From Nostoc sp. TH1S01 (GTDB lineage: Bacteria; Cyanobacteriota; Cyanobacteriia; Cyanobacteriales; Nostocaceae), in NCBI GenBank assembly GCA_018993265.1, contig JAGKSW010000010.1, positions 1 through 64,000 of the forward strand: 64,000 nucleotides of DNA. The letters are read 5' to 3'. The notes under the pieces were generated by a model, which saw only the letters and a list, made by a program, of their open reading frames with translations, ran no database searches and had not been told where the DNA came from. Each line of letters starts with the position of its first letter. Position 1 is the stretch's first letter. A program made the position numbers and the translations under genes. Positions 1-64,000 of the stretch are shown here, piece by piece.

Positions 1-548
1 CACATTATCCTTTAAGTGACACCAAGGGACTTCCTGAATGTGCGACTTATGTAAGAGTTCCAACGATTGCTGCGGCACGGCAAATGAAAGAACGCATTCG
101 TAATTTGACTAATGAAGATGCCCTAGTAGTTGTGTCTAGGGACGATGATCCCAATTCAACTTCTAACTCTAGGTCAGGGCAAGATCCCAGTGAACAGATT
201 GAACAGTTTGCAGCAGAAACTGGACACAGTGCGCGGTCTTGGATCATTGGAGTGGGAATGTTAGGTGAAGGGGTTTCCATCAAACGGCTAAAATATCGCA
301 TTCATGCCACAAATATTCGTGCCATTCTGTCATTTATGCAAGATTTAGGGCGTTTGTTGCGTTGTTTTCCTGAAAATACTCCTGAACCTGTAGAAACACT
401 AATTCCGGCTCATCCACAGTTGATACAGTTAGCTGTCAGTGCCTTGGATGAAATTGCTCATGTAGTAAGGGAAAAAGAAGAAAATGAAGGTAGCAATCTG
501 AACAGCATGATCAAGCAGTCAGAGCTTTTTTCGTCTCAGATGGTATAG
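1..548 (+). pseudogene. SF2 helicase, C-terminal part, cut by window edge and probably frameshifted
   Basis: The reading frame is open from base 3, so the gene begins upstream of the window. The protein carries what look like helicase motif V (GEGVSIKRL, bases about 260-290) and motif VI (QDLGRLLR, about 338-361), as in DEAD/DEAH or restriction-type superfamily 2 helicases. It ends at a TAG at 546-548, just after a run of six T at 526-531. The frame one base back is open from 494 and continues with helicase-tail-like sequence. I infer that a one-base loss in the T run broke a longer gene. A natural stop here is the alternative. The gene sits beside transposition remnants, so it may be transposon cargo. 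Confidence 0.6.
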
Positions 549-1102
549 CGTCCGGGATTGGTAAAGATTTAGCTTTTGTTGACCAAATTCCTAACTTTAT
601 CAAAGAAATCATTGATAACAAGTTGTGGGAGTGTCTTTATGTAGCAAAGGGAGTTGTCACCCCTTACTACTGTCGCTATGTCAAAGCAACAGATTCTGAA
701 AATTTTCGAGCATTTATCACTGCAAAGCGTCCTAATGGGCTAGAAACAAGTGTAGAAACAATAGATCGGGTGCTACAGGCAGACTTAGAAGTAAAACGGA
801 AGTTTCGAGCGATTATTTATGAATCTCGTCAGGGAGAGCGAACTGACTTGTTAGATGAAACTTCTTATAGTCACTATAAGAAGTTAGATAACTCTATTGG
901 AGAAATCCAGCAAGCCCGCATTCGAGCTGCAAACCGTGCAGCAGAAGCCATTCCAGAAATTGCTGAATTACTAGACCGTGGATTAATAGCTATAGATGTT
1001 GCAGCACAACTAGGCCGTGACATAAAAGACCCCGAAAACCTTACAGCAGAAGAACGAGAATATGTAGACAAGCGGGATTTAATCGGAATTCGACTTAGGT
1101 AG
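494..1102 (+). pseudogene. Helicase continuation, closed by an in-frame TAG
   Basis: This frame overlaps the end of the preceding helicase piece. It has no ATG near its beginning; the first plausible start is a GTG or ATG-like codon well inside, at about 623. The protein is soluble, rich in charged residues and resembles the tail of a large helicase. It ends at TAG 1100-1102. Reading through that TAG, the same frame stays open to 1891. The simplest reading is one original gene carrying a frameshift near 530 and a nonsense codon at 1100. No known domain is recognised in this part. Confidence 0.5.
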
Positions 1103-1891
1103 TACATATATACTAACCCAATTCCTGAAGATGAGGACAGGGAGCCGGCTTATAGTCGAGAAATTAATAACTTTGTTAAAGACCAACTTGGGATTAAAGA
1201 CCGTTCCAAGCCTGTGCGAATGGACAATCCCAAAAAAGCTGCTGAGAAACTACTTCAGTTTTATCAGAGAGATAAGCTTCAAGAGTTAATCACGCATTTA
1301 AGGCAGGGTTTAAACGTAAATACTGATAGCCAAGAGCCAGTTAGGGAGCATTCTAATCACCACCAAAATAGCCAAAATTTTTCGGAACTGTCTCTTTATA
1401 AAGATTCTGTCCCTTCTAGTGACATTCAAGACACTAATGGTACGCAAGCGCATAAAAATCAACCTGCCTCTGACGAAGAACAATTAACAACTCAACAAGC
1501 TGAATTGGATGAATGGGTAAGAACAGGAAAATTACCTACGACGCTCTCAAAATTGACATCAGGTTTAGATTCTGATACCAAAACCAACTTACCTCTCTTG
1601 AAACCTGCACCTATCGACAATCGCACATCAGAGTTTGCCGATACTTACAAAATTACGAAGCGTGAAACAACAGAACTGCAAACCCCAGATCCAAATATGG
1701 AACTGACCGCAGATGAACTTGCAGAAAGATTGCAGGTGAAACCAGCTACACTTCGCTCCATCTTTAATAAAAACAAAGAAAAATTTTCTAGATGGACAAA
1801 AAAACACGACCCAGATGGCATTGCTTGGCAGCGCACTGATGTGAAAAAAGGACGCTGTTGGTTGTTTGTTCCTATAAATCAAGCCACCTAG
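1103..1891 (+). pseudogene. Continuation of broken helicase gene, C-terminal HTH-like region
   Basis: This is in the same frame as the preceding piece and separated from it only by TAG 1100-1102. An internal ATG at 1214 would give a 225-residue protein if translated separately. The middle is low in complexity and polar (Ser, Asn, Gln, Thr). The last 60 residues, starting near ELTADELAERLQVKPATLR, look like a small winged-helix or MerR-like DNA-binding fold ending in WLFVPIN. I cannot assign a function. The stop overlaps a 9-bp inverted repeat (1884-1892 with 1904-1912) that could act as a terminator. Confidence 0.45.
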
Positions 1892-1912
1892 TCATCATTA
1901 ATTACTAGGTGG
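1884..1912. terminator. 9-bp inverted repeat between cargo and tns remnant
   Basis: CCACCTAGT at 1884-1892 is the exact reverse complement of ACTAGGTGG at 1904-1912, with an 11-nt loop. It overlaps the stop codon of the broken helicase gene and lies just before the ATG of the tnsA-like remnant at 1918. No T run follows, so termination is only a guess. An operator for the former tns operon is the other possibility. Confidence 0.3.
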
Positions 1913-1917
1913 GATTC

Positions 1918-1998
1918 ATGCTGTCAAAAGCAGAGTTTGAAGCTTGGTGTTATCGCCTTAATGTTTCTCAGCAAACTCAAAGTACAGGAATTTTTTGA
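1918..1998 (+). pseudogene. tnsA-like transposase subunit, first codons only
   Basis: An ATG at 1918 opens a 26-codon frame beginning MLSKAEFEAWCYRLNVSQQT. From memory this resembles the first residues of TnsA-type endonuclease subunits of cyanobacterial Tn7-like and CRISPR-associated transposons. The frame stops at TGA 1996-1998. Sequence from about 1975 on belongs instead, in the next frame, to a TniQ-like protein. This suggests a deletion that removed the rest of tnsA, tnsB, tnsC and the front of tniQ. The match is short, so identification is tentative. Confidence 0.5.
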
Positions 1999-2591
1999 AG
2001 GAAACATATCCGCCTTTGCTCGTATGCTCAAAATTTCCAAAAACAAAGTTTGGATGTGGCAGATCGGGAAAGTTTTGCCAGAACTAAATGTAATTTTAAA
2101 GTTATACGCTTCAGGTGTCTGTGCTTGATTTTTTGACTCAAGACACTGTTAAGGTGGATTCTCTGCACTGTTCTGCTATCCCTAAAAAGCAGACATTAGA
2201 TTGCAGTGCAAACAAACTGGAAGTAAAATTCGATAGCGATCGCGCTCAACAGTTGCTTGGAGATTTGCTTCAAAAGAATGAGCAACCGCTACCCATGACA
2301 GCAGTAGCCAAGCCACTTGGATATTCTAAGCGAGTTCTTTATAGGCATTTCCCGGAGCTATGCCGAGCAATTTCAGCCCACTATATTAAGTATATGAAGG
2401 AATCTCGCGTGAAACGAATTGAACAATGTTGCGAGGAGGTGAAACAGGCTATTCAGCAATTTAACTCTGAAGGTATTTATCCTAGTGAAGCAGCTATTTC
2501 CCAGCTATTGGCTAAACCAGGATGTTTTCGTGACAAGGAAGTTCGCATTGCTCTTAAAGCCGCAAAAAGAGAAATTGGTTTGAACGCATAA
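1970..2591 (+). pseudogene. TniQ/TnsD-like transposon protein, C-terminal remnant with a frameshift
   Basis: Two overlapping frames together read like the C-terminal half of a TniQ/TnsD target-selection protein. The first (to about 2104) contains GNISAFARMLKISKNKVWMW, a helix-turn-helix-like stretch. The second continues from about 2103 as LQVSVLDFLT and runs to the stop at 2589-2591. It contains a second HTH-like unit, AKPLGYSKRVLYRHFPELC. A one-base indel near 2102-2106 would join the two. The N-terminal zinc-finger half of TniQ is absent. TniQ/TnsD proteins choose the insertion site, and many cyanobacterial ones direct insertion next to tRNA genes, which fits the tRNA-Ala 96 bp downstream. 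Confidence 0.65.
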
Positions 2592-2666
2592 CCTTGCCGT
2601 TCTTAATTAGAAGCATAAGCTTGCCGTTGCGGTAAAGTTATGGGTAAAGTCATACAAAAACTGACA
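2586..2666. repeat. Candidate Tn7-like transposon end with direct repeats
   Basis: A 16-bp direct repeat, GCATAA(C/G)CTTGCCGTT, occurs at 2586-2601 and 2613-2628 with one mismatch. GGTAAAGT occurs at about 2631-2638 and 2643-2650. Tn7-type ends carry repeated TnsB-binding sites and finish in ACA; here TGACA ends at 2666. This is 20 bp from the 3' end of tRNA-Ala. The position, right after the TniQ remnant, is what makes the call attractive. The exact boundary is a guess. Confidence 0.35.
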
Positions 2667-2686
2667 ATAAATATTTAATGTAAATA

Positions 2687-2759
2687 TGGAGCTAAGCGGA
2701 TTCGAACCGCTGACCCCCTCAATGCCATTGAGGTGCTCTACCAACTGAGCTATAACCCC
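2687..2759 (-). tRNA. tRNA-Ala (anticodon GGC)
   Basis: The reverse strand folds as a full cloverleaf. The acceptor stem is GGGGTTA with TAGCTCC (two G-U pairs), followed by discriminator A. The anticodon stem CCTCA/TGAGG encloses the loop ATGGCAT, giving anticodon GGC. The T-loop reads GGTTCGAATCC. CCA is not encoded. Its 3' end faces the transposon remnant. Confidence 0.95.
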
Positions 2760-2855
2760 GAAGAGCCATTGTTAATTTTGCCTTAATAATTTATTTCTTG
2801 TCAAGTCTTATCTTGAGAATGCCCACAAAATGCCTAGTTTATTACCCAGCACTGC

Positions 2856-3047
2856 CTATGAAACTTTCAGTAAGTAGGTCATACAGTGTCCCATGAGAAA
2901 GTACACTACCAACATGGCAGCCGCTGCCAGAGCTACTAATGTCCCTGCCAACATCAAAGAAAATTCTTTGTTCTCGTAAGCTTTCTCCATGAGGTGAAGT
3001 GACCATGCCACCAGTGCTACATCAAATAATAAAATAGGAATCAACAT
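2856..3047 (-). CDS. Small two-helix membrane protein, hypothetical
   Basis: This encodes a 63-residue protein starting MLIPILLFDVALVAWSLHLM. It has two hydrophobic helices (about 2-18 and 30-52) joined by a short charged loop (EKAYENKEF). No function is recognised. Proteins of this size and pattern are common as conserved unknowns in cyanobacteria. It lies between tRNA-Ala and hisF, all on the reverse strand, but is too far from either to infer an operon. Confidence 0.6.
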   Translation of the reverse strand: MLIPILLFDVALVAWSLHLMEKAYENKEFSLMLAGTLVALAAAAMLVVYFLMGHCMTYLLKVS

Positions 3048-3152
3048 ATTTCTTAATATTTATTAATACTTATAAACCAATATTAACATCGTTTTCAAGA
3101 ACTGGATTCAATTTGGATGGCAGTCACTGGGATTTTAATGATGTCTTTCGGC

Positions 3153-3926
3153 TTAGAAGTACAAGCGTACAGGTATGTCTCGCTCGCGCAAATAATTCTT
3201 AATTTCCGAGACGCTCAATTGTCCGTAGTGTAGTAATGACGCTAACAATGCGGCTTCGGCTTTACCTTCAGTTACCGCTTGGTAGATATGTTCACAATTG
3301 CCTGCACCCCCGGAGGCAATAACTGGAATTTGTACTGCATCAGCGATCGCTCTGGTTAACTCTAAGTCATAGCCTGCTTGAGTACCATCTGCGTCCATAC
3401 TTGTAACTAACAGTTCGCCTGCACCACGTTGTTCAACTTCAACAGCCCATTTGAGAGCATCTAAACCTGTGTTTTCCCTCCCACCACGTACATAAACATC
3501 CCAGCCAGGATTTTGGGGATCGGCTCTGCGTCTGGCATCAATAGCAACTACTATGCACTGATTACCAAAGCGATCGCTTGCCCGATTAATCAAGTCTGGG
3601 TCACGTACTGCCGCAGAGTTAATACTAACCTTGTCGGCTCCAGCCCGTAACAAAGCTTTAACATTTTCTAAGGTTTGAATACCGCCGCCTACAGTCAGTG
3701 GAATAAAGACCTGCTCTGCGGTGCGGTAAACAACATCCAGAATTATATCTCGGTCTTCATGAGTCGCTGTAATATCCAGAAATACTAACTCATCTGCCCC
3801 AGCATCGTTATAAACCTTCGCTAACTCAACCGGGTCGCCTGCATCTTGGAGATTAACAAAGTTAACTCCTTTTACAACCCGTCCCGCCTTCACATCCAAG
3901 CAAGGTAAGATCCTTTTAGACAACAT
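3153..3926 (-). CDS. hisF: Imidazole glycerol phosphate synthase, cyclase subunit HisF
   Basis: HisF is the TIM-barrel cyclase of histidine synthesis. It uses ammonia from HisH to turn PRFAR into imidazole glycerol phosphate and AICAR. The 257-residue length is normal. The catalytic aspartates are in place: Asp11 (LPCLDVK) and Asp130 (VVAIDARR). The phosphate-binding loops (VGGGI near 80, SGGAG near 205) are present. The gene is divergent from ruvB with a 157-bp gap. No other his gene is beside it, as is usual in cyanobacteria, where his genes are scattered. Confidence 0.97.
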
Positions 3927-4083
3927 AATAAATACTCAACTCCTTCCTTCATTGCCCGGAATTTAAATTTTAAATTGGTACGTGTATTCCCAAACCAAAA
4001 TTTTCGCATCTGAGGTTTATTCTCAAGTATTGCGATATCGATGGTGAGCAACCAGTCCCCAAGTCAAAGTGAATAGCTGAATT

Positions 4084-5184
4084 ATGGCGATAATCTCCTC
4101 GAAAAAACAGCCTCCCGAACCCAACAAACAACCCAAGGAGCAGCGAGAATCAATAAAAGCATCTTCCCAAGACAAAATTTTGCAACCCGAAGCCGCTTTT
4201 GATGAACAAGGAAAGCCAGAAGAGACTATCCGACCGCAGCGATTTGCCGATTACATCGGGCAGAAAGACTTAAAGGATGTGCTAGAAATTGCCATCAAAG
4301 CCGCAAAATCACGGGGTGAAGTGCTGGATCACTTGTTGTTATACGGCCCGCCAGGATTGGGTAAAACGACAATGGCAATGATTTTAGCATCGGAAATGGG
4401 GGTTAACTATAAAATTACGAGTGCGCCAGCGTTAGAACGTCCTAGAGATATTGTTGGGTTATTAGTAAACCTTAAACCCGGAGACATCATATTTATTGAT
4501 GAAATTCATCGTCTTTCGAGGATGACTGAGGAAATTCTCTATCCAGCTATGGAGGATTATCGCCTAGATATTACCATTGGCAAAGGTACCAGCGCCCGGA
4601 TTAGAAGTTTGCCCCTGGCGAAATTTACCTTAGTGGGAGCGACAACCCGCGTTGGTGCGTTGACTTCACCTTTACGCGATCGCTTTGGCTTGGTGCAGAA
4701 GTTACGCTTTTATGAAGTGGATGAACTGAGTCAAATTGTTCTCCGCAGTTCGCAACTATTACAAACCAACGTTACACCCGATGGCGCAACAGAAATTGCC
4801 CGTCGTTCACGAGGTACACCACGTATTGCCAACCGATTACTTAAAAGAGTACGTGATTTTGCGGAAGTTAAAAAACAGGCAGAGGTTAACGAAAGCGTTG
4901 CGGCAGAAGCACTAGAACTATTCCAAGTTGATCCTTGTGGATTAGATTGGACAGACAGAAAAATGCTCAGTGTAATTATTGAGCAGTTTAATGGTGGCCC
5001 TGTGGGTTTAGAAACTATCGCCGCAGCCACAGGTGAAGATCCGCAAACCATTGAAGAAGTTTACGAACCTTACTTAATGCAGATTGGCTATTTAAGCCGC
5101 ACACCACGCGGTCGCATTGCTACTAAAGCTGCATATAAGCACATGAATTTTACGCCACCCAATGAGCAGCTGTCTCTTTTGTGA
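4084..5184 (+). CDS. ruvB: Holliday junction DNA helicase RuvB
   Basis: RuvB is the AAA+ motor that, with RuvA, drives branch migration during recombination and repair. The 366 residues include a polar N-terminal extension of about 45 residues. Walker A is GPPGLGKT (88-95), Walker B is DEIH (139-142), sensor 1 is ATTR (186-189), and the arginine-finger region is LRDRFG (about 197-202). A winged-helix domain follows at the C-terminus. The long N-terminal tail is typical of cyanobacterial RuvB. ruvA and ruvC are not nearby. Confidence 0.97.
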
Positions 5185-5274
5185 TGTGAATTAACTGAGT
5201 GCGATCGCATAATCACGCTGTGGAGGATGTGGGATGATGCGATCGCAGACTAAAACAAACACATAGAATGGTTC

Positions 5275-6117
5275 ATGCGCCGAGACTCGATTTTTTACAA
5301 ACTATTTCAACAATCCCCCAGCTTATTATTTGAATTATTGACAAATACACCCAACAATGCAAATGCTTATCGGTTTGATTCGGTAGCTGTCAAAGAACCG
5401 AAATTTGAAATCGATGGCGTATTTCTCCCTCCAGAAAATGAAGGTGCTGGGGTTGTGTATTTTTGCGAGGTACAGTTTCAGAGAGACGAAGAACTTTATG
5501 AAAGGGTATTTGCAGAATCCTCGCTATATTTCTACCGCAATCGTCTCAGGTTCAGCGATTGGCAAGCAGTTATTATCTATCCATCACGCAGCATTGAACA
5601 AGCTGATATTTATCCTCATCGCACTCTACTGAACGGAGAACAAGTCCATCGGGTGTATTTAGACGAGTTAGGAGATATTCGTCAATTACCATTATGGGTA
5701 GCGTTAATGGTGCTGACGACAGTAGAGCCAGAACAAGCACCAGCAGAAGCTAGGTATTTGTTAACCAGAGCTAGTCAAGAAGCATCTCAAAAGGCGAGTC
5801 GCGCCATAATAGAGATGATTACGACCATCATGGTGTACAAATTTGAAATCTTAAGTCGAGCCGAGGTAGAGTCGATGTTAGGAATAACGCTCCAAGAAAC
5901 AAGAGTTTACCGTGAAATCAAAGAAGAAGGACGAACAGAAGAAGCTGCTAACTTAATTAGCCGACAATTAACTAAGCGGTTTGGACAGTTATCAGATGAA
6001 ATGCGTTTGTCAATTTCTGGTTTACCTTTACCTGTTCTGGAAGATTTGAGCGAAGCACTGTTAGATTTTGGTAGCCTTGCGGATGTGCAGGTTTGGTTAG
6101 AAGCGGTGGGAAAATAA
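5275..6117 (+). CDS. Rpn family recombination-promoting nuclease / DUF4351 protein
   Basis: This 280-residue protein opens RRDSIFYKLFQQSPSLLFEL, the typical beginning of the Rpn/DUF2887 family (PD-(D/E)XK nuclease fold). The candidate metal-binding set is Asp47 (FEIDGVF) and Glu65-x-Gln67 (FCEVQFQ). The C-terminal 60 residues (LISRQLTKRFGQLSDEMR) match the DUF4351 tail common in cyanobacterial members. The family is linked to DNA cleavage and RecA-independent recombination, or to abandoned transposase functions. Nostoc genomes hold many paralogues. It appears intact and stands alone after ruvB. Confidence 0.85.
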   Translation: MRRDSIFYKLFQQSPSLLFELLTNTPNNANAYRFDSVAVKEPKFEIDGVFLPPENEGAGVVYFCEVQFQRDEELYERVFAESSLYFYRNRLRFSDWQAVIIYPSRSIEQADIYPHRTLLNGEQVHRVYLDELGDIRQLPLWVALMVLTTVEPEQAPAEARYLLTRASQEASQKASRAIIEMITTIMVYKFEILSRAEVESMLGITLQETRVYREIKEEGRTEEAANLISRQLTKRFGQLSDEMRLSISGLPLPVLEDLSEALLDFGSLADVQVWLEAVGK

Positions 6118-6226
6118 ACTACAGGACTTTTGATTTTTGCCTTGTTGTACTAGCTTGCTGTCTGAGACAGTTTTCGCCATGATAAATTGTGGAATCTCCA
6201 CCGCAGATAGACACAGGTAAACCCAG

Positions 6227-7033
6227 ATGATTAAGTTAATTAGTGTTGTTCTTTGTCTGTTACTTGTGTTTGGCTGGGGTCAACCAGTCATGGCACAATC
6301 CCAACAACCCAACTTTACACCAGAGGAATTGCAACAAGGGGATGAGTGGGCAAATCAAGCATTTGCAGCGACAAATCAGGGTGACTTTGCCACGGCTGAG
6401 AAATACTGGACAAAAATTATTGAGAAATTTCCGACGAATGCGGGTGCATGGAGTAATCGCGGAAATTCGCGGGTGAGTCAAAATAAGCTGCAAGAGGCGC
6501 TAGCAGACTACAACAAAGCTGTAGAATTGGCTCCGAATGTGACAGATCCTTATTTGAATCGGGGTACAGCTTTAGAAGGTTTGGGCAGATGGGATGATGC
6601 GATCGCAGACTATAACCACGTTTTAGAATTAGATCCAAAAGATGCAATGGCCTATAACAATCGTGGTAATGCCAAAGCTGGTTCCGGAAAATGGGAAGAT
6701 GCGATCGCAGATTATAAAAAATCTACCGAAGTTGCACCCAATTTTGCCTTTGCCCGTGCTAATTATGCGATCGCCTTATACGAAACTGGTAAAATCGAGC
6801 AAGCAATCCGCGAAATGCGAAATATTGCCCGGAAATATCCCAAATTTGCCGATGTGCGTGCTGCTTTAACCGCCGCTTATTGGGTAAACGGACAAAAAGG
6901 TGAAGCCGAAAGTAACTGGGTAGCAGCTTATGGCTTGGATAACCGTTACAAAGATATCAACTGGGTGAAACATATCCGCCGTTGGCCGCCTAGTATGGTA
7001 GCTGCTTTAGATAAGTTCTTGAAATTACAGTAG
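6227..7033 (+). CDS. Secreted tetratricopeptide-repeat protein
   Basis: This 268-residue protein has a signal peptide (MIKLISVVLCLLLVFGWGQP, cleavage probably after VMAQ near residue 25). At least three consecutive TPR units follow, at about residues 45-180 (AWSNRGNSRVSQNKLQEALADYNKA and similar). TPRs are protein-protein docking surfaces. Export places it in the periplasm or thylakoid lumen. HIP1 octamers fall inside the repeats, encoding the DAIADY segment. No partner is suggested by the neighbours. Confidence 0.85.
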   Translation: MIKLISVVLCLLLVFGWGQPVMAQSQQPNFTPEELQQGDEWANQAFAATNQGDFATAEKYWTKIIEKFPTNAGAWSNRGNSRVSQNKLQEALADYNKAVELAPNVTDPYLNRGTALEGLGRWDDAIADYNHVLELDPKDAMAYNNRGNAKAGSGKWEDAIADYKKSTEVAPNFAFARANYAIALYETGKIEQAIREMRNIARKYPKFADVRAALTAAYWVNGQKGEAESNWVAAYGLDNRYKDINWVKHIRRWPPSMVAALDKFLKLQ

Positions 7034-7129
7034 GTAATTTTTTCACCCGCTTTTACTCGCCTATATCCATGAGTAACCTTTTTCTGGTATACATTACATC
7101 AACCTTGTAATTACACCAGAAACAAAAAT

Positions 7130-8407
7130 ATGACTCACTATGGATTAATCTGCCCAGCATCAACGGGTCATCTTAACACGATGCTTCCACTAGGGAAAGA
7201 ATTGCAACAAAGGGGTCATCGTGTTACTTTATTTGGTTTTCTGGAAGCTGAAGCTAGAACACTCGCAACCGGATTAGAATACTGTGCTATTGGTCAAGCT
7301 GAGTATGCGCTGGGAGCATATACAGAAGCCTTAGCTAAGTTAGGACAGCTTAGTGGACGTGCTGCATTGCAATATACTGTTACGTTACTTAGGGATAGAG
7401 CAGTTACTATGCTGAGGGAAGCACCTGCTGTCATCAAAAGTGCAGGTGTAGAAGCACTACTTATAGATCAAGTTTTAGGAGAAGGAGCAGCGATCGCAGA
7501 TGTCTTAGGGCTGCCTTATATTACTGTTTGTAGTGCAGTAGTACTTAATAGAGAAGATAGCGTCCCCCCGTTCATGACTAACTGGGACTATAACCCAGCT
7601 TGGTGGGCAAAACTACGTAATAAAGCAGGTTATCAGTTATTGGATCGCATCGCCAAACCAATTACAGAATTGATTGATGAGTATCGTCGAGATCACAATT
7701 TAGCTACTGATTCTAATCCTAATAAACGCTATTCCTCACTAGCTCAAATCAGCCAACAACCTGCGGAATTGGAATTTCCTAGACAAAATTTACCTCAATG
7801 CTTCCATTTCACAGGGCCATATCACAGTTCAGTTGGTCGAGATGCAGCTGATTTCCCATTTGAAAAATTGACTGGACAAACCTTAATTTACGCTTCAATG
7901 GGAACTATCCAAAATCGTTTGTTAGAAGTTTTTAACACTATTGCCGAAGCCTGTAAAGATTTCGATGCTCAATTAGTAATTTCTCTGGGAGGTTCTGCAA
8001 GTCCTGAAGTTTTACAAGGACTACCTGGAAATCCTTTAGTTGTTGGTTATGCACCTCAACTGGAATTGCTTCAAAAAGCCAACCTAACTATTACTCACGC
8101 AGGAATGAATACTACCTTGGAATGCTTAACAAATGGTGTGCCAATGGTTGCAATTCCGGTTACTAATGATCAACCAGGGATAGCAGCACGTATCGCTTGG
8201 TCTGGATGTGGTGAGGCTATACCCCTGAAGAAAGTAACTGTTTCTAAACTGCGAAATGCTGTTCAAAAAGTATTAACGAATGATTCTTATAAAAACAATG
8301 CTTTAAGATTACAAGCGGCAATTAAGCAGGCTGGAGGAGTTAGTCGAGCAATTGATATTGTGGAACAGGCTGTAAATACAGGAAAACCTGTTTTGAGAGA
8401 AATATAG
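7130..8407 (+). CDS. MGT-type glycosyltransferase (GT1, GT-B fold)
   Basis: This 425-residue protein resembles the macrolide/UDP-glucuronosyl transferase-like enzymes. The N-terminus GLICPASTGHLNTMLPLGKE is the acceptor half of a GT-B fold. The C-terminal donor site reads LTITHAGMNTTLECLTNGVP followed by VTNDQPGIAARI. Such enzymes move a sugar from UDP-sugar onto small hydrophobic acceptors such as carotenoids, sterols or macrolides. The acceptor here is unknown. The next genes, a sulfotransferase and a P450, also modify small molecules, but they are separated by repeats and do not form an operon. Confidence 0.85.
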   Translation: MTHYGLICPASTGHLNTMLPLGKELQQRGHRVTLFGFLEAEARTLATGLEYCAIGQAEYALGAYTEALAKLGQLSGRAALQYTVTLLRDRAVTMLREAPAVIKSAGVEALLIDQVLGEGAAIADVLGLPYITVCSAVVLNREDSVPPFMTNWDYNPAWWAKLRNKAGYQLLDRIAKPITELIDEYRRDHNLATDSNPNKRYSSLAQISQQPAELEFPRQNLPQCFHFTGPYHSSVGRDAADFPFEKLTGQTLIYASMGTIQNRLLEVFNTIAEACKDFDAQLVISLGGSASPEVLQGLPGNPLVVGYAPQLELLQKANLTITHAGMNTTLECLTNGVPMVAIPVTNDQPGIAARIAWSGCGEAIPLKKVTVSKLRNAVQKVLTNDSYKNNALRLQAAIKQAGGVSRAIDIVEQAVNTGKPVLREI

Positions 8408-8412
8408 ACATT

Positions 8413-8519
8413 TATAGGAGTCTGGTTTAATTTCCAAATTTACTTGTGTAGAAAGGGAGTGGGAAAGAAGCCTTGGCTGAATGTACTGATTTTTTGCCAA
8501 ATCAAATACGAGTCCTGTA
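8413..8519. mobile_element. MITE-like element, copy A (diverged)
   Basis: This is a 107-bp segment with imperfect 20-bp terminal inverted repeats (14 of 20 match). It shares internal text with two other copies in the window, notably AAAGAAGCCT and TGTACTGATTTTTT. It has no coding capacity. It lies just past the glycosyltransferase stop. It is the most diverged of the three copies, so probably the oldest. Confidence 0.6.
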
Positions 8520-8683
8520 TCAATATCATTAATCGCATTGCATGATGCTGGAGATTAAGTGAAGCTGAAGCAATATGGCATTGCAATATTGGTTTATTGG
8601 TCTAAGTAGTGGCACCTATCTCACTGTATCTGCTTGCTGAACAGTGAATTATCACAAAAAAGTTGTTATTTAAAATTAATCAA

Positions 8684-9691
8684 ATGTGTAATATGGCAGA
8701 GATAGAAAACGATAAACATCCATCTATTAGCAACAATCAAATTCAGGATGAACCATACTTAAAGTTACTAGAGAAAGTCGATTTATGCCCTATTTTTATT
8801 ATGGCAGATCATCGTTCTGGCACAACTTTATTATACAAAACATTGGTAGCGACTGAGTGTTTTAACTTTATCAAAAGTTTTCATATTGTGAAATATGATG
8901 AGCTTCTTTTCAACTATATAAATGGAACTGAAGATAAAGCACGCCAAGAGATAGAAGATATATTTAAATCTCTGGGTATGAAGGATCGAGTCATTGACCA
9001 CGTAGCAGTAACTCCAGATTTACCAGAAGAGTATGGATTTATTCTTAAGAATGCTGGATTTGATTCTTACTTAAATTCTCATAATCTCTTCAAATTTACA
9101 GAATTATGTAGAAAAATTCAATTTGTATCAGAACAAGAAAGAGCGTTGTTGCTGAAAAATCCGTGGTGTTTTTCACATTTTATGTATGCCAAAACTGTTT
9201 TTCCAAAAGCTAAGTATATCTTTATTCACAGACATCCAATTCATGTCATGAATTCTAAATTAAAAGCAGCAAGAGCAATATTATCTTCTAGGAATGAGTA
9301 CACATCTCTAATTTCTAAACAGTATAAACAAATATTCGATAAGCCTATGCAACGCTTTTTATACCAATTATTGTACTCATCGTACTTCAACTTGGGATTG
9401 CGCCGAGTTACTGAAGAAGCTGTGCAATCGACCACATATTTTTTAGACAATATTAATACCTTACCAAAGACAGATTATGTTTCGCTCACGTATGAAGAAC
9501 TATGCCATACACCGGAGGCAACCATCATGAAAATTTTGGAATTTCTGGGATTAAAGGCGAGAGTGAAATTAGCTTATGACAGTTTAATTCAAGCACGTCA
9601 ACTTAAATTATTGCCAGAAGTAGAAAGAAACTATGAGCGAATTCGCCAAAAATTACAACCTTATTTTGATTACCACGGTTATGAGATTTAA
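8684..9691 (+). CDS. Sulfotransferase-family protein
   Basis: This is a PAPS-dependent sulfotransferase fold. The 5'-phosphosulfate loop is DHRSGTTLLYKTL near residue 45. The 3'-phosphate-binding segment is YIFIHRHPIHVMNSKL near residue 180. The tail LTYEELCHTPEATIMKILEFLG is typical of bacterial members. Such enzymes add sulfate to sugars, peptides or lipids; the substrate cannot be told. Starts at 8663 (TTG), 8684 (ATG) and 8693 (ATG) are all possible and none has a clear ribosome site. I chose the first ATG. The base composition is AT-rich compared with its neighbours. Confidence 0.75.
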   Translation: MCNMAEIENDKHPSISNNQIQDEPYLKLLEKVDLCPIFIMADHRSGTTLLYKTLVATECFNFIKSFHIVKYDELLFNYINGTEDKARQEIEDIFKSLGMKDRVIDHVAVTPDLPEEYGFILKNAGFDSYLNSHNLFKFTELCRKIQFVSEQERALLLKNPWCFSHFMYAKTVFPKAKYIFIHRHPIHVMNSKLKAARAILSSRNEYTSLISKQYKQIFDKPMQRFLYQLLYSSYFNLGLRRVTEEAVQSTTYFLDNINTLPKTDYVSLTYEELCHTPEATIMKILEFLGLKARVKLAYDSLIQARQLKLLPEVERNYERIRQKLQPYFDYHGYEI

Positions 9692-9768
9692 TGTCGTATT
9701 TCGGCTGATAAAAAAGTTAAAATAACCTATATAGCAATTCTACATGAGATGTAAAAATTGAGAGGCCC

Positions 9769-9801
9769 AGATCCCCGACTTCTCAAAGAAGTCGGGGATC
9801 T
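9769..9801. repeat. 33-bp GATCCCCGACTT hairpin, copy 1
   Basis: AGATCCCCGACTTC pairs with GAAGTCGGGGATCT around a short loop, forming a near-perfect hairpin. A second copy with the same arms lies at 32902-32934. It falls between genes and may act as a terminator for the sulfotransferase gene, although no T run follows. Confidence 0.7.
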
Positions 9802-9848
9802 TGCTCTTCACAAATGATTTAGGACTGCTACATTATAGATTATTTTAA

Positions 9849-9979
9849 CTATAGGAATCCGATTTGATTAATGAACATATTTGCGTAGGGAGTGAACTCT
9901 TAACAGGGAACGGGGAACAGTAAAAAAGGGATTTATGAGTATACTGAGTTTTTTCAGAAATCAAATATGAGTCCTATAG
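9849..9979. mobile_element. MITE-like element, copy B
   Basis: This is a 131-bp segment with 21-bp terminal inverted repeats matching at 18 of 21 positions. The left arm is TATAGGAATCCGATTTGATT (from 9850). The right arm AATCAAATATGAGTCCTATA ends at 9978. The interior is non-coding. Its arms are identical to those of copy C at 31623-31757. Confidence 0.75.
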
Positions 9980-10020
9980 AGAGCAAAATATTACCTATAA
10001 ATTCGCTTAGTTATCAATCT

Positions 10021-11415
10021 TTAAATTGAACTACTACTTGTTTCAAAAACAGGCTGTTTTTGCAAACGTTTACCTGTCACAATCATCCTGACACCGCCAG
10101 ATGGCCCCAGCAATGCACCTTTACGCGCTGGCTTTACTGGTTCACTGTCTGCAACTTCCATTTGCCATTGAGACAGCACTGTTGCTAAAACTAGTTTCAT
10201 TTCAAATAAAGCAAACGCCAGACCAATACAGCGACGATTACCGCCACCAAAAGGTAAAAACTCAGAGGTAGAAAATTGACGTTCTAAAAAACGCTCTGGT
10301 TTGAACTGCTGGGAATCTGGATATAAATCTTCTCGATGATGGGTTAAATAAATACAGGGAATCACCAGAGTTCCAGGTTCTAACTGATAACCCATCACTT
10401 CTAAAGGCGATTTGACCAATCGATTTAATGCCAACATCGCCACTGGATATAGACGTAGCGTTTCTGAACAAACTGCGTTTAAATAAGGTAATTTGAAAAT
10501 TTCATTAGGATCAGCAGTTTCACCTAAATTATTTAATTCTTGCAGCAGTTTCTCCCGTACTTGGGGAAAACGATGAACCCAATAAATTGCCCATGCTAAT
10601 GAAGTTGCAGTAGTTTCGTGGCCAGCTACCAACAGAGTAATCAACTCATCTCGTAACTCTACATCGGTCATCGGTTGACCTTCTTCGTCCCGTGCTGCCA
10701 GCATTAATGACAAAATATCAGTGCGAGATGGGTCTGGTTTTGCTTTGCGTTCTTGAATCTCAGCATAAATAAGTTCGTCAACTTGCTGGCGTAAACGTAA
10801 GAACTGTCCCCAAGGACTTTTCGCACCTAAATCCCTTTGTAATACAGGGAAAACAAATATCATTGCGGTGATGAAAGGTTGCTGGGGATTTAGGATTTTG
10901 ATGAGTAGTTCTTTGAGTTTGTCGTAACGTGGCCCGTCATGTATCCCAAAGACAGCTTTTAAAATCACCTCAAAGGATATTTCTTGCATAGAAGAGATCA
11001 CAGAGAAAGGCTTGCCAATTTGCCATTTAGCAGTAACCTTATCGGTGATGTTCTGGATTAACTGACCGTAAGCAAGCATCCTTTCGCCATGCAAAGGAGG
11101 CGTTAATAGCTTGCGTTGCCGTTGATGGGGTTTTCCTTCTAGTGCGAGTAAAGATTGCTGTCCTAACAAAGGAGCTTTGATACCTGCTGGCGCACCAGAG
11201 TCTAACAGTTGTGGAGGAGTATTAAAAATCTGTCCAATTGCTTGGGGATTGCTAATAAAGACTTGAGGGGTAAAAACTGGGCCAATGCGAAGAGTGAAAA
11301 TATCACCATAGCGTTGAGCGCAGGCTTCCATAAAACCCAAAGGGTTAGTTAACCACTGATAGGTTTGTACCCAAGGGTGAGTTTTAGGGCCATCAGGCAG
11401 TTTCAGCGTAGGCAT
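10021..11415 (-). CDS. Cytochrome P450, CYP110-like
   Basis: This is a haem-thiolate monooxygenase of 464 residues. The I-helix oxygen motif is AGHETT (264-269), the K-helix ExxR is ETLR (318-321), and the haem-binding loop is FGGGNRRCIG with axial Cys396. The N-terminal KLPDGPKTHPWVQTYQW and the overall length recall the CYP110 family of Nostoc, reported to act on fatty acids and terpenes. There is no N-terminal membrane anchor, so it is probably soluble. Redox partners are not encoded nearby. The family assignment is from memory; P450 identity is certain. Confidence 0.93.
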   Translation of the reverse strand: MPTLKLPDGPKTHPWVQTYQWLTNPLGFMEACAQRYGDIFTLRIGPVFTPQVFISNPQAIGQIFNTPPQLLDSGAPAGIKAPLLGQQSLLALEGKPHQRQRKLLTPPLHGERMLAYGQLIQNITDKVTAKWQIGKPFSVISSMQEISFEVILKAVFGIHDGPRYDKLKELLIKILNPQQPFITAMIFVFPVLQRDLGAKSPWGQFLRLRQQVDELIYAEIQERKAKPDPSRTDILSLMLAARDEEGQPMTDVELRDELITLLVAGHETTATSLAWAIYWVHRFPQVREKLLQELNNLGETADPNEIFKLPYLNAVCSETLRLYPVAMLALNRLVKSPLEVMGYQLEPGTLVIPCIYLTHHREDLYPDSQQFKPERFLERQFSTSEFLPFGGGNRRCIGLAFALFEMKLVLATVLSQWQMEVADSEPVKPARKGALLGPSGGVRMIVTGKRLQKQPVFETSSSSI

Positions 11416-11516
11416 TTTACATTACCCAATAATTTAGAGTCAGCTATTGATGACTGCACGTATCACTTGATTAATCTTAGACAATAGATTCAGGCGATCG
11501 CTTTGTTGAATGATTC

Positions 11517-12338
11517 TCAGCTTGAGCAAGATAATAATAGTTCTTCAACCTTGACTGAATTTAGCTGCTCAACATTACTTAAAACCACTAAGGCTCCGGC
11601 TTTTTTGAGTGTTTCAGCATAAGCATCACGACGCGCTGCGGTTTCTTGGACGTGCGGCGGTAATACACCAACACCAATCCAGGGACGGTGCGGCTGCAAT
11701 TCTCTCGCTTTGCCTATAGTGTACATATCAGCAACAGTATCCCCCACATAGATGACTGTGGCGTTGCTGATTTGCCCATTTTCTAACTTGTCAACAGTAG
11801 CAAACAATCCTGTAGGATCTGGTTTGCCAGGTGCGTCTTCCATCGCAATCAACACTGGAGATTGCAAGCCTAGGCGTTTTTCTAGGATGTAATTAGCAGA
11901 ACCACGGGTAGCACCACTAAAAAATCCCCAACCAATTCCAGCCTGAGTAAGTTGCTGTAAATATTCTGAGCTTAATAATAAAGGCTCATCACAAATATAT
12001 CCCGTGAAATTATTCGGGTCTGGGCCACGATAACGGGCTTGAAAGAAAGCAACAATCGAGTTGTAGTCTAGCTTGAGTTGTTCTCTTGTCTGCCCTTGAG
12101 ACTCAAAGTAGCGGTAAATTAATTCTTGGGATGCTTCCCAATCGTTATTCCAAATCCCTTCAGACTTGAGTTGGTCAATATCTAAGGGTGTAGGGCGATA
12201 TGCGGCGTTAGAAAAATACTCTACAGTATCGGCAAGTGCGCGGCGATAAGAACCCCCGACATCGCGCACAACGCCATCAATATCAAAAACGACAATTGCT
12301 CGTGCTGAAGCTTGTGCAGTCATGGTTACGTGGATCAC
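11517..12338 (-). CDS. HAD-superfamily phosphatase (TIGR01548-like)
   Basis: Motif I is FDIDGVVRDV near residue 18, with the nucleophile and acid aspartates DxD. Motif II is FFSGATRG, the motif III lysine lies in APGKPDP, and motif IV is YVGDTVADM. The 273-residue size and the cap region between motifs I and II fit the TIGR01548 group of HAD-IA hydrolases found in cyanobacteria, whose substrate is not known. Translation could start at either Met1 or Met6. It is transcribed in the same direction as the P450, 100 bp away. Confidence 0.85.
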   Translation of the reverse strand: MIHVTMTAQASARAIVVFDIDGVVRDVGGSYRRALADTVEYFSNAAYRPTPLDIDQLKSEGIWNNDWEASQELIYRYFESQGQTREQLKLDYNSIVAFFQARYRGPDPNNFTGYICDEPLLLSSEYLQQLTQAGIGWGFFSGATRGSANYILEKRLGLQSPVLIAMEDAPGKPDPTGLFATVDKLENGQISNATVIYVGDTVADMYTIGKARELQPHRPWIGVGVLPPHVQETAARRDAYAETLKKAGALVVLSNVEQLNSVKVEELLLSCSS

Positions 12339-12512
12339 AATTAAAACTTTTCAGATTTTAAATTGGATAAGCATCCTTGAAGAAGTATTCTGACTCCTGA
12401 ATTCTTTCGATTATGAATACTTTTTCCCCATTCCCTACTCCCTACTCCCTGAAAAGTTTGGTCATTAGGTGAGATATTAAGTTACAATAAGCGATCGCAA
12501 ACTTAGTAAGCT

Positions 12513-12539
12513 ATGCCCGGATATTTCCCGGAGGTGTGA
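12513..12539 (+). CDS. 8-codon leader mini-ORF abutting the ycf65-like gene
   Basis: ATG 12513 opens MPGYFPEV and stops at TGA 12537-12539. The next codon, TTG 12540, is the start of the ribosomal protein gene in the same frame. The ribosome-binding GGAG lies inside this mini-ORF. It may serve translational coupling or attenuation, or it may be fortuitous. Confidence 0.25.
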   Translation: MPGYFPEV

Positions 12540-12839
12540 TTGACCAAGTTCATTCTAAAAATTCTTTGGTTGGAAGATAACGTTGCCCTAGCAGTTGACC
12601 AAGTTGTAGGTAAAGGTACCAGTCCTTTAACAAAGTACTTTTTCTGGCCCAGAAATGATGCTTGGGAAGAGTTAAAAAAGGAACTCGAATCCAAACACTG
12701 GATTACGGAGCTAGATCGCGTAGAATTGCTTAACAAAGCAACAGAAGTGATTAACTACTGGCAAGAGGAAGGTAGAAACCGTCCAATGGCAGAAGCTCAG
12801 TTGAAGTTCCCAGAAGTTGCTTTCACAGGTAGTGCTTGA
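12540..12839 (+). CDS. Ycf65/PSRP-3-like 30S ribosomal protein
   Basis: This 99-residue protein carries [21 protein letters not shown] and [14 protein letters not shown], hallmark text of the Ycf65/PSRP-3 family. This is a small-subunit ribosomal protein confined to cyanobacteria and plastids. An in-frame TGA lies immediately upstream, so translation must begin at the TTG of 12540. That codon sits a few bases after a GGAG at 12530-12533. The gene stands alone and is followed by a hairpin at 12939-12996. Confidence 0.9.
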
Positions 12840-12938
12840 TATTGCACAATTAGCTTTTTTGCTGTTTTACCTGAACAGTGCCAATCTTCCACAATTTTCA
12901 TAAATTAGCATCGCTACCATTTACCCAACAGCGATTTT

Positions 12939-12996
12939 AAAACCGCCACAACCATACCTTGTTAGCTATTCTTTCAGGTAATGTGTGGGCGGTTTT
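12939..12996. terminator. Hairpin, probable terminator after the ycf65-like gene
   Basis: AAAACCGCC at 12939-12947 pairs exactly with GGCGGTTTT at 12988-12996, with weaker ACA/TGT pairing inside and a loop of about 35 nt. A T-rich run follows at 13000-13006. It lies 100 bp beyond the stop codon. The long loop lowers confidence. Confidence 0.45.
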
Positions 12997-13139
12997 GTCA
13001 TTTTTACATTAGACAACAGGTGACAGTATTAATTTAGATTTGTCATCCATCAATCCAAAATTTAAAATTCTTCCGCTTCCTGCTTTTTACTAGAAGATTG
13101 CATACAATGGTGTAACTAAAGCTACAACAATAGTTATAT

Positions 13140-13925
13140 ATGTTGCGTTTATCTTATCAAACTTTAATTACGCCTTTAGTAGCCTGTTTCAGTGTGTTAG
13201 GAGTGAGTGCGCTTCAATTTCCCAGACTACAATCACTATTAACTAACAAACAAGGTGTTTCCTTAGAAGTTTTAGAACAAGACATCAAAGCCGAACATCT
13301 CCGTTTGAGTTTATTGAAAGAGATACCTAGTTTTGGTTATGATAATTTGATGGCTAATTGGGTTTATCTCAATTTCTTACAGTACTTTGGTGATGATGAA
13401 GTTCGAGAGAAAACAGGTTATAGTCTTAGCCCAGAATATTTTGATATTATTATCAAACATGATCCAAAATTTTTAGGAGCTTATGTCGGTCTTTCTACTA
13501 GCATTTCTCTTTATGCTGCGATGCCAGAACGCTCAATAAAACTAATTGAAGAGGGGTTGCGTTCCATTACTCCCCAAGTTCCTGAAAAATCTTATTATAT
13601 ATGGCGTTATAAAGGCACTGATGAGTTATTGTTTTTAGGAAATTCACAAGCCGCACAAAATTCTTTCAGTATGGCTGCAAATTGGGCAAATAACTATTCA
13701 GATGCTGAAAGTAAATATATTGCTCAGAATTCTCATCAAACTGCTGTATTTTTAAGCCGTAATCCTGATAGCAGATATGCCCGAATTGCTACCTGGGCAA
13801 TAATCTTAAATAATCAAGTTGATGAGAAAACTCACAAAAGAGTAGTCAGAGAGATTGAGGCTTTGGGAGGAAAGGTAATTAGTACTCCCACAGGAAATAA
13901 AATTACTTTTCCTCCAAAGGATTAA
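13140..13925 (+). CDS. Conserved cyanobacterial protein of unknown function, membrane-anchored N-terminus
   Basis: This is a 261-residue protein. The N-terminus LSYQTLITPLVACFSVLGVSAL is hydrophobic and could be a signal or anchor. The body is helical and resembles degenerate TPR or alpha-solenoid sequence (NLMANWVYLNFLQYFGDDEV, FSMAANWANNYSDAESKYIA). No catalytic motif is visible. It converges on thf1 with only 45 bp between the stops. A GTAN8TAC motif at 13112-13125 lies just before the start but has no suitably spaced -10 box. Confidence 0.7.
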   Translation: MLRLSYQTLITPLVACFSVLGVSALQFPRLQSLLTNKQGVSLEVLEQDIKAEHLRLSLLKEIPSFGYDNLMANWVYLNFLQYFGDDEVREKTGYSLSPEYFDIIIKHDPKFLGAYVGLSTSISLYAAMPERSIKLIEEGLRSITPQVPEKSYYIWRYKGTDELLFLGNSQAAQNSFSMAANWANNYSDAESKYIAQNSHQTAVFLSRNPDSRYARIATWAIILNNQVDEKTHKRVVREIEALGGKVISTPTGNKITFPPKD

Positions 13926-13970
13926 ATAAAATTCACAGATTTGTAACAATGAAATATGGATTACTGTTAA

Positions 13971-14678
13971 CTATTCGTTAGCAGTGGGAGGCGTAACTGG
14001 TGTATTAGATTGTTGTTGGCGTTGTTCGCGTTTTTTGCGATCAGCTGAGAGCATATCTGCCATTACCGCCAGTGCTTGCGACATTTTCTCTAGATTAGAG
14101 CGATATAACTCCAAATCTTTGTTGAGTTTGTCTTCAGATAAATGCAACCCAGCCGCAATATTTTTAATTGCGTCAGTGCGTTGCTTTTCATCTTTAACCA
14201 AGTCTGGGTCGGACTGTTCTAATAAAGAGAATAGACCAATAGCGAACAAGCGATTGTATTTAAATTTAGTATCACTGGCGATCGCTTGCAATTGTGATTG
14301 AAAATCAGGATCATGACCTAAATGATTAGTTTGGCTTAGCCAAGCAATTAAATCATTGGCTGGTAACCTTTTTGCCAAAGCCTGTAACCTTTCAGCATCT
14401 TGTCTATACCGTTGTGGCTCTTGCTCTACAGCCTGACAGATAGCCTGAAAAATTGATTCTTTGTCTCGTTCCGGTTGATAGCCTTGCATAAAGCGGTCAA
14501 AGGTTGTGACAACGCCCAAGGCATAAATTGGATTGTAACTAAAATCAACATTTACTAATAGCAGATGCATTTCCACCATCAACTCTTCTACTACCCGACG
14601 ATAGATTGTGTTGATGGGACGGGTATGTAAGGAGTAGAAAGTTCGCTTTGTATCAGAGACAGTACGGACGTTATTCAC
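13971..14678 (-). CDS. thf1: Thf1/Psb29 (Psp29) photosystem II biogenesis protein
   Basis: The N-terminus NNVRTVSDTKRTFYSLHTRP followed by NTIYRRVVEELMVEMHLL is diagnostic of THF1/Psb29. This protein is needed for photosystem II repair and, with FtsH, for protease stability and thylakoid organisation. It has 235 residues with a C-terminal coiled-coil-like region (LNKDLELYRSNLEKMSQALAV) and a polar Gln/Pro tail, as in other cyanobacterial copies. It is monocistronic by position. Confidence 0.95.
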   Translation of the reverse strand: MNNVRTVSDTKRTFYSLHTRPINTIYRRVVEELMVEMHLLLVNVDFSYNPIYALGVVTTFDRFMQGYQPERDKESIFQAICQAVEQEPQRYRQDAERLQALAKRLPANDLIAWLSQTNHLGHDPDFQSQLQAIASDTKFKYNRLFAIGLFSLLEQSDPDLVKDEKQRTDAIKNIAAGLHLSEDKLNKDLELYRSNLEKMSQALAVMADMLSADRKKREQRQQQSNTPVTPPTANE

Positions 14679-14977
14679 AAAGAAAATATTAAGAATATTA
14701 AGGGCAAAGTTATTTTATTGTCTCCCTTAAAGGCTACTTTGCCAAGTTCGGGTTTCTCATCAGAATCTTTGGTTAATCTGGTAGCATAAGGGGGATCAAG
14801 ATTATTTGCGGAGTCTGAATACAAAATTCAGTATTCTGAATACTCTACCCAAACAGGATCAGTTTGAATAAAAAATATATGAAAAATTTATTTCAACCCA
14901 CTAGGGCTAGGGTTGTAAACCAATCTTGAATTCTCAATTATTTTTTATCCAACATTTTGAATTGTGCATCTCAATTT

Positions 14978-15592
14978 ATGAGCCTTTCACCTCTTCTAAT
15001 TACTCTAGGTAAGTACATAGCTGGGGAATTTGACAATCGGGAACAGGCTTTAGCAGAACCTGCTTGGTATGTCCACCTACGTATGTGGCAAAGACCAGTC
15101 AACTTATTCACAGATGACAGCATTACCTTGTTTGCCGAACAAGCTAATATTGTCAATTTAGACCGCCCTTATCGCCAACGAATTATGCGGTTAATGGCGG
15201 GGAAAAATGGGGATGCACCTTTGCAAATCCAGTACTATATGCTTAAAGAGCCAAGTGCCTTAAGTGGTGCAGGCCGTAATCCTGCTTTACTCAAGACACT
15301 CACAGTCGAACAACTAGATTTATTACCAGGGTGTATCCTCACACTTAGCCAGCAAGAATTGACCCCCAACAATTTCAAGTTTGTCGCTACTCAACCGACA
15401 GAGACTCGTTGCTGTTTTAATTATCAAGGCAACAATGTACAAGTTTCCTTGGGGTTTGCAGCCACAGCAGAAGAATTTTACAGCTACGACAAAGGCATTG
15501 ACTCACAGACAGGCAAAGCAACTTGGGGAGCGATTTTAGGGCCTTATCGCTACACTAAACGAGAACAGTATTCTCTTGATAGTGCTGAGTGA
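14978..15592 (+). CDS. CpcT/CpeT family phycobiliprotein chromophore lyase
   Basis: The protein runs to 204 residues from the ATG at 14978; a TTG at 14957 would add seven. The sequence LGKYIAGEFDNREQALAEPAWYVHLRMWQRPV and the later LPGCILTL and GKATWGAILGPYRYTKREQYS fit the CpcT/CpeT (DUF1001) lyase fold. This is a lipocalin-like barrel that attaches bilins to cysteine of phycobiliproteins. It differs enough from CpcT itself that the target chain is uncertain. No phycobilisome gene is beside it. Confidence 0.85.
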   Translation: MSLSPLLITLGKYIAGEFDNREQALAEPAWYVHLRMWQRPVNLFTDDSITLFAEQANIVNLDRPYRQRIMRLMAGKNGDAPLQIQYYMLKEPSALSGAGRNPALLKTLTVEQLDLLPGCILTLSQQELTPNNFKFVATQPTETRCCFNYQGNNVQVSLGFAATAEEFYSYDKGIDSQTGKATWGAILGPYRYTKREQYSLDSAE

Positions 15593-15716
15593 GTTAATTT
15601 TGGATTTTAAATTTTGGATTTTAGATGAGGGTAATCTTTAAATCTAAAATCGGTAATCGAAAATCTAAAATTCTTCTGCCTCTAGCCTCTAGTCTTTTAC
15701 CCTTAGCCTCTAGCTC

Positions 15717-16103
15717 TTAGCTAGCAATACTCCGAGGAACACCTTCTAAAGCTTCCTCTTCTGTTTCAAAAATTTCAAATACTGTGTCCATCATCGTAAC
15801 TTCAAACACGAGTTTGGCTTCTGGATGTACGTTGCAGATGCGGAAACTGCCTTTGACTTTATCAGCATCACGCATACCAGCTACCAAAGATGTGAGACCA
15901 GAACTATCAATAAAATTTACTTGACCAAGATTCACGACTACATGGCGACTCAGCTTAGAAATACATTCCTGTAACTTCAAGCGAAATTGCCAAGCTGTGG
16001 TGATGTCTAGACGACCAGATGGTGTTAAAACTATGACGGTGTTGCCGTCCTGTGTTGTATAGGTTGTTTGTTGTATTTGTATCACTAAAAATCCCCGTGG
16101 CAC
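15717..16103 (-). CDS. STAS-domain anti-sigma factor antagonist
   Basis: This 128-residue protein is a single STAS domain. The switch motif FIDSSGLTSLVAGM carries the serine that a cognate anti-sigma kinase would phosphorylate. Such proteins bind anti-sigma factors or PP2C/kinase partners in partner-switching control. Two GTG codons can start it. The one at 16103 gives MPRGFLVIQ. The one at 16085 gives MIQIQQTTY and has a better-placed purine-rich GGGG upstream. No kinase or sigma gene is adjacent. Confidence 0.85.
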   Translation of the reverse strand: MPRGFLVIQIQQTTYTTQDGNTVIVLTPSGRLDITTAWQFRLKLQECISKLSRHVVVNLGQVNFIDSSGLTSLVAGMRDADKVKGSFRICNVHPEAKLVFEVTMMDTVFEIFETEEEALEGVPRSIAS

Positions 16104-16107
16104 TCAT

Positions 16108-16485
16108 TTTCAAATTGACTATTGCTGGATTGAGTCTGAGATTGGTGAGCCAAAGAACTTACTATTTTGGTAATCTTGACTTTCGCACCAGCGAAAGCTG
16201 CCCAGAAACTTAGTAAATTAATTGACTCACCACTTGAGAGGACTATCCAGTGCTGATACTTGAGATAAACAAGTTATAGCTAAAATAGTCACCTATTTAC
16301 TAGGTGCTTACCTTTAGTAGTGTAACTCACTAAAAAAGTGCTGAGTGCTAATGAAAGTGCTGAGTTGAAAGCGCTGAGTGCCAAGTAACGAATATGAAAA
16401 ATTTTATATTCCTATACAACGCACCCAACACTGAAATTGTTGAGCAAATTAATCTAACTTAGGGGGGATTATAGTTTATGTGATC
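16108..16485. other. 378-bp gap with short GTGCTGAGT repeats
   Basis: No gene is seen. GTGCTGAGT or a close variant occurs three times at about 16337-16380, with AAAG spacers. This belongs to a family of GTGCTGAGTGC tracts scattered in Nostoc intergenic DNA. The promoter of the STAS gene presumably lies at the left end. Confidence 0.5.
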
Positions 16486-17529
16486 TTAATGGGTGGCTGT
16501 CCAATTTATCCAGTCTTGAGGCTTGAGAAAAGTATTATACAATTCGGCTTCGGGGGAATTGGGTTCAGGCTGATAACCATATTCCCAGCGCACTAAGGGC
16601 GGTAAGGACATGAGAATGGATTCGGTGCGGCCGTTGGTTTGGAGTCCAAAAATTGTGCCACGGTCGTAAACTAAGTTAAATTCCACGTACCGACCGCGAC
16701 GGTAAAGTTGGAAATTGCGCTCGCGATCGCCATATTCTGTTTCATGTCGGCGTTGCACAATTGGCACGTAGGCTGGCAAAAAGGCTCGACCACCACTGTT
16801 GATAAAAGCAAATAAATCTTCCCAAGTCCTTTGTTCTACTACTCCTACTTGGTCGCTGTAATTAGCTGCTGGGCCTTTGGGGTTAGGGCCACGATATAAA
16901 GTACCTTGACCATCTTGATAATCAAAGAACAAGCCGCCTACGCCGCGTGTCTCATTACGATGTTTGAGATAAAAATACTCATCACACCAAAGCTTAAATA
17001 TTGGGTAATACTCAGCGTGGTGTTGGTCACAAGCCTGTTTTAAAGTTTTGTGGAAATGGGCTGCATCTTCGGCGAAGGGGTAATAAGGTGTCAAGTCAGC
17101 ACCACCACCAAACCACCAAACTGGGCCAGCTTCAAAATAACGATAGTTTAAGTGAACTGTGGGGACATAAGGGTTACGAGGATGTAACACCAAAGAAGTA
17201 CCTGTTGCATAAAACTGATGTCCCTCAGCTTCTGGACGTTGGGCTAAAATCGAGGGCGGCAGATGAGAACCCCAAACTTCAGAAAAATTTACACCTGCTT
17301 GTTCAAAAATTCTGCCCTCACGCAGTACACGCGATCGCCCACCACCTCCCTCTGGACGTTCCCAAGCATCTTCTTGAAACTCACCCACACCATCTAATTC
17401 CGTTAACGCTTGGGTAATTTCGTCTTGCAGCTGTTTCATAAACTGACTCACCCTCGCCTTAGCATCCGTTGGTGGTAAAAACTTGGATGAGGCTGCTTTT
17501 ATTGTTGGGGTGTGCGAATTAGTCAACAT
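16486..17529 (-). CDS. hemF: Oxygen-dependent coproporphyrinogen III oxidase
   Basis: HemF converts coproporphyrinogen III to protoporphyrinogen IX using O2, a step shared by haem and chlorophyll synthesis. The 347-residue length is normal. Family signatures include [33 protein letters not shown], and the C-terminal [19 protein letters not shown] and [10 protein letters not shown]. The sequence appears complete. Anaerobic copies (hemN) are elsewhere or absent. The gene is followed by the STAS gene but separated by a repeat-bearing gap. Confidence 0.97.
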
Positions 17530-17683
17530 AGAGATTCCCGAACCTTAATTACAATTGCCAAAAACCCAGAAATTTTCCGTTAAAAATTTGTAGACAATAC
17601 GAACTGATTTTTTAGCTCGACTTGCTCAAACTGCTTTTGTCTTAGTTGTCACACTTTTCCACGATTGATGTGTATGACTAGAG

Positions 17684-17914
17684 TTATTTTCCCTCAAATG
17701 CGTATAGGCTTGTATATTGACTCAGTTTTTTTTGTACTTCTTGATGGGAACATTCTGGTGTTAGATCAACTTCTGGCAAGTTAGTATATGCCGTAATGAT
17801 GATGGTGATGCCTTGCAAGCCTCGGTTTCCAGCCCTAGCAACCTTGCTATCATTTGTGCCTAATCGGTGCTTGCTATGCCGAAAGCAATATTGAGAAATG
17901 TTAAGTAAGGGCAA
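17684..17914 (-). CDS. Doubtful small ORF
   Basis: This is a 76-codon frame in the 444-bp gap between hemF and the SRPBCC gene. The second half (LQGITIIITAYTNLPEVDLTPECSHQEVQKKL) looks more protein-like than the first. The start has no clear ribosome site and I recognise no family. It may be a conserved small protein or chance. Apart from this, the gap holds nothing I can name. Confidence 0.2.
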   Translation of the reverse strand: MPLLNISQYCFRHSKHRLGTNDSKVARAGNRGLQGITIIITAYTNLPEVDLTPECSHQEVQKKLSQYTSLYAFEGK

Positions 17915-17973
17915 CCAAGATTGCTCACCATACCAGAGTTACCAGCAAGTCTGTAGCAAGGAGGATCAGGCAA

Positions 17974-18498
17974 ATGCGAGGTTGTTTATCGAAATTCATC
18001 CACCGCAAACGTCGTCGCTTTTGTGCGTCTTTAGTACGGACGTATCGAGAGATTAGTGACGCTTCTGTAGATGAACTGTGGCAAAAGGTAGTTGACTTAA
18101 CCGATGTATCTTGGCATCCCCTGCTCAAAAGTACTAACGTCCCCTACGGATTAGTCCCCAAACCTGGATTAATTTACCAAGCTGTGACACGTTTTTCGCC
18201 CTTTCCTATCCGCATCTTTGTAGAGCGAGTAAATCCCAGAGAACTTTTGAGTGTGAGAGTGCTGGCAATTCCTGGGGTGGAAGAGAGAATTACTTATCAA
18301 GTGGAATCTACTGTTTGTGGGACTTGTTTATCTTATTCTGTCACCCTCAAAGGCTGGTTATCCCCCCTAATTTGGTCATTTTCCCGTCCTTATGCAGATC
18401 GGGTGGCACGTTCTTTAGTGGAAGCCGTAGAAAATGCCGCAGTTCAAGCGGTATCCAGTAAGAAAAAATCTCTTAATGATAGTTGTTTTGATTTTTAG
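17974..18498 (+). CDS. SRPBCC-family protein (START/Bet v 1-like fold)
   Basis: This is a 174-residue protein. After a basic N-terminus (FIHRKRRRFCASLV) it has the pattern of polyketide-cyclase/START-type proteins: EISDASVDELWQKVVDLTDV, a beta-rich centre ending RITYQVESTVCGTCLSYSVTL, and a long C-terminal helix, DRVARSLVEAVENAAVQA. Members bind hydrophobic ligands in a cavity. The ligand is unknown. A GGAGGA at 17960-17965 supports the start. A repeat tract follows the stop. Confidence 0.75.
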   Translation: MRGCLSKFIHRKRRRFCASLVRTYREISDASVDELWQKVVDLTDVSWHPLLKSTNVPYGLVPKPGLIYQAVTRFSPFPIRIFVERVNPRELLSVRVLAIPGVEERITYQVESTVCGTCLSYSVTLKGWLSPLIWSFSRPYADRVARSLVEAVENAAVQAVSSKKKSLNDSCFDF

Positions 18499-18667
18499 TG
18501 GCTAGAGGTTAGGGACTAGAGGCTAGGGGTTAGAGGTTAGGGACTAGAGGCTAGAGGCTAGGGGTTAGAGGTTAGGGGTTAGAGGCTCAAAGCAAAATTA
18601 AATACTAAATTATTTTTTAATCCCTACTTTCTAGTCCCTAGCCCCTAGCCCCTAGCCCCCTATTCCC
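18499..18667. repeat. Short tandem repeats of the (CTAGGGGTTAGAGG)n type, with inverted copies
   Basis: From 18499 to about 18590 the + strand is a run of 7-bp-like units (GGCTAGA, GGTTAGG, GGACTAGA). From 18635 to 18667 the complementary units (CCCTAGCCCCTAGCC) appear, so the two tracts could pair as a long hairpin. Short tandemly repeated heptamers like this are known in heterocystous cyanobacteria. They lie between the SRPBCC gene and mrp. Confidence 0.8.
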
Positions 18668-18748
18668 CACTCCCCAACAAAGTTAAGATTCTATTAGGTA
18701 AGAATAAAAATTTCTTAAATTTTTTACGGCGGTAATGCTGAAAACACT

Positions 18749-19822
18749 ATGTACGATGTCCTTGATTCCCGTTCTGTCTTAGAAGTATTGCGGCCTGTGC
18801 AAGACCCAGAACTCCGCAAGAGTCTGGTAGAACTGAATATGATTCGCAACGTTAATATTAACGGTGGCAAGGTGAGCTTCACTTTGGTTTTGACCACACC
18901 CGCCTGTCCTTTACGTGAATTTATTGTCGAAGATTGTGAAAAAGCTGTTAAGAAACTGCCTGGGGTTACAGAAGTCAAGGTAGAAGTCACAGCCGAAACA
19001 CCCCAGCAAAAAAGTTTACCCGATCGCAACGGTGTTCCTGGTGTGAAAAATATTTTGGCAGTTTCCAGTGGCAAAGGTGGTGTAGGCAAAAGCACAGTGG
19101 CGGTGAATGTGGCTGTCGCCCTTGCCCAAACAGGTGCGAAAGTCGGCTTGCTAGATGCTGATATTTACGGCCCCAACGATCCCACCATGTTAGGGCTAGG
19201 AGATGCTCAAATTGTGGTTCGCTCTACAGATAAAGGTGAAGTGTTAGAACCTGCCTTTAATCATGGAGTCAAATTAGTCTCAATGGGCTTTTTGATTGAT
19301 AAAGACCAGCCGGTGATTTGGCGTGGGCCGATGTTAAATGGCGTAATTCGTCAATTTCTTTATCAAGTGGAATGGGGAGAACTAGATTATTTAATTGTGG
19401 ATATGCCGCCAGGAACTGGTGATGCCCAGCTAACTTTAGCCCAAGCTGTACCGATGGCGGGAGCCGTAATTGTCACGACACCCCAAACCGTCGCTTTATT
19501 AGATGCTCGCAAAGGATTACGGATGTTTCAGCAAATGAACGTCCCTGTTTTGGGAATAGTAGAAAACATGAGCTACTTCATTCCCCCTGATATGCCAGAT
19601 AAACAGTACGATATTTTTGGTTCTGGTGGTGGTGAAAAAACTGCTACAGAATTGGGAGTGCCTTTATTGGGCTGCGTACCCTTAGAGATTTCCACGAGAG
19701 TTGGCGGTGATAGTGGTGTGCCGATTGTCGTGTCCCAACCAGATTCCGCTTCGGCCAAAGCATTAAAAGCGATCGCTCTAACTATTGCTGGGAAAGTATC
19801 CGTCGCTGCACTGACGGCATAA
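18749..19822 (+). CDS. Mrp/ApbC-type Fe-S cluster carrier ATPase
   Basis: This is a 357-residue P-loop ATPase that carries Fe-S clusters to target proteins. An N-terminal MIP18/DUF59 domain (about 1-85, VQDPELRKSLVELNMI) precedes the deviant Walker A GKGGVGKST (108-116). Further motifs are LLDADIYGPN and VDMPPGTGDAQL. The CxxC pair seen near ENMSYF in many bacterial Mrp proteins is absent here (IPPDMPDKQYD), so cluster binding must differ. Translation from ATG 18749 has no strong Shine-Dalgarno. Confidence 0.92.
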   Translation: MYDVLDSRSVLEVLRPVQDPELRKSLVELNMIRNVNINGGKVSFTLVLTTPACPLREFIVEDCEKAVKKLPGVTEVKVEVTAETPQQKSLPDRNGVPGVKNILAVSSGKGGVGKSTVAVNVAVALAQTGAKVGLLDADIYGPNDPTMLGLGDAQIVVRSTDKGEVLEPAFNHGVKLVSMGFLIDKDQPVIWRGPMLNGVIRQFLYQVEWGELDYLIVDMPPGTGDAQLTLAQAVPMAGAVIVTTPQTVALLDARKGLRMFQQMNVPVLGIVENMSYFIPPDMPDKQYDIFGSGGGEKTATELGVPLLGCVPLEISTRVGGDSGVPIVVSQPDSASAKALKAIALTIAGKVSVAALTA

Positions 19823-20100
19823 ATTTTAATTTTTGTCTGATTCCTAGGCAGTTGCCTGGGAATACAGATTATGAATTAAGAATTTAGAAGTTAAAATTCG
19901 GAAGTCAGAATTACTCATAGTTGAAGTATGAGGAGATTCCATAGTCAACAACTCTTTTATGTTGAAAAATAAATTCCCAGATTTGTAAATTCAATTACTT
20001 ATTCAATCTCAAAAAATTTCTGCTGAATTCTGGCTTTTCTCTGCTAAATTCTCTTACTCAGTAAATTTTAACTTTCCAAATTAAATTCTAAAATCGCACA

Positions 20101-21417
20101 ATGTTGTTAAAACGTTCGCTCCCCAAAGTTCGCTGGAAATCTTGGGTTAAGCCTTGGCAGCAAGTAGATTGGTTGTTATTTTTTTTGCCTGTTGCTGTCA
20201 GTATTTTTGGCGGCTTGATGATTCTGAGTACAGAACTCAAGCAACCTGTCACAGATTGGTGGTGGCACTGGTTAGTAGCTGGTATTGGTGTTTTCATAGC
20301 CTTGTTTTTGTCTCGTGTCCGCTACGAAAATTTACTTCAGTGGCATTGGGTTACTTACGGTCTCACTAACTTCAGCTTAATTGCGGTGATGCTGGCTGGT
20401 ACTAGCGCCAAAGGCGCACAGCGTTGGATAAGCATTGCTGGGTTTAATGTTCAACCGTCAGAATTTGCCAAAATTGGCATAATTATTACTTTGGCGGCTT
20501 TATTACATAAGCGGACAGCCTCTTCCCTCGATAATGTGTTTAGAGCTTTAGCAATTACTGCTGTTCCTTGGGCGCTAGTATTTTTACAACCAGATTTAGC
20601 GACATCATTGGTATTTGGTGCGATCGTTTTAGGGATGCTGTACTGGGCTAATGCTAATCCCGGCTGGTTGATATTGATGATTTCTCCGGTAATTTCCGCC
20701 ATTCTATTTAGTATTTACTGGCCTTTATCCGAGCCAATTATTTTATTTAAAGAACTAGCTTTAGGGCCTTTGGGAATCTTGTGGTCATTTGTAATGGCAA
20801 TAGTTGGCTGGCAAACACTCCCTTGGCGACGATTCGGTTTTGGAGCAATCAGTGCCTGGACTTTAAATATTCTGGGTGGTGAACTTGGAGTTTTTGCGTG
20901 GAATCACGTTTTAAAAGAGTATCAAAAAGACCGCCTGACGGTATTTATTGACCCTGATCATGATCCCCTCGGTGCTGGTTATCACCTGATTCAATCGCGG
21001 ATTGCCATTGGTGCGGGCGAAATTTGGGGATGGGGATTGTTCAAAGGGCCGATGACTCAGCTAAATTTCGTTCCCGAACAGCATACAGACTTTATTTTCT
21101 CAGCCGTCGGTGAAGAATTTGGGTTTGTGGGTTGTTTAGTAGTATTGTTTGTCTTTTGCTTAATTTGCTTCCGTCTGTTGCATGTGGCGCAAACAGCCAA
21201 AGATAACTTTGGTTCGTTATTAGCGATTGGTGTTTTATCGATGATCGTGTTTCAGTTAATTGTGAATGTAGGGATGACCGTTGGTTTAGCGCCTGTCGCT
21301 GGGATTCCGTTACCTTGGATGAGTTATGGACGTTCTGCTATGTTGACTAATTTCATCGCTTTAGGAATAGTAGAATCCGTGGCAAATTTCCGACAAAAGC
21401 AGAAGTATTATCTCTGA
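20101..21417 (+). CDS. rodA: Rod-shape-determining protein RodA (SEDS glycosyltransferase)
   Basis: This is a 438-residue multi-pass SEDS protein that polymerises peptidoglycan during cell elongation, in the plasma membrane. Signature segments are GAQRWISIAGFNVQPSEFAK, LQPDLATSLVF, KDRLTVFIDPDHDPLGAGYH, and the C-terminal LPWMSYGRSAMLTNFIALGI. RodA rather than FtsW is preferred because of the QPDLATS and FIDP patterns; FtsW remains possible. The protein has 9-10 membrane segments. The 278-bp gap before it is AT-rich with no gene seen. Confidence 0.88.
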   Translation: MLLKRSLPKVRWKSWVKPWQQVDWLLFFLPVAVSIFGGLMILSTELKQPVTDWWWHWLVAGIGVFIALFLSRVRYENLLQWHWVTYGLTNFSLIAVMLAGTSAKGAQRWISIAGFNVQPSEFAKIGIIITLAALLHKRTASSLDNVFRALAITAVPWALVFLQPDLATSLVFGAIVLGMLYWANANPGWLILMISPVISAILFSIYWPLSEPIILFKELALGPLGILWSFVMAIVGWQTLPWRRFGFGAISAWTLNILGGELGVFAWNHVLKEYQKDRLTVFIDPDHDPLGAGYHLIQSRIAIGAGEIWGWGLFKGPMTQLNFVPEQHTDFIFSAVGEEFGFVGCLVVLFVFCLICFRLLHVAQTAKDNFGSLLAIGVLSMIVFQLIVNVGMTVGLAPVAGIPLPWMSYGRSAMLTNFIALGIVESVANFRQKQKYYL

Positions 21418-21531
21418 GCATCTGTCATTTGTCATTGGTCATTAGTTAATAGTTCTAATGCAAAGGACAAATGACTAATAACAAAGGACAAGTATTAAGC
21501 TATTAAAAGTAAACCAGCGAGGGTAAAAATC

Positions 21532-21729
21532 ATGATTCTGCCTGGAGCAACTGTTCGTGTCAAAAATCCCGCAGATACCTACTATCGTTATGAAGGACTC
21601 GTACAACGGGTAAGTGATGGCAAGGTAGCTGTATTGTTTGAAGGTGGCAATTGGGATAAACTAATTACCTTTCGTCTGTCAGAGTTAGAACCTGTAGACA
21701 CCACCGCAGGACGTAAAAAAGCAAAATAA
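21532..21729 (+). CDS. ndhS: NAD(P)H dehydrogenase-like complex subunit NdhS
   Basis: This 65-residue protein begins [20 protein letters not shown] and continues [19 protein letters not shown]. It is a small SH3-like fold matching NdhS (DUF3252). NdhS is the peripheral subunit of the photosynthetic NDH-1 complex that docks ferredoxin for cyclic electron flow. GCGAGGG at 21516-21522 gives a weak ribosome site. The gene is followed by a perfect 12-bp hairpin. Confidence 0.88.
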
Positions 21730-21735
21730 GTTTTA

Positions 21736-21766
21736 GTCAATAGTCAAAAAGCAATTGACTATTGAC
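21736..21766. terminator. Perfect 12-bp hairpin after ndhS
   Basis: GTCAATAGTCAA at 21736-21747 is the exact complement of TTGACTATTGAC at 21755-21766, with loop AAAGCAA. It lies between ndhS and the HAS-barrel gene. No T tract follows. The same GTCAATAGTCA text is a common dispersed Nostoc repeat, so it may be repeat-derived. Confidence 0.45.
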
Positions 21767-21791
21767 TCAGCACTCAGCACTCAGCACTATT

Positions 21792-22448
21792 ATGCGTCTT
21801 CCTCTACCACAATTTGCGACAAGCGATCGCCACCCGAACCACATTGCGGAGGTGATTGAGACTAGTACTACTGAATTTCTGGCACAGTGTTTGGAACCAG
21901 AGGATTTGAGCTTTCCAGCTATGCCGCCTTTTGGTAGTTGGGTTTGTGCTGTAGATGAAGAGTCTGGTAATCAAGTGTATGCTGTGGTGTCTTATGCCAC
22001 AACCATGCCGATAGATTCTGTACATCGGGCTGTGGCTCTGGGGTTGTCATTGCAGGATTTACGTGAGGAACAACCCCAGATATTTGCTATGCTCAAAACT
22101 GAATTTCGGGCGGCGATTGTTGGCTTTACACCGCCTACCCAAAATGCTCAGGAAATTCCTAGAATATATCAGTATCTACCACCCCGCCCACCGCAAATTC
22201 ACCAAGCGGTTTATCGATGCGAAGCGGAAGCAATTATTAAATTTACAGAAGAATTAGATTTTTTACGGACATTATTGTCTGTAAATGGTGCGCCAGTTGA
22301 GTCTTTAACCGCAGCCGCTATTCGAGATGTTTACCAGTTACGCAAAGCTGACAGAGAATGGCTGGTCAAAGCTGGACGAATGCTGAGTGTGCTGTTGAAA
22401 GACGACTATGACCGCTTACGGTTCATTTTGAGTCAAATCCACCCATAG
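21792..22448 (+). CDS. HAS-barrel domain protein, conserved in cyanobacteria
   Basis: This is a 218-residue protein from ATG 21792. The longer TTG start at 21762 would read through repeat DNA (ACTCAGCACTCAGC) and is unlikely. RHPNHIAEVIETSTTEFLAQC followed by PFGSWVCAVDEESGNQVYAVV fits the HAS-barrel, a small beta-barrel first noted at the N-terminus of HerA/ATP-synthase-like ATPases. The C-terminal half is helical. No ATPase domain is attached. The function is unknown. Confidence 0.75.
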   Translation: MRLPLPQFATSDRHPNHIAEVIETSTTEFLAQCLEPEDLSFPAMPPFGSWVCAVDEESGNQVYAVVSYATTMPIDSVHRAVALGLSLQDLREEQPQIFAMLKTEFRAAIVGFTPPTQNAQEIPRIYQYLPPRPPQIHQAVYRCEAEAIIKFTEELDFLRTLLSVNGAPVESLTAAAIRDVYQLRKADREWLVKAGRMLSVLLKDDYDRLRFILSQIHP

Positions 22449-22594
22449 GTAGTTATTTGCTGAACAATTACCTAAGTAGTTTAAAATCAACTGTTTTGTC
22501 ATTTGTCAGGGTGGCTTTTATAATTATTTATTTTGATTGAGCGATCGCTTTTTAGGCGATCGTCGCTTCACCATCGCCCTTTTAAGTTCTACCT

Positions 22595-24727
22595 ATGGAA
22601 CCAGTATTACAAGTTCTTGCACTAGAACCAACTTCCCAAGTTCTGGGTCAGGAACCAATCGTTCCCTTGGCAATTTTGCTGTTGGTGATTTTGGTTGTAC
22701 CCATCCTGTTTGAGCGTCTCAGACTACCAGGGTTAGTTGGTTTAGTCGGTTCTGGAGTAGTTCTTGGCCCATCAGGTTGGAATCTATTTCATACTGATTT
22801 ATCAATTATTAACTTACTATCTGATATTGGCTTAATTTATTTGATGTTTTTAGTAGGTTTAGAACAAAACTTCAGACAAGTACACCAGAGTCAAAAACAC
22901 TATTGGGGATTTGCTGGTTTCACCTTTGTCATTCCTTTGTTAATGGGAATCTTGGTAGGAAAGATTTTTGGCTTGGCTGGAAACATATCTATATTAATAG
23001 GTTGTTTATTTACTTCCTATACCCTTTTGACATATCCCATTCTTAGCCGTTTGGGAGTTCTGCACAATCAATCTGTTAGCGCCACGATTGGAGCGACGAT
23101 ATTTACTGATACTATTTCTATTCTGATATTAGCTGTTTGTTTATCTACTCGGCAAGCAGATGTCTTCAATTTGGCTCATCTCCTCACATTATTTGGTCTG
23201 TTAGTTATTTACACAACAGTAATTTTTGTGGGCTTTAGTTGGGTTGGACAAGAATTTTTTCGCCGTTCTGGTGATGATGAAGGAAATAAATTTTTATTTG
23301 TATTGCTATCAGTATTTATCGCACTTATCAGTACTCAATTCCTAGGGATTGAAAAATTTATCGGAGCATTTTTAGCAGGTGTGGCAGTTAATAAAGTAAT
23401 AGGTGAAAGCCCAACAAAAGAAAAGCTGGCATTTGTTGGGAGTTTTCTGTTTATTCCTGTTTTTTTTGTTAACCTTGGTTTACTGATTGATTTGTCTGTT
23501 TGGAGCAGCATAACAAATTTAAAGTTCATGCTGTTAGTCGTTGTTGGTGTAATTTTTAGTAAATTTTTAGCTGCGTTGTTGGCAAAAATCTGTTATCGCT
23601 ACAACTGGCAAGAAATGTTAACTATGTGGTCTATATCACTACCGCAAGTCAGTACGACATTAGCGGGTACGTTTTTAGGATATCAGGCTGGTTTGCTATC
23701 TACGGAAATATTTCATAACATGGTGGCGGTGATGTTGATTACATCAACTGTGGGTAATTTACTCACAGATCGCCTAGCTGTAGCTTTAACACCCACACCT
23801 CTACCAGAACTCCTAACATTAAATTTAGCTGAACAAAAAATTATAGACAAACCCAGGACTTTTACTATAGTTGTACCTATATATAATCCTCATACGCAGC
23901 ATTACTTGATTGAAATGGCGGTATTATTAACTCGTTCAGAAAAAAGCAAAATTATTCCGTTAAATATTGCCTCTGCTGCGGGGCGGATGGATACACTACA
24001 GTTAGAAGAATCTGTGCAAAAAAGTGAACGGTTATTAGCAAAAGCTACCGAGCAGATTCATAGCTCAGGAATAGAAACAGTACCATTGCTGCGGATTGAT
24101 AATGCCTTTGGCTCAGGAATTAGCCGAGCAGCAAGGGAGCAAAAAGCCAGTTTAATTGTCATGGGTTGGGGTAACCGGACTGGTTTGCGATCGCGTTTAT
24201 TTGGCAATGTGAGTGACAGTGTATTATGGGCATCCCATTGTGATGTAGCGGTAACACGTCTAGTGGAATCCCCCCAGAAAATTCAGCGCATTCTTGTACC
24301 CATAGAAAATTTAACTTCGCCTGTATTGCCTGCTGTCAAGTTTGCCCAAATATTGGCAGATGCAAATCAAGCCCAAGTAACAGTTTTAAATGTGTGCGAT
24401 CGCCGCATTAGTTCTAGTAAAATCGCCGCTAGGCGAGCGCAACTTTCAGTATTAGTCTCTCAATTAACTCTACCAAATCCGCCAGAAATTCAAATGATTG
24501 CTCATGAAAATATTACCCAAGCAATTTTACAGGCAGCGCGATTATATGACTTAGTAGTGTTACCTTTTATACATAATTACACTGTTCCGGGTAACTTAGT
24601 TATGAGTGATCACACCACTCAGATAGCCAAGCAACTTACATGCTCTATTGTCATCCTCAGAGAAGCACAAAACACACAAACCTCCAACATACCAAAAAGT
24701 GTTGCTAACATTCGTTCCTCTGTTTAA
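22595..24727 (+). CDS. CPA2-type cation:proton antiporter with C-terminal universal-stress domains
   Basis: This is a 710-residue protein. Residues about 20-400 form 12-13 membrane helices of a Na+/H+ exchanger (FERLRLPGLVGLVGSGVVLG, IGLIYLMFLVGLEQNF, FIGAFLAGVAVN). Residues about 415-560 and 565-690 resemble two UspA-like domains (LIVMGWGNRTGLRSRLFGNVSD is a typical Usp ATP-binding loop). Such fusions are common in cyanobacteria and are thought to sense nucleotide or stress state. The transported ion is not settled by sequence. A HIP1 pair forms a palindrome just upstream, at 22540-22562. Confidence 0.88.
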   Translation: MEPVLQVLALEPTSQVLGQEPIVPLAILLLVILVVPILFERLRLPGLVGLVGSGVVLGPSGWNLFHTDLSIINLLSDIGLIYLMFLVGLEQNFRQVHQSQKHYWGFAGFTFVIPLLMGILVGKIFGLAGNISILIGCLFTSYTLLTYPILSRLGVLHNQSVSATIGATIFTDTISILILAVCLSTRQADVFNLAHLLTLFGLLVIYTTVIFVGFSWVGQEFFRRSGDDEGNKFLFVLLSVFIALISTQFLGIEKFIGAFLAGVAVNKVIGESPTKEKLAFVGSFLFIPVFFVNLGLLIDLSVWSSITNLKFMLLVVVGVIFSKFLAALLAKICYRYNWQEMLTMWSISLPQVSTTLAGTFLGYQAGLLSTEIFHNMVAVMLITSTVGNLLTDRLAVALTPTPLPELLTLNLAEQKIIDKPRTFTIVVPIYNPHTQHYLIEMAVLLTRSEKSKIIPLNIASAAGRMDTLQLEESVQKSERLLAKATEQIHSSGIETVPLLRIDNAFGSGISRAAREQKASLIVMGWGNRTGLRSRLFGNVSDSVLWASHCDVAVTRLVESPQKIQRILVPIENLTSPVLPAVKFAQILADANQAQVTVLNVCDRRISSSKIAARRAQLSVLVSQLTLPNPPEIQMIAHENITQAILQAARLYDLVVLPFIHNYTVPGNLVMSDHTTQIAKQLTCSIVILREAQNTQTSNIPKSVANIRSSV

Positions 24728-25074
24728 GGAATTTTCGGAACTTTCAACTATTAGATATGCCAATTTGCAACTTTAGGTAGATCAGAAGTTAGCACTGATT
24801 ATAATTGGGGTTTTACGATAATCTTTATTTTGTTGAAGATTTCATGAATTCTCTGGTAGAAATGCTCAAGCGTTCAGTGAGGTTTGCTATTTTGCTAGAT
24901 GAATTATCCAGCAACTAAGTGTTAATGTAACAAAATTGCATACATAACAAATTAGTCAATTCCAAAATACATTACTAATTTAGCTCTGTTCGCCCTGCAT
25001 TTTTGGATCTCGGCTGGGTACTCTAAAAACAAGCTAAACAGCCACTGCTAGTATCTGTAAATATCAGGAAAACT
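24728..25074. other. 347-bp non-coding gap upstream of the UDP-xylose gene pair
   Basis: The gap is AT-rich and no open frame of note is seen. It presumably holds the promoter of the UXS gene. I found no convincing operator, hairpin or repeat in it. Confidence 0.5.
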
Positions 25075-26010
25075 ATGAGAATTTTGGTGACGGGCGGCGC
25101 TGGGTTTATTGGTTCACATCTCATCGACCGATTAATACCCGAAGGGCATGAAGTCATTTGCTTAGATAATTTTTATACGGGTACTAAACGTAATATCTTC
25201 AAATGGATGGGACACCCAAACTTTGAGTTGATCCGCCACGATATTACCGAGCCAATTCGTTTAGAAGTTGATCAAATCTACCACTTAGCTTGTCCAGCGT
25301 CTCCAGTACATTATCAGTACAACCCAGTTAAAACCGTTAAGACTAACGTGATGGGAACGCTGAATATGTTGGGGTTAGCTAAACGTGTAAAAGCTAGATT
25401 TTTGTTAGCTTCAACTAGTGAAGTTTACGGTGATCCGGAAGTTCATCCTCAAACCGAAGACTACAGAGGTAATGTTAATCCCATTGGGTTGCGTTCCTGC
25501 TACGACGAAGGTAAAAGAATTGCGGAAACTTTAGCCTTTGACTACTACAGACAAAATAAAGTTGAGATTCGTGTAGCGCGGATATTTAACACCTACGGCC
25601 CACGGATGTTAGAAAATGACGGTCGGGTAGTTAGCAACTTGGTTGTCCAAGCATTACGGGGTATTCCCTTAACTGTGTATGGTGAAGGTACACAAACTCG
25701 TAGTTTTTGTTACGTATCTGACCTAGTAGAAGGACTGATGCGGTTGATGAATTGTGAATTTACTGGCCCCATCAATTTAGGTAATCCCGACGAATATACA
25801 ATTTTGGAATTGGCGCAGGCTGTGCAGAATTTAGTCAATCCTGATGCCGAAATTAAATTTGAACCGCTTCCTTCCGATGATCCTCGCCGCCGTCGCCCTG
25901 ATATTAGCAGGGCAAAAACTTGGTTAAATTGGGAACCTACCATTCCTTTGCAAGAGGGGTTAAAACTGACAGTAGAGGATTTCCGCGATCGCATAAAAAG
26001 CGATACTTAG
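25075..26010 (+). CDS. UDP-glucuronate decarboxylase (UDP-xylose synthase), SDR family
   Basis: This 311-residue extended short-chain dehydrogenase makes UDP-xylose from UDP-glucuronate using bound NAD+. The Rossmann motif is [10 protein letters not shown] (about 8-17). The UXS-specific text is [20 protein letters not shown] and STSEVYGDP. The catalytic Tyr-x3-Lys lies in SCYDEGKR. The C-terminus holds the UXS-like [10 protein letters not shown]. The next gene makes its substrate, which strongly supports this role over a plain epimerase. Product use is probably in exopolysaccharide or cell-envelope glycans. Confidence 0.92.
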
Positions 26011-26173
26011 GATTTAAGCTTCCCCGCAGTGGCTAAAACTGCTCTGAACTAGAGTACAAGCTAAGTTGCCTTCATAGCTTGTACTTGAATCATTAGTTAA
26101 TCAACGGCGTGTAAATGTCGTATTGACAACTTCATTTTTGAAGAATCACCCAAGAAAGCGAGGAGTTAATAAA

Positions 26174-27565
26174 ATGCGTGTTTGTGTAATCGGGACTGGG
26201 TACGTTGGTTTAGTTACAGGTGCTTGCTTGGCTCACATTGGCCATGATGTAGTTTGCATTGATAACAACGAAGAAAAAGTCAAACTGATGAAGTCTGGGC
26301 AGTCGCCGATTTTCGAGCCTGGACTCTCGGAAATTATGCAGTCTGCCATTCAATCTGGCAATATTCAGTTTTCTTCAGACCTTGCTGCTGGGGTTGCCCA
26401 CGGCGAAATTCTGTTTATTGCTGTAGGTACACCACCTCTACCTACTGGTGAAAGTGATACCCGTTATGTTGAAGCTGTAGCCCGTGGGATTGGTTCAAAT
26501 CTCAACGGCGGTTATAAAGTCATCGTCAACAAATCTACAGTACCCATTGGTTCTGGTGACTGGGTGCGGATGATTGTTTTAGATGGCATTGCGGAACGCC
26601 AAAAATCACTGGTACCAGCAGGTGGTGTGCCTAGCGATGACAAATTACCAGAACTGACTGCACATTTTGATGTTGTCAGCAACCCAGAGTTTTTGCGTGA
26701 AGGTTCAGCTGTGTATGATACCTTTAACCCTGATCGCATTGTTTTAGGTGGCAATAGCTCGAAAGCGGTCGCCATGATGCAAGAACTTTATGCCCCCATT
26801 GTTGAGCGCGAGTTTGCGGTTGATAAGTCTTTACCACCTGTACCTGTACTGGTTACAGACCTCAGTTCAGCAGAGATGATCAAATACGCTGCTAATGCTT
26901 TCTTGGCTACCAAGATTAGTTTTATTAACGAAGTTGCTAACATTTGCGATCGCGTTGGTGCTGATGTAACTCAAGTAGCTAAAGGCATCGGTTTAGACTC
27001 CCGCATCGGTAACAAATTCTTGCAAGCCGGCATTGGTTGGGGTGGTTCTTGCTTCCCCAAAGACGTTTCCGCTTTGATTCACACTGCTGATGACTATGGT
27101 TACGAAGCGCAATTACTCAAATCAGCTGTTAGTGTTAACGAACGCCAACGCTTGATCGCTCTGGAAAAACTTCAACAAGTCCTGAAAATCCTTAAAGGTA
27201 AAACAGTCGGCTTGCTGGGTTTAACCTTCAAACCCGATACCGACGACTTGCGCGATGCACCCGCCCTCAACTTAATTGAGCAACTCAACCGCTTAGGAGC
27301 TAAAGTTAAAGCTTACGACCCTATTATTTCTCAAACCGGGATGCGTCATGGTCTTTCTGGCGTTCTTGTAGAGACAGATGCTGAAAGACTAGCTGATGGT
27401 TGTGATGCTTTGGTAGTCGTAACCGAATGGCAACAATTCAGCCAGTTAGATTATGCCAAAATGGCAAAACTCATGAACAACCCTGTCGTTATTGACGGTC
27501 GTAACTTCCTCGACCCCGAAACAATGGTGAGAGCAGGTTTCCAATACGTTGGTATCGGCAGATAG
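26174..27565 (+). CDS. UDP-glucose 6-dehydrogenase
   Basis: Ugd oxidises UDP-glucose to UDP-glucuronate with two NAD+. The protein has 463 residues from ATG 26174, which follows AGGAG at 26161-26165. An upstream TTG at 26123 has no such site. Motifs are the Rossmann GTGYVGL, NPEFLREGSAVYD, and the catalytic cysteine in GGSCFPKD. The C-terminal LTFKPDTDDLRDAPAL is also diagnostic. It lies 163 bp after the UXS gene on the same strand, so the pair forms a UDP-glucose to UDP-xylose route. Confidence 0.95.
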   Translation: MRVCVIGTGYVGLVTGACLAHIGHDVVCIDNNEEKVKLMKSGQSPIFEPGLSEIMQSAIQSGNIQFSSDLAAGVAHGEILFIAVGTPPLPTGESDTRYVEAVARGIGSNLNGGYKVIVNKSTVPIGSGDWVRMIVLDGIAERQKSLVPAGGVPSDDKLPELTAHFDVVSNPEFLREGSAVYDTFNPDRIVLGGNSSKAVAMMQELYAPIVEREFAVDKSLPPVPVLVTDLSSAEMIKYAANAFLATKISFINEVANICDRVGADVTQVAKGIGLDSRIGNKFLQAGIGWGGSCFPKDVSALIHTADDYGYEAQLLKSAVSVNERQRLIALEKLQQVLKILKGKTVGLLGLTFKPDTDDLRDAPALNLIEQLNRLGAKVKAYDPIISQTGMRHGLSGVLVETDAERLADGCDALVVVTEWQQFSQLDYAKMAKLMNNPVVIDGRNFLDPETMVRAGFQYVGIGR

Positions 27566-27593
27566 ATTAGTAGATTTTAACTCTTGATTTTTT

Positions 27594-27630
27594 CATCAAA
27601 CAGACGCGGTAACTCGCGTCTGTTTTGATG
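27594..27630. terminator. Strong hairpin between convergent genes
   Basis: CATCAAACAGACGCG (27594-27608) pairs with CGCGTCTGTTTTGATG (27615-27630), with a single-base bulge and a six-base loop. It lies between the stops of the Ugd gene and the convergent SLH-fasciclin gene, and the T/A-rich arms suit it to work in both directions. Confidence 0.75.
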
Positions 27631-27645
27631 TGATTGGGGAATTAA

Positions 27646-29373
27646 TTAAAAATTGTAACCAACGCCGAGGAGTAATCCGACATCAGTCTGATCCAAAAAA
27701 GCAGCATTGACAGTACCATTAAGTGTAAAGCGATCGCCTAAAGGTACATCTACACCACCAGTTAACAACAATCCAACATCAGCATCATCACTAGTTTCGA
27801 TAGCGACACCAGCACCAACAAAGGGAGATACTGGGAAACGTTGCTCACCTGTTGGATTAACGGAACGAGGTAAAAAGTCAAAGGTTACAGGTACTAGAAC
27901 TACAGTGTCGTCACCAAAAACTGCGGAAGGACGTACAGAAATATAGTTAGTTAGCCCAACTTTAGTAATGACGGCAATATTTCCTTCGCTTAAAGCGGAG
28001 TCTCCACCCAAACCGATATTACCACCAACTCCAATATAGCTAGAACCACCACGCGTAGCTCTACCAGGATCAACCTCTGTAGTACTAGTTCCACTGGGAG
28101 TAGTTTGATTATTGTCTCCTGGTTGTTGGCTAACATTCAAATTAGGTGGAATCAAAACTTCGTTAATCACGTGAATCACACCATTACTAGCTTGAACGTT
28201 AGGTTGAATCACTCTTGCATCGTTGACAGCGATTTGATTATTAGCGCTATCTACCTTGATATTTACAGGTTCATCCTCAGCAGTTCTCAGTTGACCAGCT
28301 GTAAGTTGACTAGAAGTTAATGAGCCAGGAACCACATGATATCGGAGAATTTTCAACAATAGTTCTCTATTTTGCGGTTGTTGTAGTTGTTCTACAGTAC
28401 CAGCAGGTAAAGCCGCAAATGCTTGATCTGTAGGCGCAAACACTGTATAGGGGCCTGGTTGTTGTAAAGTATCAGCTAAACCTGCTGTCCGCAATAAAGT
28501 AGTTAAGGTACTAAAAGAATTATTAGATGCAGCGATGGAAACAATATCGTTACCAGTTTGAGTGCTGCCAGTTTGAGTATTAGCAGTATTACCTGCAACT
28601 ATATAGTTAGCAGCCGTAACATTACTCGCTAGAGGTTGCGCTTGCCCTTGTCTGACTAAGGCTTGATACAACAACCCGGCGGCTTCAGCACGAGTTAAAG
28701 GAACTTGGGGATTCAGTTGTTTAACATCTGGGTAGTTGACAACAATGTTAGCTTGAGTTGCCGCAGCTACATTGTTAACTGCATAGTCAGGAATTGTAGA
28801 AGCATCTGTGTAATATGTGTTGAGAATATCTGACGTGTTGCCGCCGCTAGTATTTAAATTTAAACCACTAGACAAAGCTGCGATCGCCTGAACTTTGGGA
28901 ATTTGTAAATTTGGGCGAAACACATTGCCAGGATATCCCGTCATAAACCCTGTTTCATAAGCTTCTTGAATTGCAGGAGCCGCCCAATAACTAGCAGGTA
29001 CATCTGCAAAGCCACCTGAACTGAGTTGCCGAACTGGATTTTGATTAAAAGCTTTTTGAACCATCGTCGCAAATTCGGCGCGAGTTACAGCTTGGTTGGG
29101 TCTAAATGAACCATCAGGAAATCCCGAAATCACATTTCTAGCTGCTAAGGCTTGAATAAATGGGGCTGCCCAGTAATCTGAACTCACATCAGAAAAATTA
29201 CTTGCAGCAGTTGGTGAAGGTGCAGTAGATGGCACGGGTGCAGTAGAAGGAGTGGGTGTAATAGATGGCTCTGTAGTTTGTGCCGAAACTACTATTGGGT
29301 TAAACGTCGCGGTTGCTACTCCTAAAACCAGCAAAATTGTATGTGCCAATGACCAACCAAATAAGCTACGCAT
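27646..29373 (-). CDS. SLH-fasciclin-outer-membrane-barrel protein
   Basis: This is a 575-residue exported protein. It has a signal peptide (about 1-31), then a Thr/Pro/Ser linker and three SLH-like repeats (about 58-110, 122-172, 185-240; FSDVSSDYWAAPFIQALAAR, GFPDGSFRPNQAVTRAEFA). A fasciclin/FAS1 domain follows at about 275-410 (LLRTAGLADTLQQPGPYTVF, VIHVINEVLIPP). The final 140 residues are glycine-rich beta-strands ending in YNF, typical of an outer-membrane barrel. SLH would bind peptidoglycan or its polysaccharide and FAS1 mediates adhesion. The combination with a barrel is unusual. Confidence 0.85.
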   Translation of the reverse strand: MRSLFGWSLAHTILLVLGVATATFNPIVVSAQTTEPSITPTPSTAPVPSTAPSPTAASNFSDVSSDYWAAPFIQALAARNVISGFPDGSFRPNQAVTRAEFATMVQKAFNQNPVRQLSSGGFADVPASYWAAPAIQEAYETGFMTGYPGNVFRPNLQIPKVQAIAALSSGLNLNTSGGNTSDILNTYYTDASTIPDYAVNNVAAATQANIVVNYPDVKQLNPQVPLTRAEAAGLLYQALVRQGQAQPLASNVTAANYIVAGNTANTQTGSTQTGNDIVSIAASNNSFSTLTTLLRTAGLADTLQQPGPYTVFAPTDQAFAALPAGTVEQLQQPQNRELLLKILRYHVVPGSLTSSQLTAGQLRTAEDEPVNIKVDSANNQIAVNDARVIQPNVQASNGVIHVINEVLIPPNLNVSQQPGDNNQTTPSGTSTTEVDPGRATRGGSSYIGVGGNIGLGGDSALSEGNIAVITKVGLTNYISVRPSAVFGDDTVVLVPVTFDFLPRSVNPTGEQRFPVSPFVGAGVAIETSDDADVGLLLTGGVDVPLGDRFTLNGTVNAAFLDQTDVGLLLGVGYNF

Positions 29374-29953
29374 GAAAATTTCCTCCAGAACACAGTAGAA
29401 ATATGAAAAATTTACATATTCCCAGACATGAGAATTTCACCCAATATGAAAAACCTGTGGTTTTTCATAGTAGGAAGCTCCTTTAAGTTCATGAGCTAAA
29501 ACGATACTTCTTTTAATTAATTCAGTAATCTTCCTGCTGCATGATATTTAGTAATATTAGAAGTAGCAAATCGCTACTATATCTATAGTTAATATTTCCA
29601 AAAATTCCTCACTTTCAACAACTAGCTAAAAGGTTACATTTTTTAAATAAATTCTCTTACTTTAGATAGTTGCCGATTTGTGAGAATTTGCTAAAAAATC
29701 CGCATAAACAGCAATTCATCTGCCATAATTAGATGATAATCACCATCATACTGCCAGCTTTTCAAGATGTAGTGCAGTGTGAAAAATGATTTTTGGGTTT
29801 GTTTTGCTCAATTTGAAAACAAGTAGAAAATCCAATTGATTAGGATACAAGCGCAAAAGTACTTACAAGTACTTTGCCAACAACAAAGTGCATCCCTATG
29901 TATTTTAGTCCCTATGATTTGGTGTAATAAACTCAGTCTTAAGGAGGGTAAAA
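29374..29953. other. 580-bp divergent promoter region with a perfect 10-bp hairpin
   Basis: This gap separates two divergent genes. ATGAAAAACC at 29446-29455 is the exact complement of GGTTTTTCAT at 29459-29468, with a TGT loop, 73 bp upstream of the SLH-gene start. GTAGC/GCTAC at 29565-29579 is a second small stem. The rest is AT-rich and empty of genes. A 96-codon frame at 29836-30126 overlaps the permease in another frame and looks spurious. Confidence 0.5.
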
Positions 29954-30727
29954 TTGCCCCCAAAACAAAATCTAGAGCAATTATGGATTGTACGTTGTGG
30001 CGCTGCTGTATTGTTGTTTGGTCAAGTGTTACTGCATCTACTCCAGGGAAAAGCTTACTATCGCAAAATTCTGGAACACATGGTGACAGCTGGGCCTGGT
30101 TCTATTTCACCAGTTCTGCTTGTTAGTGGTTTTGCTGGCATGATTTTTACGATTCAAACAGCCAGAGAATTAGTTCAATTTGGTGCTGTTAGTGCTGTGG
30201 GTGGCGCTTTTGCCTTAGCTTTTTGTCGAGAACTAGCGCCAATTTTGACAGCTAGTATTATTGCAGGACAAGTCGGCTCTGCTTTTGCTGCCGAATTAGG
30301 TGCAATGCGCGTCACCGAACAAATTGATGCGCTTTATATGCTTAGAACTGATCCGATAGATTATTTAGTACTCCCTAGAGTCATCGCCTGCTGTTTAATG
30401 ATGCCTTTAATGATGATTTTTGCTTTGATGATAGGCATCACTGGGGGCATATTTGCTGCATCACAGTTTTACCAGATTGTTCCAGAAGCATTTTTAGAGT
30501 CAGTCAGAGCTTTTTTAGAACCCACAGATTTAATGATTATTTTGTTAAAAGGATTAATTTTTGGGACTTTGGTTGCTGTTAATGGCTGTAGTTGGGGATT
30601 AACCACAAAAGGCGGTGCCAAGGAAGTAGGAGAATCAGCAACAACAGCAGTTGTTACGACTTGGGTATCAATTTTTATTATGGATTTTTTACTGACGGTG
30701 CTAATATCTGGACAGCCAAACTTTTAA
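29954..30727 (+). CDS. MlaE-family lipid ABC transporter permease
   Basis: This 257-residue integral membrane protein has the MlaE/YrbE pattern: SPVLLVSGFAGMIFTIQTARELVQFGA, then CRELAPILTASIIAGQVGSAFAAELGAM and ALYMLRTDPIDYLVLPRVIA. It moves lipids between membranes with an MCE protein and an ATPase. In cyanobacteria and plastids the homologue is the TGD1-like subunit. The start is TTG 29954, preceded by a near-perfect AAGGAGGG at 29941-29948. Partner genes (MCE, ATPase) are not adjacent. Confidence 0.9.
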   Translation: MPPKQNLEQLWIVRCGAAVLLFGQVLLHLLQGKAYYRKILEHMVTAGPGSISPVLLVSGFAGMIFTIQTARELVQFGAVSAVGGAFALAFCRELAPILTASIIAGQVGSAFAAELGAMRVTEQIDALYMLRTDPIDYLVLPRVIACCLMMPLMMIFALMIGITGGIFAASQFYQIVPEAFLESVRAFLEPTDLMIILLKGLIFGTLVAVNGCSWGLTTKGGAKEVGESATTAVVTTWVSIFIMDFLLTVLISGQPNF

Positions 30728-30882
30728 TTATTACTAACTTAATTTTTAAGTGTTATTTCGTAAATATTTTTAAATTTTTTATACATACTTTTTAAAGTAA
30801 AAAATTCTTGCCAAAATGACCTTTAGTTCAGACATCTCTAAAATTGATTGTTATATTGTATTAAATAACTATTTAGCTGATT

Positions 30883-31614
30883 ATGGGGAAAGCTGTGCGT
30901 GATGATTTACAGGGCTTAGAAATTAGTCAAAAGGAATTACAACAACTTACTAATTTGCCTGTCAAATATCAACTAGTTTTAATTACTAATCCTCTAAAAG
31001 AATTTAGTAAACAGCTTATATATAAAATGAAAGGCTCTGAAGGGGCTACCGTAGTTTTTATTAGCTTTTCTATATTTGTTTTTACCTATCTAATTGTTGA
31101 TATCATTATTAAGTTGTTTGCCAATTGGTTAACAATTCCATCCTGGATATTATTACTAGTAATGTGTTTTGTAGGTAGTGCTGGAATACAGTTATTTTTT
31201 TATTTATTATGGCGTAATTTTCGGAAAATATTAAAAGAGAATATGACCCATTCTCTCCAAATTCTCTTAAATGATGTTGACCGATATAATGCAGTTATTC
31301 AAGCAATAGATATTAATGACCAAATAGAAGCGGCCGGAAATCCTGAAGTTAGTATTCAAGAACGAGAAAAAGTAATTGCAGCATTACAACTTACCAGAGC
31401 CGATTTAGTACGTGCTTTGAAGACAGAAAGAATTTTGCGAGAAAATCAGAATTTTATTATTAATAATGCAGAGTTATTTGCCAATAATTTAGCAGCTTTG
31501 GCAACAATGCAAGTTACAGAAAAAGCTACTGAGCATGGCAAGTTGTTAAATGAAGCATTACAGATTGCTTTAGATGTGCAGTATGAAATGAAAAAGTTAC
31601 AAAGTCAAGGATGA
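30883..31614 (+). CDS. Two-helix membrane protein with coiled-coil C-terminus, unknown
   Basis: This is a 243-residue protein. The polar N-terminus (about 1-50) is followed by two membrane helices (about 53-80, 85-108). A long charged helical region to the end (EREKVIAALQLTRADLVRALKTERILRENQNF) suggests a coiled coil. No family is recognised. The codon usage is AT-rich. It follows the MlaE-like permease by 155 bp on the same strand, but co-function is only a guess. Confidence 0.7.
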   Translation: MGKAVRDDLQGLEISQKELQQLTNLPVKYQLVLITNPLKEFSKQLIYKMKGSEGATVVFISFSIFVFTYLIVDIIIKLFANWLTIPSWILLLVMCFVGSAGIQLFFYLLWRNFRKILKENMTHSLQILLNDVDRYNAVIQAIDINDQIEAAGNPEVSIQEREKVIAALQLTRADLVRALKTERILRENQNFIINNAELFANNLAALATMQVTEKATEHGKLLNEALQIALDVQYEMKKLQSQG

Positions 31615-31622
31615 ACGGGATA

Positions 31623-31757
31623 TATAGGAATCCGATTTGATTTCTGAATCTAATTGTGTGGTGCGCCAAGCGCAGCGCAAGCGCGATAGGCAGGGAGTAG
31701 GAAAGAAGCCTGACCTGGGTGTACTGATTTTTTCATAAATCAAATATGAGTCCTATA
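31623..31757. mobile_element. MITE-like element, copy C
   Basis: This is a 135-bp segment with 20-bp terminal inverted repeats (17 of 20 paired) identical in arm sequence to copy B. The interior shares GGGAGT, AAAGAAGCCT and GTGTACTGATTTTTT with copy A. It also carries a GC-rich palindromic insert (GCGCCAAGCGCAGCGCAAGCGC) at about 31662-31684, probably a second repeat nested inside. No coding sequence. Confidence 0.75.
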
Positions 31758-31856
31758 GCTATTGCGTAAGTTTTAATTACGTTGCATAAATGCTAAGACC
31801 GATACATATAGATTAAATGAAAAGTACAGATTAAATTTCCGTATTGGTAAAGCATC

Positions 31857-32288
31857 ATGAAAAACATAACCAAGTGGCTTTTGGGCTTGGCGATCGCTCC
31901 TGCTAGTGTATTATTAGTATCTAGTCACACTCAAGCTAGTCAAGTTGTAGGCGAGTGGTTCTTTGGTTTGTGGGATTGTAACATTGACGGTAGACCAGCC
32001 CGAATGGAATGGAAAGTAGTAGATGACCCTCAAACTAATTGCAATGGTAATGTTTGCTCTACTACTTCTGGTGTGCGTTTAGTTGGGCGGTTCAGTGATA
32101 ACGGTAGTGCGTGGGTTCCTTTAGCAAAACGTTTTTCTAGCAGCCGCAGACAAGATTTAGGTATTCGTTATTTAGGCGCAGAACAAGATAATTGGTATCT
32201 GAAATACAACAGTCAGACTCGACGCGCAGAGGGTTGGACAACCTGGCGGGGAAATCGCTATCCACTACAATGTCGTAAACGCAGATAA
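31857..32288 (+). CDS. Secreted DUF6006-like protein
   Basis: This 143-residue protein has a clear signal peptide (KWLLGLAIAPASVLLVSSHTQA, cleavage near residue 28). The mature part starts SQVVGEWFFGLWDCNIDGRP and contains WKVVDDPQTNCNGNVCSTTS and a C-terminal GWTTWRGNRYPLQCRKR. Four cysteines could form two disulfides. The pattern matches my memory of DUF6006 from Nostoc; the function is unknown. Expected location is periplasm or outside the cell. Confidence 0.75.
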   Translation: MKNITKWLLGLAIAPASVLLVSSHTQASQVVGEWFFGLWDCNIDGRPARMEWKVVDDPQTNCNGNVCSTTSGVRLVGRFSDNGSAWVPLAKRFSSSRRQDLGIRYLGAEQDNWYLKYNSQTRRAEGWTTWRGNRYPLQCRKRR

Positions 32289-32333
32289 GTGGTAGTAACC
32301 AAACATTTGCTGTTCAAAGAATAAAAGTTTGAG

Positions 32334-32542
32334 TTCTGAAGGCGAAGTTTCAACCTTTTTACTCGAACGTTGAGGTTCAGAGGCTAAACGTTGAGCCTTT
32401 TTGCTCGAACGTTGAAGTTCAAAGGGCGAAAGTTGAGCCTTTTTACTTGAACATTGAGGTTCAGAAGGTGAACGTTGAGCCTTTTTGCTCGAACGTTGAA
32501 GTTCAAAGGGTGAACGTTGAACCTTTTTGCTTGAACGTTGAG
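32334..32542. repeat. Five tandem 41/42-bp repeats
   Basis: Units begin at 32334, 32375, 32417, 32459 and 32501. The first is 41 bp and the others 42 bp. Each starts GTTCARA and contains GAACGTTGA and CCTTTTTGCTYGAACGTTGA. Units 2 and 4 are alike, and units 3 and 5 are alike, giving an 84-bp higher-order period. The unit is rich in the palindrome AACGTT. A 91-codon frame across it looks spurious. This is not a CRISPR array because there are no unique spacers. Confidence 0.85.
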
Positions 32543-32780
32543 CATTTGAGGTGGATGTATCAGAAAATTTTCTGCGTTGGATGTTGTAAGATGTGTGATT
32601 TTCTCACGCAGAGGCGCAAAGACGCGGTGAAGAATAAGGGTATTTTTGAATTTTTTGACAATTGCTTTGCGAAAATTGCCGAGTCCGGCATGATTGACTT
32701 AACAGTAATCAGTGAAAAGTGAACAGTAATCAGGAATATATTTTGAATTCCCTCACTTCTAAGCGGGGAAGGGGAGACAT

Positions 32781-32894
32781 GAGGCTTTACGGGCTGCACA
32801 GTTAGATTTGTTGAATAGTCAAGAGTATAGCGAACCGCAATTTTGGGCGGCGTTTGTTCCTTCTGGTAATTGGACTCCTTTGAGTGGGAAATAG
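32781..32894 (+). pseudogene. C-terminal scrap of a CHAT-domain gene
   Basis: Thirty-seven codons in one frame, EALRAAQLDLLNSQEYSEPQ followed by FWAAFVPSGNWTPL and a stop, resemble the extreme C-terminus of cyanobacterial CHAT (caspase-like) TPR proteins. There is a stop codon (TAA, 32760-32762) shortly upstream in the same frame and no start. The rest of the gene is missing, so this is a remnant left by deletion or recombination. Confidence 0.55.
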
Positions 32895-32901
32895 AAGATT
32901 T

Positions 32902-32934
32902 AGATCCCCGACTTTTTTGAAAAGTCGGGGATCT
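32902..32934. repeat. 33-bp GATCCCCGACTT hairpin, copy 2
   Basis: AGATCCCCGACTTTT pairs with AAAAGTCGGGGATCT in a near-perfect hairpin, followed by GGTTTTTTG. The arms match those of copy 1 at 9769-9801, while the loop differs. It follows the CHAT scrap directly and could be its old terminator. Confidence 0.75.
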
Positions 32935-33019
32935 GGTTTTTTGAACGATCGCCTAAAATTAGTAAGTCTTAACCAACAAAAAGCGATCGCATTCATTAAA
33001 CCATCCAACTAGATTTGAT

Positions 33020-33532
33020 ATGCCAATCGAATATCCAGAATATTGGACACATCGTCAATGGATGAGTCGGGCTTTAGAAATCGCCCAAGCCGCAGGAGAG
33101 GCGGGTGAAATTCCAGTTGGCGCTGTCATCGTCGATAGTCAAGGAAATTTGATTGCTGAAGGTGAAAATCGCAAAGAACGGGACAAAGATCCCACAGCCC
33201 ACGCGGAAATTGTAGCGATTAAAGCAGCGTCGCAAATTTTACATAGCTGGCGACTGCATGAATGTACTTTATATGTAACTTTAGAACCTTGTCCGATGTG
33301 TGCAGGGGCAATTATTCAATCCCGTTTGGGAATACTTGTATATGGAGTGGACGATACTAAAACTGGCGCAATTCGGACTGTACTCAATATTCCCGATAGT
33401 GCTGCTTCTAATCATCGTCTGCAAGTCCTGGGAGGTATTCTAGAATCAGCTTGTCGCCAGCATTTGCAAGCTTGGTTTGCCACTCGCAGACTTCAACAAA
33501 AAACTACAGACAGCAAGAAAACTGTCCAATAG
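33020..33532 (+). CDS. tadA: tRNA-specific adenosine deaminase TadA
   Basis: TadA deaminates A34 to inosine in tRNA-Arg(ACG). The zinc-binding and catalytic residues are visible: His61 and Glu63 (TAHAEIVAIKAA), Cys91 and Cys94 (PCPMCAGAI). The 170-residue length is normal, with a short extra C-terminal tail (QQKTTDSKKTVQ). The next gene, plsC-like, is on the same strand 85 bp on. Confidence 0.95.
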   Translation: MPIEYPEYWTHRQWMSRALEIAQAAGEAGEIPVGAVIVDSQGNLIAEGENRKERDKDPTAHAEIVAIKAASQILHSWRLHECTLYVTLEPCPMCAGAIIQSRLGILVYGVDDTKTGAIRTVLNIPDSAASNHRLQVLGGILESACRQHLQAWFATRRLQQKTTDSKKTVQ

Positions 33533-33617
33533 CAACTACACAATATATAAAAGAGAATTTACGGTTTAATTAATCACTATTTAATAACCTTCCACTGGGT
33601 AATTCGCAGCTACCGAC

Positions 33618-34388
33618 ATGATAAAACTTGACTTTTCCAAAAATACGTACGAGCTAAAGCCAATACCAAAGAAACCAGTAAATCACCAGGTGGCTGATGC
33701 AACCTCACAAGTTTCTCCTGTGTTAGGGCCGATGGCGTATCATTTGGGACGGCATCTGCTTTTACCTTTGTTCTTCGGCAGAATCACCATTACAGGACAA
33801 CACAATATTCCCACAACAGGCCCGATTATCTTAGCACCTACCCACCGATCGCGTTGGGATGCCTTAATTGTCCCTTATGCTACTTCCCTGATTACTGGCG
33901 CAGATTTGCGCTTTATGGTGACTATTAGTGAATGCCAAGGTTTACAAGGCTGGTTTGTGCGTCGTTTAGGTGGATTCCCCGTAGATCCCACACATCCCAC
34001 AATTTCCACCTTACGTCATGGTGTTACTTTGCTGGAGCAACGAAAAACCTTGGTCATCTTTCCCGAAGGCGGCATTTTCCGCGATGGCAAGGTTCATGGT
34101 TTAAAATCTGGAATTGCCCGCTTGTCTTTGAGTGCCGAAATGAATCACCCAGGACTAGGGGTAAAAATTGTCCCCATGAGTATCAATTACAGCGAACCCT
34201 ATCCTAACTGGGGGACAGATGTGCATATTAACATTGGCAACCCTCTTAATGTTGCAGAATATACTAATGGTTCAGTTAAACAAAATGCAAAACGCCTGAC
34301 AGATGAGTTAGCCAAGGCGTTGCAAAACTTAAATCATCAAGAAGCAGAAGTGACCGATGGGCAATGGTCAATGGTCAATGGTCAATAA
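33618..34388 (+). CDS. 1-acyl-sn-glycerol-3-phosphate acyltransferase (PlsC family)
   Basis: This is a 256-residue acyltransferase that adds the second acyl chain in phosphatidate synthesis or a related step. The catalytic HX4D motif is HRSRWD near residue 76, and the substrate-binding FPEGGIFRDG is near residue 152. A third conserved block, KIVPMSINYSEPYP, follows. The final residues (TDGQWSMVNGQ) are encoded by a GGTCAATGGTCAATG repeat, so the C-terminus has been extended by repeat DNA. Confidence 0.9.
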   Translation: MIKLDFSKNTYELKPIPKKPVNHQVADATSQVSPVLGPMAYHLGRHLLLPLFFGRITITGQHNIPTTGPIILAPTHRSRWDALIVPYATSLITGADLRFMVTISECQGLQGWFVRRLGGFPVDPTHPTISTLRHGVTLLEQRKTLVIFPEGGIFRDGKVHGLKSGIARLSLSAEMNHPGLGVKIVPMSINYSEPYPNWGTDVHINIGNPLNVAEYTNGSVKQNAKRLTDELAKALQNLNHQEAEVTDGQWSMVNGQ

Positions 34389-34465
34389 TTAACAGGGAAC
34401 AGGGAACAGGGAATAGTTTAGAGGGTTTCATTTATTTCTATTTCCATATTTTCTTTGTCCTTCAT

Positions 34466-36568
34466 TTAATTACCAATGACTAATTCCCAACTGTTTAATC
34501 TGCCGATATCTTGCGGTGCAGCATCGATGAGCCATAATTGCCAGCGTCCTTGACCAGATATAGATAGCAACTGCTTGAGGGCTGGATGCGATCGCACATT
34601 ATAAGTTGTCTGCAAATTTGTCCGTCTGCCTAAAGTCCGGTTTTGTAACAAAACTGACTGATTATTCGGTGCTATTAAGTAAATTTCTACATCGCCTAAA
34701 AACTCGTGAGAGACATTCACGCTCACTTGAATATCTCTAACTAAAATAGCTTCGTTAATGGCGATCGCACTTTTTACACCTTGGCGATCGTTATCTGGAA
34801 TGCCTACGGAGTTGGTATTACTCAGCCGCAACTGTTGACTAACAGGTGATGGGCCTTCTCGCATTTGCTTCGCGGCTTGGACGGCTTTAGCGGCGTTGAC
34901 TTTGCCATAGCCAAACCATTGGGAATGACCATTACCATCGTAAGTCCCGCCCTTTAAACCTAATTGCGGGTCGGAATTCGGGTCAACTATCTTATCGGCA
35001 GTTTCTTGTAAGATGCGTTTAACTTGTTGAGCAGTTAAATCGGGATTCGCTGATAAAACTAAAGCTGCTACCCCAGCCACCACAGGTGTAGCACTGGAAG
35101 TCCCACCAAAATTACTAGTAAAATTGCCTTTGTCGTAACCTGCGGCTCCTAATTGGTCAGTGGTGAATACACCTAAACCGCTAAGATAAGTAGCGATCGT
35201 AGGTTGGGTATACACATAACCTTTTTCGGGAAATGACATTCCTGGTGGCGCATTATTACTAGGCGCACATACAGCAATACTATCTCCCCAATTACTGTAA
35301 GCCGCTTTCTTATTCAAACTAGTGGAAGCCGCAACAGCCATCACATCAGGATGTACTGCAAAACCACTGAGCCATTCAGTTTTACCTTGTAAAGTTTTAT
35401 CAGGCCAATTTTGTTCAATAACACTACCATTAATTGGACGGTTGGCATTGCCCGCAGCAAAACAAATTACACATCCTTTTCCTTTCCTTCCTTTGGTAGC
35501 TGCACGGGTAATCGCTGCCCGTTGACGCAAGGATAAGGGAAAATACACAGCCGAAGCTCCCCAACTGCAAGAAATTACACTTGCACCTTTATCAATTGCC
35601 CAATTAAAGATTTGCTCAACAGATTCATCATCTAAATAGCCAGTGGTACGGATAGGCATAAAAGCACAACCAGGCGCCACCCCCACAATACCCGAACCAT
35701 TTTCTTCGGCAATAGCTACCCCTGCACAAGCCGTCCCGTGACTGGTTTCCTTAGCATCTGGTAAAGGTAAAAAATCATTTTGTCTTAAATCTCTAGGAGC
35801 AACAACTTTCCCTGAACCTTGAAAGTCAGGGTGATTCAAATCAAAAGAATCATCCACCACAGCCACAACTACAGAACGCACACCGCGAGTAATATCCCAA
35901 GCTTTTTCGACTGAGATATGGGAACCTAAGACTAATTCCTCACCGCCACTATGGTTTAAGTACCACTGTTGGACATAAAGCGGATCACGGGGCTTGTAAT
36001 GTGTCTCGCTGTTAATAATAATGTTAGGTTCAGCAGCTAAAACTTCTTTGAGTCCTTGCAGCTGATTCGTAATTTTAATCGGGTTTTCTGTAGCTTGTTT
36101 ACTAACTAAAAATACGAAAGTGTTAGGGATACCAAGAACAGGTTTATCTTGAATTAAGCTGTATGTGCTGGCTATAGCATTAATTCTAGGGGCTTCGATC
36201 TCTTCTAAAAATTGAATAGTAATTTGGTCGCCCAAGTAAACAAAAGTGCCAGGATTATTTTTAATAGTGTAAACATGACTGGCAAAGGCTACATTTTCCG
36301 CCGCGCGTGCTTGAGCCATAGCCGTATCTAACTGGGCGGGTGCAACCTGGAATAATTCTAGTTGTGCTTGCGGAATACTCCGCTGCCAAATACCCCAAGT
36401 TACCTGAGATAATTGTTGAGGTGTAAAATCGGTAGCTGGGCGGATGGTGAAACGGTCTGTTGCTTTTTCTAACACTAATTCTTCACCACCGCGTTGCAGA
36501 ACAACTCCCAAATTGCTTGCTGGTACACCTGTGGTTGGAAGATCAGAGGAATTGATGCGATCGCTCAT
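34466..36568 (-). CDS. Subtilisin-like serine protease (S8) with C-terminal P-domain
   Basis: This is a 700-residue protein. The catalytic triad is Asp239 (VAVVDDSFD), His277 (TSHGTACAG) and Ser491 (GGTSSATP), with oxyanion Asn374 (AAGN). Residues about 600-698 form a proprotein-convertase P-domain (VNVSHEFLGDVEIYLIAPNN, GRWQLWLIDAA, LNSWELVIG). The 230-residue N-terminal region lacks a signal peptide and may be a propeptide. The layout recalls the calcium-dependent protease PrcA of Anabaena, but I cannot confirm orthology. Confidence 0.9.
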   Translation of the reverse strand: MSDRINSSDLPTTGVPASNLGVVLQRGGEELVLEKATDRFTIRPATDFTPQQLSQVTWGIWQRSIPQAQLELFQVAPAQLDTAMAQARAAENVAFASHVYTIKNNPGTFVYLGDQITIQFLEEIEAPRINAIASTYSLIQDKPVLGIPNTFVFLVSKQATENPIKITNQLQGLKEVLAAEPNIIINSETHYKPRDPLYVQQWYLNHSGGEELVLGSHISVEKAWDITRGVRSVVVAVVDDSFDLNHPDFQGSGKVVAPRDLRQNDFLPLPDAKETSHGTACAGVAIAEENGSGIVGVAPGCAFMPIRTTGYLDDESVEQIFNWAIDKGASVISCSWGASAVYFPLSLRQRAAITRAATKGRKGKGCVICFAAGNANRPINGSVIEQNWPDKTLQGKTEWLSGFAVHPDVMAVAASTSLNKKAAYSNWGDSIAVCAPSNNAPPGMSFPEKGYVYTQPTIATYLSGLGVFTTDQLGAAGYDKGNFTSNFGGTSSATPVVAGVAALVLSANPDLTAQQVKRILQETADKIVDPNSDPQLGLKGGTYDGNGHSQWFGYGKVNAAKAVQAAKQMREGPSPVSQQLRLSNTNSVGIPDNDRQGVKSAIAINEAILVRDIQVSVNVSHEFLGDVEIYLIAPNNQSVLLQNRTLGRRTNLQTTYNVRSHPALKQLLSISGQGRWQLWLIDAAPQDIGRLNSWELVIGN

Positions 36569-36740
36569 AATGGACGATGGTAATTAGTATACAGAGGCAC
36601 TGGGAACTCGATTAAACCGATTTTCAGTCTAAAACAAAGAAACCTAGTATATAGCTGTGTTTTGTTTAAAACGAAAACAAAGTTAAGATACCCAAAGTTT
36701 CCCTTAGTATTTGTATATATTTGTCACACCCATTTGATCC

Positions 36741-37325
36741 ATGAAAATAGCTGCAACTGCGCCTCTCATTGGCCTCAGTTCCTTCTCAGTCATCGTCCTC
36801 TTGAGTTTGCTATCACCTGCCAACGCTCAAGTGCTTTATAGCCAACAAGCACAACCTATAGACCCTAATGCTCCCAATAATCTCCGTCCTGCTTCCCAAA
36901 ATAATAGCCTTTTAAGCATTGAGGGGGGAGAGCGACTGATGAAAGAGGCAGAAGCAGCTGTTTCCGCCCAGAACTACACCTTAGCCGCCAAAAAACTCCA
37001 AGAAGCACGGCAAGTTTATAATCAGCTATCTAACTTTTATCAAGACCTAAACTCTAGCTTTTCTGGTATTGACCTGAGAGTATCTGATTCTCAGCGTCAA
37101 AGAGCCTTGTTAACCGCCCAAAAGCGAGATGAAGCCACATATCAATTAGCACTGGTACATCGCGCCCAAAATCAACCAGAATTAGCCGTACCATTATTAA
37201 TTCAAATTGTTAAAAGTCAAAACCCCACACGCGATTTAGGTAAAAAAGCATATCAACAGCTATTTGAATTAGGTTTTGTTGATACCCCCTACCCCAGACA
37301 AGGCGGTTCAACTTCTCAAAAATAA
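36741..37325 (+). CDS. Exported helical protein, unknown
   Basis: This is a 194-residue protein. A signal peptide (about 1-29, ending SPANAQ) is followed by a Pro/Asn linker and a helical body with TPR-like spacing (EAEAAVSAQNYTLAAKKLQE, YQLALVHRAQNQPELAVPLL). It is probably periplasmic or lumenal. No family is recognised. It is divergent from the subtilase with a 172-bp gap. The stop is followed by GGCAGGAGGCA repeats. Confidence 0.7.
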   Translation: MKIAATAPLIGLSSFSVIVLLSLLSPANAQVLYSQQAQPIDPNAPNNLRPASQNNSLLSIEGGERLMKEAEAAVSAQNYTLAAKKLQEARQVYNQLSNFYQDLNSSFSGIDLRVSDSQRQRALLTAQKRDEATYQLALVHRAQNQPELAVPLLIQIVKSQNPTRDLGKKAYQQLFELGFVDTPYPRQGGSTSQK

Positions 37326-37339
37326 ATCTTGGTCGTTAG

Positions 37340-37450
37340 TCAAAAGGCAGGAGGCAGGAGGCAGGAGGCAGAAGGCGGAAGAAGGACATTTCATACTTCA
37401 CACTACCCTTCGGGAAGCCGCGCAGAGCGCGTCTACACACTTCATACTTT
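37340..37450. repeat. GGCAGGAGGCA tract with nested palindromic insert
   Basis: AAGGCAGGAGGCAGGAGGCA runs from about 37343. The text then turns into TTCATACTTCACACTA, interrupted by CCCTTCGGGAAGCCGC and GCAGAGCGCGTCTAC, before CACTTCATAC resumes. A related mosaic lies at 40075-40155. These are dispersed Nostoc intergenic repeats, with one repeat apparently inserted into another. Confidence 0.6.
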
Positions 37451-37506
37451 TTCTCCCTACTCCCTAATCTGCTAATAATAGAGAAGTAGTTTTTTCAGAA
37501 ATTGCG

Positions 37507-37764
37507 ATGATTAGTCCGCAGCAGATTGAGGCTATGATCAAGGCGGAACTGCCAGACGCTCAGATACAAGTGCAAGACTTGACAGGTGGTGGAGACCACT
37601 ATCAAGTTACAGTCGTATCATCGCAGTTTGCAGGTAAAGGACTGGTGCAACAACATCAGTTAGTTTATGGTGCGTTGCGGCAAGCTATGTCCACGGAAGC
37701 AATTCACGCCTTGGCAGTTAAAACATTTACGCCAGAAACTTGGCAAACAACAACCACTTCATGA
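37507..37764 (+). CDS. BolA-family protein
   Basis: This is an 85-residue class II KH-like protein. [27 protein letters not shown] contains the BolA signature, including the conserved His (QQHQLVY) that helps ligate a 2Fe-2S cluster with a monothiol glutaredoxin. The adjacent downstream gene is exactly such a glutaredoxin, so the pair probably handles Fe-S delivery or iron sensing. Confidence 0.9.
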
Positions 37765-37839
37765 AATCAATAGTTCTAAGCTATGTTGAGTATTTGCTAT
37801 TGATTTTTTTATATCAGTAACATAGGAAACAAAAATACC

Positions 37840-38163
37840 ATGTCACCAGAAGTCCAAGAGAAAATCGATAACTTAGTAAAACAAAACAAAATTTTTGTTT
37901 TTATGAAGGGAACTAAGTTAATGCCTCAATGTGGTTTTTCTAACAACGTTGTCCAAATTCTCAATACTTTGGGTGTTCCCTTCGAGACATTTAATGTTCT
38001 TGATGATTATGAAATTCGTCAAGGCATTAAGGACTATTCCAACTGGCCAACTATTCCGCAAGTTTATATTGATGGTGAATTCATCGGCGGTTCTGACATC
38101 CTAATTGAAATGTACCAAAACGGATCATTACAGGAAAAAGTGGAAGTTGCCCTAGCTTCGTAA
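37840..38163 (+). CDS. Monothiol glutaredoxin, Grx4/CGFS type
   Basis: This is a 107-residue single-domain glutaredoxin. The active site CGFS is at 31-34 ([11 protein letters not shown]), and glutathione-binding features follow ([20 protein letters not shown]). CGFS glutaredoxins carry 2Fe-2S clusters, often as heterodimers with BolA. The gene is 75 bp after bolA and ends at a strong terminator. Confidence 0.96.
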
Positions 38164-38195
38164 TTAAAAAATAAACTGCAAATAATCTTAATTAC

Positions 38196-38224
38196 AAAAA
38201 AGCCCCCTGTAAGGGGGCTTTTTT
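38196..38224 (+). terminator. Rho-independent terminator after grx4
   Basis: AAAAAAGCCCCCT (38196-38208) pairs with AGGGGGCTTTTTT around a short GTA loop, followed by G. This is a textbook stem with a U tail, 33 bp after the glutaredoxin stop. It closes the bolA-grx4 unit. Confidence 0.92.
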
Positions 38225-38488
38225 GATGGACTACGCTTCCCAAAGCAGAAAAATTACTCAATGGCTTAGTAGCAAGTAACGAATAAAAAATTTTCTGCTT
38301 TTTTAATTAAAATCACAATATTAAACATCCCTCAGGAGAATGAACAAAATTACAACGAGTCTGAGGGCATGTTTTTTCAGTACAATCTCTCCCCAAATTT
38401 ACACCACTGCACACTTGATAAATACAGATAATGTGTTATAATCATCTGCGTCAATCTACGGTTACTTTTAATTGCTAGAGCAAAGGCA

Positions 38489-38737
38489 TTAGTAGTAATC
38501 GTGTTGTGGTTGTGGTTCCGGCATTGCAAAATTTGATGCATCGTACAAGTAGCGGCTGGCTTCCTCTTCTAAACGATGAATCAGATATGGCTCGATAGCG
38601 TTGCCATGTCGCAGTGCGGCTAGATATCCATCCAAATACATCCGCATATCGTCCATACGATAACCGCGATTCCATAGCTCGACGAAGGCGTCTGTGAGTC
38701 TTTGGTAATAGCGGATGGTTTGTGTGTCTTGAAGCAT
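38489..38737 (-). CDS. DUF6761-like conserved cyanobacterial protein
   Basis: This 82-residue protein starts MLQDTQTIRYYQRLTDAFVE and continues LWNRGYRMDDMRMYLDGYLAALRHGNAIEPYLIHRLEEEASRYLYD. It is acidic and helical, with a Pro/Gln tail. It matches my memory of a cyanobacterial family named DUF6761. No function is known. No membrane or signal segment is present. Confidence 0.75.
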   Translation of the reverse strand: MLQDTQTIRYYQRLTDAFVELWNRGYRMDDMRMYLDGYLAALRHGNAIEPYLIHRLEEEASRYLYDASNFAMPEPQPQHDYY

Positions 38738-39223
38738 AACTGCTGTTTGATCTCTTTGGAATGAGAATTGTAAATGATTAACGCTGAAATGTGAAGTGCC
38801 ACTTTCGCCTTTTTAGCGTTTTTGGCATATAAATTATGCCAATGAGCCTGCTTTGATCTACCCCCTCCAGCAGCTACAGCGTATTTAGATCCTATTCCAG
38901 AAAACTGGGAAATTCATTGTTTGGTAATTTATTCTTATGATTTCTTCTCTCAACAACCTGATTTTTGTGGCTGAGGTTAAGCTTGATAAAGCTACATTGG
39001 CACTCCACGAATAGGCTGAAGGCTAGTTACAGTAATTAAAGTTTGATTGAGTAGAAGTTCTTAATAAAGTTACATTTTGCTAAAAGCAAGATGATTGTTA
39101 AGAAGAACTTTTGATAAGTCTAACAAAAATTTAAGAATATTACTAATTAACCTGGGAAATAGGCTGAGTAGAAGATATTGCCGCCCTTCTTTCGAGTAAA
39201 TGTGAAATGAATTGTGATTAGAA
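38738..39223. other. 486-bp gap without a convincing gene
   Basis: TTGGCATA at 38822-38829 and TATGCCAA at 38835-38842 form a perfect 8-bp stem, possibly an operator or terminator. A frame open from 38846 to 38971 encodes about 42 residues with no start codon; I do not call it a gene. The right end holds the promoter of the nrrA-like regulator. Confidence 0.5.
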
Positions 39224-39265
39224 GTAACAAAGGCTACAAAACCTTGAGCATGAGCTTGTTACTTT
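39224..39265 (+). promoter_or_regulatory. NtcA-activated promoter
   Basis: GTA (39224-39226), eight bases, then TAC (39235-39237) make a perfect NtcA box, GTAACAAAGGCTAC. After 22 bases comes TACTTT (39260-39265), a TAN3T -10 box. This is the canonical class II NtcA layout, 33 bp before the start of the response regulator. NtcA is the global nitrogen regulator of cyanobacteria. nrrA is known to be NtcA-dependent in Anabaena, which fits. Confidence 0.75.
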
Positions 39266-39297
39266 GAAAGTCATCAACGCTAAGGGGTCTTACCGCC

Positions 39298-40065
39298 GTG
39301 GGTTCGGTTTGTATTGAAATCGTTGAGGGGAATCCCCATCTAAGGTCGTTGCTGGGTTGGCACTTGCAACAATTAGAGTATAGGGTAAATCAAGCTGCCA
39401 GCATTTATCAAGCAAGAGAAGTGTTTTTAACCCATCAACCTACTCTAGTCATTCTAGATGCGGATCTGCCCGATGGAGATGGTATTGAGTTTTGCCGTTG
39501 GTTGCATCGTCAGCAGCAGCCTTTAATCTTAATGCTGTCTGCACGTAGCAACGAAGCGGATGTTGTGGCTGGGTTAAAGGCGGGCGCAGATGATTACCTC
39601 AGCAAACCTTTTGGAATGCAAGAGTTTTTGGCTAGGGTTGAGGCATTAATTCGCCGCAAACGCACGCCAACTGCACCAGCTTATTTAGACTATGGCACTT
39701 TGCAAATTGATTTAGTGCAACGTCGTGTTCGCTTCCAAGGGGAGTTTATCGATTTAACACCCCAGGAATTTAGTTTGTTGTATGTTTTGGCGCAAGCTGG
39801 CGGAGTTCCTTTGTCTCGGTCAGAATTGCTGCGTCGTGCTTGGCCAGATGCAATTGACAACCCGCGCACGATTGACACTCATGTTTTATCGCTACGCAAA
39901 AAAGTAGAACTTGATCCCCGCCAACCTAGTTTGATTCAAACTATTCGGAATGTGGGATACAGATTTAACATGGAAATTTTGAATGCCAATCTTCCGCAAT
40001 CGCAAACAAAGTTAGCAAAAGAACGGTTTAGTAATCAACGTCCAACACTGACTACTCAACGGTGA
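39298..40065 (+). CDS. nrrA: OmpR-family response regulator, NrrA-like
   Basis: This is a 255-residue two-domain regulator. The receiver has the phospho-acceptor Asp54 (LVILDADLPDGDG) and conserved Lys in DDYLSKPF; the usual N-terminal acidic pair is reduced to Glu7/Glu10 (IEIVEGN). The winged-helix output domain ends PRTIDTHVLSLRKKVELD and IQTIRNVGYRF. From memory the text matches NrrA/Rre37, which promotes glycogen catabolism and heterocyst development under nitrogen shortage. The start is GTG 39298. The perfect NtcA promoter upstream supports the name. No histidine kinase is adjacent. Confidence 0.8.
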   Translation: MGSVCIEIVEGNPHLRSLLGWHLQQLEYRVNQAASIYQAREVFLTHQPTLVILDADLPDGDGIEFCRWLHRQQQPLILMLSARSNEADVVAGLKAGADDYLSKPFGMQEFLARVEALIRRKRTPTAPAYLDYGTLQIDLVQRRVRFQGEFIDLTPQEFSLLYVLAQAGGVPLSRSELLRRAWPDAIDNPRTIDTHVLSLRKKVELDPRQPSLIQTIRNVGYRFNMEILNANLPQSQTKLAKERFSNQRPTLTTQR

Positions 40066-40261
40066 TGATATTACAGCAGGAGGCAGAAGGACGACACTTT
40101 GCTCAAGTCGGGAAACCCGCCCACGCAAGTGTCTCCAGAAGGCAGGAGGCAGGAGTTTAAAAAAATTACTGTTGCTGACATTCACGCTTTTAAAATGTCC
40201 TGGTATGTGCTTCAACTGCTGTAAGTGTTGAGTTTAGGGTGATTTATCAGATAAGAGGTTT

Positions 40262-41032
40262 TTAAATCCATTCTTCTGCGGCTTGAGTTTCTGCTTGAGT
40301 CAAGCTTGCTTGTAAAGTTGCTAAATCTACCTCAGAGGCGGGTTTGTCTGCTAACAACTGTCCTTGGTGCAGGTGTAACAGCCTTGTACAAAACATTTGG
40401 GCTAAATCTAACTGGTGATTGACCATCAAAATTGTAGTTTGTTGGGTTTCGGTTAGTTGAATGAAGATTTGCATCAAATGAGAGGCTGTACCCGCATCCA
40501 AGGCGGATGTTGGCTCATCTAATAGTAAAATTTTGGGTTGGATGATTAAAGCACGAGCGATCGCAACTAATTGCCGTTGTCCTGCTGAAAGCTGTAACTC
40601 ATTCTTACCTAACCAGTCGTTAGGAATATGCAATTGTTCCAGCCAATGGTCAATTCGTTGTTGAATCGTCGGTTTCGGCATCCCGCGCAAAACTAAAGGA
40701 TATTCCAAGGCTTGCTGGACTGTCATCCCCAGTAGCTTTGACTCTTGCAACACCAGTGTCACCGCTTGGCGTAGTTGGATGGCTGGGATTTGGCGATACT
40801 CTTGATTGTCTAGATAGATTTTGCCGCTACTAGGTTCAGTTAAGCGGTTTATCAGGCGTAGTAATGAGGTTTTGCCAGCACCAGTTACGCCGGCGATCGC
40901 AATTCTTTCACCAGGGAATACTTGAAAGGAAATATTCTGTAAAATTGGGTATCCCTGGTGATTGCTTTTTAATTTTGTAAATAGATTAACTTGCTCAAGC
41001 CTGAGTTGGGCTTGTGAAGTGAAATTATCCAT
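40262..41032 (-). CDS. ABC transporter ATP-binding protein
   Basis: This is a 256-residue ABC ATPase. Walker A is GVTGAGKTS (48-56), the signature LSAGQ (148-152), and Walker B LLLDEP (169-174). The switch His lies in MVNHQLD. It resembles phosphate/amino-acid type importer ATPases or YbbA/FetA-like exporters. No permease is adjacent, so the substrate is unknown. The 196-bp gap before it (40066-40261) holds GGCAGGAGGCA repeats and a palindromic insert. Confidence 0.88.
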   Translation of the reverse strand: MDNFTSQAQLRLEQVNLFTKLKSNHQGYPILQNISFQVFPGERIAIAGVTGAGKTSLLRLINRLTEPSSGKIYLDNQEYRQIPAIQLRQAVTLVLQESKLLGMTVQQALEYPLVLRGMPKPTIQQRIDHWLEQLHIPNDWLGKNELQLSAGQRQLVAIARALIIQPKILLLDEPTSALDAGTASHLMQIFIQLTETQQTTILMVNHQLDLAQMFCTRLLHLHQGQLLADKPASEVDLATLQASLTQAETQAAEEWI

Positions 41033-41119
41033 GGTCTAGAAATATATAGTTTTTTAATGCTCACGCAGAGGCGCAGAGGCGCGGAGAGTGCCTTTGAGCT
41101 TTGACGTGAGACTTTAAAT

Positions 41120-41677
41120 TTAAGATAGTGTCAAGGCTGTATTAATAGTCCAAGCATCGACTAACAGCAGTAATAATGTAAATCCAAATAAAATCGCATA
41201 CATCCAAGGTTGTGCTAAGGGACGGACATCTGTGGTGTCTATGCCTGTTTTGGCTTGGACGATGTTTACTAATCTGGCAAAACCAGCTACGCGCATCGGT
41301 AATAAATAAGCTTTACCATCTTTGCTGAGGAAATAATAAACTAAACCGCCTTGACCTGTAGAACGGGGTTTTAATTCTTTAACCTCTGACCAAGGTAAAG
41401 TCCAACCTTTACGAAAGAAACGCGGAACCCAAACAGGGTAAGTTACCTGAATTTCTTGGTCGTTGACAATTACTCTTTCTGTCAAAACTGCATAGAGTCC
41501 GACAAAGCCAATGGCAATTCCTACCCACAGTAATGACGGTGGTGTTGGTGCTGCTGTTGCTTGGGCTAAAAATGGCAATGGTACTGTGAGTGCTACATAT
41601 AAACTCAACAGGGTAATCCGAATCAACGGAGATAGGCGAAATATAGTTGTAGAGGTATTAGCTGAGTTGGCTGTCAC
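41120..41677 (-). CDS. Membrane protein with PH-like segment, unknown
   Basis: This is a 185-residue protein. Two N-terminal membrane helices (about 17-40, 48-65) are followed by a beta-rich cytoplasmic stretch (VIVNDQEIQVTYPVWVPRFF, LPWSEVKELKPRSTGQGGLV, YYFLSKDGKAYLLPMR). A final helix lies at about 160-178. The middle resembles a bacterial PH domain of the type attached to membrane anchors. Cyanobacterial conserved unknown. It is upstream of the ABC ATPase on the same strand, 87 bp away, with a CACGCAGAGGCGC repeat between. Confidence 0.65.
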   Translation of the reverse strand: MTANSANTSTTIFRLSPLIRITLLSLYVALTVPLPFLAQATAAPTPPSLLWVGIAIGFVGLYAVLTERVIVNDQEIQVTYPVWVPRFFRKGWTLPWSEVKELKPRSTGQGGLVYYFLSKDGKAYLLPMRVAGFARLVNIVQAKTGIDTTDVRPLAQPWMYAILFGFTLLLLLVDAWTINTALTLS

Positions 41678-41719
41678 GGTTCCATTATGATTGTTGCTTT
41701 CAGTTTTATCCTAACTGGA

Positions 41720-41900
41720 AGGTTTATATCCTGGCGACTGAAGTCGCGGCTATACAAGCAAAACCCCTCCGGGTGACGCTCCTAACGTCGCTAACGCTGC
41801 GCTAACGCCAGTCGCCTGCGGAGGGAAACCCTCCCGCAGCGCTGGTCTCACCGCCTGCGCGGGTTCTAAACCCTTAATTTTCTATCAGTTTCAGGTAATT
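41720..41900. repeat. GC-rich Nostoc intergenic repeat (GCGACTGAAGTCGCGGCTATACAA type)
   Basis: GGCGACTGAAGTCGCGGCTA is an inverted repeat. It is followed by AACGTCGCTAACGCTGCGCT and further palindromic GC-rich text (GCCTGCGGAGGGAAACCCTC). A relative lies at 49264-49440. The GC content contrasts sharply with the flanking gap. No coding. Confidence 0.65.
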
Positions 41901-41971
41901 TTAAGATACAGGACTTACGCACAAGGCACTAAACAAACCACAGAGGCACAGAGTTCACAGAGATATGAGTG

Positions 41972-42433
41972 CTAAGGTAAATACTTCTGTACCACAGTCC
42001 AGCCAGTCCAGGATACCCAAGCAAAGGCGGCGAAGAGAATAATATTTACAGTAATGTGTAAAGTTCTTACCCAAGGTCTTCTGGGGTGAATTTGAGTTGC
42101 ACTGATAGCAGATAGCAAAACTAAAAATACTACTATTAGCCCAGCAGGCAAGTGTGATGAATGTCCTAAAGAACCAAAGTGACCTAATGTGCCGATAATA
42201 CCGATCGCCAATAACAATAACACTAAACTCACCATGCTAATGCCCATTGTATAGTGGAGCGATCGCACGTCTTTCCGCACCACCGGAAACCCTGGAAAGC
42301 TAGGCATAGACTGGGAAGTTCTAGCTTGCCACATCCATATACCTGTGATGGCTAATAATAAATATGCTAACAACGATAATCCCATCGACCAAGCGGCGAT
42401 TTTCCACAGCCAGAGAAAAGAGGGTAGGTGCAT
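41972..42433 (-). CDS. DUF4079 family membrane protein
   Basis: This is a 153-residue protein from the ATG at 42433. A longer start at 42496 would translate a TTCACACTTCAGACTT repeat (HFRLHTSDF) and is rejected. Four membrane helices are seen, with LHYTMGISMVSLVLLLLAIG, SLGHSSHLPAGLIVVFLVLL and the paired histidines in RTLHITVNI. The text fits DUF4079, a cyanobacterial family related in pattern to cytochrome b561-like four-helix proteins. Haem binding is an inference. Confidence 0.75.
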   Translation of the reverse strand: MHLPSFLWLWKIAAWSMGLSLLAYLLLAITGIWMWQARTSQSMPSFPGFPVVRKDVRSLHYTMGISMVSLVLLLLAIGIIGTLGHFGSLGHSSHLPAGLIVVFLVLLSAISATQIHPRRPWVRTLHITVNIILFAAFAWVSWTGWTVVQKYLP

Positions 42434-42538
42434 AAAGTCTGAAGTGTGAAGTCTGAAGTGTGAAATTTGATCCTTTAGCCTCCTGCTTTTTGACAAATGA
42501 CAAAGGACAAATGACTATTAACCATTTACACAATAGAA

Positions 42539-42562
42539 AAGGTTGCTGATATCAGCAACCTT
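42539..42562. terminator. 24-bp perfect palindrome, bidirectional terminator
   Basis: AAGGTTGCTGAT at 42539-42550 is followed directly by its exact complement ATCAGCAACCTT to 42562. On the + strand it is followed by AAATTTTTTTTG and on the - strand by TTCT after a T pair. It lies just downstream of the DUF1830 gene on the reverse strand and probably terminates it. Confidence 0.75.
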
Positions 42563-42605
42563 AAATTTTTTTTGATCAAATTTTTTTATTTTAATCAAGG
42601 TATGA

Positions 42606-42983
42606 TTAACCAGCAATTGTTAAAGGTTTTGTTGTATCTCCGCTTTTGGTATTAATTGACTGAACTATGGGATTTTTACTGATGGGGTCGAGGGTAGATG
42701 ATTCGGTATTAAAATCACTACTGCTTGGTTCTTGAAGTGCAAGGCGATCGCACGGAATCGTATCCGATAAAATTGCACTTGCCATCATCCCCGTATGAAT
42801 CTCCATTTGAGCTTCTATTGGGGCTTCAAACACGAGGCGCTGCCCAGGAAACACAACCCTTTCAAAGTACCAGTTAGCGATGTTAGAGATCCGAGCCACC
42901 TGGATTTTGTTTGTGGCATTAACGTAGCAGCAGAGAATTTTCCCCGATTGCTCAGGTGGTAGAGAATCTAGTATTTGAGCCAT
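42606..42983 (-). CDS. DUF1830 family protein
   Basis: This is a 125-residue protein. The N-terminal 65 residues (GKILCCYVNATNKIQVARIS followed by NWYFERVVFPGQRLVFEAP) match DUF1830, a cyanobacterial family of unknown function. The C-terminal 45 residues are polar, Ser/Thr-rich and probably disordered. No signal peptide is seen. A candidate NtcA promoter lies 47 bp upstream of the start and a 24-bp palindrome lies past the stop. It therefore looks like a stand-alone unit with possible nitrogen control. Confidence 0.85.
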   Translation of the reverse strand: MAQILDSLPPEQSGKILCCYVNATNKIQVARISNIANWYFERVVFPGQRLVFEAPIEAQMEIHTGMMASAILSDTIPCDRLALQEPSSSDFNTESSTLDPISKNPIVQSINTKSGDTTKPLTIAG

Positions 42984-43029
42984 AACTGCCGAGGAGCTTT
43001 ACGCCAAACATTGTATATTACACCAGCCC

Positions 43030-43072
43030 AGACTAACACTGGCTGATCCCCAGTTGCTGTAACTCCGACTAC
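43030..43072 (-). promoter_or_regulatory. Candidate NtcA promoter for the DUF1830 gene
   Basis: On the reverse strand GTAGTCGGAGTTAC (43072-43059) fits GTAN8TAC. After 23 bases TAGTCT (43035-43030) fits TAN3T. This is correct class II spacing, with the gene start about 47 bp further. The motif has only nine fixed bases, so chance is possible. Confidence 0.45.
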
Positions 43073-43547
43073 CAACTGAAAATTTCTACGTTATTTCTAT
43101 CTAAAGATATGTTCAAGTTATGAAAATTTTATAAAAAAAATCTATTTTTAAAAAATTATACACTATTAAGCAAAATTTTTAATTGTTTTCTTTGGTAACA
43201 AATTTGTCGTAGATATTAATTAACTATCGATAGAGGATGTAACTTCTTCCTCTAGCTTGTATCTTTATTTTCATGAGTTTGGGTTTGCTTCTATCCCGAA
43301 GAAGATAGCAAGGGATCATCGCTTAATGATTAGACTCAATGTTATGGTAAAGATATATGAACAATTTATTCATAAAACAATCTCTCCTGTTTGATGCCTA
43401 GCAAATTTAGCCATTTCCGCCATTCCTAACTGGAAAAATGTGAAAGCACAAAGTTGCTTCAACGTCAAACTAGATTGTCATAAATAAAACTAAGCAAACC
43501 CATTTCCAAACTGACAGTATCTCTCGCTTTCCTTAAAGAATGGCAAG
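43073..43547. other. 475-bp AT-rich gap upstream of radical SAM gene
   Basis: The gap is strongly AT-rich, with an A-run at 43133-43140. No gene, repeat or clear hairpin is recognised. It must include the promoter of the radical SAM gene. Confidence 0.4.
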
Positions 43548-45140
43548 ATGGAGGTTAAAACACTGATGATCGAAAATCGCATTCTCTACGTTCGCCTTCC
43601 TTGTAACCCCATCTTTCCCATTGGGGTTGTTTATCTATGTGATCATGTCCACAAGCTATTCCCTAATATCGAACAGCGCATTTTCGATTTGGGAACAGTA
43701 CCACCTTTAGACTATGCAGCAGCGTTAGATCGCTGTATCGATGAATTTAAGCCCACGCTGCTAGTATTTTCTTGGCGGGATATTCAGATTTATGCACCAG
43801 TGGGTGGGCGTGGCGGGAACCCATTGCAAAACGCTTTTGAATTTTACTACGCGAAAAATCCCCTAATCAAATTTCGCGGGGCTTTGGGTGGTTTACGCAT
43901 CTTCATTGCCTACTATGTAGAGTTGTGGCGCAATTTGGGATTAATCAAACGCGGTTTAAAACGTGCCCAAAAATATCACACTGACGCGCGTGCAGTGGTT
44001 GGCGGCGGCGCAGTCAGCGTATTTTATGAACAGTTGGGTAAAAGCTTACCTTCAGGCACAATTATTTCTGTGGGTGAAGGCGAAACCTTGCTTGAGAAAC
44101 TCTTGAATGGTAAAGAATTTCGTGATGAACGTTGTTATGTAGTTGGGGAAGGGAAACCACGCCAACGCCTAATTCACGAACAACCTACGCCATTGCAAAA
44201 AACCGCTTGTAACTACGACTACATTGAAAGCGTCTGGCCAGAGTTTAACTATTATCTGCAAGACAAAGACTTTTATATCGGTGTGCAAACCAAGCGCGGC
44301 TGTCCGCATAACTGCTGCTATTGTGTTTATACCGTTGTGGAGGGTAAACAAGTACGGATAAATCCCGCCGAGGAAGTTGTGGCGGAAATGCGACAACTAT
44401 ATAATCGCGGTGTGCGGAACTTTTGGTTTACCGATGCTCAATTTATCCCAGCGCGGAGATATATCAATGATGCCATCGAATTATTACAGGCGATCGTTGA
44501 TTCTGGGATGACAGATATTCATTGGGCAGCATACATCAGAGCCGACAATTTAACACCGGAATTGTGCGACTTAATGGCTAAAACCGGGATGAACTATTTT
44601 GAAATTGGCATTACCAGTGGTTCTCAAGAACTGGTACGCAAAATGCGGATGGGTTACAACCTGCGGACTGTCTTACAAAACTGTCGTGATTTAAAAGCAG
44701 CCGGGTTTAACGATTTAGTTTCTGTCAATTATTCCTTTAACGTCATTGACGAACGCCCGGAAACTATTCGCCAAACCATAGCTTATCACCGCGAACTAGA
44801 AAAAATCTTTGGTGCAGATAAAGTCGAACCAGCCATCTTCTTTATTGGACTGCAACCCCATACCCATTTAGAAGAATATGCCTTTAAAGAAGGCATCCTC
44901 AAACCAGGGTACAATCCTATGAGCTTGATGCCGTGGACAGCTAAAAAGCTGCTTTGGAACCCTGAACCACTTGGTTCTTTCTTTGGCGAAGTCTGCTTAC
45001 AAGCTTGGCGACAAAATCCCAATGACTTCGGACGAGAAGTTATGAAGATTTTAGAACAAAGGCTAGGATGTGCGGAGTTAGAAGCAGCACTGTCCGCACC
45101 AATTGAGGCAACAGAAAAGCAATTAGCAGGCGTATCATAA
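43548..45140 (+). CDS. Radical SAM protein, photosystem II high-light acclimation type
   Basis: This is a 530-residue B12-binding-like plus radical SAM protein. The 4Fe-4S cysteines are Cys252, Cys256 and Cys259 (KRGCPHNCCYCVY). The N-terminal part (about 10-200; AVVGGGAVSVFY, ISVGEGET) has the Rossmann-like cobalamin-binding pattern. The C-terminal part has IGITSGSQELVRKMRMGYNL and FIGLQPHTHLEEYA. I recall a cyanobacterial family named for photosystem II high-light acclimation with this text. The substrate is unknown. The start could also be Met7 (43566). Confidence 0.8.
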   Translation: MEVKTLMIENRILYVRLPCNPIFPIGVVYLCDHVHKLFPNIEQRIFDLGTVPPLDYAAALDRCIDEFKPTLLVFSWRDIQIYAPVGGRGGNPLQNAFEFYYAKNPLIKFRGALGGLRIFIAYYVELWRNLGLIKRGLKRAQKYHTDARAVVGGGAVSVFYEQLGKSLPSGTIISVGEGETLLEKLLNGKEFRDERCYVVGEGKPRQRLIHEQPTPLQKTACNYDYIESVWPEFNYYLQDKDFYIGVQTKRGCPHNCCYCVYTVVEGKQVRINPAEEVVAEMRQLYNRGVRNFWFTDAQFIPARRYINDAIELLQAIVDSGMTDIHWAAYIRADNLTPELCDLMAKTGMNYFEIGITSGSQELVRKMRMGYNLRTVLQNCRDLKAAGFNDLVSVNYSFNVIDERPETIRQTIAYHRELEKIFGADKVEPAIFFIGLQPHTHLEEYAFKEGILKPGYNPMSLMPWTAKKLLWNPEPLGSFFGEVCLQAWRQNPNDFGREVMKILEQRLGCAELEAALSAPIEATEKQLAGVS

Positions 45141-45225
45141 AATACACAGTCATCAAGGGATGGGGTATAAAAGACCTTCCAACATTCCCCACTCCCTACT
45201 CCCTACTCCCTACTCCCCACCGCCT

Positions 45226-46623
45226 ATGTTAGAAGGTTCGATTTTACAACAGCTGGAAACCGCCCATCGCCATAGCACTAGACCAATTCGATTTGGAGTG
45301 TATTATAAAAATACCCTAGTTGCTTTGTGTCACGCTTTAGAAGACCATATTCTTGCTGATCAGGGTCAACCTCTTGTAATTACAGCTTTCCAGCGTGGTA
45401 AATGGTATTTACAAGAAGCAGAAAGATATGCAGACATAGCTAAGTGCAGTCGGGAAATAGCCATTATGGCTTCACCGGATGCAGGCTTTGCTGAACATCC
45501 TACCAGCCAATTAGCGAATGTAGACTTAGTAGCATTAGATTCAGCTGATCCGGTGGCGCAGGAATGGCATTTGATAATTCTGTCGCCTGGATACACAGCA
45601 ATGGTACTTTGTCAAGAGCTATCTGAGGCTGATTATGGTGCAGGTGGGCTACCAGGTTCTGATTTAGAACGGAAATTCTACGGGTTGTGGACATTTGAGC
45701 CCGAATTAGTGAAGGAAACAGCAGAACTTGCGATCGCTCATATTCAACAATACAACCCAGAACTAGCTGCAAAACTTACTGCTCATCAACAAGCAATCCA
45801 ATCTCGTCTGGCTACACCAGAAGAATTAAGTATAGTAGTCTCTCGTGTAGTAGATTACCTGCAAACTGGGCAAGATAACTTATCAATTCCCACAGCATTA
45901 CGCCAAAAAGCCTTAGACAGCAACTTGTTATCTAACGAAATCCAAGCATTTTTGCGGATGGCGCAGTTGATAGATTTGGCAGATATCAACAACCCAATGG
46001 CGGCTGCGGAAGTTGTCGCTCTTTGTGAAGCGATGGGACAATTATTAGAACTACCAGCTTGGCAAATCAAAAGATTGCGCTTGGCAGGTTTGTTACACCG
46101 CATAGATCCGCTACAAAAAGCCGAAAGCGTTCTGACTCCCGGAACATCTAGCAGTTACACAGAACAAGCTCCTAGCTGTCCCTTAACCTGTCCTTTAGTA
46201 CCAGGAGCGCAGGTATTGCGAACTATGCCCCGGCTCCGGGCTGTTGCTCAAATTATCACTCACCAAACTGAGTGGTGGGATGGTACAGGCGAACCAGCAG
46301 GTTTAGCTGGCGATGAAATTCCCTTAGAATCGAGAATTTTAGCTTTGGTTGCCGAATTTCAATGGCGAGTCAATCAAATTAAATCATCTAATCAAAGTCG
46401 AGAAGAAATATTTGCTCAAGCTTTAGAACAATGCCGAAAGCAACAATCAACCCGCTTTGACCCTAAACTAATAGATGCCCTAACTTTGTTGGTTATGGGT
46501 TTGCAACAAGGGCTAGACTTACCTGTCATGACAACCAAAGCCAGCAACGGTATGTGGTTACTTGATTCGCGCTGGGATAGCCATAGCAAGAGTAGTGAGG
46601 AGATTGGTAGTTACCCCCAATGA
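45226..46623 (+). CDS. DICT sensory domain plus HD-type phosphohydrolase-like protein
   Basis: The protein runs to 465 residues from ATG 45226. The earlier start at 45160 would translate a CCCTACTCCCTACTC repeat. Residues about 1-150 fit the DICT domain (STRPIRFGVYYKNTLVALCHALED, FYGLWTFEPELV), a sensor often linked to light or cyclic-di-GMP signalling. Residues about 280-420 resemble a degenerate HD/HD-GYP domain (LRLAGLLHRIDPL, THQTEWWDGTGEPAGL, EIPLESRILALVAEF), but the second HD pair is eroded. The stop overlaps the next start (ATGA). Confidence 0.8.
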   Translation: MLEGSILQQLETAHRHSTRPIRFGVYYKNTLVALCHALEDHILADQGQPLVITAFQRGKWYLQEAERYADIAKCSREIAIMASPDAGFAEHPTSQLANVDLVALDSADPVAQEWHLIILSPGYTAMVLCQELSEADYGAGGLPGSDLERKFYGLWTFEPELVKETAELAIAHIQQYNPELAAKLTAHQQAIQSRLATPEELSIVVSRVVDYLQTGQDNLSIPTALRQKALDSNLLSNEIQAFLRMAQLIDLADINNPMAAAEVVALCEAMGQLLELPAWQIKRLRLAGLLHRIDPLQKAESVLTPGTSSSYTEQAPSCPLTCPLVPGAQVLRTMPRLRAVAQIITHQTEWWDGTGEPAGLAGDEIPLESRILALVAEFQWRVNQIKSSNQSREEIFAQALEQCRKQQSTRFDPKLIDALTLLVMGLQQGLDLPVMTTKASNGMWLLDSRWDSHSKSSEEIGSYPQ

Positions 46624-47258
46624 ACATTGAAGCTATTAAATCAGGAACCCTTAAACAACTGCCAGGGGTAAATTTAGAAGACGAGGAACTCTGTAAACTC
46701 GATTTAAGCCGGATTAATTTTGCAGGTGCAACCCTTGTTGGCACTAATTTCAGTGGTTCCAAGCTGGAAGGTGGACATTTAGAAGGAGCCAATTTAATGG
46801 GGGCAAACCTGCAAGAAACTGACTTGCGGGCGAACTTGATGGGCGCAAACTTGATGCAAGCAGATTTAACCAGTGCTGACTTGCGCGGCAGTAATTTACG
46901 TGGTGCGAACTTGATGGGCGCAACCCTGAGTGATGTATCGTTAGCAGGTGCTTTTTTGAGTGGCGCGAATTTGATGAACGTCAACCTACAAGGCGTTGAT
47001 TTGCGCGGTGCTGACTTGCGTGGTGCTAACTTGAGTGGGGCAAATCTCAAGGGTGCAGACTTAAGCCGCGCTGATTTGCAAGGAACGCTGTTGAGTGAGG
47101 CAAATCTTGAAGAGGCTGATTTGCGGGGTGCAAATTTGGCGGGGGCAAATCTTACAGGTGCTAACTTGTTATGTGCAGAGTTAGAAGGGGCGAATTTAAG
47201 CGGAATTAAGTTAGATAAAGCTTGTTTAGTGGGGACTGTTGTTGAGAAGGGTTTGTAA
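46620..47258 (+). CDS. Pentapeptide-repeat protein
   Basis: This is a 212-residue protein. From about residue 25 it is nearly all A(D/N)LxG repeats, expected to fold as a right-handed quadrilateral beta-helix. The register slips once, at ETDLRANLMGANL. A short non-repeat head (IKSGTLKQLPGVNLEDEELC) and tail flank it. It starts inside the stop of the DICT gene, so the two are translationally coupled and probably act together. Antisense frames here are artefacts of the repeat. Confidence 0.93.
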   Translation: MNIEAIKSGTLKQLPGVNLEDEELCKLDLSRINFAGATLVGTNFSGSKLEGGHLEGANLMGANLQETDLRANLMGANLMQADLTSADLRGSNLRGANLMGATLSDVSLAGAFLSGANLMNVNLQGVDLRGADLRGANLSGANLKGADLSRADLQGTLLSEANLEEADLRGANLAGANLTGANLLCAELEGANLSGIKLDKACLVGTVVEKGL

Positions 47259-47401
47259 TTGCTAAAAGTTTGATTCTGAAGTTCTATAAGAATCCTTATA
47301 CTTTCCGTCTTGATTGTTCCAGCAGCTTTAGAGTAACTATTCAGGTTCGGTGAATTTTTGAGTAGGCTTCTATGGTCAACCCGTAATAACAGGAGCCTTT
47401 A

Positions 47402-47614
47402 ATGGAACCCCTAATCCTTTCGGTAAAGATTGTCTCTATTGACAGTTGGAGTAGCATCTACAGATTATATCTTTTAAATCTTGACAGAGTAGAAATAGAT
47501 ACAGCCACTATTAATGGAAATGGTGTTTACCCTAACGAATTTTTTCCTCGTTTCATGAATACCGCAATGTCATTTTACCCAAATGAATTGATTATTCTGG
47601 GGTTAGTGCGATAG
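47402..47614 (+). CDS. Small hypothetical protein with good ribosome site
   Basis: This is a 70-codon frame with AGGAG at 47391-47395, six bases before the ATG. The protein contains YPNE twice (GVYPNEFFPRF, SFYPNELIIL) and no recognised domain. It lies between the pentapeptide gene and parDE and is followed by a perfect 14-bp hairpin. The ribosome site favours expression, but the family is unknown. Confidence 0.35.
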   Translation: MEPLILSVKIVSIDSWSSIYRLYLLNLDRVEIDTATINGNGVYPNEFFPRFMNTAMSFYPNELIILGLVR

Positions 47615-47641
47615 CTCAGTAGATTCGTGGAATTAAGCAAT

Positions 47642-47674
47642 TCCTAAAATACCAAGATATTTGGTATTTTAGGA
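47642..47674. terminator. Perfect 14-bp hairpin
   Basis: TCCTAAAATACCAA (47642-47655) pairs exactly with TTGGTATTTTAGGA (47661-47674) around loop GATAT. It lies 28 bp after the small ORF and 121 bp before parD. It could terminate the small ORF or act as a regulatory site for the toxin-antitoxin operon. Confidence 0.6.
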
Positions 47675-47794
47675 GTTACTACCTCAAACCTACTACTTGA
47701 TTCGACCCAGATAATCTTGATTAAGGAGCGATGTCAACAATAATCCTTGCTTGCCGCTTACAATGGAGTTAATCCTGACTCTAAAAAAAATTCC

Positions 47795-48070
47795 ATGCAA
47801 ATCTTTTTGCCCCCAGAGGTAGAAGCTCTGCTACAACGCCAACTAAAGAGCGGTAAATATCATAATGTCGTTGACGTTATTGTTGCAGGAATAAAACTAC
47901 TAGAACAGCAAGAAGAAGACATATATCAAGGACGATTGGGAGAGCTTCAGATAGAAGCACGTATTGGATTGGAAGCGTCCCAAGAGGGTAAATTAGTTGA
48001 CGGCTCAACTGCAATGGCTCAAATCCTTGCCAATTTGCGATCACGCTACGATGTCTCAGACGAAGTATGA
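47795..48070 (+). CDS. ParD-type antitoxin
   Basis: This is a 91-residue protein from ATG 47795. MQIFLPPEVEALLQRQLKSGKYHNVVDVI is the ribbon-helix-helix start typical of ParD/CopG antitoxins. The C-terminal part (GSTAMAQILANLRSRYD) would wrap the toxin. An earlier non-ATG start at 47747 adds 16 unlikely residues. Its stop overlaps the toxin start (ATGA at 48067), the classic TA arrangement. It should repress its own operon. Confidence 0.85.
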   Translation: MQIFLPPEVEALLQRQLKSGKYHNVVDVIVAGIKLLEQQEEDIYQGRLGELQIEARIGLEASQEGKLVDGSTAMAQILANLRSRYDVSDEV

Positions 48071-48375
48071 CTCCACAATTTCGCCTCACCGAACCGGCGA
48101 TTCAGGATATCGAACAGATTGCAGATTATATTGCTAAAAAGTTTGGTTTAACTCAATCAGAGTTGTTCTTGAGTAAACTTGATGCTAAATTTAGCAAAAT
48201 TGCTCAGTTCCCAAAGTTAGGACGACAGCGTGATGAAATCTTACCTGGTATCCGTAGTCTTCCTATAGATAATTATCTTATCCTTTATATGCCCATAGGA
48301 AATGATGTCGAAATTTTCCGTGTGATTAGTGGTTATCGAGATTTATCATCACTATTTCACGATGATGATGATTGA
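48067..48375 (+). CDS. ParE/RelE-superfamily toxin
   Basis: This is a 102-residue protein. FRLTEPAIQDIEQIADYIAKKFG followed by FPKLGRQRDEILPGIRSLPI and VEIFRVISGYRDL matches the ParE toxin fold. ParE inhibits DNA gyrase in characterised members; RelE relatives cleave mRNA. The C-terminus ends in an acidic HDDDD run. It overlaps the antitoxin gene by four bases. Confidence 0.88.
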   Translation: MTPQFRLTEPAIQDIEQIADYIAKKFGLTQSELFLSKLDAKFSKIAQFPKLGRQRDEILPGIRSLPIDNYLILYMPIGNDVEIFRVISGYRDLSSLFHDDDD

Positions 48376-48415
48376 AATTTCTGGCGTTGCATAAATTCCC
48401 TCAATTACAGATGAA

Positions 48416-49246
48416 TTACCTGTGCGATCGCTTCCCTATCCTGCTCATCCAAACTGCCAAAATACTCATCAAAAATAACCCCATCACCCCCATCAAAGGA
48501 TTTTGATATACTCCCGTAACCCAATCAGGTACTACACCCGTATATTTAATTAATCCACCAACATTAATAATGTAGAAACCGCCAACTAAACCACCATGCA
48601 AACCAATTGGTAAACCTAAACGCCCTCTACGCCAACGCTTCGCCCATACCTGCGTTAAACCCAAAACTACTAAAGCTGGGAACTGCGGCAGAGTTTGGAT
48701 AATTGCCTCTAATGGTTTAATAAAATGCAAGGTAGCAAAGACAACAGCATCCGTCCATAGTGCAGCACGCTGGTTGTAGTCACGTTCTAATTCATCAAGC
48801 AACCAACCGCGAAATAATAACTCCTCGGCAAACCCAACGCCCAAGCCGACAATTACGCCTTCTATAACTATTTTTAATAAGAAAACTTTCGGTTGTTGCC
48901 ATACCAGCCAGCCTAAAAGACTTTCTATGCCAAAAAGTAGCCAAATATTAGTGAAACCTATAGCCAAGCCCCGCAGCAAATCTATCCTGTTGTGTGGTGT
49001 TGTGTCCAAGCCATAATGCTGCAATATCTGAGGTTGCTGGTAAACGTATTTACCCCATAGCTTCAACAAAATAATAAATTCTATGTATAGTAAAACCATT
49101 GTCACAATACTTACTAAATTAGCATCACGCACTAGTAAGTAAATTGGTACAGCAAAAGGCAACCATAAGCACAAAAGCATTAAAATAAAACAACCCAGCC
49201 GAATAGGGGCAGGGCGTTGAGCTAAACGGACAAGGTTATTTTTCAT
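48416..49246 (-). CDS. CPBP-family intramembrane metalloprotease (Abi/CAAX type)
   Basis: This is a 276-residue protein with about eight membrane helices. The CPBP motif 1 is EELLFRG, with Glu141, Glu142 and Arg146. Motif 2 is FATLHF, with His174. A third motif region (GLPIGLHGGLVGGFYIINVGG) carries the final His. Members cleave prenylated or membrane peptides or act in bacteriocin immunity. The role here is unknown. It converges on parE. Confidence 0.88.
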   Translation of the reverse strand: MKNNLVRLAQRPAPIRLGCFILMLLCLWLPFAVPIYLLVRDANLVSIVTMVLLYIEFIILLKLWGKYVYQQPQILQHYGLDTTPHNRIDLLRGLAIGFTNIWLLFGIESLLGWLVWQQPKVFLLKIVIEGVIVGLGVGFAEELLFRGWLLDELERDYNQRAALWTDAVVFATLHFIKPLEAIIQTLPQFPALVVLGLTQVWAKRWRRGRLGLPIGLHGGLVGGFYIINVGGLIKYTGVVPDWVTGVYQNPLMGVMGLFLMSILAVWMSRIGKRSHR

Positions 49247-49263
49247 ATTAAGTAGTTAAAATA

Positions 49264-49440
49264 CCAAGCTAGGCGATTAGAAATCGCACGCCAGTAAGGG
49301 AATCGGGAAACCCACCCAACGCACTGGCTTGGCTATACAAACAAAGTCCGTTTGCGCGGACTAATAAAAAATCTAGAGTTTTTAACCCACGCAGGTGGGT
49401 TTTGTCTGTGTAGCCGCGACTTCCAGTTGCAAAGGCTTCT
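49264..49440. repeat. GC-rich Nostoc intergenic repeat, second copy
   Basis: This holds GCGATTAGAAATCGCACGCC, GTCCGTTTGCGCGGACT (a hairpin), AACCCACGCAGGTGGGTTTT (a hairpin) and GTAGCCGCGACTTCCAGT. The theme resembles 41720-41900 (GCTATACAAACAAA is shared). Several small inverted repeats are stacked. No coding. Confidence 0.65.
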
Positions 49441-49476
49441 CAAACATCCTCTGGACAAATGGCCAATGACCAATAA

Positions 49477-49758
49477 CTATTCATCAGGTTCAATAGTGCT
49501 GGATAAACCGTGAGTTTTTAATGTTTCACAGTAAAATTCAGCGTGTTCTAGAGCGCAGGTAATAACTAAAGCTAACCCGTTTGTATGGGCTTCCATCATA
49601 ATGCTCACAGCTTGGGGCTGAGTGAGACTTGGTACTGTTGTTAATAATACCTGCACCACGTACTCCATAGAGTTGTAGTTGTCGTTATGGAGCAAAACGC
49701 GATACCGAGGGGCGAGCTTGCGGGATGTGGAACTCTTCTCAATGGTTTCGACAGACAC
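49477..49758 (-). CDS. clpS: ClpS adaptor protein
   Basis: This 93-residue protein delivers N-degron substrates to the ClpA/C-ClpP protease. YRVLLHNDNYNSMEYVVQVL holds the N-degron pocket Asn-Asp and Met, and VMMEAHTNG-like SIMMEAHTNGLALVITC plus EHAEFYCETLKTHGL complete the fold. The N-terminal tail is about 17 residues long. Cyanobacteria usually have two ClpS paralogues; I cannot tell which this is. Confidence 0.93.
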   Translation of the reverse strand: MSVETIEKSSTSRKLAPRYRVLLHNDNYNSMEYVVQVLLTTVPSLTQPQAVSIMMEAHTNGLALVITCALEHAEFYCETLKTHGLSSTIEPDE

Positions 49759-50009
49759 GGTTCTTTGCTCTTATTTCGATGATTTACTACAACGGAATGC
49801 CTATTGGCGATCGCTTAATAGCTTAACAGTTATTTACTTATTTTATAACATCTAATGCCAAAATCTTTCGCACGTAAGGTTTTATTGTTAAGGCTAAGTG
49901 TCGGCAGTATTACAGTGATGTATTAAATATAAGTTTTCTTAAAGCTAGCGCATTCGCAGAATTAAAATGAGAAAAGTTGCAAAATTATCTTTGCCACTGC
50001 CCTAGCTAC

Positions 50010-50366
50010 ATGATTATGAATACACACCCAGAATTTCAACCAGGACAAATTGTGTCTTTAGAGCATGGTGACAGGAATTTGTACGCGGAAGTAATTGAAG
50101 TTGTCGTATCTCGTCAGTTGTGTTGGGTGCGTCCTTTACTGCTGGCTAATCATACTCAAGAACCACCACTAATTACCGACTTGCGAGACGCGTCTGATTT
50201 GCTTTGGCCTATCCAATTATTTCGCCCTGCTTTAGATACTGAAATAATTACCCTGTTGAGTCAGGTTTTGGTTAAAGAACCAAAAGGCGAGCCAGACTTG
50301 GCTGCTAAACAGCAACTCCATCAATTTATTCAGCAGATGTGGCAAAGTCAAAAGTCTGAATTATGA
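50010..50366 (+). CDS. Conserved cyanobacterial protein, unknown
   Basis: This is a 118-residue protein from ATG 50010; ATG 50016 is equally possible, and TTG 49977 would add 11. The N-terminal part (FQPGQIVSLEHGDRNLYAEV) looks like a small SH3-like barrel. The C-terminal helix (LAAKQQLHQFIQQMWQSQ) ends in Gln-rich text. No family name is recalled. It is divergent from clpS by about 250 bp. Confidence 0.65.
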   Translation: MIMNTHPEFQPGQIVSLEHGDRNLYAEVIEVVVSRQLCWVRPLLLANHTQEPPLITDLRDASDLLWPIQLFRPALDTEIITLLSQVLVKEPKGEPDLAAKQQLHQFIQQMWQSQKSEL

Positions 50367-50524
50367 AGTATGAAATTTGATAGTTCTGTGTTCAATAATT
50401 TTAGGAGGGTTTACCTCACGCAGAGGCGCAAAGGCGCAGAGAGGTTGATGAGTGAGTTTGAATCTTATCCTAGTTATTCAGCAACACCCATATTTCATAC
50501 TTCATACTTCAAACTTCATACTTC

Positions 50525-51697
50525 TTAAAAGTAGTGAATACCAGCATCTTTCATTCGTCCAATTGCTGCTAGCATTCGTTCCTCAGAAATAGTTAAAGCA
50601 ATGCGGAAGAAGCCTTCACCAGATGCACCGTAACCACTACCCGGAGCTACCATAATGCCGCATTTGTCAAGCAATAAATTTACAAATTCCGCAGAAGTAT
50701 AGCCATTAGGAACAGGAACCCAAACATAAAGGGTAGCTTTTGGTGGCTGAATCGGCCAACCTAAAGATTGCAAACCTTTAACAATGGTGTCGCGGCGATT
50801 TTGATACACAGACATCAAAGTTTGTAGTTCTGCGTCTGAAGTATTGTAAGCTGCGATCGCAGCTTTTTGAATTGCTTTAAATACTCCAGAATCAACGTTC
50901 GTTTTAACCTGTCTTAAACCTTGAATTCCCAGCGCATTACCCACTACAAAACCAACTCGCCAGCCTGTCATATTGTAAGACTTAGACAAACTGTGAAATT
51001 CAATAGCTATATCCTTTGCACCAGGAACTTGCAACACACTCGGTGGTTTGTAGCCATCATAAGCCATTTCCGAGTAGGCGTTGTCATGACATAGCAAAAT
51101 ATTATAATGCTTACAAAAATCTACTAATTCTGCAAAAAATTCTAGCGTTCCCACTCCCCCAGTCGGGTTATTTGGGTAATTAATCCACAAAAGCTTGGCT
51201 TTTCGGGCAACTTCTTCGGGAACTAGACTTAAATCTGGTAAAAACTGGTTTTCTGCCTTCAGTGGCATAGTGAACGGCTCACCATCAGCAAAAATTGTGG
51301 AAGTCCGATACACAGGATACCCAGGATCAGGGATGAGTGTATAATCTCCTGCCTCCACAAAAGCTAAAAAAGTATTATGGATTGCTTCTTTAGAACCAAT
51401 AGATGCTACAACCTCAGTATCGGGGTTTAACCAAGTTACCCCAAACCGACGTTCCATCCACTTAGCAGCCGCTTGACGAAATTCTTGCATACCTTCGTAA
51501 GGCGGATAGTTGTGGGTAGTAGCGTCATCAATTGCCTTATGCATTACCTGGAGAATGTGGGCAGGAGTCGGTTTATCGGGGTCGCCTATTGCCATATTAA
51601 TGATGTCAACTCCCTCAGCGACGAGCTTCTCTCGTTTACGGTTAATCTCAGCAAACAGGTAGGGAGGAATTTTTTCTAGGCGTTTAGCGAAATGCAT
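50525..51697 (-). CDS. Class I aminotransferase, LL-diaminopimelate aminotransferase type
   Basis: This is a 390-residue PLP enzyme of fold type I. The PLP lysine is Lys239 (SLSKSYNMTGWR), and NYPNNPTG (173-180) holds the conserved Asn. The N-terminal INMAIGDPDKPTP and LIPDPGYPVY fit the aspartate/LL-DAP aminotransferase group (DapL2 type). It could make LL-diaminopimelate for lysine and peptidoglycan, or another amino acid. Cyanobacteria also carry the longer DapL, so the substrate is uncertain. Confidence 0.85.
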   Translation of the reverse strand: MHFAKRLEKIPPYLFAEINRKREKLVAEGVDIINMAIGDPDKPTPAHILQVMHKAIDDATTHNYPPYEGMQEFRQAAAKWMERRFGVTWLNPDTEVVASIGSKEAIHNTFLAFVEAGDYTLIPDPGYPVYRTSTIFADGEPFTMPLKAENQFLPDLSLVPEEVARKAKLLWINYPNNPTGGVGTLEFFAELVDFCKHYNILLCHDNAYSEMAYDGYKPPSVLQVPGAKDIAIEFHSLSKSYNMTGWRVGFVVGNALGIQGLRQVKTNVDSGVFKAIQKAAIAAYNTSDAELQTLMSVYQNRRDTIVKGLQSLGWPIQPPKATLYVWVPVPNGYTSAEFVNLLLDKCGIMVAPGSGYGASGEGFFRIALTISEERMLAAIGRMKDAGIHYF

Positions 51698-51887
51698 GGC
51701 GACTTACTATTAATGCAAACATTAATGCTGACTAGCACAGTTTACGCCACACCAGGTAACTAAACATTAAATATCACAGAAAAACTCAGAGGCTAGAGGT
51801 CAGGAATTAGAGATTAGAGAAGTTGTACCTCATATAGTTACGAACTGCCATCACTATTGACTAATGAAAAATGACCAATAACTAAAA

Positions 51888-52091
51888 TTAATATCCCCAG
51901 CTAGGAACCAACTTCACTCTGCCAGCGTCCATTTCTGCCATTAGTAATTCCAAAGCTTCGTAGTCCACATCAGAGATATAACCCATCTGAGTTAATTCAG
52001 AATTTATTTCATTTTCTATCTCTGGAGTTAATTTTTTAATATCAAGAGCTTTTTCTACCAGTTGACGAATAGCGTACTTACTCGTTCTCAT
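51888..52091 (-). CDS. Small conserved cyanobacterial protein
   Basis: This 67-residue protein, YAIRQLVEKALDIKKLTPEI through YEALELLMAEMDAGRVKLVPS, is helical and acidic. Proteins with this pattern (LLMAEMDAGRV near the end) occur in several copies in Nostoc and have no known role. A CRP-like box lies about 80-95 bp upstream of its start. Confidence 0.7.
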   Translation of the reverse strand: MRTSKYAIRQLVEKALDIKKLTPEIENEINSELTQMGYISDVDYEALELLMAEMDAGRVKLVPSWGY

Positions 52092-52147
52092 ATTTATTAA
52101 CCCATTTTAGGTAATACTAAATTATCAAGGATAGAACTAAGTATAAA

Positions 52148-52186
52148 TTGTGATCTAGATACTTGATTTTAGTGATTTAGATCACA
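52148..52186. promoter_or_regulatory. Candidate CRP-type binding site
   Basis: AGTGATTTAGATCACA (52171-52186) matches TGTGA-N6-TCACA at 9 of 10 fixed positions. A second half, TGTGATCTAGAT, sits at 52149-52160, and the two outer halves pair with one mismatch. It lies between two divergent genes, nearer to the small gene at 51888-52091. Cyanobacterial CRP-family proteins use this consensus. Chance is possible. Confidence 0.35.
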
Positions 52187-52549
52187 TTTATTTCGCTAAA
52201 TAATTTGCCTTTCACTCTATCTTTGTTTTTGTCTACGGCACTGATTTAATCTCATTATTAGCTATGACTGAAGAGGATTAAGTATTTACCAATTAAGCGT
52301 TTCCAGCAAAGTTACGGATGAGTAATTTATTTCGTGGCTGTCTATGTTGATTGTTTTAGAACCTATATTAAAAAAAAGTATATATGAACACATTTTACCT
52401 TGTATTTATGACAATCTTTAAAGATATACCCTTCAGTTATAAAGATTCAGCAAAGAGATGTAAGACGTATGGTCGATGTTTAAAAAAAGAGATTATGTTC
52501 AAATAAATCTCAGGTTAAAGATTTAATAACTCTAATTTAGGATGTCAAT
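52187..52549. other. 363-bp AT-rich gap upstream of STAS gene
   Basis: I see no gene, repeat or hairpin of note. The promoter of the STAS gene must be here. Confidence 0.4.
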
Positions 52550-52888
52550 ATGCAAGCAGTGCTGGAATGCCCAAAAATTGCAGTTATTCGTCCACAGGGT
52601 AAACTCAATGCCGCCAACGCATTGGAATTTGAACGAGATTTGACTACAGCATTAACAGCTAATGATGTCTCAATCTTGCTTGTGGATTTGGCAGCAGTAG
52701 AATCATTAGATAGTGCAGGCTTAATGGCGTTGGTGTCTGCGCTGAAACTGGCTCAAAACTTGGAACGGGGCTTAAGGTTATGTTCTGTGTCTCCAGCCCT
52801 GAAAATTATCTTTGAATTAACCCAACTTGATGGGGTATTTGAGTTTGAAGATAATGCTGATTTAATTTTTACCAATGTATTAATATAG
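52550..52888 (+). CDS. STAS-domain protein (anti-sigma factor antagonist-like)
   Basis: This is a 112-residue single STAS domain. ESLDSAGLMALVSALKLAQ is the switch region with the phosphorylatable serine (LDSAG). It is a second STAS protein in the window and differs clearly from that at 15717-16103. The partner kinase is unknown. It lies upstream of the TIGR03960 gene but separated by 136 bp. Confidence 0.87.
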   Translation: MQAVLECPKIAVIRPQGKLNAANALEFERDLTTALTANDVSILLVDLAAVESLDSAGLMALVSALKLAQNLERGLRLCSVSPALKIIFELTQLDGVFEFEDNADLIFTNVLI

Positions 52889-53024
52889 CATACAAGTTAT
52901 CTTTGTAGCAAAATTGTGTAAAGGATGTTTTCAGTTGCAAAGATAAAACTATGCTGAGACCAAATCAGTGCTAAGGTTGGAGGTGATTATCTCTAAATAA
53001 TAAAAGTAGCTAGAAGATAGCACA

Positions 53025-55646
53025 GTGGCTGTTGCAGTTGAAAAATTAATTACATCGGATATTTTAAAACCCGCCCGTTACCTCGGTAACGAGCGCCTAG
53101 CAATACATAAGCCTTGGGAAACGGCAGTTGTCAGATGGGTACTAACCTACCCAGAAGTATATGAAGTTGGCTCATCCAACTTGGGGCATATCATTCTATA
53201 TAACATTTTGAATGCCCAACCGCGCCAATTATGCGATCGCGCTTACCTCCCTGGTACAGACTTAGCAGCAAAGTTAAGGGAAACAAACACCCCCTTGTTT
53301 GCTGTAGAGTCTAAGCGATCGCTACAAGAATTTGACATCTTAGGTTTTAGTCTCAGTTATGAATTAGGTGCAACCAACATCTTAGAAATGTTGGATTTAG
53401 CAGGAATTCCCCTGACATGGCAAGAACGAGCCACCGGGAATTATCCACTCATTTTTGCTGGTGGACAAACAGCTACCTCAAACCCTGAACCATACTCCGA
53501 TTTTTTTGACTTCTTCGCTTTAGGTGATGGCGAAGAACTCTTACCCGAAATCGGTATGGTTTTGGAAGAAGGCAAACAAGCCAAATTGAGTCGCCGCGAT
53601 TTATTACTCGACTTGGCACAAATACCAGGGGTATACGTTCCCCAGTTTTACGATATGGCAACTGATGGCTCAGTCCATCCCAACTGCCCCGATGTGCCTA
53701 AACGGATTATCAGAAGAGTTGCCACCCCCATACCCGCCTATTCTATTGGCTTAGTTCCCTACGTCCAAACAGTACACGATCGCTTAACAATAGAAATTCG
53801 TCGTGGCTGTACCCGTGGCTGTCGCTTTTGTCAACCAGGAATGCTTACCCGTCCGGCGCGAGATGTGGAACCAGAAAAAGTGGTAGATGCCATTGAACAG
53901 GGAATGCGGGCGACTGGTTACAATGAATTTTCCTTACTATCTTTGAGTTGTTCCGATTATTTAGCCCTACCAGCGGTGGGGATGGAAATTAAAAATCGGT
54001 TAAAAAATGAAAACATTTCCCTGTCTTTACCAAGTCAACGTGTAGATAGATTTGATGAGAACATTGCCAACATTCTCGGTGGTACACGCCAAGGTGGTTT
54101 AACCTTTGCACCAGAAGCCGGTACCCAAAGAATGCGGGATATTGTGAATAAAGGTTTGACCAATGAAGAATTATTAAGAGGTGTGAAAACAGCTTGGGAA
54201 CAAGGCTGGGATAAAATCAAACTCTATTTTATGATTGGCTTGCCGGGTGAGACAGATGCAGATGTTTTAGGCATTGCCGAAACAGTCCGTTGGCTACAAA
54301 GAGAATGTCGGGGTAAAGGCAGAAGACCGCTCAACTTTAACCTAACAATTTCCAACTTTACGCCTAAACCGCATACACCATTTCAATGGCACTCCGTCGC
54401 CACTGCTGAATTTGAACGCAAACAAGACCTGCTGCGCCAAGAATTCCGCCGGCTGCGAGGAGTGAAGGTCAACTTCACCGATGTCCGGATTTCAGCAATG
54501 GAGGACTTTATTGGTAGAGGCGATCGCACTTTGGGTCAAGTCCTCCGCCGCGCCTGGGAATTAGGTGCAGGTATGGATTCTTGGTATGACAGTTTAGATA
54601 AAGCTTTCACCGCTTGGGGTCAAGCGATCAAAGAAGCAGGTCTAGATTGGAAATACCGCCAAGTGGAAAACGGCGAATGGAATTTGTTTCATCATGTAGA
54701 AGACACAAATTACCCCAACTCCCCACGCCCAACTCCCGACTCCCTAGATGCTCCCCTTCCCTGGGATCATATTGATACCGGCATCGATAAAAAATGGTTG
54801 AAAGAAGACTTGCAACGCGCCTTAGAAGCAGCAATTGTTCCCGATTGCTCCTTTGAAGGTTGTTCCCATTGCGGTGTCTGCGGCACAGACTTCGGCCACA
54901 ATATTGTAATTGAGCCACCGCCAATACCCCAATTTGCAGGTGAGTTTGTCCCCAACACCACCAAAGTCCAAAGATTGCGTGTCTGGTTTGGTAAGCAAGG
55001 TGACATGGCTTTGCTAGGAAATCTTGATTTGCTGCGTTTACTTGACCGAGTTGTGCGCCGCGCCAGTTTGCCAGTCGCTTACACAGGTGGATTTCACCCA
55101 AACCCCCGGATTATGATTGCCAGTGCTTTACCTTTAGGTGCTACTAGCAGCGGCGAAATTGTTGATTTTGAGTTAACCACACCTGTAGATACTGAAACTT
55201 TTCAAGCAAGGTTAATGCAGGAACTGCCAAGCGATATACCCATATATCGTGTAGCAGAGATAGATTTAAAATCTCCATCTGCTAACCAAGCCTTAGCAGC
55301 AGCCGAGTACCTGATTACGGTAGCAGTTGCAGGTGAAGCCACACCTGCACAATGGCAAGCTTGGATTGATGCCCTTTTGGCCCAGGAAGAAATTAACCTA
55401 GAGCAAACCACCAAATCTGGTAAAACACAAATAGTAAATCTGCGCGATCGCCTGTTTGAATTATCATTAGTAAAAATTAACAACAGTGCCGCCGAATCTC
55501 CAGCTATTCTGCGTTATCTAGGTAGTTGCCGCAATGACGGTGTTTCCTTGCGTCCTGAGCAAATCCTATCTATGCTGGAAGTAGTTAGAAATCGAGAATT
55601 TCAACTTCTGCAAATTCACCGCAATCAGTTAGTTTTGGGAGTATAA
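53025..55646 (+). CDS. B12-binding radical SAM protein, TIGR03960 type with DUF2344 tail
   Basis: This is an 873-residue protein. The N-terminal part (about 20-180) is cobalamin-binding-like (PEVYEVGSSNLGHIILYNIL). The radical SAM cysteines are Cys262, Cys266 and Cys269 (RRGCTRGCRFCQPG). Downstream is a small cysteine cluster (CSFEGCSHCGVCG) and a C-terminal DUF2344 domain (LRVWFGKQGDMALLGNLDLL, FHPNPRIMIASALPLG). The start is GTG. The gene precedes rne, an association seen in many cyanobacteria and plausible for RNA or ribosome modification. Substrate unknown. Confidence 0.9.
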   Translation: MAVAVEKLITSDILKPARYLGNERLAIHKPWETAVVRWVLTYPEVYEVGSSNLGHIILYNILNAQPRQLCDRAYLPGTDLAAKLRETNTPLFAVESKRSLQEFDILGFSLSYELGATNILEMLDLAGIPLTWQERATGNYPLIFAGGQTATSNPEPYSDFFDFFALGDGEELLPEIGMVLEEGKQAKLSRRDLLLDLAQIPGVYVPQFYDMATDGSVHPNCPDVPKRIIRRVATPIPAYSIGLVPYVQTVHDRLTIEIRRGCTRGCRFCQPGMLTRPARDVEPEKVVDAIEQGMRATGYNEFSLLSLSCSDYLALPAVGMEIKNRLKNENISLSLPSQRVDRFDENIANILGGTRQGGLTFAPEAGTQRMRDIVNKGLTNEELLRGVKTAWEQGWDKIKLYFMIGLPGETDADVLGIAETVRWLQRECRGKGRRPLNFNLTISNFTPKPHTPFQWHSVATAEFERKQDLLRQEFRRLRGVKVNFTDVRISAMEDFIGRGDRTLGQVLRRAWELGAGMDSWYDSLDKAFTAWGQAIKEAGLDWKYRQVENGEWNLFHHVEDTNYPNSPRPTPDSLDAPLPWDHIDTGIDKKWLKEDLQRALEAAIVPDCSFEGCSHCGVCGTDFGHNIVIEPPPIPQFAGEFVPNTTKVQRLRVWFGKQGDMALLGNLDLLRLLDRVVRRASLPVAYTGGFHPNPRIMIASALPLGATSSGEIVDFELTTPVDTETFQARLMQELPSDIPIYRVAEIDLKSPSANQALAAAEYLITVAVAGEATPAQWQAWIDALLAQEEINLEQTTKSGKTQIVNLRDRLFELSLVKINNSAAESPAILRYLGSCRNDGVSLRPEQILSMLEVVRNREFQLLQIHRNQLVLGV

Positions 55647-56207
55647 TCCCTAAAGGGTAACTTGCTAGTAGTTGCCCTGATGTAGCACATCGTGGCAATT
55701 GATTTTTAGCAAGGTTGCGTTAGAATGGGGTGAAGAGAAATTTTCTGACGCTGCATTGAATTCACTGGTTCACTACCCTTATACTCAGGGAGCGAAAGCA
55801 AAGATACTAGAGAGCAAATTCTAGGATTTTATCCCAGACAAGCAACAAGCGGATTAAAAACAACCTCTCTTGATAGCAACTTGGGTGAACTAGTAACTTA
55901 AAAGCAGGTTCTGTCGGCAACTCTCACTCTATATTTTTTTAAACAACTGCTGAATGCCCAATCCCCAGGTGGTGCGGGTATCGCATCAAAAATCAACCAC
56001 GGACGGTTGATTTATTTACTTAAACAATATGCAGCCGTTCTGGAATAAACAGGCGTGTCAACGCAATTACTCAGTCATTAACTCTTTAGCTTTGAAGCTC
56101 GGCTTCACAAATTTTATTATCAGCAGTACCTTTAGTAGCTGGCAGGAGCGAGGAATATGACCAACCGCCAGAACTACACTCGTGCTGCCAATTTTTGAGG
56201 AAATTGA
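55647..56207. other. 561-bp leader region of rne with a hairpin
   Basis: This is a long non-coding region before the RNase E gene. AAATCAACC (55990-55998) pairs with GGTTGATTT (56005-56013) around loop ACGGAC. A T-run lies at 55931-55938. Long 5' leaders are known to mediate feedback by RNase E on its own mRNA in several bacteria, so these elements may be part of such control. No open frame of note. Confidence 0.45.
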
Positions 56208-58265
56208 ATGCCAAAACAAATTATCATCGCAGAGCAGCATCAAATCGCTGCCGTATTTTCTGAAGATCAAATACAAGAACTGGTTGTAGCCACAGGCCAT
56301 CACCAAATCGGTGATATCTACTTAGGTGTAGTAGAAAACGTCTTACCCGGAATTGATGCCGCTTTTGTAAATATTGGTGACCCAGAGCGCAATGGCTTTA
56401 TTCATGTCACTGACTTAGGCCCATTAAGGTTAAAGCGGACAGCCGCAGCCATTACAGAACTATTAGCACCGCAGCAAAAAGTGTTGGTGCAAGTGATGAA
56501 AGAGCCAACGGGGACTAAAGGGCCACGGCTCACCGGTAACATTACTTTACCTGGACGCTATGTAGTACTAATGCCTTACGGTCGGGGCGTGAATTTATCC
56601 CGCAGGATTAAAAGTGAAAATGAGCGCAACCGCCTCCGGGCGTTAGCAATCTTAATCAAACCGGCGGGAATGGGTTTGTTGGTGCGTACAGAAGCCGAAG
56701 GCAAACCCGAAGAAGCCATCATGGAAGACTTGGAATTGCTGCAAAAACAATGGGAAGCAATTCAACAAGAAGCACAATCAACCCGTGCGCCAGCCCTGTT
56801 GAATCGAGATGATGACTTTATTCAACGGGTATTACGAGATATGTACGGTGCAGATGTTAACCGGATTGTGGTTGATTCCAGCACTGGCTTAAAGCGAGTA
56901 AAACAGTACTTGCAGAACTGGAGTGGCGGACAAACACCACAAGGATTGTTAATTGATCATCACCGCGATCGCTCACCCATATTAGAATATTTCCGGATCA
57001 ATGCCGCGATTCGGGAAGCCCTGAAACCAAGAGTTGATTTACCTTCTGGCGGCTACATTATTATTGAACCTACAGAAGCTCTTACAGTAATTGATGTTAA
57101 CTCTGGTTCCTTTACGCGATCGGCAACAGCCAGAGAAACAGTATTGTGGACAAACTGCGAAGCTGCTACAGAAATTGCCCGTCAATTGCGACTGCGGAAT
57201 ATTGCTGGGGTAATTGTTGTAGACTTCATTGATATGGAATCAAGGCGTGACCAACTGCACGTTCTAGAGCATTTCAATAAAGCCCTGAAAGCAGACAAAG
57301 CTCGTCCTCAAATTGCCCAACTCACAGAACTCGGTTTAGTCGAACTGACTCGCAAGCGCCAAGGGCAGAACATTTACGAATTGTTTGGCGGTACTTGTCC
57401 AACCTGCGGTGGCTTAGGTCACGTTGTCCATCTCCCAGGCGAAACCGAAACCCGCTTACCCACACCAGCAGAACTGCCAGAACGTTTTGTACCTTTACCA
57501 CAAAGAGAACCACGTTTACCTGTAGCGCGCATTTCCGAACCCAGAGAAAGCTTTGATAGCTTTGGTGACAGTTTTGATACTGACAGCGACTTAAGCGCCT
57601 TAAATTTAGTTAATCATCCCAGCTATCACGAACTGGGTGATAACAATAAACGCGGCAACCGCACCCGTCGCCGCAGAATTGGCATCAATGGCGCAAATGG
57701 TAAAGATGAGTCACGCCTAGCACCTAATCCTCTAGGTTTTGATAATGATACTGACTTAGACCTAGATAATGAAGTTGACTTAAGCCCAACACCAGATATC
57801 CCTGCACCCACATTAGGTAAATCAGGTTGGACAGAAAGAGTCGAACGCAATAAAGTCATTAAAACAGAACCTATCAAACCAGTGGTTGAACCACCGGAAA
57901 TTAGAACTGTAGAAATGACTTTAGAAGAACAAGATGTTTTTGCATTGATGGGAATTTCCCCCTTAGTGAAATTGGATAGGGAAGTCAAAAATCCCAAATC
58001 AGTGATTATTAACATTGTTCAGCCAGGGCAAGGGACAAGTTCACCATCAGAACAGCCTTCAGAGGTGTCTATTCCTGAAACATTCACTCAGCCAATAACT
58101 CCACCACCCGTAGAATTAGAGGCAAAATCTTTACCCGAAGAACCAATAGAGTTAGAGGGATTTGCACCAACTGCTGAAGAAACTGAAGGAAATCTGACTG
58201 CTACAGGTAGCCGCCGCCGTCGCCGTCGTTCCTCGGCTGTAGAATCTGGTTCTGAGGAAAGTTAA
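56208..58265 (+). CDS. rne: Ribonuclease E/G
   Basis: This is a 685-residue endoribonuclease. The S1-like domain (about 35-115) is followed by a DNase I-like catalytic domain with metal-binding Asp296 (VIDVNSGS) and Asp339/Asp342 (VVDFIDM). The zinc-link motif is CPTC (397-400). The C-terminal half is disordered and acidic. Residues 669-677, RRRRRRSSA, are the basic nonapeptide reported to bind polynucleotide phosphorylase in cyanobacteria. The short catalytic form is normal for this group. GAGG at 56199-56202 precedes the start. Confidence 0.96.
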   Translation: MPKQIIIAEQHQIAAVFSEDQIQELVVATGHHQIGDIYLGVVENVLPGIDAAFVNIGDPERNGFIHVTDLGPLRLKRTAAAITELLAPQQKVLVQVMKEPTGTKGPRLTGNITLPGRYVVLMPYGRGVNLSRRIKSENERNRLRALAILIKPAGMGLLVRTEAEGKPEEAIMEDLELLQKQWEAIQQEAQSTRAPALLNRDDDFIQRVLRDMYGADVNRIVVDSSTGLKRVKQYLQNWSGGQTPQGLLIDHHRDRSPILEYFRINAAIREALKPRVDLPSGGYIIIEPTEALTVIDVNSGSFTRSATARETVLWTNCEAATEIARQLRLRNIAGVIVVDFIDMESRRDQLHVLEHFNKALKADKARPQIAQLTELGLVELTRKRQGQNIYELFGGTCPTCGGLGHVVHLPGETETRLPTPAELPERFVPLPQREPRLPVARISEPRESFDSFGDSFDTDSDLSALNLVNHPSYHELGDNNKRGNRTRRRRIGINGANGKDESRLAPNPLGFDNDTDLDLDNEVDLSPTPDIPAPTLGKSGWTERVERNKVIKTEPIKPVVEPPEIRTVEMTLEEQDVFALMGISPLVKLDREVKNPKSVIINIVQPGQGTSSPSEQPSEVSIPETFTQPITPPPVELEAKSLPEEPIELEGFAPTAEETEGNLTATGSRRRRRRSSAVESGSEES

Positions 58266-58273
58266 GATGCTTT

Positions 58274-58939
58274 ATGGTAGAGATTCAACAAACTGCTGTT
58301 AATTCCCTACCAAATTTAGGTGAACTAGAATGGCTGGAGTTTTCGTCCACTTTAGCGGGTATGTCTGGCTTAATTGCTGGCATCGATGAAGTTGGGCGTG
58401 GTGCTTTATTTGGCCCTGTAGTTGCAGCAGCCGTAATTTTACCAGCTGACGCGTTCTCGCAATTGATTGCGGCTGGAATTAAAGATAGTAAAAAGCTGTC
58501 CAGTTCTAAAAGGGCAAAGTTAGCAGCACAAATTTGCCAACTAGCAACAGACTGGAAAATCGGTTTTGCTGCAACGGCTGAAATTGATCAAATAAATATT
58601 TTGCAGGCGACATTGTTAGCCATGAAACGGGCTGTACTCAAACTAAAAGTACAGCCTGTAATTTGCTTGGTTGATGGTAATCAAGCAATGAAAGATTTGC
58701 ACATACCCCAACAAACAATAGTCAAAGGAGATGAGCGATCGCTTTCCATCGCAGCTGCTAGTATTGTTGCTAAAGTCTGGCGTGACGATTTAATACTGCG
58801 TCTAGCATCAAAATATCCTCAATACGACTTAGCCAAAAATAAAGGATACGGTAGCCCAAAACATTTACAGGCGTTGCGAGAATACGGTGCTTCATCTCTC
58901 CATCGTAAATCCTTTAGCCCTTGTCAAATCAGCGATTGA
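58274..58939 (+). CDS. rnhB: Ribonuclease HII
   Basis: This 221-residue enzyme removes ribonucleotides from RNA-DNA hybrids. The catalytic carboxylates lie in AGIDEVGRGALFGP (Asp, Glu), CLVDGNQAM (Asp) and KVWRDDLI (Asp). It starts nine bases after the rne stop, so the two form one transcript. An N-terminal extension of about 30 residues is present; an ATG at 58361 could also start it, but the first ATG keeps the operon spacing. Confidence 0.95.
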   Translation: MVEIQQTAVNSLPNLGELEWLEFSSTLAGMSGLIAGIDEVGRGALFGPVVAAAVILPADAFSQLIAAGIKDSKKLSSSKRAKLAAQICQLATDWKIGFAATAEIDQINILQATLLAMKRAVLKLKVQPVICLVDGNQAMKDLHIPQQTIVKGDERSLSIAAASIVAKVWRDDLILRLASKYPQYDLAKNKGYGSPKHLQALREYGASSLHRKSFSPCQISD

Positions 58940-59003
58940 TTCTTTGTCATTTGTCTTTTGTCATTCCCATAAAATCACCAGAGACAAATGACAAGGGAGT
59001 AAA

Positions 59004-59591
59004 TTACTCCAAATTCAAAATTGGCAACTCACTGCTATCTTCTTGTAAAGATTTGGCTTTCATTTGTAATATTACCCAATGACGATAATCTGCCAATAAT
59101 TGATGTAATAATCTTTGCTTAACTGTTACTAATACACTCTTGAGTAAGCCATTGCCAGTAGCTTCTAAAATTGGTTTTGGAGTGAAAGAAAGTGGCGGTG
59201 GCAGTTCTACTTGTACTTCTAAATCGGCTCTGCCTTCCAGACGAGTACCACTACTAGATTGATGGGGTGATAAATAACCTTGTAAATGAAGAGAAAAACG
59301 TTGGTTAATATACTCAACACCTCTAATTTCACAACCTACTGAACGCAAATAAATGACACCATTTGATTCTGCCCAAACTCTCATGTCTACAGTCGGCTGA
59401 ATGCTTAATGTCATAAAAGATAAAGGACGCATTTTTAACCGAAATACTTCCTCAGAGAGTTGTTGAATACGACTATTATCAACTAAAGCATTCACCAATC
59501 TTTGAGGCTGCCGCAAGTAATGCTGAATAGGAATAGGCTGTTGCGGTACAGCAATTTTTACCGATTGAGAAGCAGTAAATCTGGTAGGCAT
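59004..59591 (-). CDS. DUF1997 family protein
   Basis: This is a 195-residue protein. RPLSFMTLSIQPTVDMRVWA, GVIYLRSVGCEIRGVEYINQ and PPLSFTPKPILEATGNGLL match DUF1997, a cyanobacterial and plant family with an SRPBCC-like lipid-binding pattern. It is convergent with rnhB with 65 bp between. No signal peptide. Function unknown. Confidence 0.8.
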   Translation of the reverse strand: MPTRFTASQSVKIAVPQQPIPIQHYLRQPQRLVNALVDNSRIQQLSEEVFRLKMRPLSFMTLSIQPTVDMRVWAESNGVIYLRSVGCEIRGVEYINQRFSLHLQGYLSPHQSSSGTRLEGRADLEVQVELPPPLSFTPKPILEATGNGLLKSVLVTVKQRLLHQLLADYRHWVILQMKAKSLQEDSSELPILNLE

Positions 59592-59993
59592 GATTTTGCA
59601 GACAGCAGTTATTTGATACTTTTATATAGTAATAAATTTGGTGTAATTATTATTTTAATGGAATCAAAATATTAAGATAGATAATACTTATGCTTACCCT
59701 AAAATATGAACAATAAATTTATTTAATATAAAAATTTAAAAAAGTACTAACTTTATTATTATAAATCAAATCGCAGTTATTTTGTAATAATACTTTTTTA
59801 AGTATAAATAGGATAAAGTTTAAAAAATATACCAGTATTAAAATAAGAATCTGCTCAAGCGATATCATGTCGGGGTAATCAGTGATGATTCAGCACATCT
59901 GTGCTGAAAAACAAAACTCTTCTTCCCCCTGCTCCCTGCCCCCTGCGGTCTATATGATAAGTCTTTTACAGGACACGATATGACATTGTATTC
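59592..59993. other. 402-bp AT-rich gap with 20-bp palindrome
   Basis: The gap is mostly A/T. TTCAGCACA (59889-59897) and TGTGCTGAA (59900-59908) form an almost loop-free stem. A CCCCCTGCTCCCTGCCCCCTG repeat tract is at 59926-59945. No gene is seen. Confidence 0.5.
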
Positions 59994-61649
59994 ATGAAGC
60001 ACCGCTTTCACTTATTGTTACTGTTATTTTGGTTAGCCATTGGTACAGCCCTACGCTTTTTGCGTCTGGCCTCTTTGCCCCCCTGGACTGATGAGTGTGC
60101 CACGATGGTTTTTAGCCTGGGAAATAGCTTTCGCACAGTACCACTCAATGAAATTATTAGTTCAGATATACTTTTACAACCATTACAAGCTAACCCAGCA
60201 GTGGGAATTAATGCTGTTATTGAACGATTATTAACTGAAAGTACTCATCCTCCTGTTTATTTTGTGTTAGCTCATTTCTGGATGAAGATTTTCTCGCCAG
60301 CAGGAGAATTAGCCTCGATTTGGGTGGCGCGATCGCTCAGTGCTGTGCTAGGTGTTGTATCAATTCCCGCTATATTTGGCATTGCCTATCTTACCTTTCG
60401 TTCTAAGTTAGTAGGGCAAATGGCGGCTGCGATGATGGCAGTCTCGCCTTTGGCTGTGTTTCTAGGTAGGGAAGCACGACATTATACTTTGGCAATGTTA
60501 CTGATCATTGCTTCTTTATGCTGCTGTGTAAAAGCAATTCAAAATATCCATCGTCAGCAAGTCCTACCTATATGCTTGGTCTTGACTTGGGTAGCCATTA
60601 ATAGTTTAGGGGTCGCCACTCATTATTTTTTCGCTCTAACTCTAGCTACGGAAGCTTTAGTTTTATTTGTACATCTTTGGCGCAACCGTCAGCAAAATAC
60701 TCAACAAACCTATTGGCGCAGTTGCATAGCTATTCTGGGTACGCTGATGGGATGTGTTGTTTGGATACCATTGCTACAAAGTATTCCCAGTAATGACCTA
60801 ACAAACTGGGTGGCTATTAGTAATCCTCATACTAGGTGGTTAGAACCAATAGGGCGGTTGTTGCTGTGGAATATGAGTATGCTGTTGCTTTTACCTTCAG
60901 CACTGACCAGCTTACCTCTAGAAATTATGATTGTGTCTGGTGTAGCAACTTTTTTATTTTTGTGGTGGAGTTTGCCTAAGCTCAGTTATGGACTAAAAAC
61001 TCTCAAGGATAATCCTCATGAGGTTTTAGGAATACAAATTTTGAGTGGTTATATTTTTATAGCCATTTTCTTATGTTTATTTTTTACCTATGGTTTAGGC
61101 AAAGATTTAACTTTAGCAGCCCGGTTTCAATTTGTATATGCGCCAGCAATAATTTTGCTATTAGGTGCTGCATTAGCAGGCTTTTGGCAACATCAGCTGA
61201 ATGGTAAAGTTGCGGTCACGATAATTTTGCTGATGGCGCTGTTAGGCGGTGTGACTGTAAGTTGGAATCTTGGCTATCTGCAAAATCAACGTCCAGATAT
61301 TCTTGCCGCACTCATATCTCAAGCATCTTCAAATAACGTATTAATCGCTACAACGCATATTCATCATGGGCAAACTGGTAGAATGATGGGATTAGCTTGG
61401 GAATTTCAAAAACAACCTGATTCTCGTGTACAGTTTTTCTTAGCTGGTAAAGATGCAGACAATCAAAGTTATACCCAAGCAGTGCAAATATTACAAGACA
61501 AAATAGCTACAATTCAGCGACCTATAGATTTATGGTTAGTTGAATTCCGTACACCTATCAATTTGTCATCCCAGCAATGTTTTCCTGATACAGAATATGG
61601 TAAATCTGCTGGTGAATATAATTACAAACTGTATCGTTGTCCAAGATAA
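59994..61649 (+). CDS. GT39-like membrane glycosyltransferase
   Basis: This is a 551-residue GT-C fold protein with about 11 membrane helices. The catalytic-like loop after helix 1 is LPPWTDECA (Asp-Glu). Later motifs AVFLGREARHYTLAMLL and STHPPVYFVLAHFW fit dolichyl-phosphate-mannose/polyprenyl-phosphate-sugar transferases. A soluble C-terminal part (about 420-551) faces the periplasm. The donor and acceptor are unknown. The start at 59994 has no strong ribosome site. Confidence 0.85.
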   Translation: MKHRFHLLLLLFWLAIGTALRFLRLASLPPWTDECATMVFSLGNSFRTVPLNEIISSDILLQPLQANPAVGINAVIERLLTESTHPPVYFVLAHFWMKIFSPAGELASIWVARSLSAVLGVVSIPAIFGIAYLTFRSKLVGQMAAAMMAVSPLAVFLGREARHYTLAMLLIIASLCCCVKAIQNIHRQQVLPICLVLTWVAINSLGVATHYFFALTLATEALVLFVHLWRNRQQNTQQTYWRSCIAILGTLMGCVVWIPLLQSIPSNDLTNWVAISNPHTRWLEPIGRLLLWNMSMLLLLPSALTSLPLEIMIVSGVATFLFLWWSLPKLSYGLKTLKDNPHEVLGIQILSGYIFIAIFLCLFFTYGLGKDLTLAARFQFVYAPAIILLLGAALAGFWQHQLNGKVAVTIILLMALLGGVTVSWNLGYLQNQRPDILAALISQASSNNVLIATTHIHHGQTGRMMGLAWEFQKQPDSRVQFFLAGKDADNQSYTQAVQILQDKIATIQRPIDLWLVEFRTPINLSSQQCFPDTEYGKSAGEYNYKLYRCPR

Positions 61650-61760
61650 AACATCTGTATGAGGTAAAACAAAGCAATTTAAATCAAGTTTTGTTTCTTT
61701 AAGGCTGGGTTTGCCTGCGGTATAGTCTATGAATCTAACAATAATTTCTGCTCAAACTTT

Positions 61761-62639
61761 ATGTCTCTCTCTATTGCTCATTTAGGCCCACCAGGTACTT
61801 ATGCAGAACAAGCGGCAGTTTTATATGTCAACTGGCTAAGCAAAACAACGGGAATTGAAGCGGCTTTATGCCCATACCCTAGCATCGCTCAGTCACTCCA
61901 AGCAGTCGCGGCAGGCAAAACTCAATTAGCGGTTGTACCAGTAGAAAATTCCATTGAAGGTAGTGTGACTATGACAATGGATGCGCTATGGCAATTGGAT
62001 AGTTTGCAAATTCAATTGGCCTTAGTTATGCCCATTATTCATACTTTAATTTCTGGCGCTCCTGGTTTAGATCACATTCAGAAGGTTTACTCACACCCTC
62101 AAGCTTTAGCACAATGTCAAAATTGGTTAGGTAAATTTCTGCCAAATGTAGAAATCATTTCGAGTAATTCCACAACAGAAGCCCTACAATTACTACAACA
62201 AGATTTAACAGCAGCTGCGATCGCATCTTCTAGAGCCGCCCAACTCTATAATTTGCCAATTCTCGCTCAAGGTATTAATGATTATCCAGAAAACTGTACT
62301 CGCTTTTGGGTAGTGAGTCAAAATAACGCAATATTTGACTATCACACTAATAATTTAAATCCTACTCATAGCTCTGTCGCTTTTAGTGTCCCTGCAAATA
62401 TACCTGGTGCGTTAATCAAACCGCTGCAAGTATTTGCTGAACTAGGAATTAATCTTAGCAGAATCGAATCTCGCCCTACTAAGCGATCGCTTGGAGAATA
62501 TGTGTTTTTTATTGACCTTGAGGCAGATGTTAAAGAACCAAAGATGCACTCTGCCATAGCAGATTTAATGAATTACATAGAAATTATCAAAATTTTTGGT
62601 AGCTATGCAGTCTTATCATTTAGCACTCTTGAATCTTAA
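61761..62639 (+). CDS. pheA: Prephenate dehydratase
   Basis: This 292-residue enzyme turns prephenate into phenylpyruvate for phenylalanine. The N-terminal GPPGTYAEQAA and later VENSIEGSVTMTMDAL are the substrate-binding blocks, and NCTRFWVVS holds the catalytic Thr-Arg-Phe. A C-terminal ACT domain (FSVPANIPGALIKPLQVF, NLSRIESRPTKRSLGEYVFF) gives feedback control by phenylalanine. There is no chorismate mutase fusion. The gene stands alone. Confidence 0.95.
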   Translation: MSLSIAHLGPPGTYAEQAAVLYVNWLSKTTGIEAALCPYPSIAQSLQAVAAGKTQLAVVPVENSIEGSVTMTMDALWQLDSLQIQLALVMPIIHTLISGAPGLDHIQKVYSHPQALAQCQNWLGKFLPNVEIISSNSTTEALQLLQQDLTAAAIASSRAAQLYNLPILAQGINDYPENCTRFWVVSQNNAIFDYHTNNLNPTHSSVAFSVPANIPGALIKPLQVFAELGINLSRIESRPTKRSLGEYVFFIDLEADVKEPKMHSAIADLMNYIEIIKIFGSYAVLSFSTLES

Positions 62640-62748
62640 TTCTCAAATCAACATGATTATTTACTTAAATCTGGAAATATATTGAATGTGAAAAGTTATT
62701 TGATGCACATATTTTAAGCATTAAAATTTGATGCACACATCTTTCAGC

Positions 62749-62831
62749 TATTCATGGTCAATCATATAATTCTGATACTTGTTGAATCGCAGAAAATTTT
62801 TTTACACAATAGAATTTTATGACCATGAATA
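62749..62831 (+). promoter_or_regulatory. 12-bp stem that can cover the start codon of the next gene
   Basis: TATTCATGGTCA (62749-62760) is the exact reverse complement of TGACCATGAATA (62820-62831). The second arm covers the ATG at 62819-62821 and a second ATG at 62825. If the transcript begins upstream of 62749, this stem would hide the start. Two direct copies of TTTGATGCACA lie just before (62699, 62727). Confidence 0.4.
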
Positions 62832-63994
62832 AATGCTTGTCTCTGGCAACTGCAAGTAGTATAGTTTTAAATCTACTCAATGCAGATCCTTCCCTAGCTT
62901 TTTCTTTTACTAAAATTACTGATAACCAAAGTTCCTTTAATTCTGTAGGTTTATTTTCCTCCATTAACAACGAAGGTGTTGTGGCTTTTTCAACTAACAT
63001 TGATAGCAATGGCTATGCAACTGGTATCTTCACTGGTAATGGTAGGGTAACTACTAAAATTGCTGATAATACTAGTTCTTTTAGCGTCTTCTCTCCAGTT
63101 GCCACAATTAATAACGCAGGCACTGTTGCCTTTTCAGCTAATTTAGATGATACAAGTAATGGAATTTTCTTGAGTAATGGAGGCGTAATCACACCTATCG
63201 CCAATAGTCCCTATTCTCGTGGCTTGGGAGATCCAGTAATTAACAATTTAGGCCAAGTAGTATTCTCTGCACGCTTAAATACAGGAGGTGTTGGTATCTT
63301 CACCAGTAACGGAGTTGAAACTTCTTTGATTGCTGACACTAATAATGGTTATACAGTTCTAGATACTTATGATATTAGCGATCGCAACGCTGTGGTTTTT
63401 TCAGCTGGTTTGAATACTGGTGGACGTGGCATATTTATTTATCAAGGTGAAACTACCACACCTGTAGTTGAAACTAATGGAGAGTTTGACTTTTTGTCCT
63501 CACCTACACTAAATAACGAAAACACAATTGCTTTTAGAGGTGTTTTAGATAATTACACAAGTGAGGGAATATTCACAGTTCAGAATGGAACCATCAACAC
63601 TATTGCGGATGATAGCGGCCCCTTTAGTTCCTTCTCTAATCCTGCTATCAATAACGAAGGCATAGTTGCTTTCCAAGGTAGTTTGGACACAGGCGGTTTT
63701 GGTATTTATATAGGGTCAGACCCAGTAGCTGATAAAGTTATTGCTGTAGGTGATATTTTATTTGGCTCTAGAGTAGTAGACCTTTCTTTTTCTAATCAAG
63801 GTCTCAATGATGTCAATCAACTTGCTTTTTATGCCGAACTAGCAAATGGGACTACTGGGATATTCCGTGCTAATCTCAACCAGTCTTCACCACCTGTGCC
63901 TACACCTACTTTATTACCAGGAATTTTGATGTTAGGCTTTTTTGGGAGGATGTTCCACTTCAAGGCTAAGCGGATGGCACAAGAACAGAACTAG
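62819..63994 (+). CDS. Secreted repeat protein with PEP-CTERM-like tail
   Basis: This is a 391-residue protein. A signal peptide (about 1-27, ending ADPSLAF) is followed by seven or so repeats of about 45-50 residues built on SSxNNxGxVAFxAxLDxxxxGIFxxNG, probably a beta-propeller-like fold. The last 30 residues hold PTPTLLPGILMLGFFGRMFHFKAKR. This is a variant PEP-CTERM signal (here PTPTLLPG, a helix, then basic residues) recognised by exosortase. It is therefore predicted to be exported and processed at the surface. Confidence 0.75.
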   Translation: MTMNKCLSLATASSIVLNLLNADPSLAFSFTKITDNQSSFNSVGLFSSINNEGVVAFSTNIDSNGYATGIFTGNGRVTTKIADNTSSFSVFSPVATINNAGTVAFSANLDDTSNGIFLSNGGVITPIANSPYSRGLGDPVINNLGQVVFSARLNTGGVGIFTSNGVETSLIADTNNGYTVLDTYDISDRNAVVFSAGLNTGGRGIFIYQGETTTPVVETNGEFDFLSSPTLNNENTIAFRGVLDNYTSEGIFTVQNGTINTIADDSGPFSSFSNPAINNEGIVAFQGSLDTGGFGIYIGSDPVADKVIAVGDILFGSRVVDLSFSNQGLNDVNQLAFYAELANGTTGIFRANLNQSSPPVPTPTLLPGILMLGFFGRMFHFKAKRMAQEQN

Positions 63995-64000
63995 GCAAAA

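Follow-up and report, generated by a model that had tools for sequence, protein, structure and literature searches.

The window analysed here comprises the first 64,000 nucleotides of one contig (C11:1-64000) in the 7.65 Mb genome of Nostoc sp. TH1S01, which is assembled in 247 contigs, and the contig itself begins at window position 1. Its left edge holds remnants of helicase, HTH-protein and Tn7-like transposition genes, followed by a transposon right end and a tRNA-Ala(GGC) gene. The features are as follows, with coordinates of related loci in other genomes (L036, L037 and L038), of another contig of the same genome (C191) and of a sister genome (G161) given where they identify a feature:

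1..21: end of a younger, nested Tn7-like element (C191 family), identical at 21/21 positions to both ends of C191:109-5673
22..487, plus strand: remnant of a DEAD/DEAH helicase gene, 82% DNA identity to L037 3172-3637
488..497: scar where ~0.7 kb has been deleted internally (window 487|498 corresponds to L037 3637|4353)
498..1891, plus strand: HTH-protein pseudogene (493 aa in L036), 87% aa identity over residues 34-493
1918..1981, plus strand: first 21 codons of a TnsA-TnsB fusion gene, 82% aa identity over 22 aa to L036 TnsAB
1981..1982: deletion joint, with 4,547 bp lost relative to L036 in an alignment of the two
1982..2591, plus strand: 3' part of tniQ/tnsD, 84% DNA identity to L036 10685-11360
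2587..2652, plus strand: transposon right end with TnsB-site-like repeats and the terminus GGGTAAAGTCA; 2610-2652 matches L038 at 42/43 bases
2653..2686: 34-nt spacer to the tRNA, holding a stub like a type V-K CAST end at 2657-2686 (28/30 bases against G161)
2687..2759, minus strand: tRNA-Ala(GGC), the attachment site (ARAGORN and Rfam)

The first-pass annotation had described an ATG-led frame of about 20 codons running straight into a TniQ/TnsD-like C-terminus. Such a frame, MLSKAEFEAWCYRLNVSQQT, does begin at 1918 in frame 1 and reaches a stop after 26 codons, 21 of which belong to tnsAB; downstream of it ISAFARMLKISKNKVWMW is read in frame 2, and KPLGYSKRVLYRHFPELC lies in frame 3 within a 158-aa frame ending at 2591. 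The two pieces are thus joined directly as DNA, at 1981|1982, but not as a single reading frame, and the region 1918-2591, made up of three frames with stops, is a pseudogene and not a single fused gene. Pfam searches with the short window pieces returned weak HTH matches only and no TnsA or TniQ match; because the TniQ domain proper is deleted from the window copy, relatives were needed for its identification.

The 158-aa piece was used to search 217 genomes of the family, and at least 83 of them contain a match. Four of the matches listed are TniQ/TnsD frames that are still open, 462-497 aa long and 75-77% identical to the piece, in agreement with the assignment of a TniQ/TnsD-like C-terminus, and many others are short or broken. 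The best relative among the matches listed is L036, in Anabaena subtropica FACHB-260 (G210). Window 499-1981 aligns to L036 4667-6137 with 89% identity and window 1982-2652 aligns to L036 10685-11360 with 84%, placing window 1981|1982 at L036 6137|10685; the missing 4,547 bp comprise most of tnsAB, all of tnsC and the beginning of tniQ, and microhomology at the joint amounts to at most one base. The MLSKAEFEAWCYRLNVSQQT piece matches the N-terminus of the 898-aa TnsAB ORF with 82% identity over 22 aa (E 9e-9 when 20 loci are searched), the 182-bp stretch 1800-1981 that includes the tnsAB start has 95% DNA identity to L036, and the window tniQ corresponds to residues ~292-493 of a 495-aa L036 ORF. 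Because both flanks of the joint align to L036 around the missing genes the deletion is real, and the collinear match on both sides supports the earlier proposal that a single internal deletion reaches from near codon 20 of the first tns gene as far as the end of tniQ. The first gene was however taken for a separate tnsA, and in L036 it is a TnsA-TnsB fusion.

The L036 proteins give the assignments that the window pieces cannot. TnsAB (898 aa in one ORF) matches PF08722 and Mu-transpos_C above the cut-off and rve just below it, TnsC (384 aa, TniB/AAA) is encoded in the same operon as tniQ, and TniQ matches PF06527 and, in PADLOC, TniQ_IB (6e-67). The suggested profile searches therefore succeed for TnsA and TniQ with the relative's proteins, but not with the window pieces, which are too short or without the domain. 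Viewed through L036, the element qualifies as a Tn7-like transposon with a TnsAB fusion, of which the window keeps only 21 tnsAB codons and the tniQ 3' part. The observation is real and not due to chance.

Two other readings of the joint have next to no probability. In the first, 1918-2591 is a short functional fused gene; its ATG and upstream context do resemble the tnsAB start of L036, but this is contradicted by the three stop-containing frames, a 5-bp frameshifting deletion at 2100/2101, and the adjoining nonsense-bearing pseudogene, and the joint has no second copy among the 20 loci compared, such that a fused gene kept in other strains is absent from that set. In the second, the joint is an assembly artefact, which we regard as scarcely credible. 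The region is hard to assemble because the contig ends inside an element with additional copies of its end elsewhere in the genome, but the flanks of the joint have decayed independently and, at 84-89% identity, fall short of a perfect match to L036. In addition, L036:2000-6140 matches only C11 and the end of contig C219 in the genome, and the only TniQ matches in this genome are in the window and, at 31%, on C191.

The loss of most of the tns genes is not the only damage. The proposal of a fossil consisting of a tnsA start and a tniQ end holds for both pieces, but the fossil spans window 22 to 2652, longer than first described, and carries more lesions. At the protein level 22-487 is 75% identical to the L036 helicase over residues 283-436 of the latter, an enzyme of 641-642 aa when intact (L036 and L037); the ~0.7-kb deletion took the end of the helicase gene together with the start of the HTH gene, and the HTH pseudogene contains an in-frame nonsense codon at 1100-1102. 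Changes relative to L036 at the three codon positions number 43/19/85 in the HTH gene (~460 sites each) and 30/20/45 in tniQ (~202 sites each), and this third-position excess suggests that the element died late. An independent collapse of a similar element is seen at tRNA-Leu(UAA) in a Nostoc sp. NMS7 MAG (L176; G141:C262:97000-112000), with an in-frame fusion of the helicase and HTH genes and a frameshifted, truncated tnsAB; no tnsC or tniQ match was found at this locus.

The repeat-bearing segment that had been noted beside a tRNA 3' end is the transposon right end, and it is the 3' end of tRNA-Ala(GGC) that faces the fossil. CATAA[CG]CTTGCCG repeats are present at 2587-2599 and 2614-2626, with an inverted copy at 2630-2642. 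The terminus GGGTAAAGTCA recurs in inverted orientation at the left ends of L036 (position 2061, 25/25 bases), L037 (1752, 24/25) and L202 (5416, 22/25), and TGTGACTTTACC forms the inverted ends of all three. Flanking direct repeats are TAGTT at L202 and AACTA at L036, the latter overlapping the end by one base; none was read at L037 and none is visible for the window.

The fossil ends 34 nt from the tRNA-Ala(GGC) gene. We scanned for tRNA genes downstream of 77 TniQ loci, taken among the more than 150 matches listed, and of the window itself. Among 41 loci whose right end could be recognised, 40 have the tRNA end 31-37 nt away (mean 33.2), a count that leaves out all loci without a recognised right end and also L090, where a V-K-like end occupies the position in which the tRNA end was sought. 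These 40 sites are at Leu-UAA (14), Val-GAC (10), Val-UAC (9), Ala-GGC (6, window included), and Val-CAC (1). For CyCAST, homing was measured 30-33 nt downstream of tRNA-Leu, according to PMC10293859. Insertion is thus at a fixed distance downstream of a tRNA gene, as for tRNA-homing TnsD/TniQ proteins, and the spacing supports the earlier designation of tRNA-Ala as the target site.

An initial impression that close relatives are without a tRNA gene was rejected, since their tRNA-Leu(UAA) carries an intron and is missed by ARAGORN run without introns. Rfam identifies a group I intron in 7/7 loci (L036-L042), and ARAGORN with introns labels genes with a common 3' end either Leu(taa) or Ser(aga); we read the Ser(aga) labels as mis-calls. 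Twelve loci beside tRNA-Leu(UAA) (L040-L048, L051, L052, and L054) retain the 3' stub of a tniQ gene together with a right end that is complete to a varying degree; the spacing was measured in 10 of them.

The right end is intact at 42/43 positions relative to L038 whereas tniQ differs at 56/350. It could have been kept because TnsB sites beside the tRNA confer target immunity against new insertions, but we think this very unlikely. Pairs of open relatives also have slowly changing ends (0-1/43, compared with 10-29/350 in tniQ), and L044, L047, L048, L049 and L050 carry 6-9 end changes; with five of the 16 rows compared altered to this degree, there is no general preservation of the ends.

The left side of the fossil is off the window contig. 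Contig C219 ends with, in order, gnd, a terminator, a left end of the fossil's family (TGTGACTTTACCC...), and 84 bases (C219:43398-43481) identical to the tniQ-side end of the C191 element; the names gnd, hisF and pyrE used here are ones that we presume from the look of the ORFs. The C191:109-5673 element, with 5,565 bp between its ends, encodes TnsAB (883 aa), TnsC (379 aa), and TniQ (528 aa). Exact copies of its 22-nt terminus are also present at C198:19383 and C225:690, with a one-mismatch copy at C35:2153, and the C225:690 and C35:2153 copies lead into other sequence. In sister genome G158 gnd, the terminator and tRNA-Ala are directly consecutive. We infer that C219 carries the left flank of the fossil, and that gnd is followed by the left end of the fossil, then by the nested element, the remainder of the fossil and tRNA-Ala. 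A comparison of the C219 flank with the bases 3' of the right end reveals no 5-bp target duplication. The nested element resembles Tn5469 in having tnsAB, tnsC, one tniQ and little else, insofar as a review describes Tn5469.

A third family may have left its mark within the spacer. The 30-nt stub at 2657-2686 matches at 28/30 positions an end that adjoins the same tRNA-Ala in sister genome G161, where a V-K-type gene set (L177; G161:C186:5000-20000) uses the same tRNA-Ala(GGC)/hisF site. Its genes encode an effector (655 aa), TniQ (170 aa), TnsC (306 aa), and TnsB (634 aa), and PADLOC matches V-K models of TniQ, TnsC and TnsB; for the effector the top PADLOC model is Cas12j (5e-236) and the next is Cas12k (4e-235), and judging by the accompanying genes we take it to be Cas12k. 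Type V-K CASTs are a different family from the fossil, with separate TnsB and TnsC, a small TniQ, and a Cas12 effector, which here is found only in the G161 element, whereas the fossil genes are of the TnsAB/TnsD type. At least 24/30 bases of the stub are shared at six of the 11 tRNA-Ala sites compared, including the CGC gene of the window's own genome, and 8-16 bases at the other five. With the fossil, the nested element, and the V-K-like stub, three Tn7-like families seem to have marked one site, and in sister genomes several kinds of element end there. Elsewhere in the window's own genome (L033; C73, 13245-13275) a V-K-like end lies beside tRNA-Ala(CGC); the ~2 kb that separate this tRNA from a pyrE-like gene hold no ORF of 120 aa or longer, and this is possibly another relic.

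The TniQ of the fossil does not belong with those of the other tRNA-Ala elements tested. DNA sequences of the tniQ 3' region from 43 rows, the 40 spacing rows and three more, were placed in a tree that leaves out other tRNA-Ala TniQ loci with different ends; the rows sort almost wholly by tRNA, and the window groups with the Leu-UAA rows, apart from the Ala rows. Its group of 20 rows contains 16 at Leu-UAA, two at Val-UAC, one at Val-GAC, and the window at Ala-GGC, with support of 0.61 when the truncated L053 and L054 are included and 0.80 without both. In a second tree of 34 rows, with nine short or divergent rows dropped, the Leu clade (11 Leu rows, L050 and the window) has support of 100/100 and the grouping of the window with L040 and L050 has 99.9/99; constraining the window to the Ala rows tested is rejected (AU p=0.0006). 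The relics L049, L050 and L053 similarly group with Leu rows yet sit at tRNA-Val. The trnL site of the window's own genome has no right end (score 20/39), in a scoring that a very short stub would escape; among the trnL sites of 11 genus genomes nine score 19-21, one has a clear right end (36/39) and one is doubtful (26/39), and at that of G161 a very short stub is visible by eye.

Because the window TniQ belongs to the tRNA-Leu(UAA) clade, the most plausible reading of the insertion at tRNA-Ala is that the element used a secondary tRNA site, or that there was an attachment-site switch encoded in the lost part of the protein. Some of the TniQ segment that might govern the choice of tRNA is missing, and what is preserved bears no clear tRNA-Ala-clade signature, such that the two are inseparable here. 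It is unlikely that a tRNA-Leu(UAA) element was instead moved to tRNA-Ala by homologous recombination between ends beside different tRNAs, without involvement of its own TniQ. The nesting of the window TniQ in the tRNA-Leu clade fits such a relocation, as do the several kinds of element end at the site in sister genomes, and the right ends of tRNA-Leu, -Val and -Ala rows are alike over the last ~40 bases and could recombine. However, every part from the helicase and HTH gene through the tnsAB start and tniQ to the right end has its match in one and the same set of Leu-clade elements, the spacing is canonical, and the three other Leu-grouping relics are at tRNA-Val. Our literature search found no report of Tn7-like elements with TniQ at tRNA-Ala; for cyanobacterial Tn7-like remnants at tRNA genes it also found none, and the match that it gave, as far as its available text goes, concerned archaea.

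Against PDB sequences, L036 TnsC scores 761 bits with 8fcu_Q and TnsAB 1562 bits with 9bw1_M, both very similar, and TnsD is less close at 415 bits with 8v32_J; we take 8fcu, 9bw1 and 8v32 to be entries for PmcCAST (Tn7744). By these likenesses the core appears to be of the type I-B2 CAST kind, sharing the TnsAB fusion (898 aa in L036) and one large TnsD, and a tRNA attachment site is common to both, as PMC11406308 describes it for that type. It differs in that Cascade I-B genes are unmatched among the five L036 proteins and a small TniQ is unmatched in L036, L037 and L202; L036 and L037 have a helicase-HTH cassette before tnsAB instead, and the window's copy of the element is dead. The type I-D CyCAST (Tn7745), to which we liken the fossil by description, also has a TnsAB fusion and a TnsD homing 30-33 nt from tRNA-Leu (PMC10293859), but no Cascade is seen here. 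PMC11406308 places I-D and I-B2 CASTs in one TnsAB-fusion subfamily whose TnsD proteins have different tRNA targets, and includes in it other unstudied, non-CRISPR targeting systems. Together with the likeness in TnsAB, TnsC and TnsD, this suggests that the fossil is a defunct representative of a known subfamily, in a variant that bears a helicase.

L036 is compact, with 9.3 kb between its ends. Its only ORFs of at least 120 aa are the helicase (Walker A, DEVH), the HTH protein, tnsAB, tnsC and tniQ, to which an antisense RHH gene (104 aa) can be added, and from helicase to tniQ the genes overlap or are less than 30 nt apart; L037 has the same gene set. No cas genes were found among the five L036 proteins using Pfam, NCBIfam, and PADLOC, though the window's element might still have had some in its unread left portion, and the L036 helicase gives only weak, sub-cut-off matches to models of cas-associated helicases. 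The helicase-HTH pair is directly before tnsAB in the fossil, L036 and L037. A small TniQ is located upstream of tnsAB in nine of 11 other elements examined, L185 and L190 being without; it is 329-335 aa long (one is cut to 236) and by eye resembles 8fcu_P. There is no separate small TniQ in L036, L037 or L202. L039 belongs to the Leu clade and has a small TniQ, so the clade is mixed, and the upstream genes of L038 are off its contig.

The HTH protein was found at seven loci in a contig database search, and at six of these the helicase and HTH genes are directly before tnsAB, with tnsAB identity down to 66%; the Prochloron locus is without tnsAB. The match to the HTH protein at L201 and L202 leaves out its N-terminal part, and the L202 element (Cyanothece BG0011) ends near tRNA-Val(GAC). 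A plasmid search with the helicase matched 22 records, of which four regions were inspected. The Planktothrix plasmid has RHH, helicase and HTH genes and no tns genes in the 19 kb read; the other three regions, at 27-30% identity to the helicase, have no annotated tns operon, and transposase genes are annotated near one of them (L193). The cassette is therefore tied to the TnsAB branch yet is also free-standing. A KilA-N-type gene precedes RHH-helicase-HTH in Planktothrix agardhii plasmid p1 (L192 5772-10311), as annotated, and precedes the cassette in the BG0011 element (L202 6160-10038), as read from the ORF.

A structure model of the HTH protein has a mean pLDDT of 42.5 and is confident only in the C-terminal HTH. 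The helicase-HTH pair might be a target selector, a regulator, plasmid-derived cargo, or a means of defence. A larger scheme, which we offer as a doubtful if conceivable one, would make these elements a CRISPR-less I-B2/I-D branch in which the plasmid-type RHH-helicase-HTH set replaces the small TniQ as a second non-CRISPR target selector, for example of plasmids or replication forks, while the tRNA-homing TniQ uses more than one tRNA gene without a visible change in its DNA-reading helices.

We consider it very probable that the locus is a tRNA-homed Tn7-like transposon of the 9-kb class, killed by deletions, a frameshift, a nonsense codon and a nested insertion. The transposon would have encoded the helicase, HTH protein, TnsAB fusion, TnsC, and TniQ/TnsD, and would have homed to the tRNA-Ala(GGC) 3' end; TniQ presumably recognised the tRNA gene, with TnsC and TnsAB inserting the element ~34 nt downstream, right end toward the tRNA. 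It would have been functional until fairly recently. The lesions would then have come in a sequence such as an illegitimate deletion that took 4.5 kb between codon 21 of tnsAB and the HTH region of tniQ, further damage in the form of the 0.7-kb helicase-HTH deletion, 5-bp frameshift and nonsense codon, and insertion of another Tn7-like element in the left part. Of this account, the pieces and their order, the joint, the right end, the spacing and the nested end are shown directly; the targeting role of TniQ, the sequence of the lesions and the placing of C219 at the left flank go beyond what is seen.

Two relatives of the fossil point to compact elements in which the non-transposition genes, helicase and HTH, share an operon with tnsAB. 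Such an operon is a candidate, open to testing, for the kind of non-CRISPR targeting module that PMC11406308 mentions as unstudied in the subfamily. The fossil itself preserves the legible remains of a CAST-family transposon and offers a natural experiment in target choice; the few mismatches, the fossil at tRNA-Ala and the three relics at tRNA-Val, mark sites at which the specificity of homing either slipped or switched.
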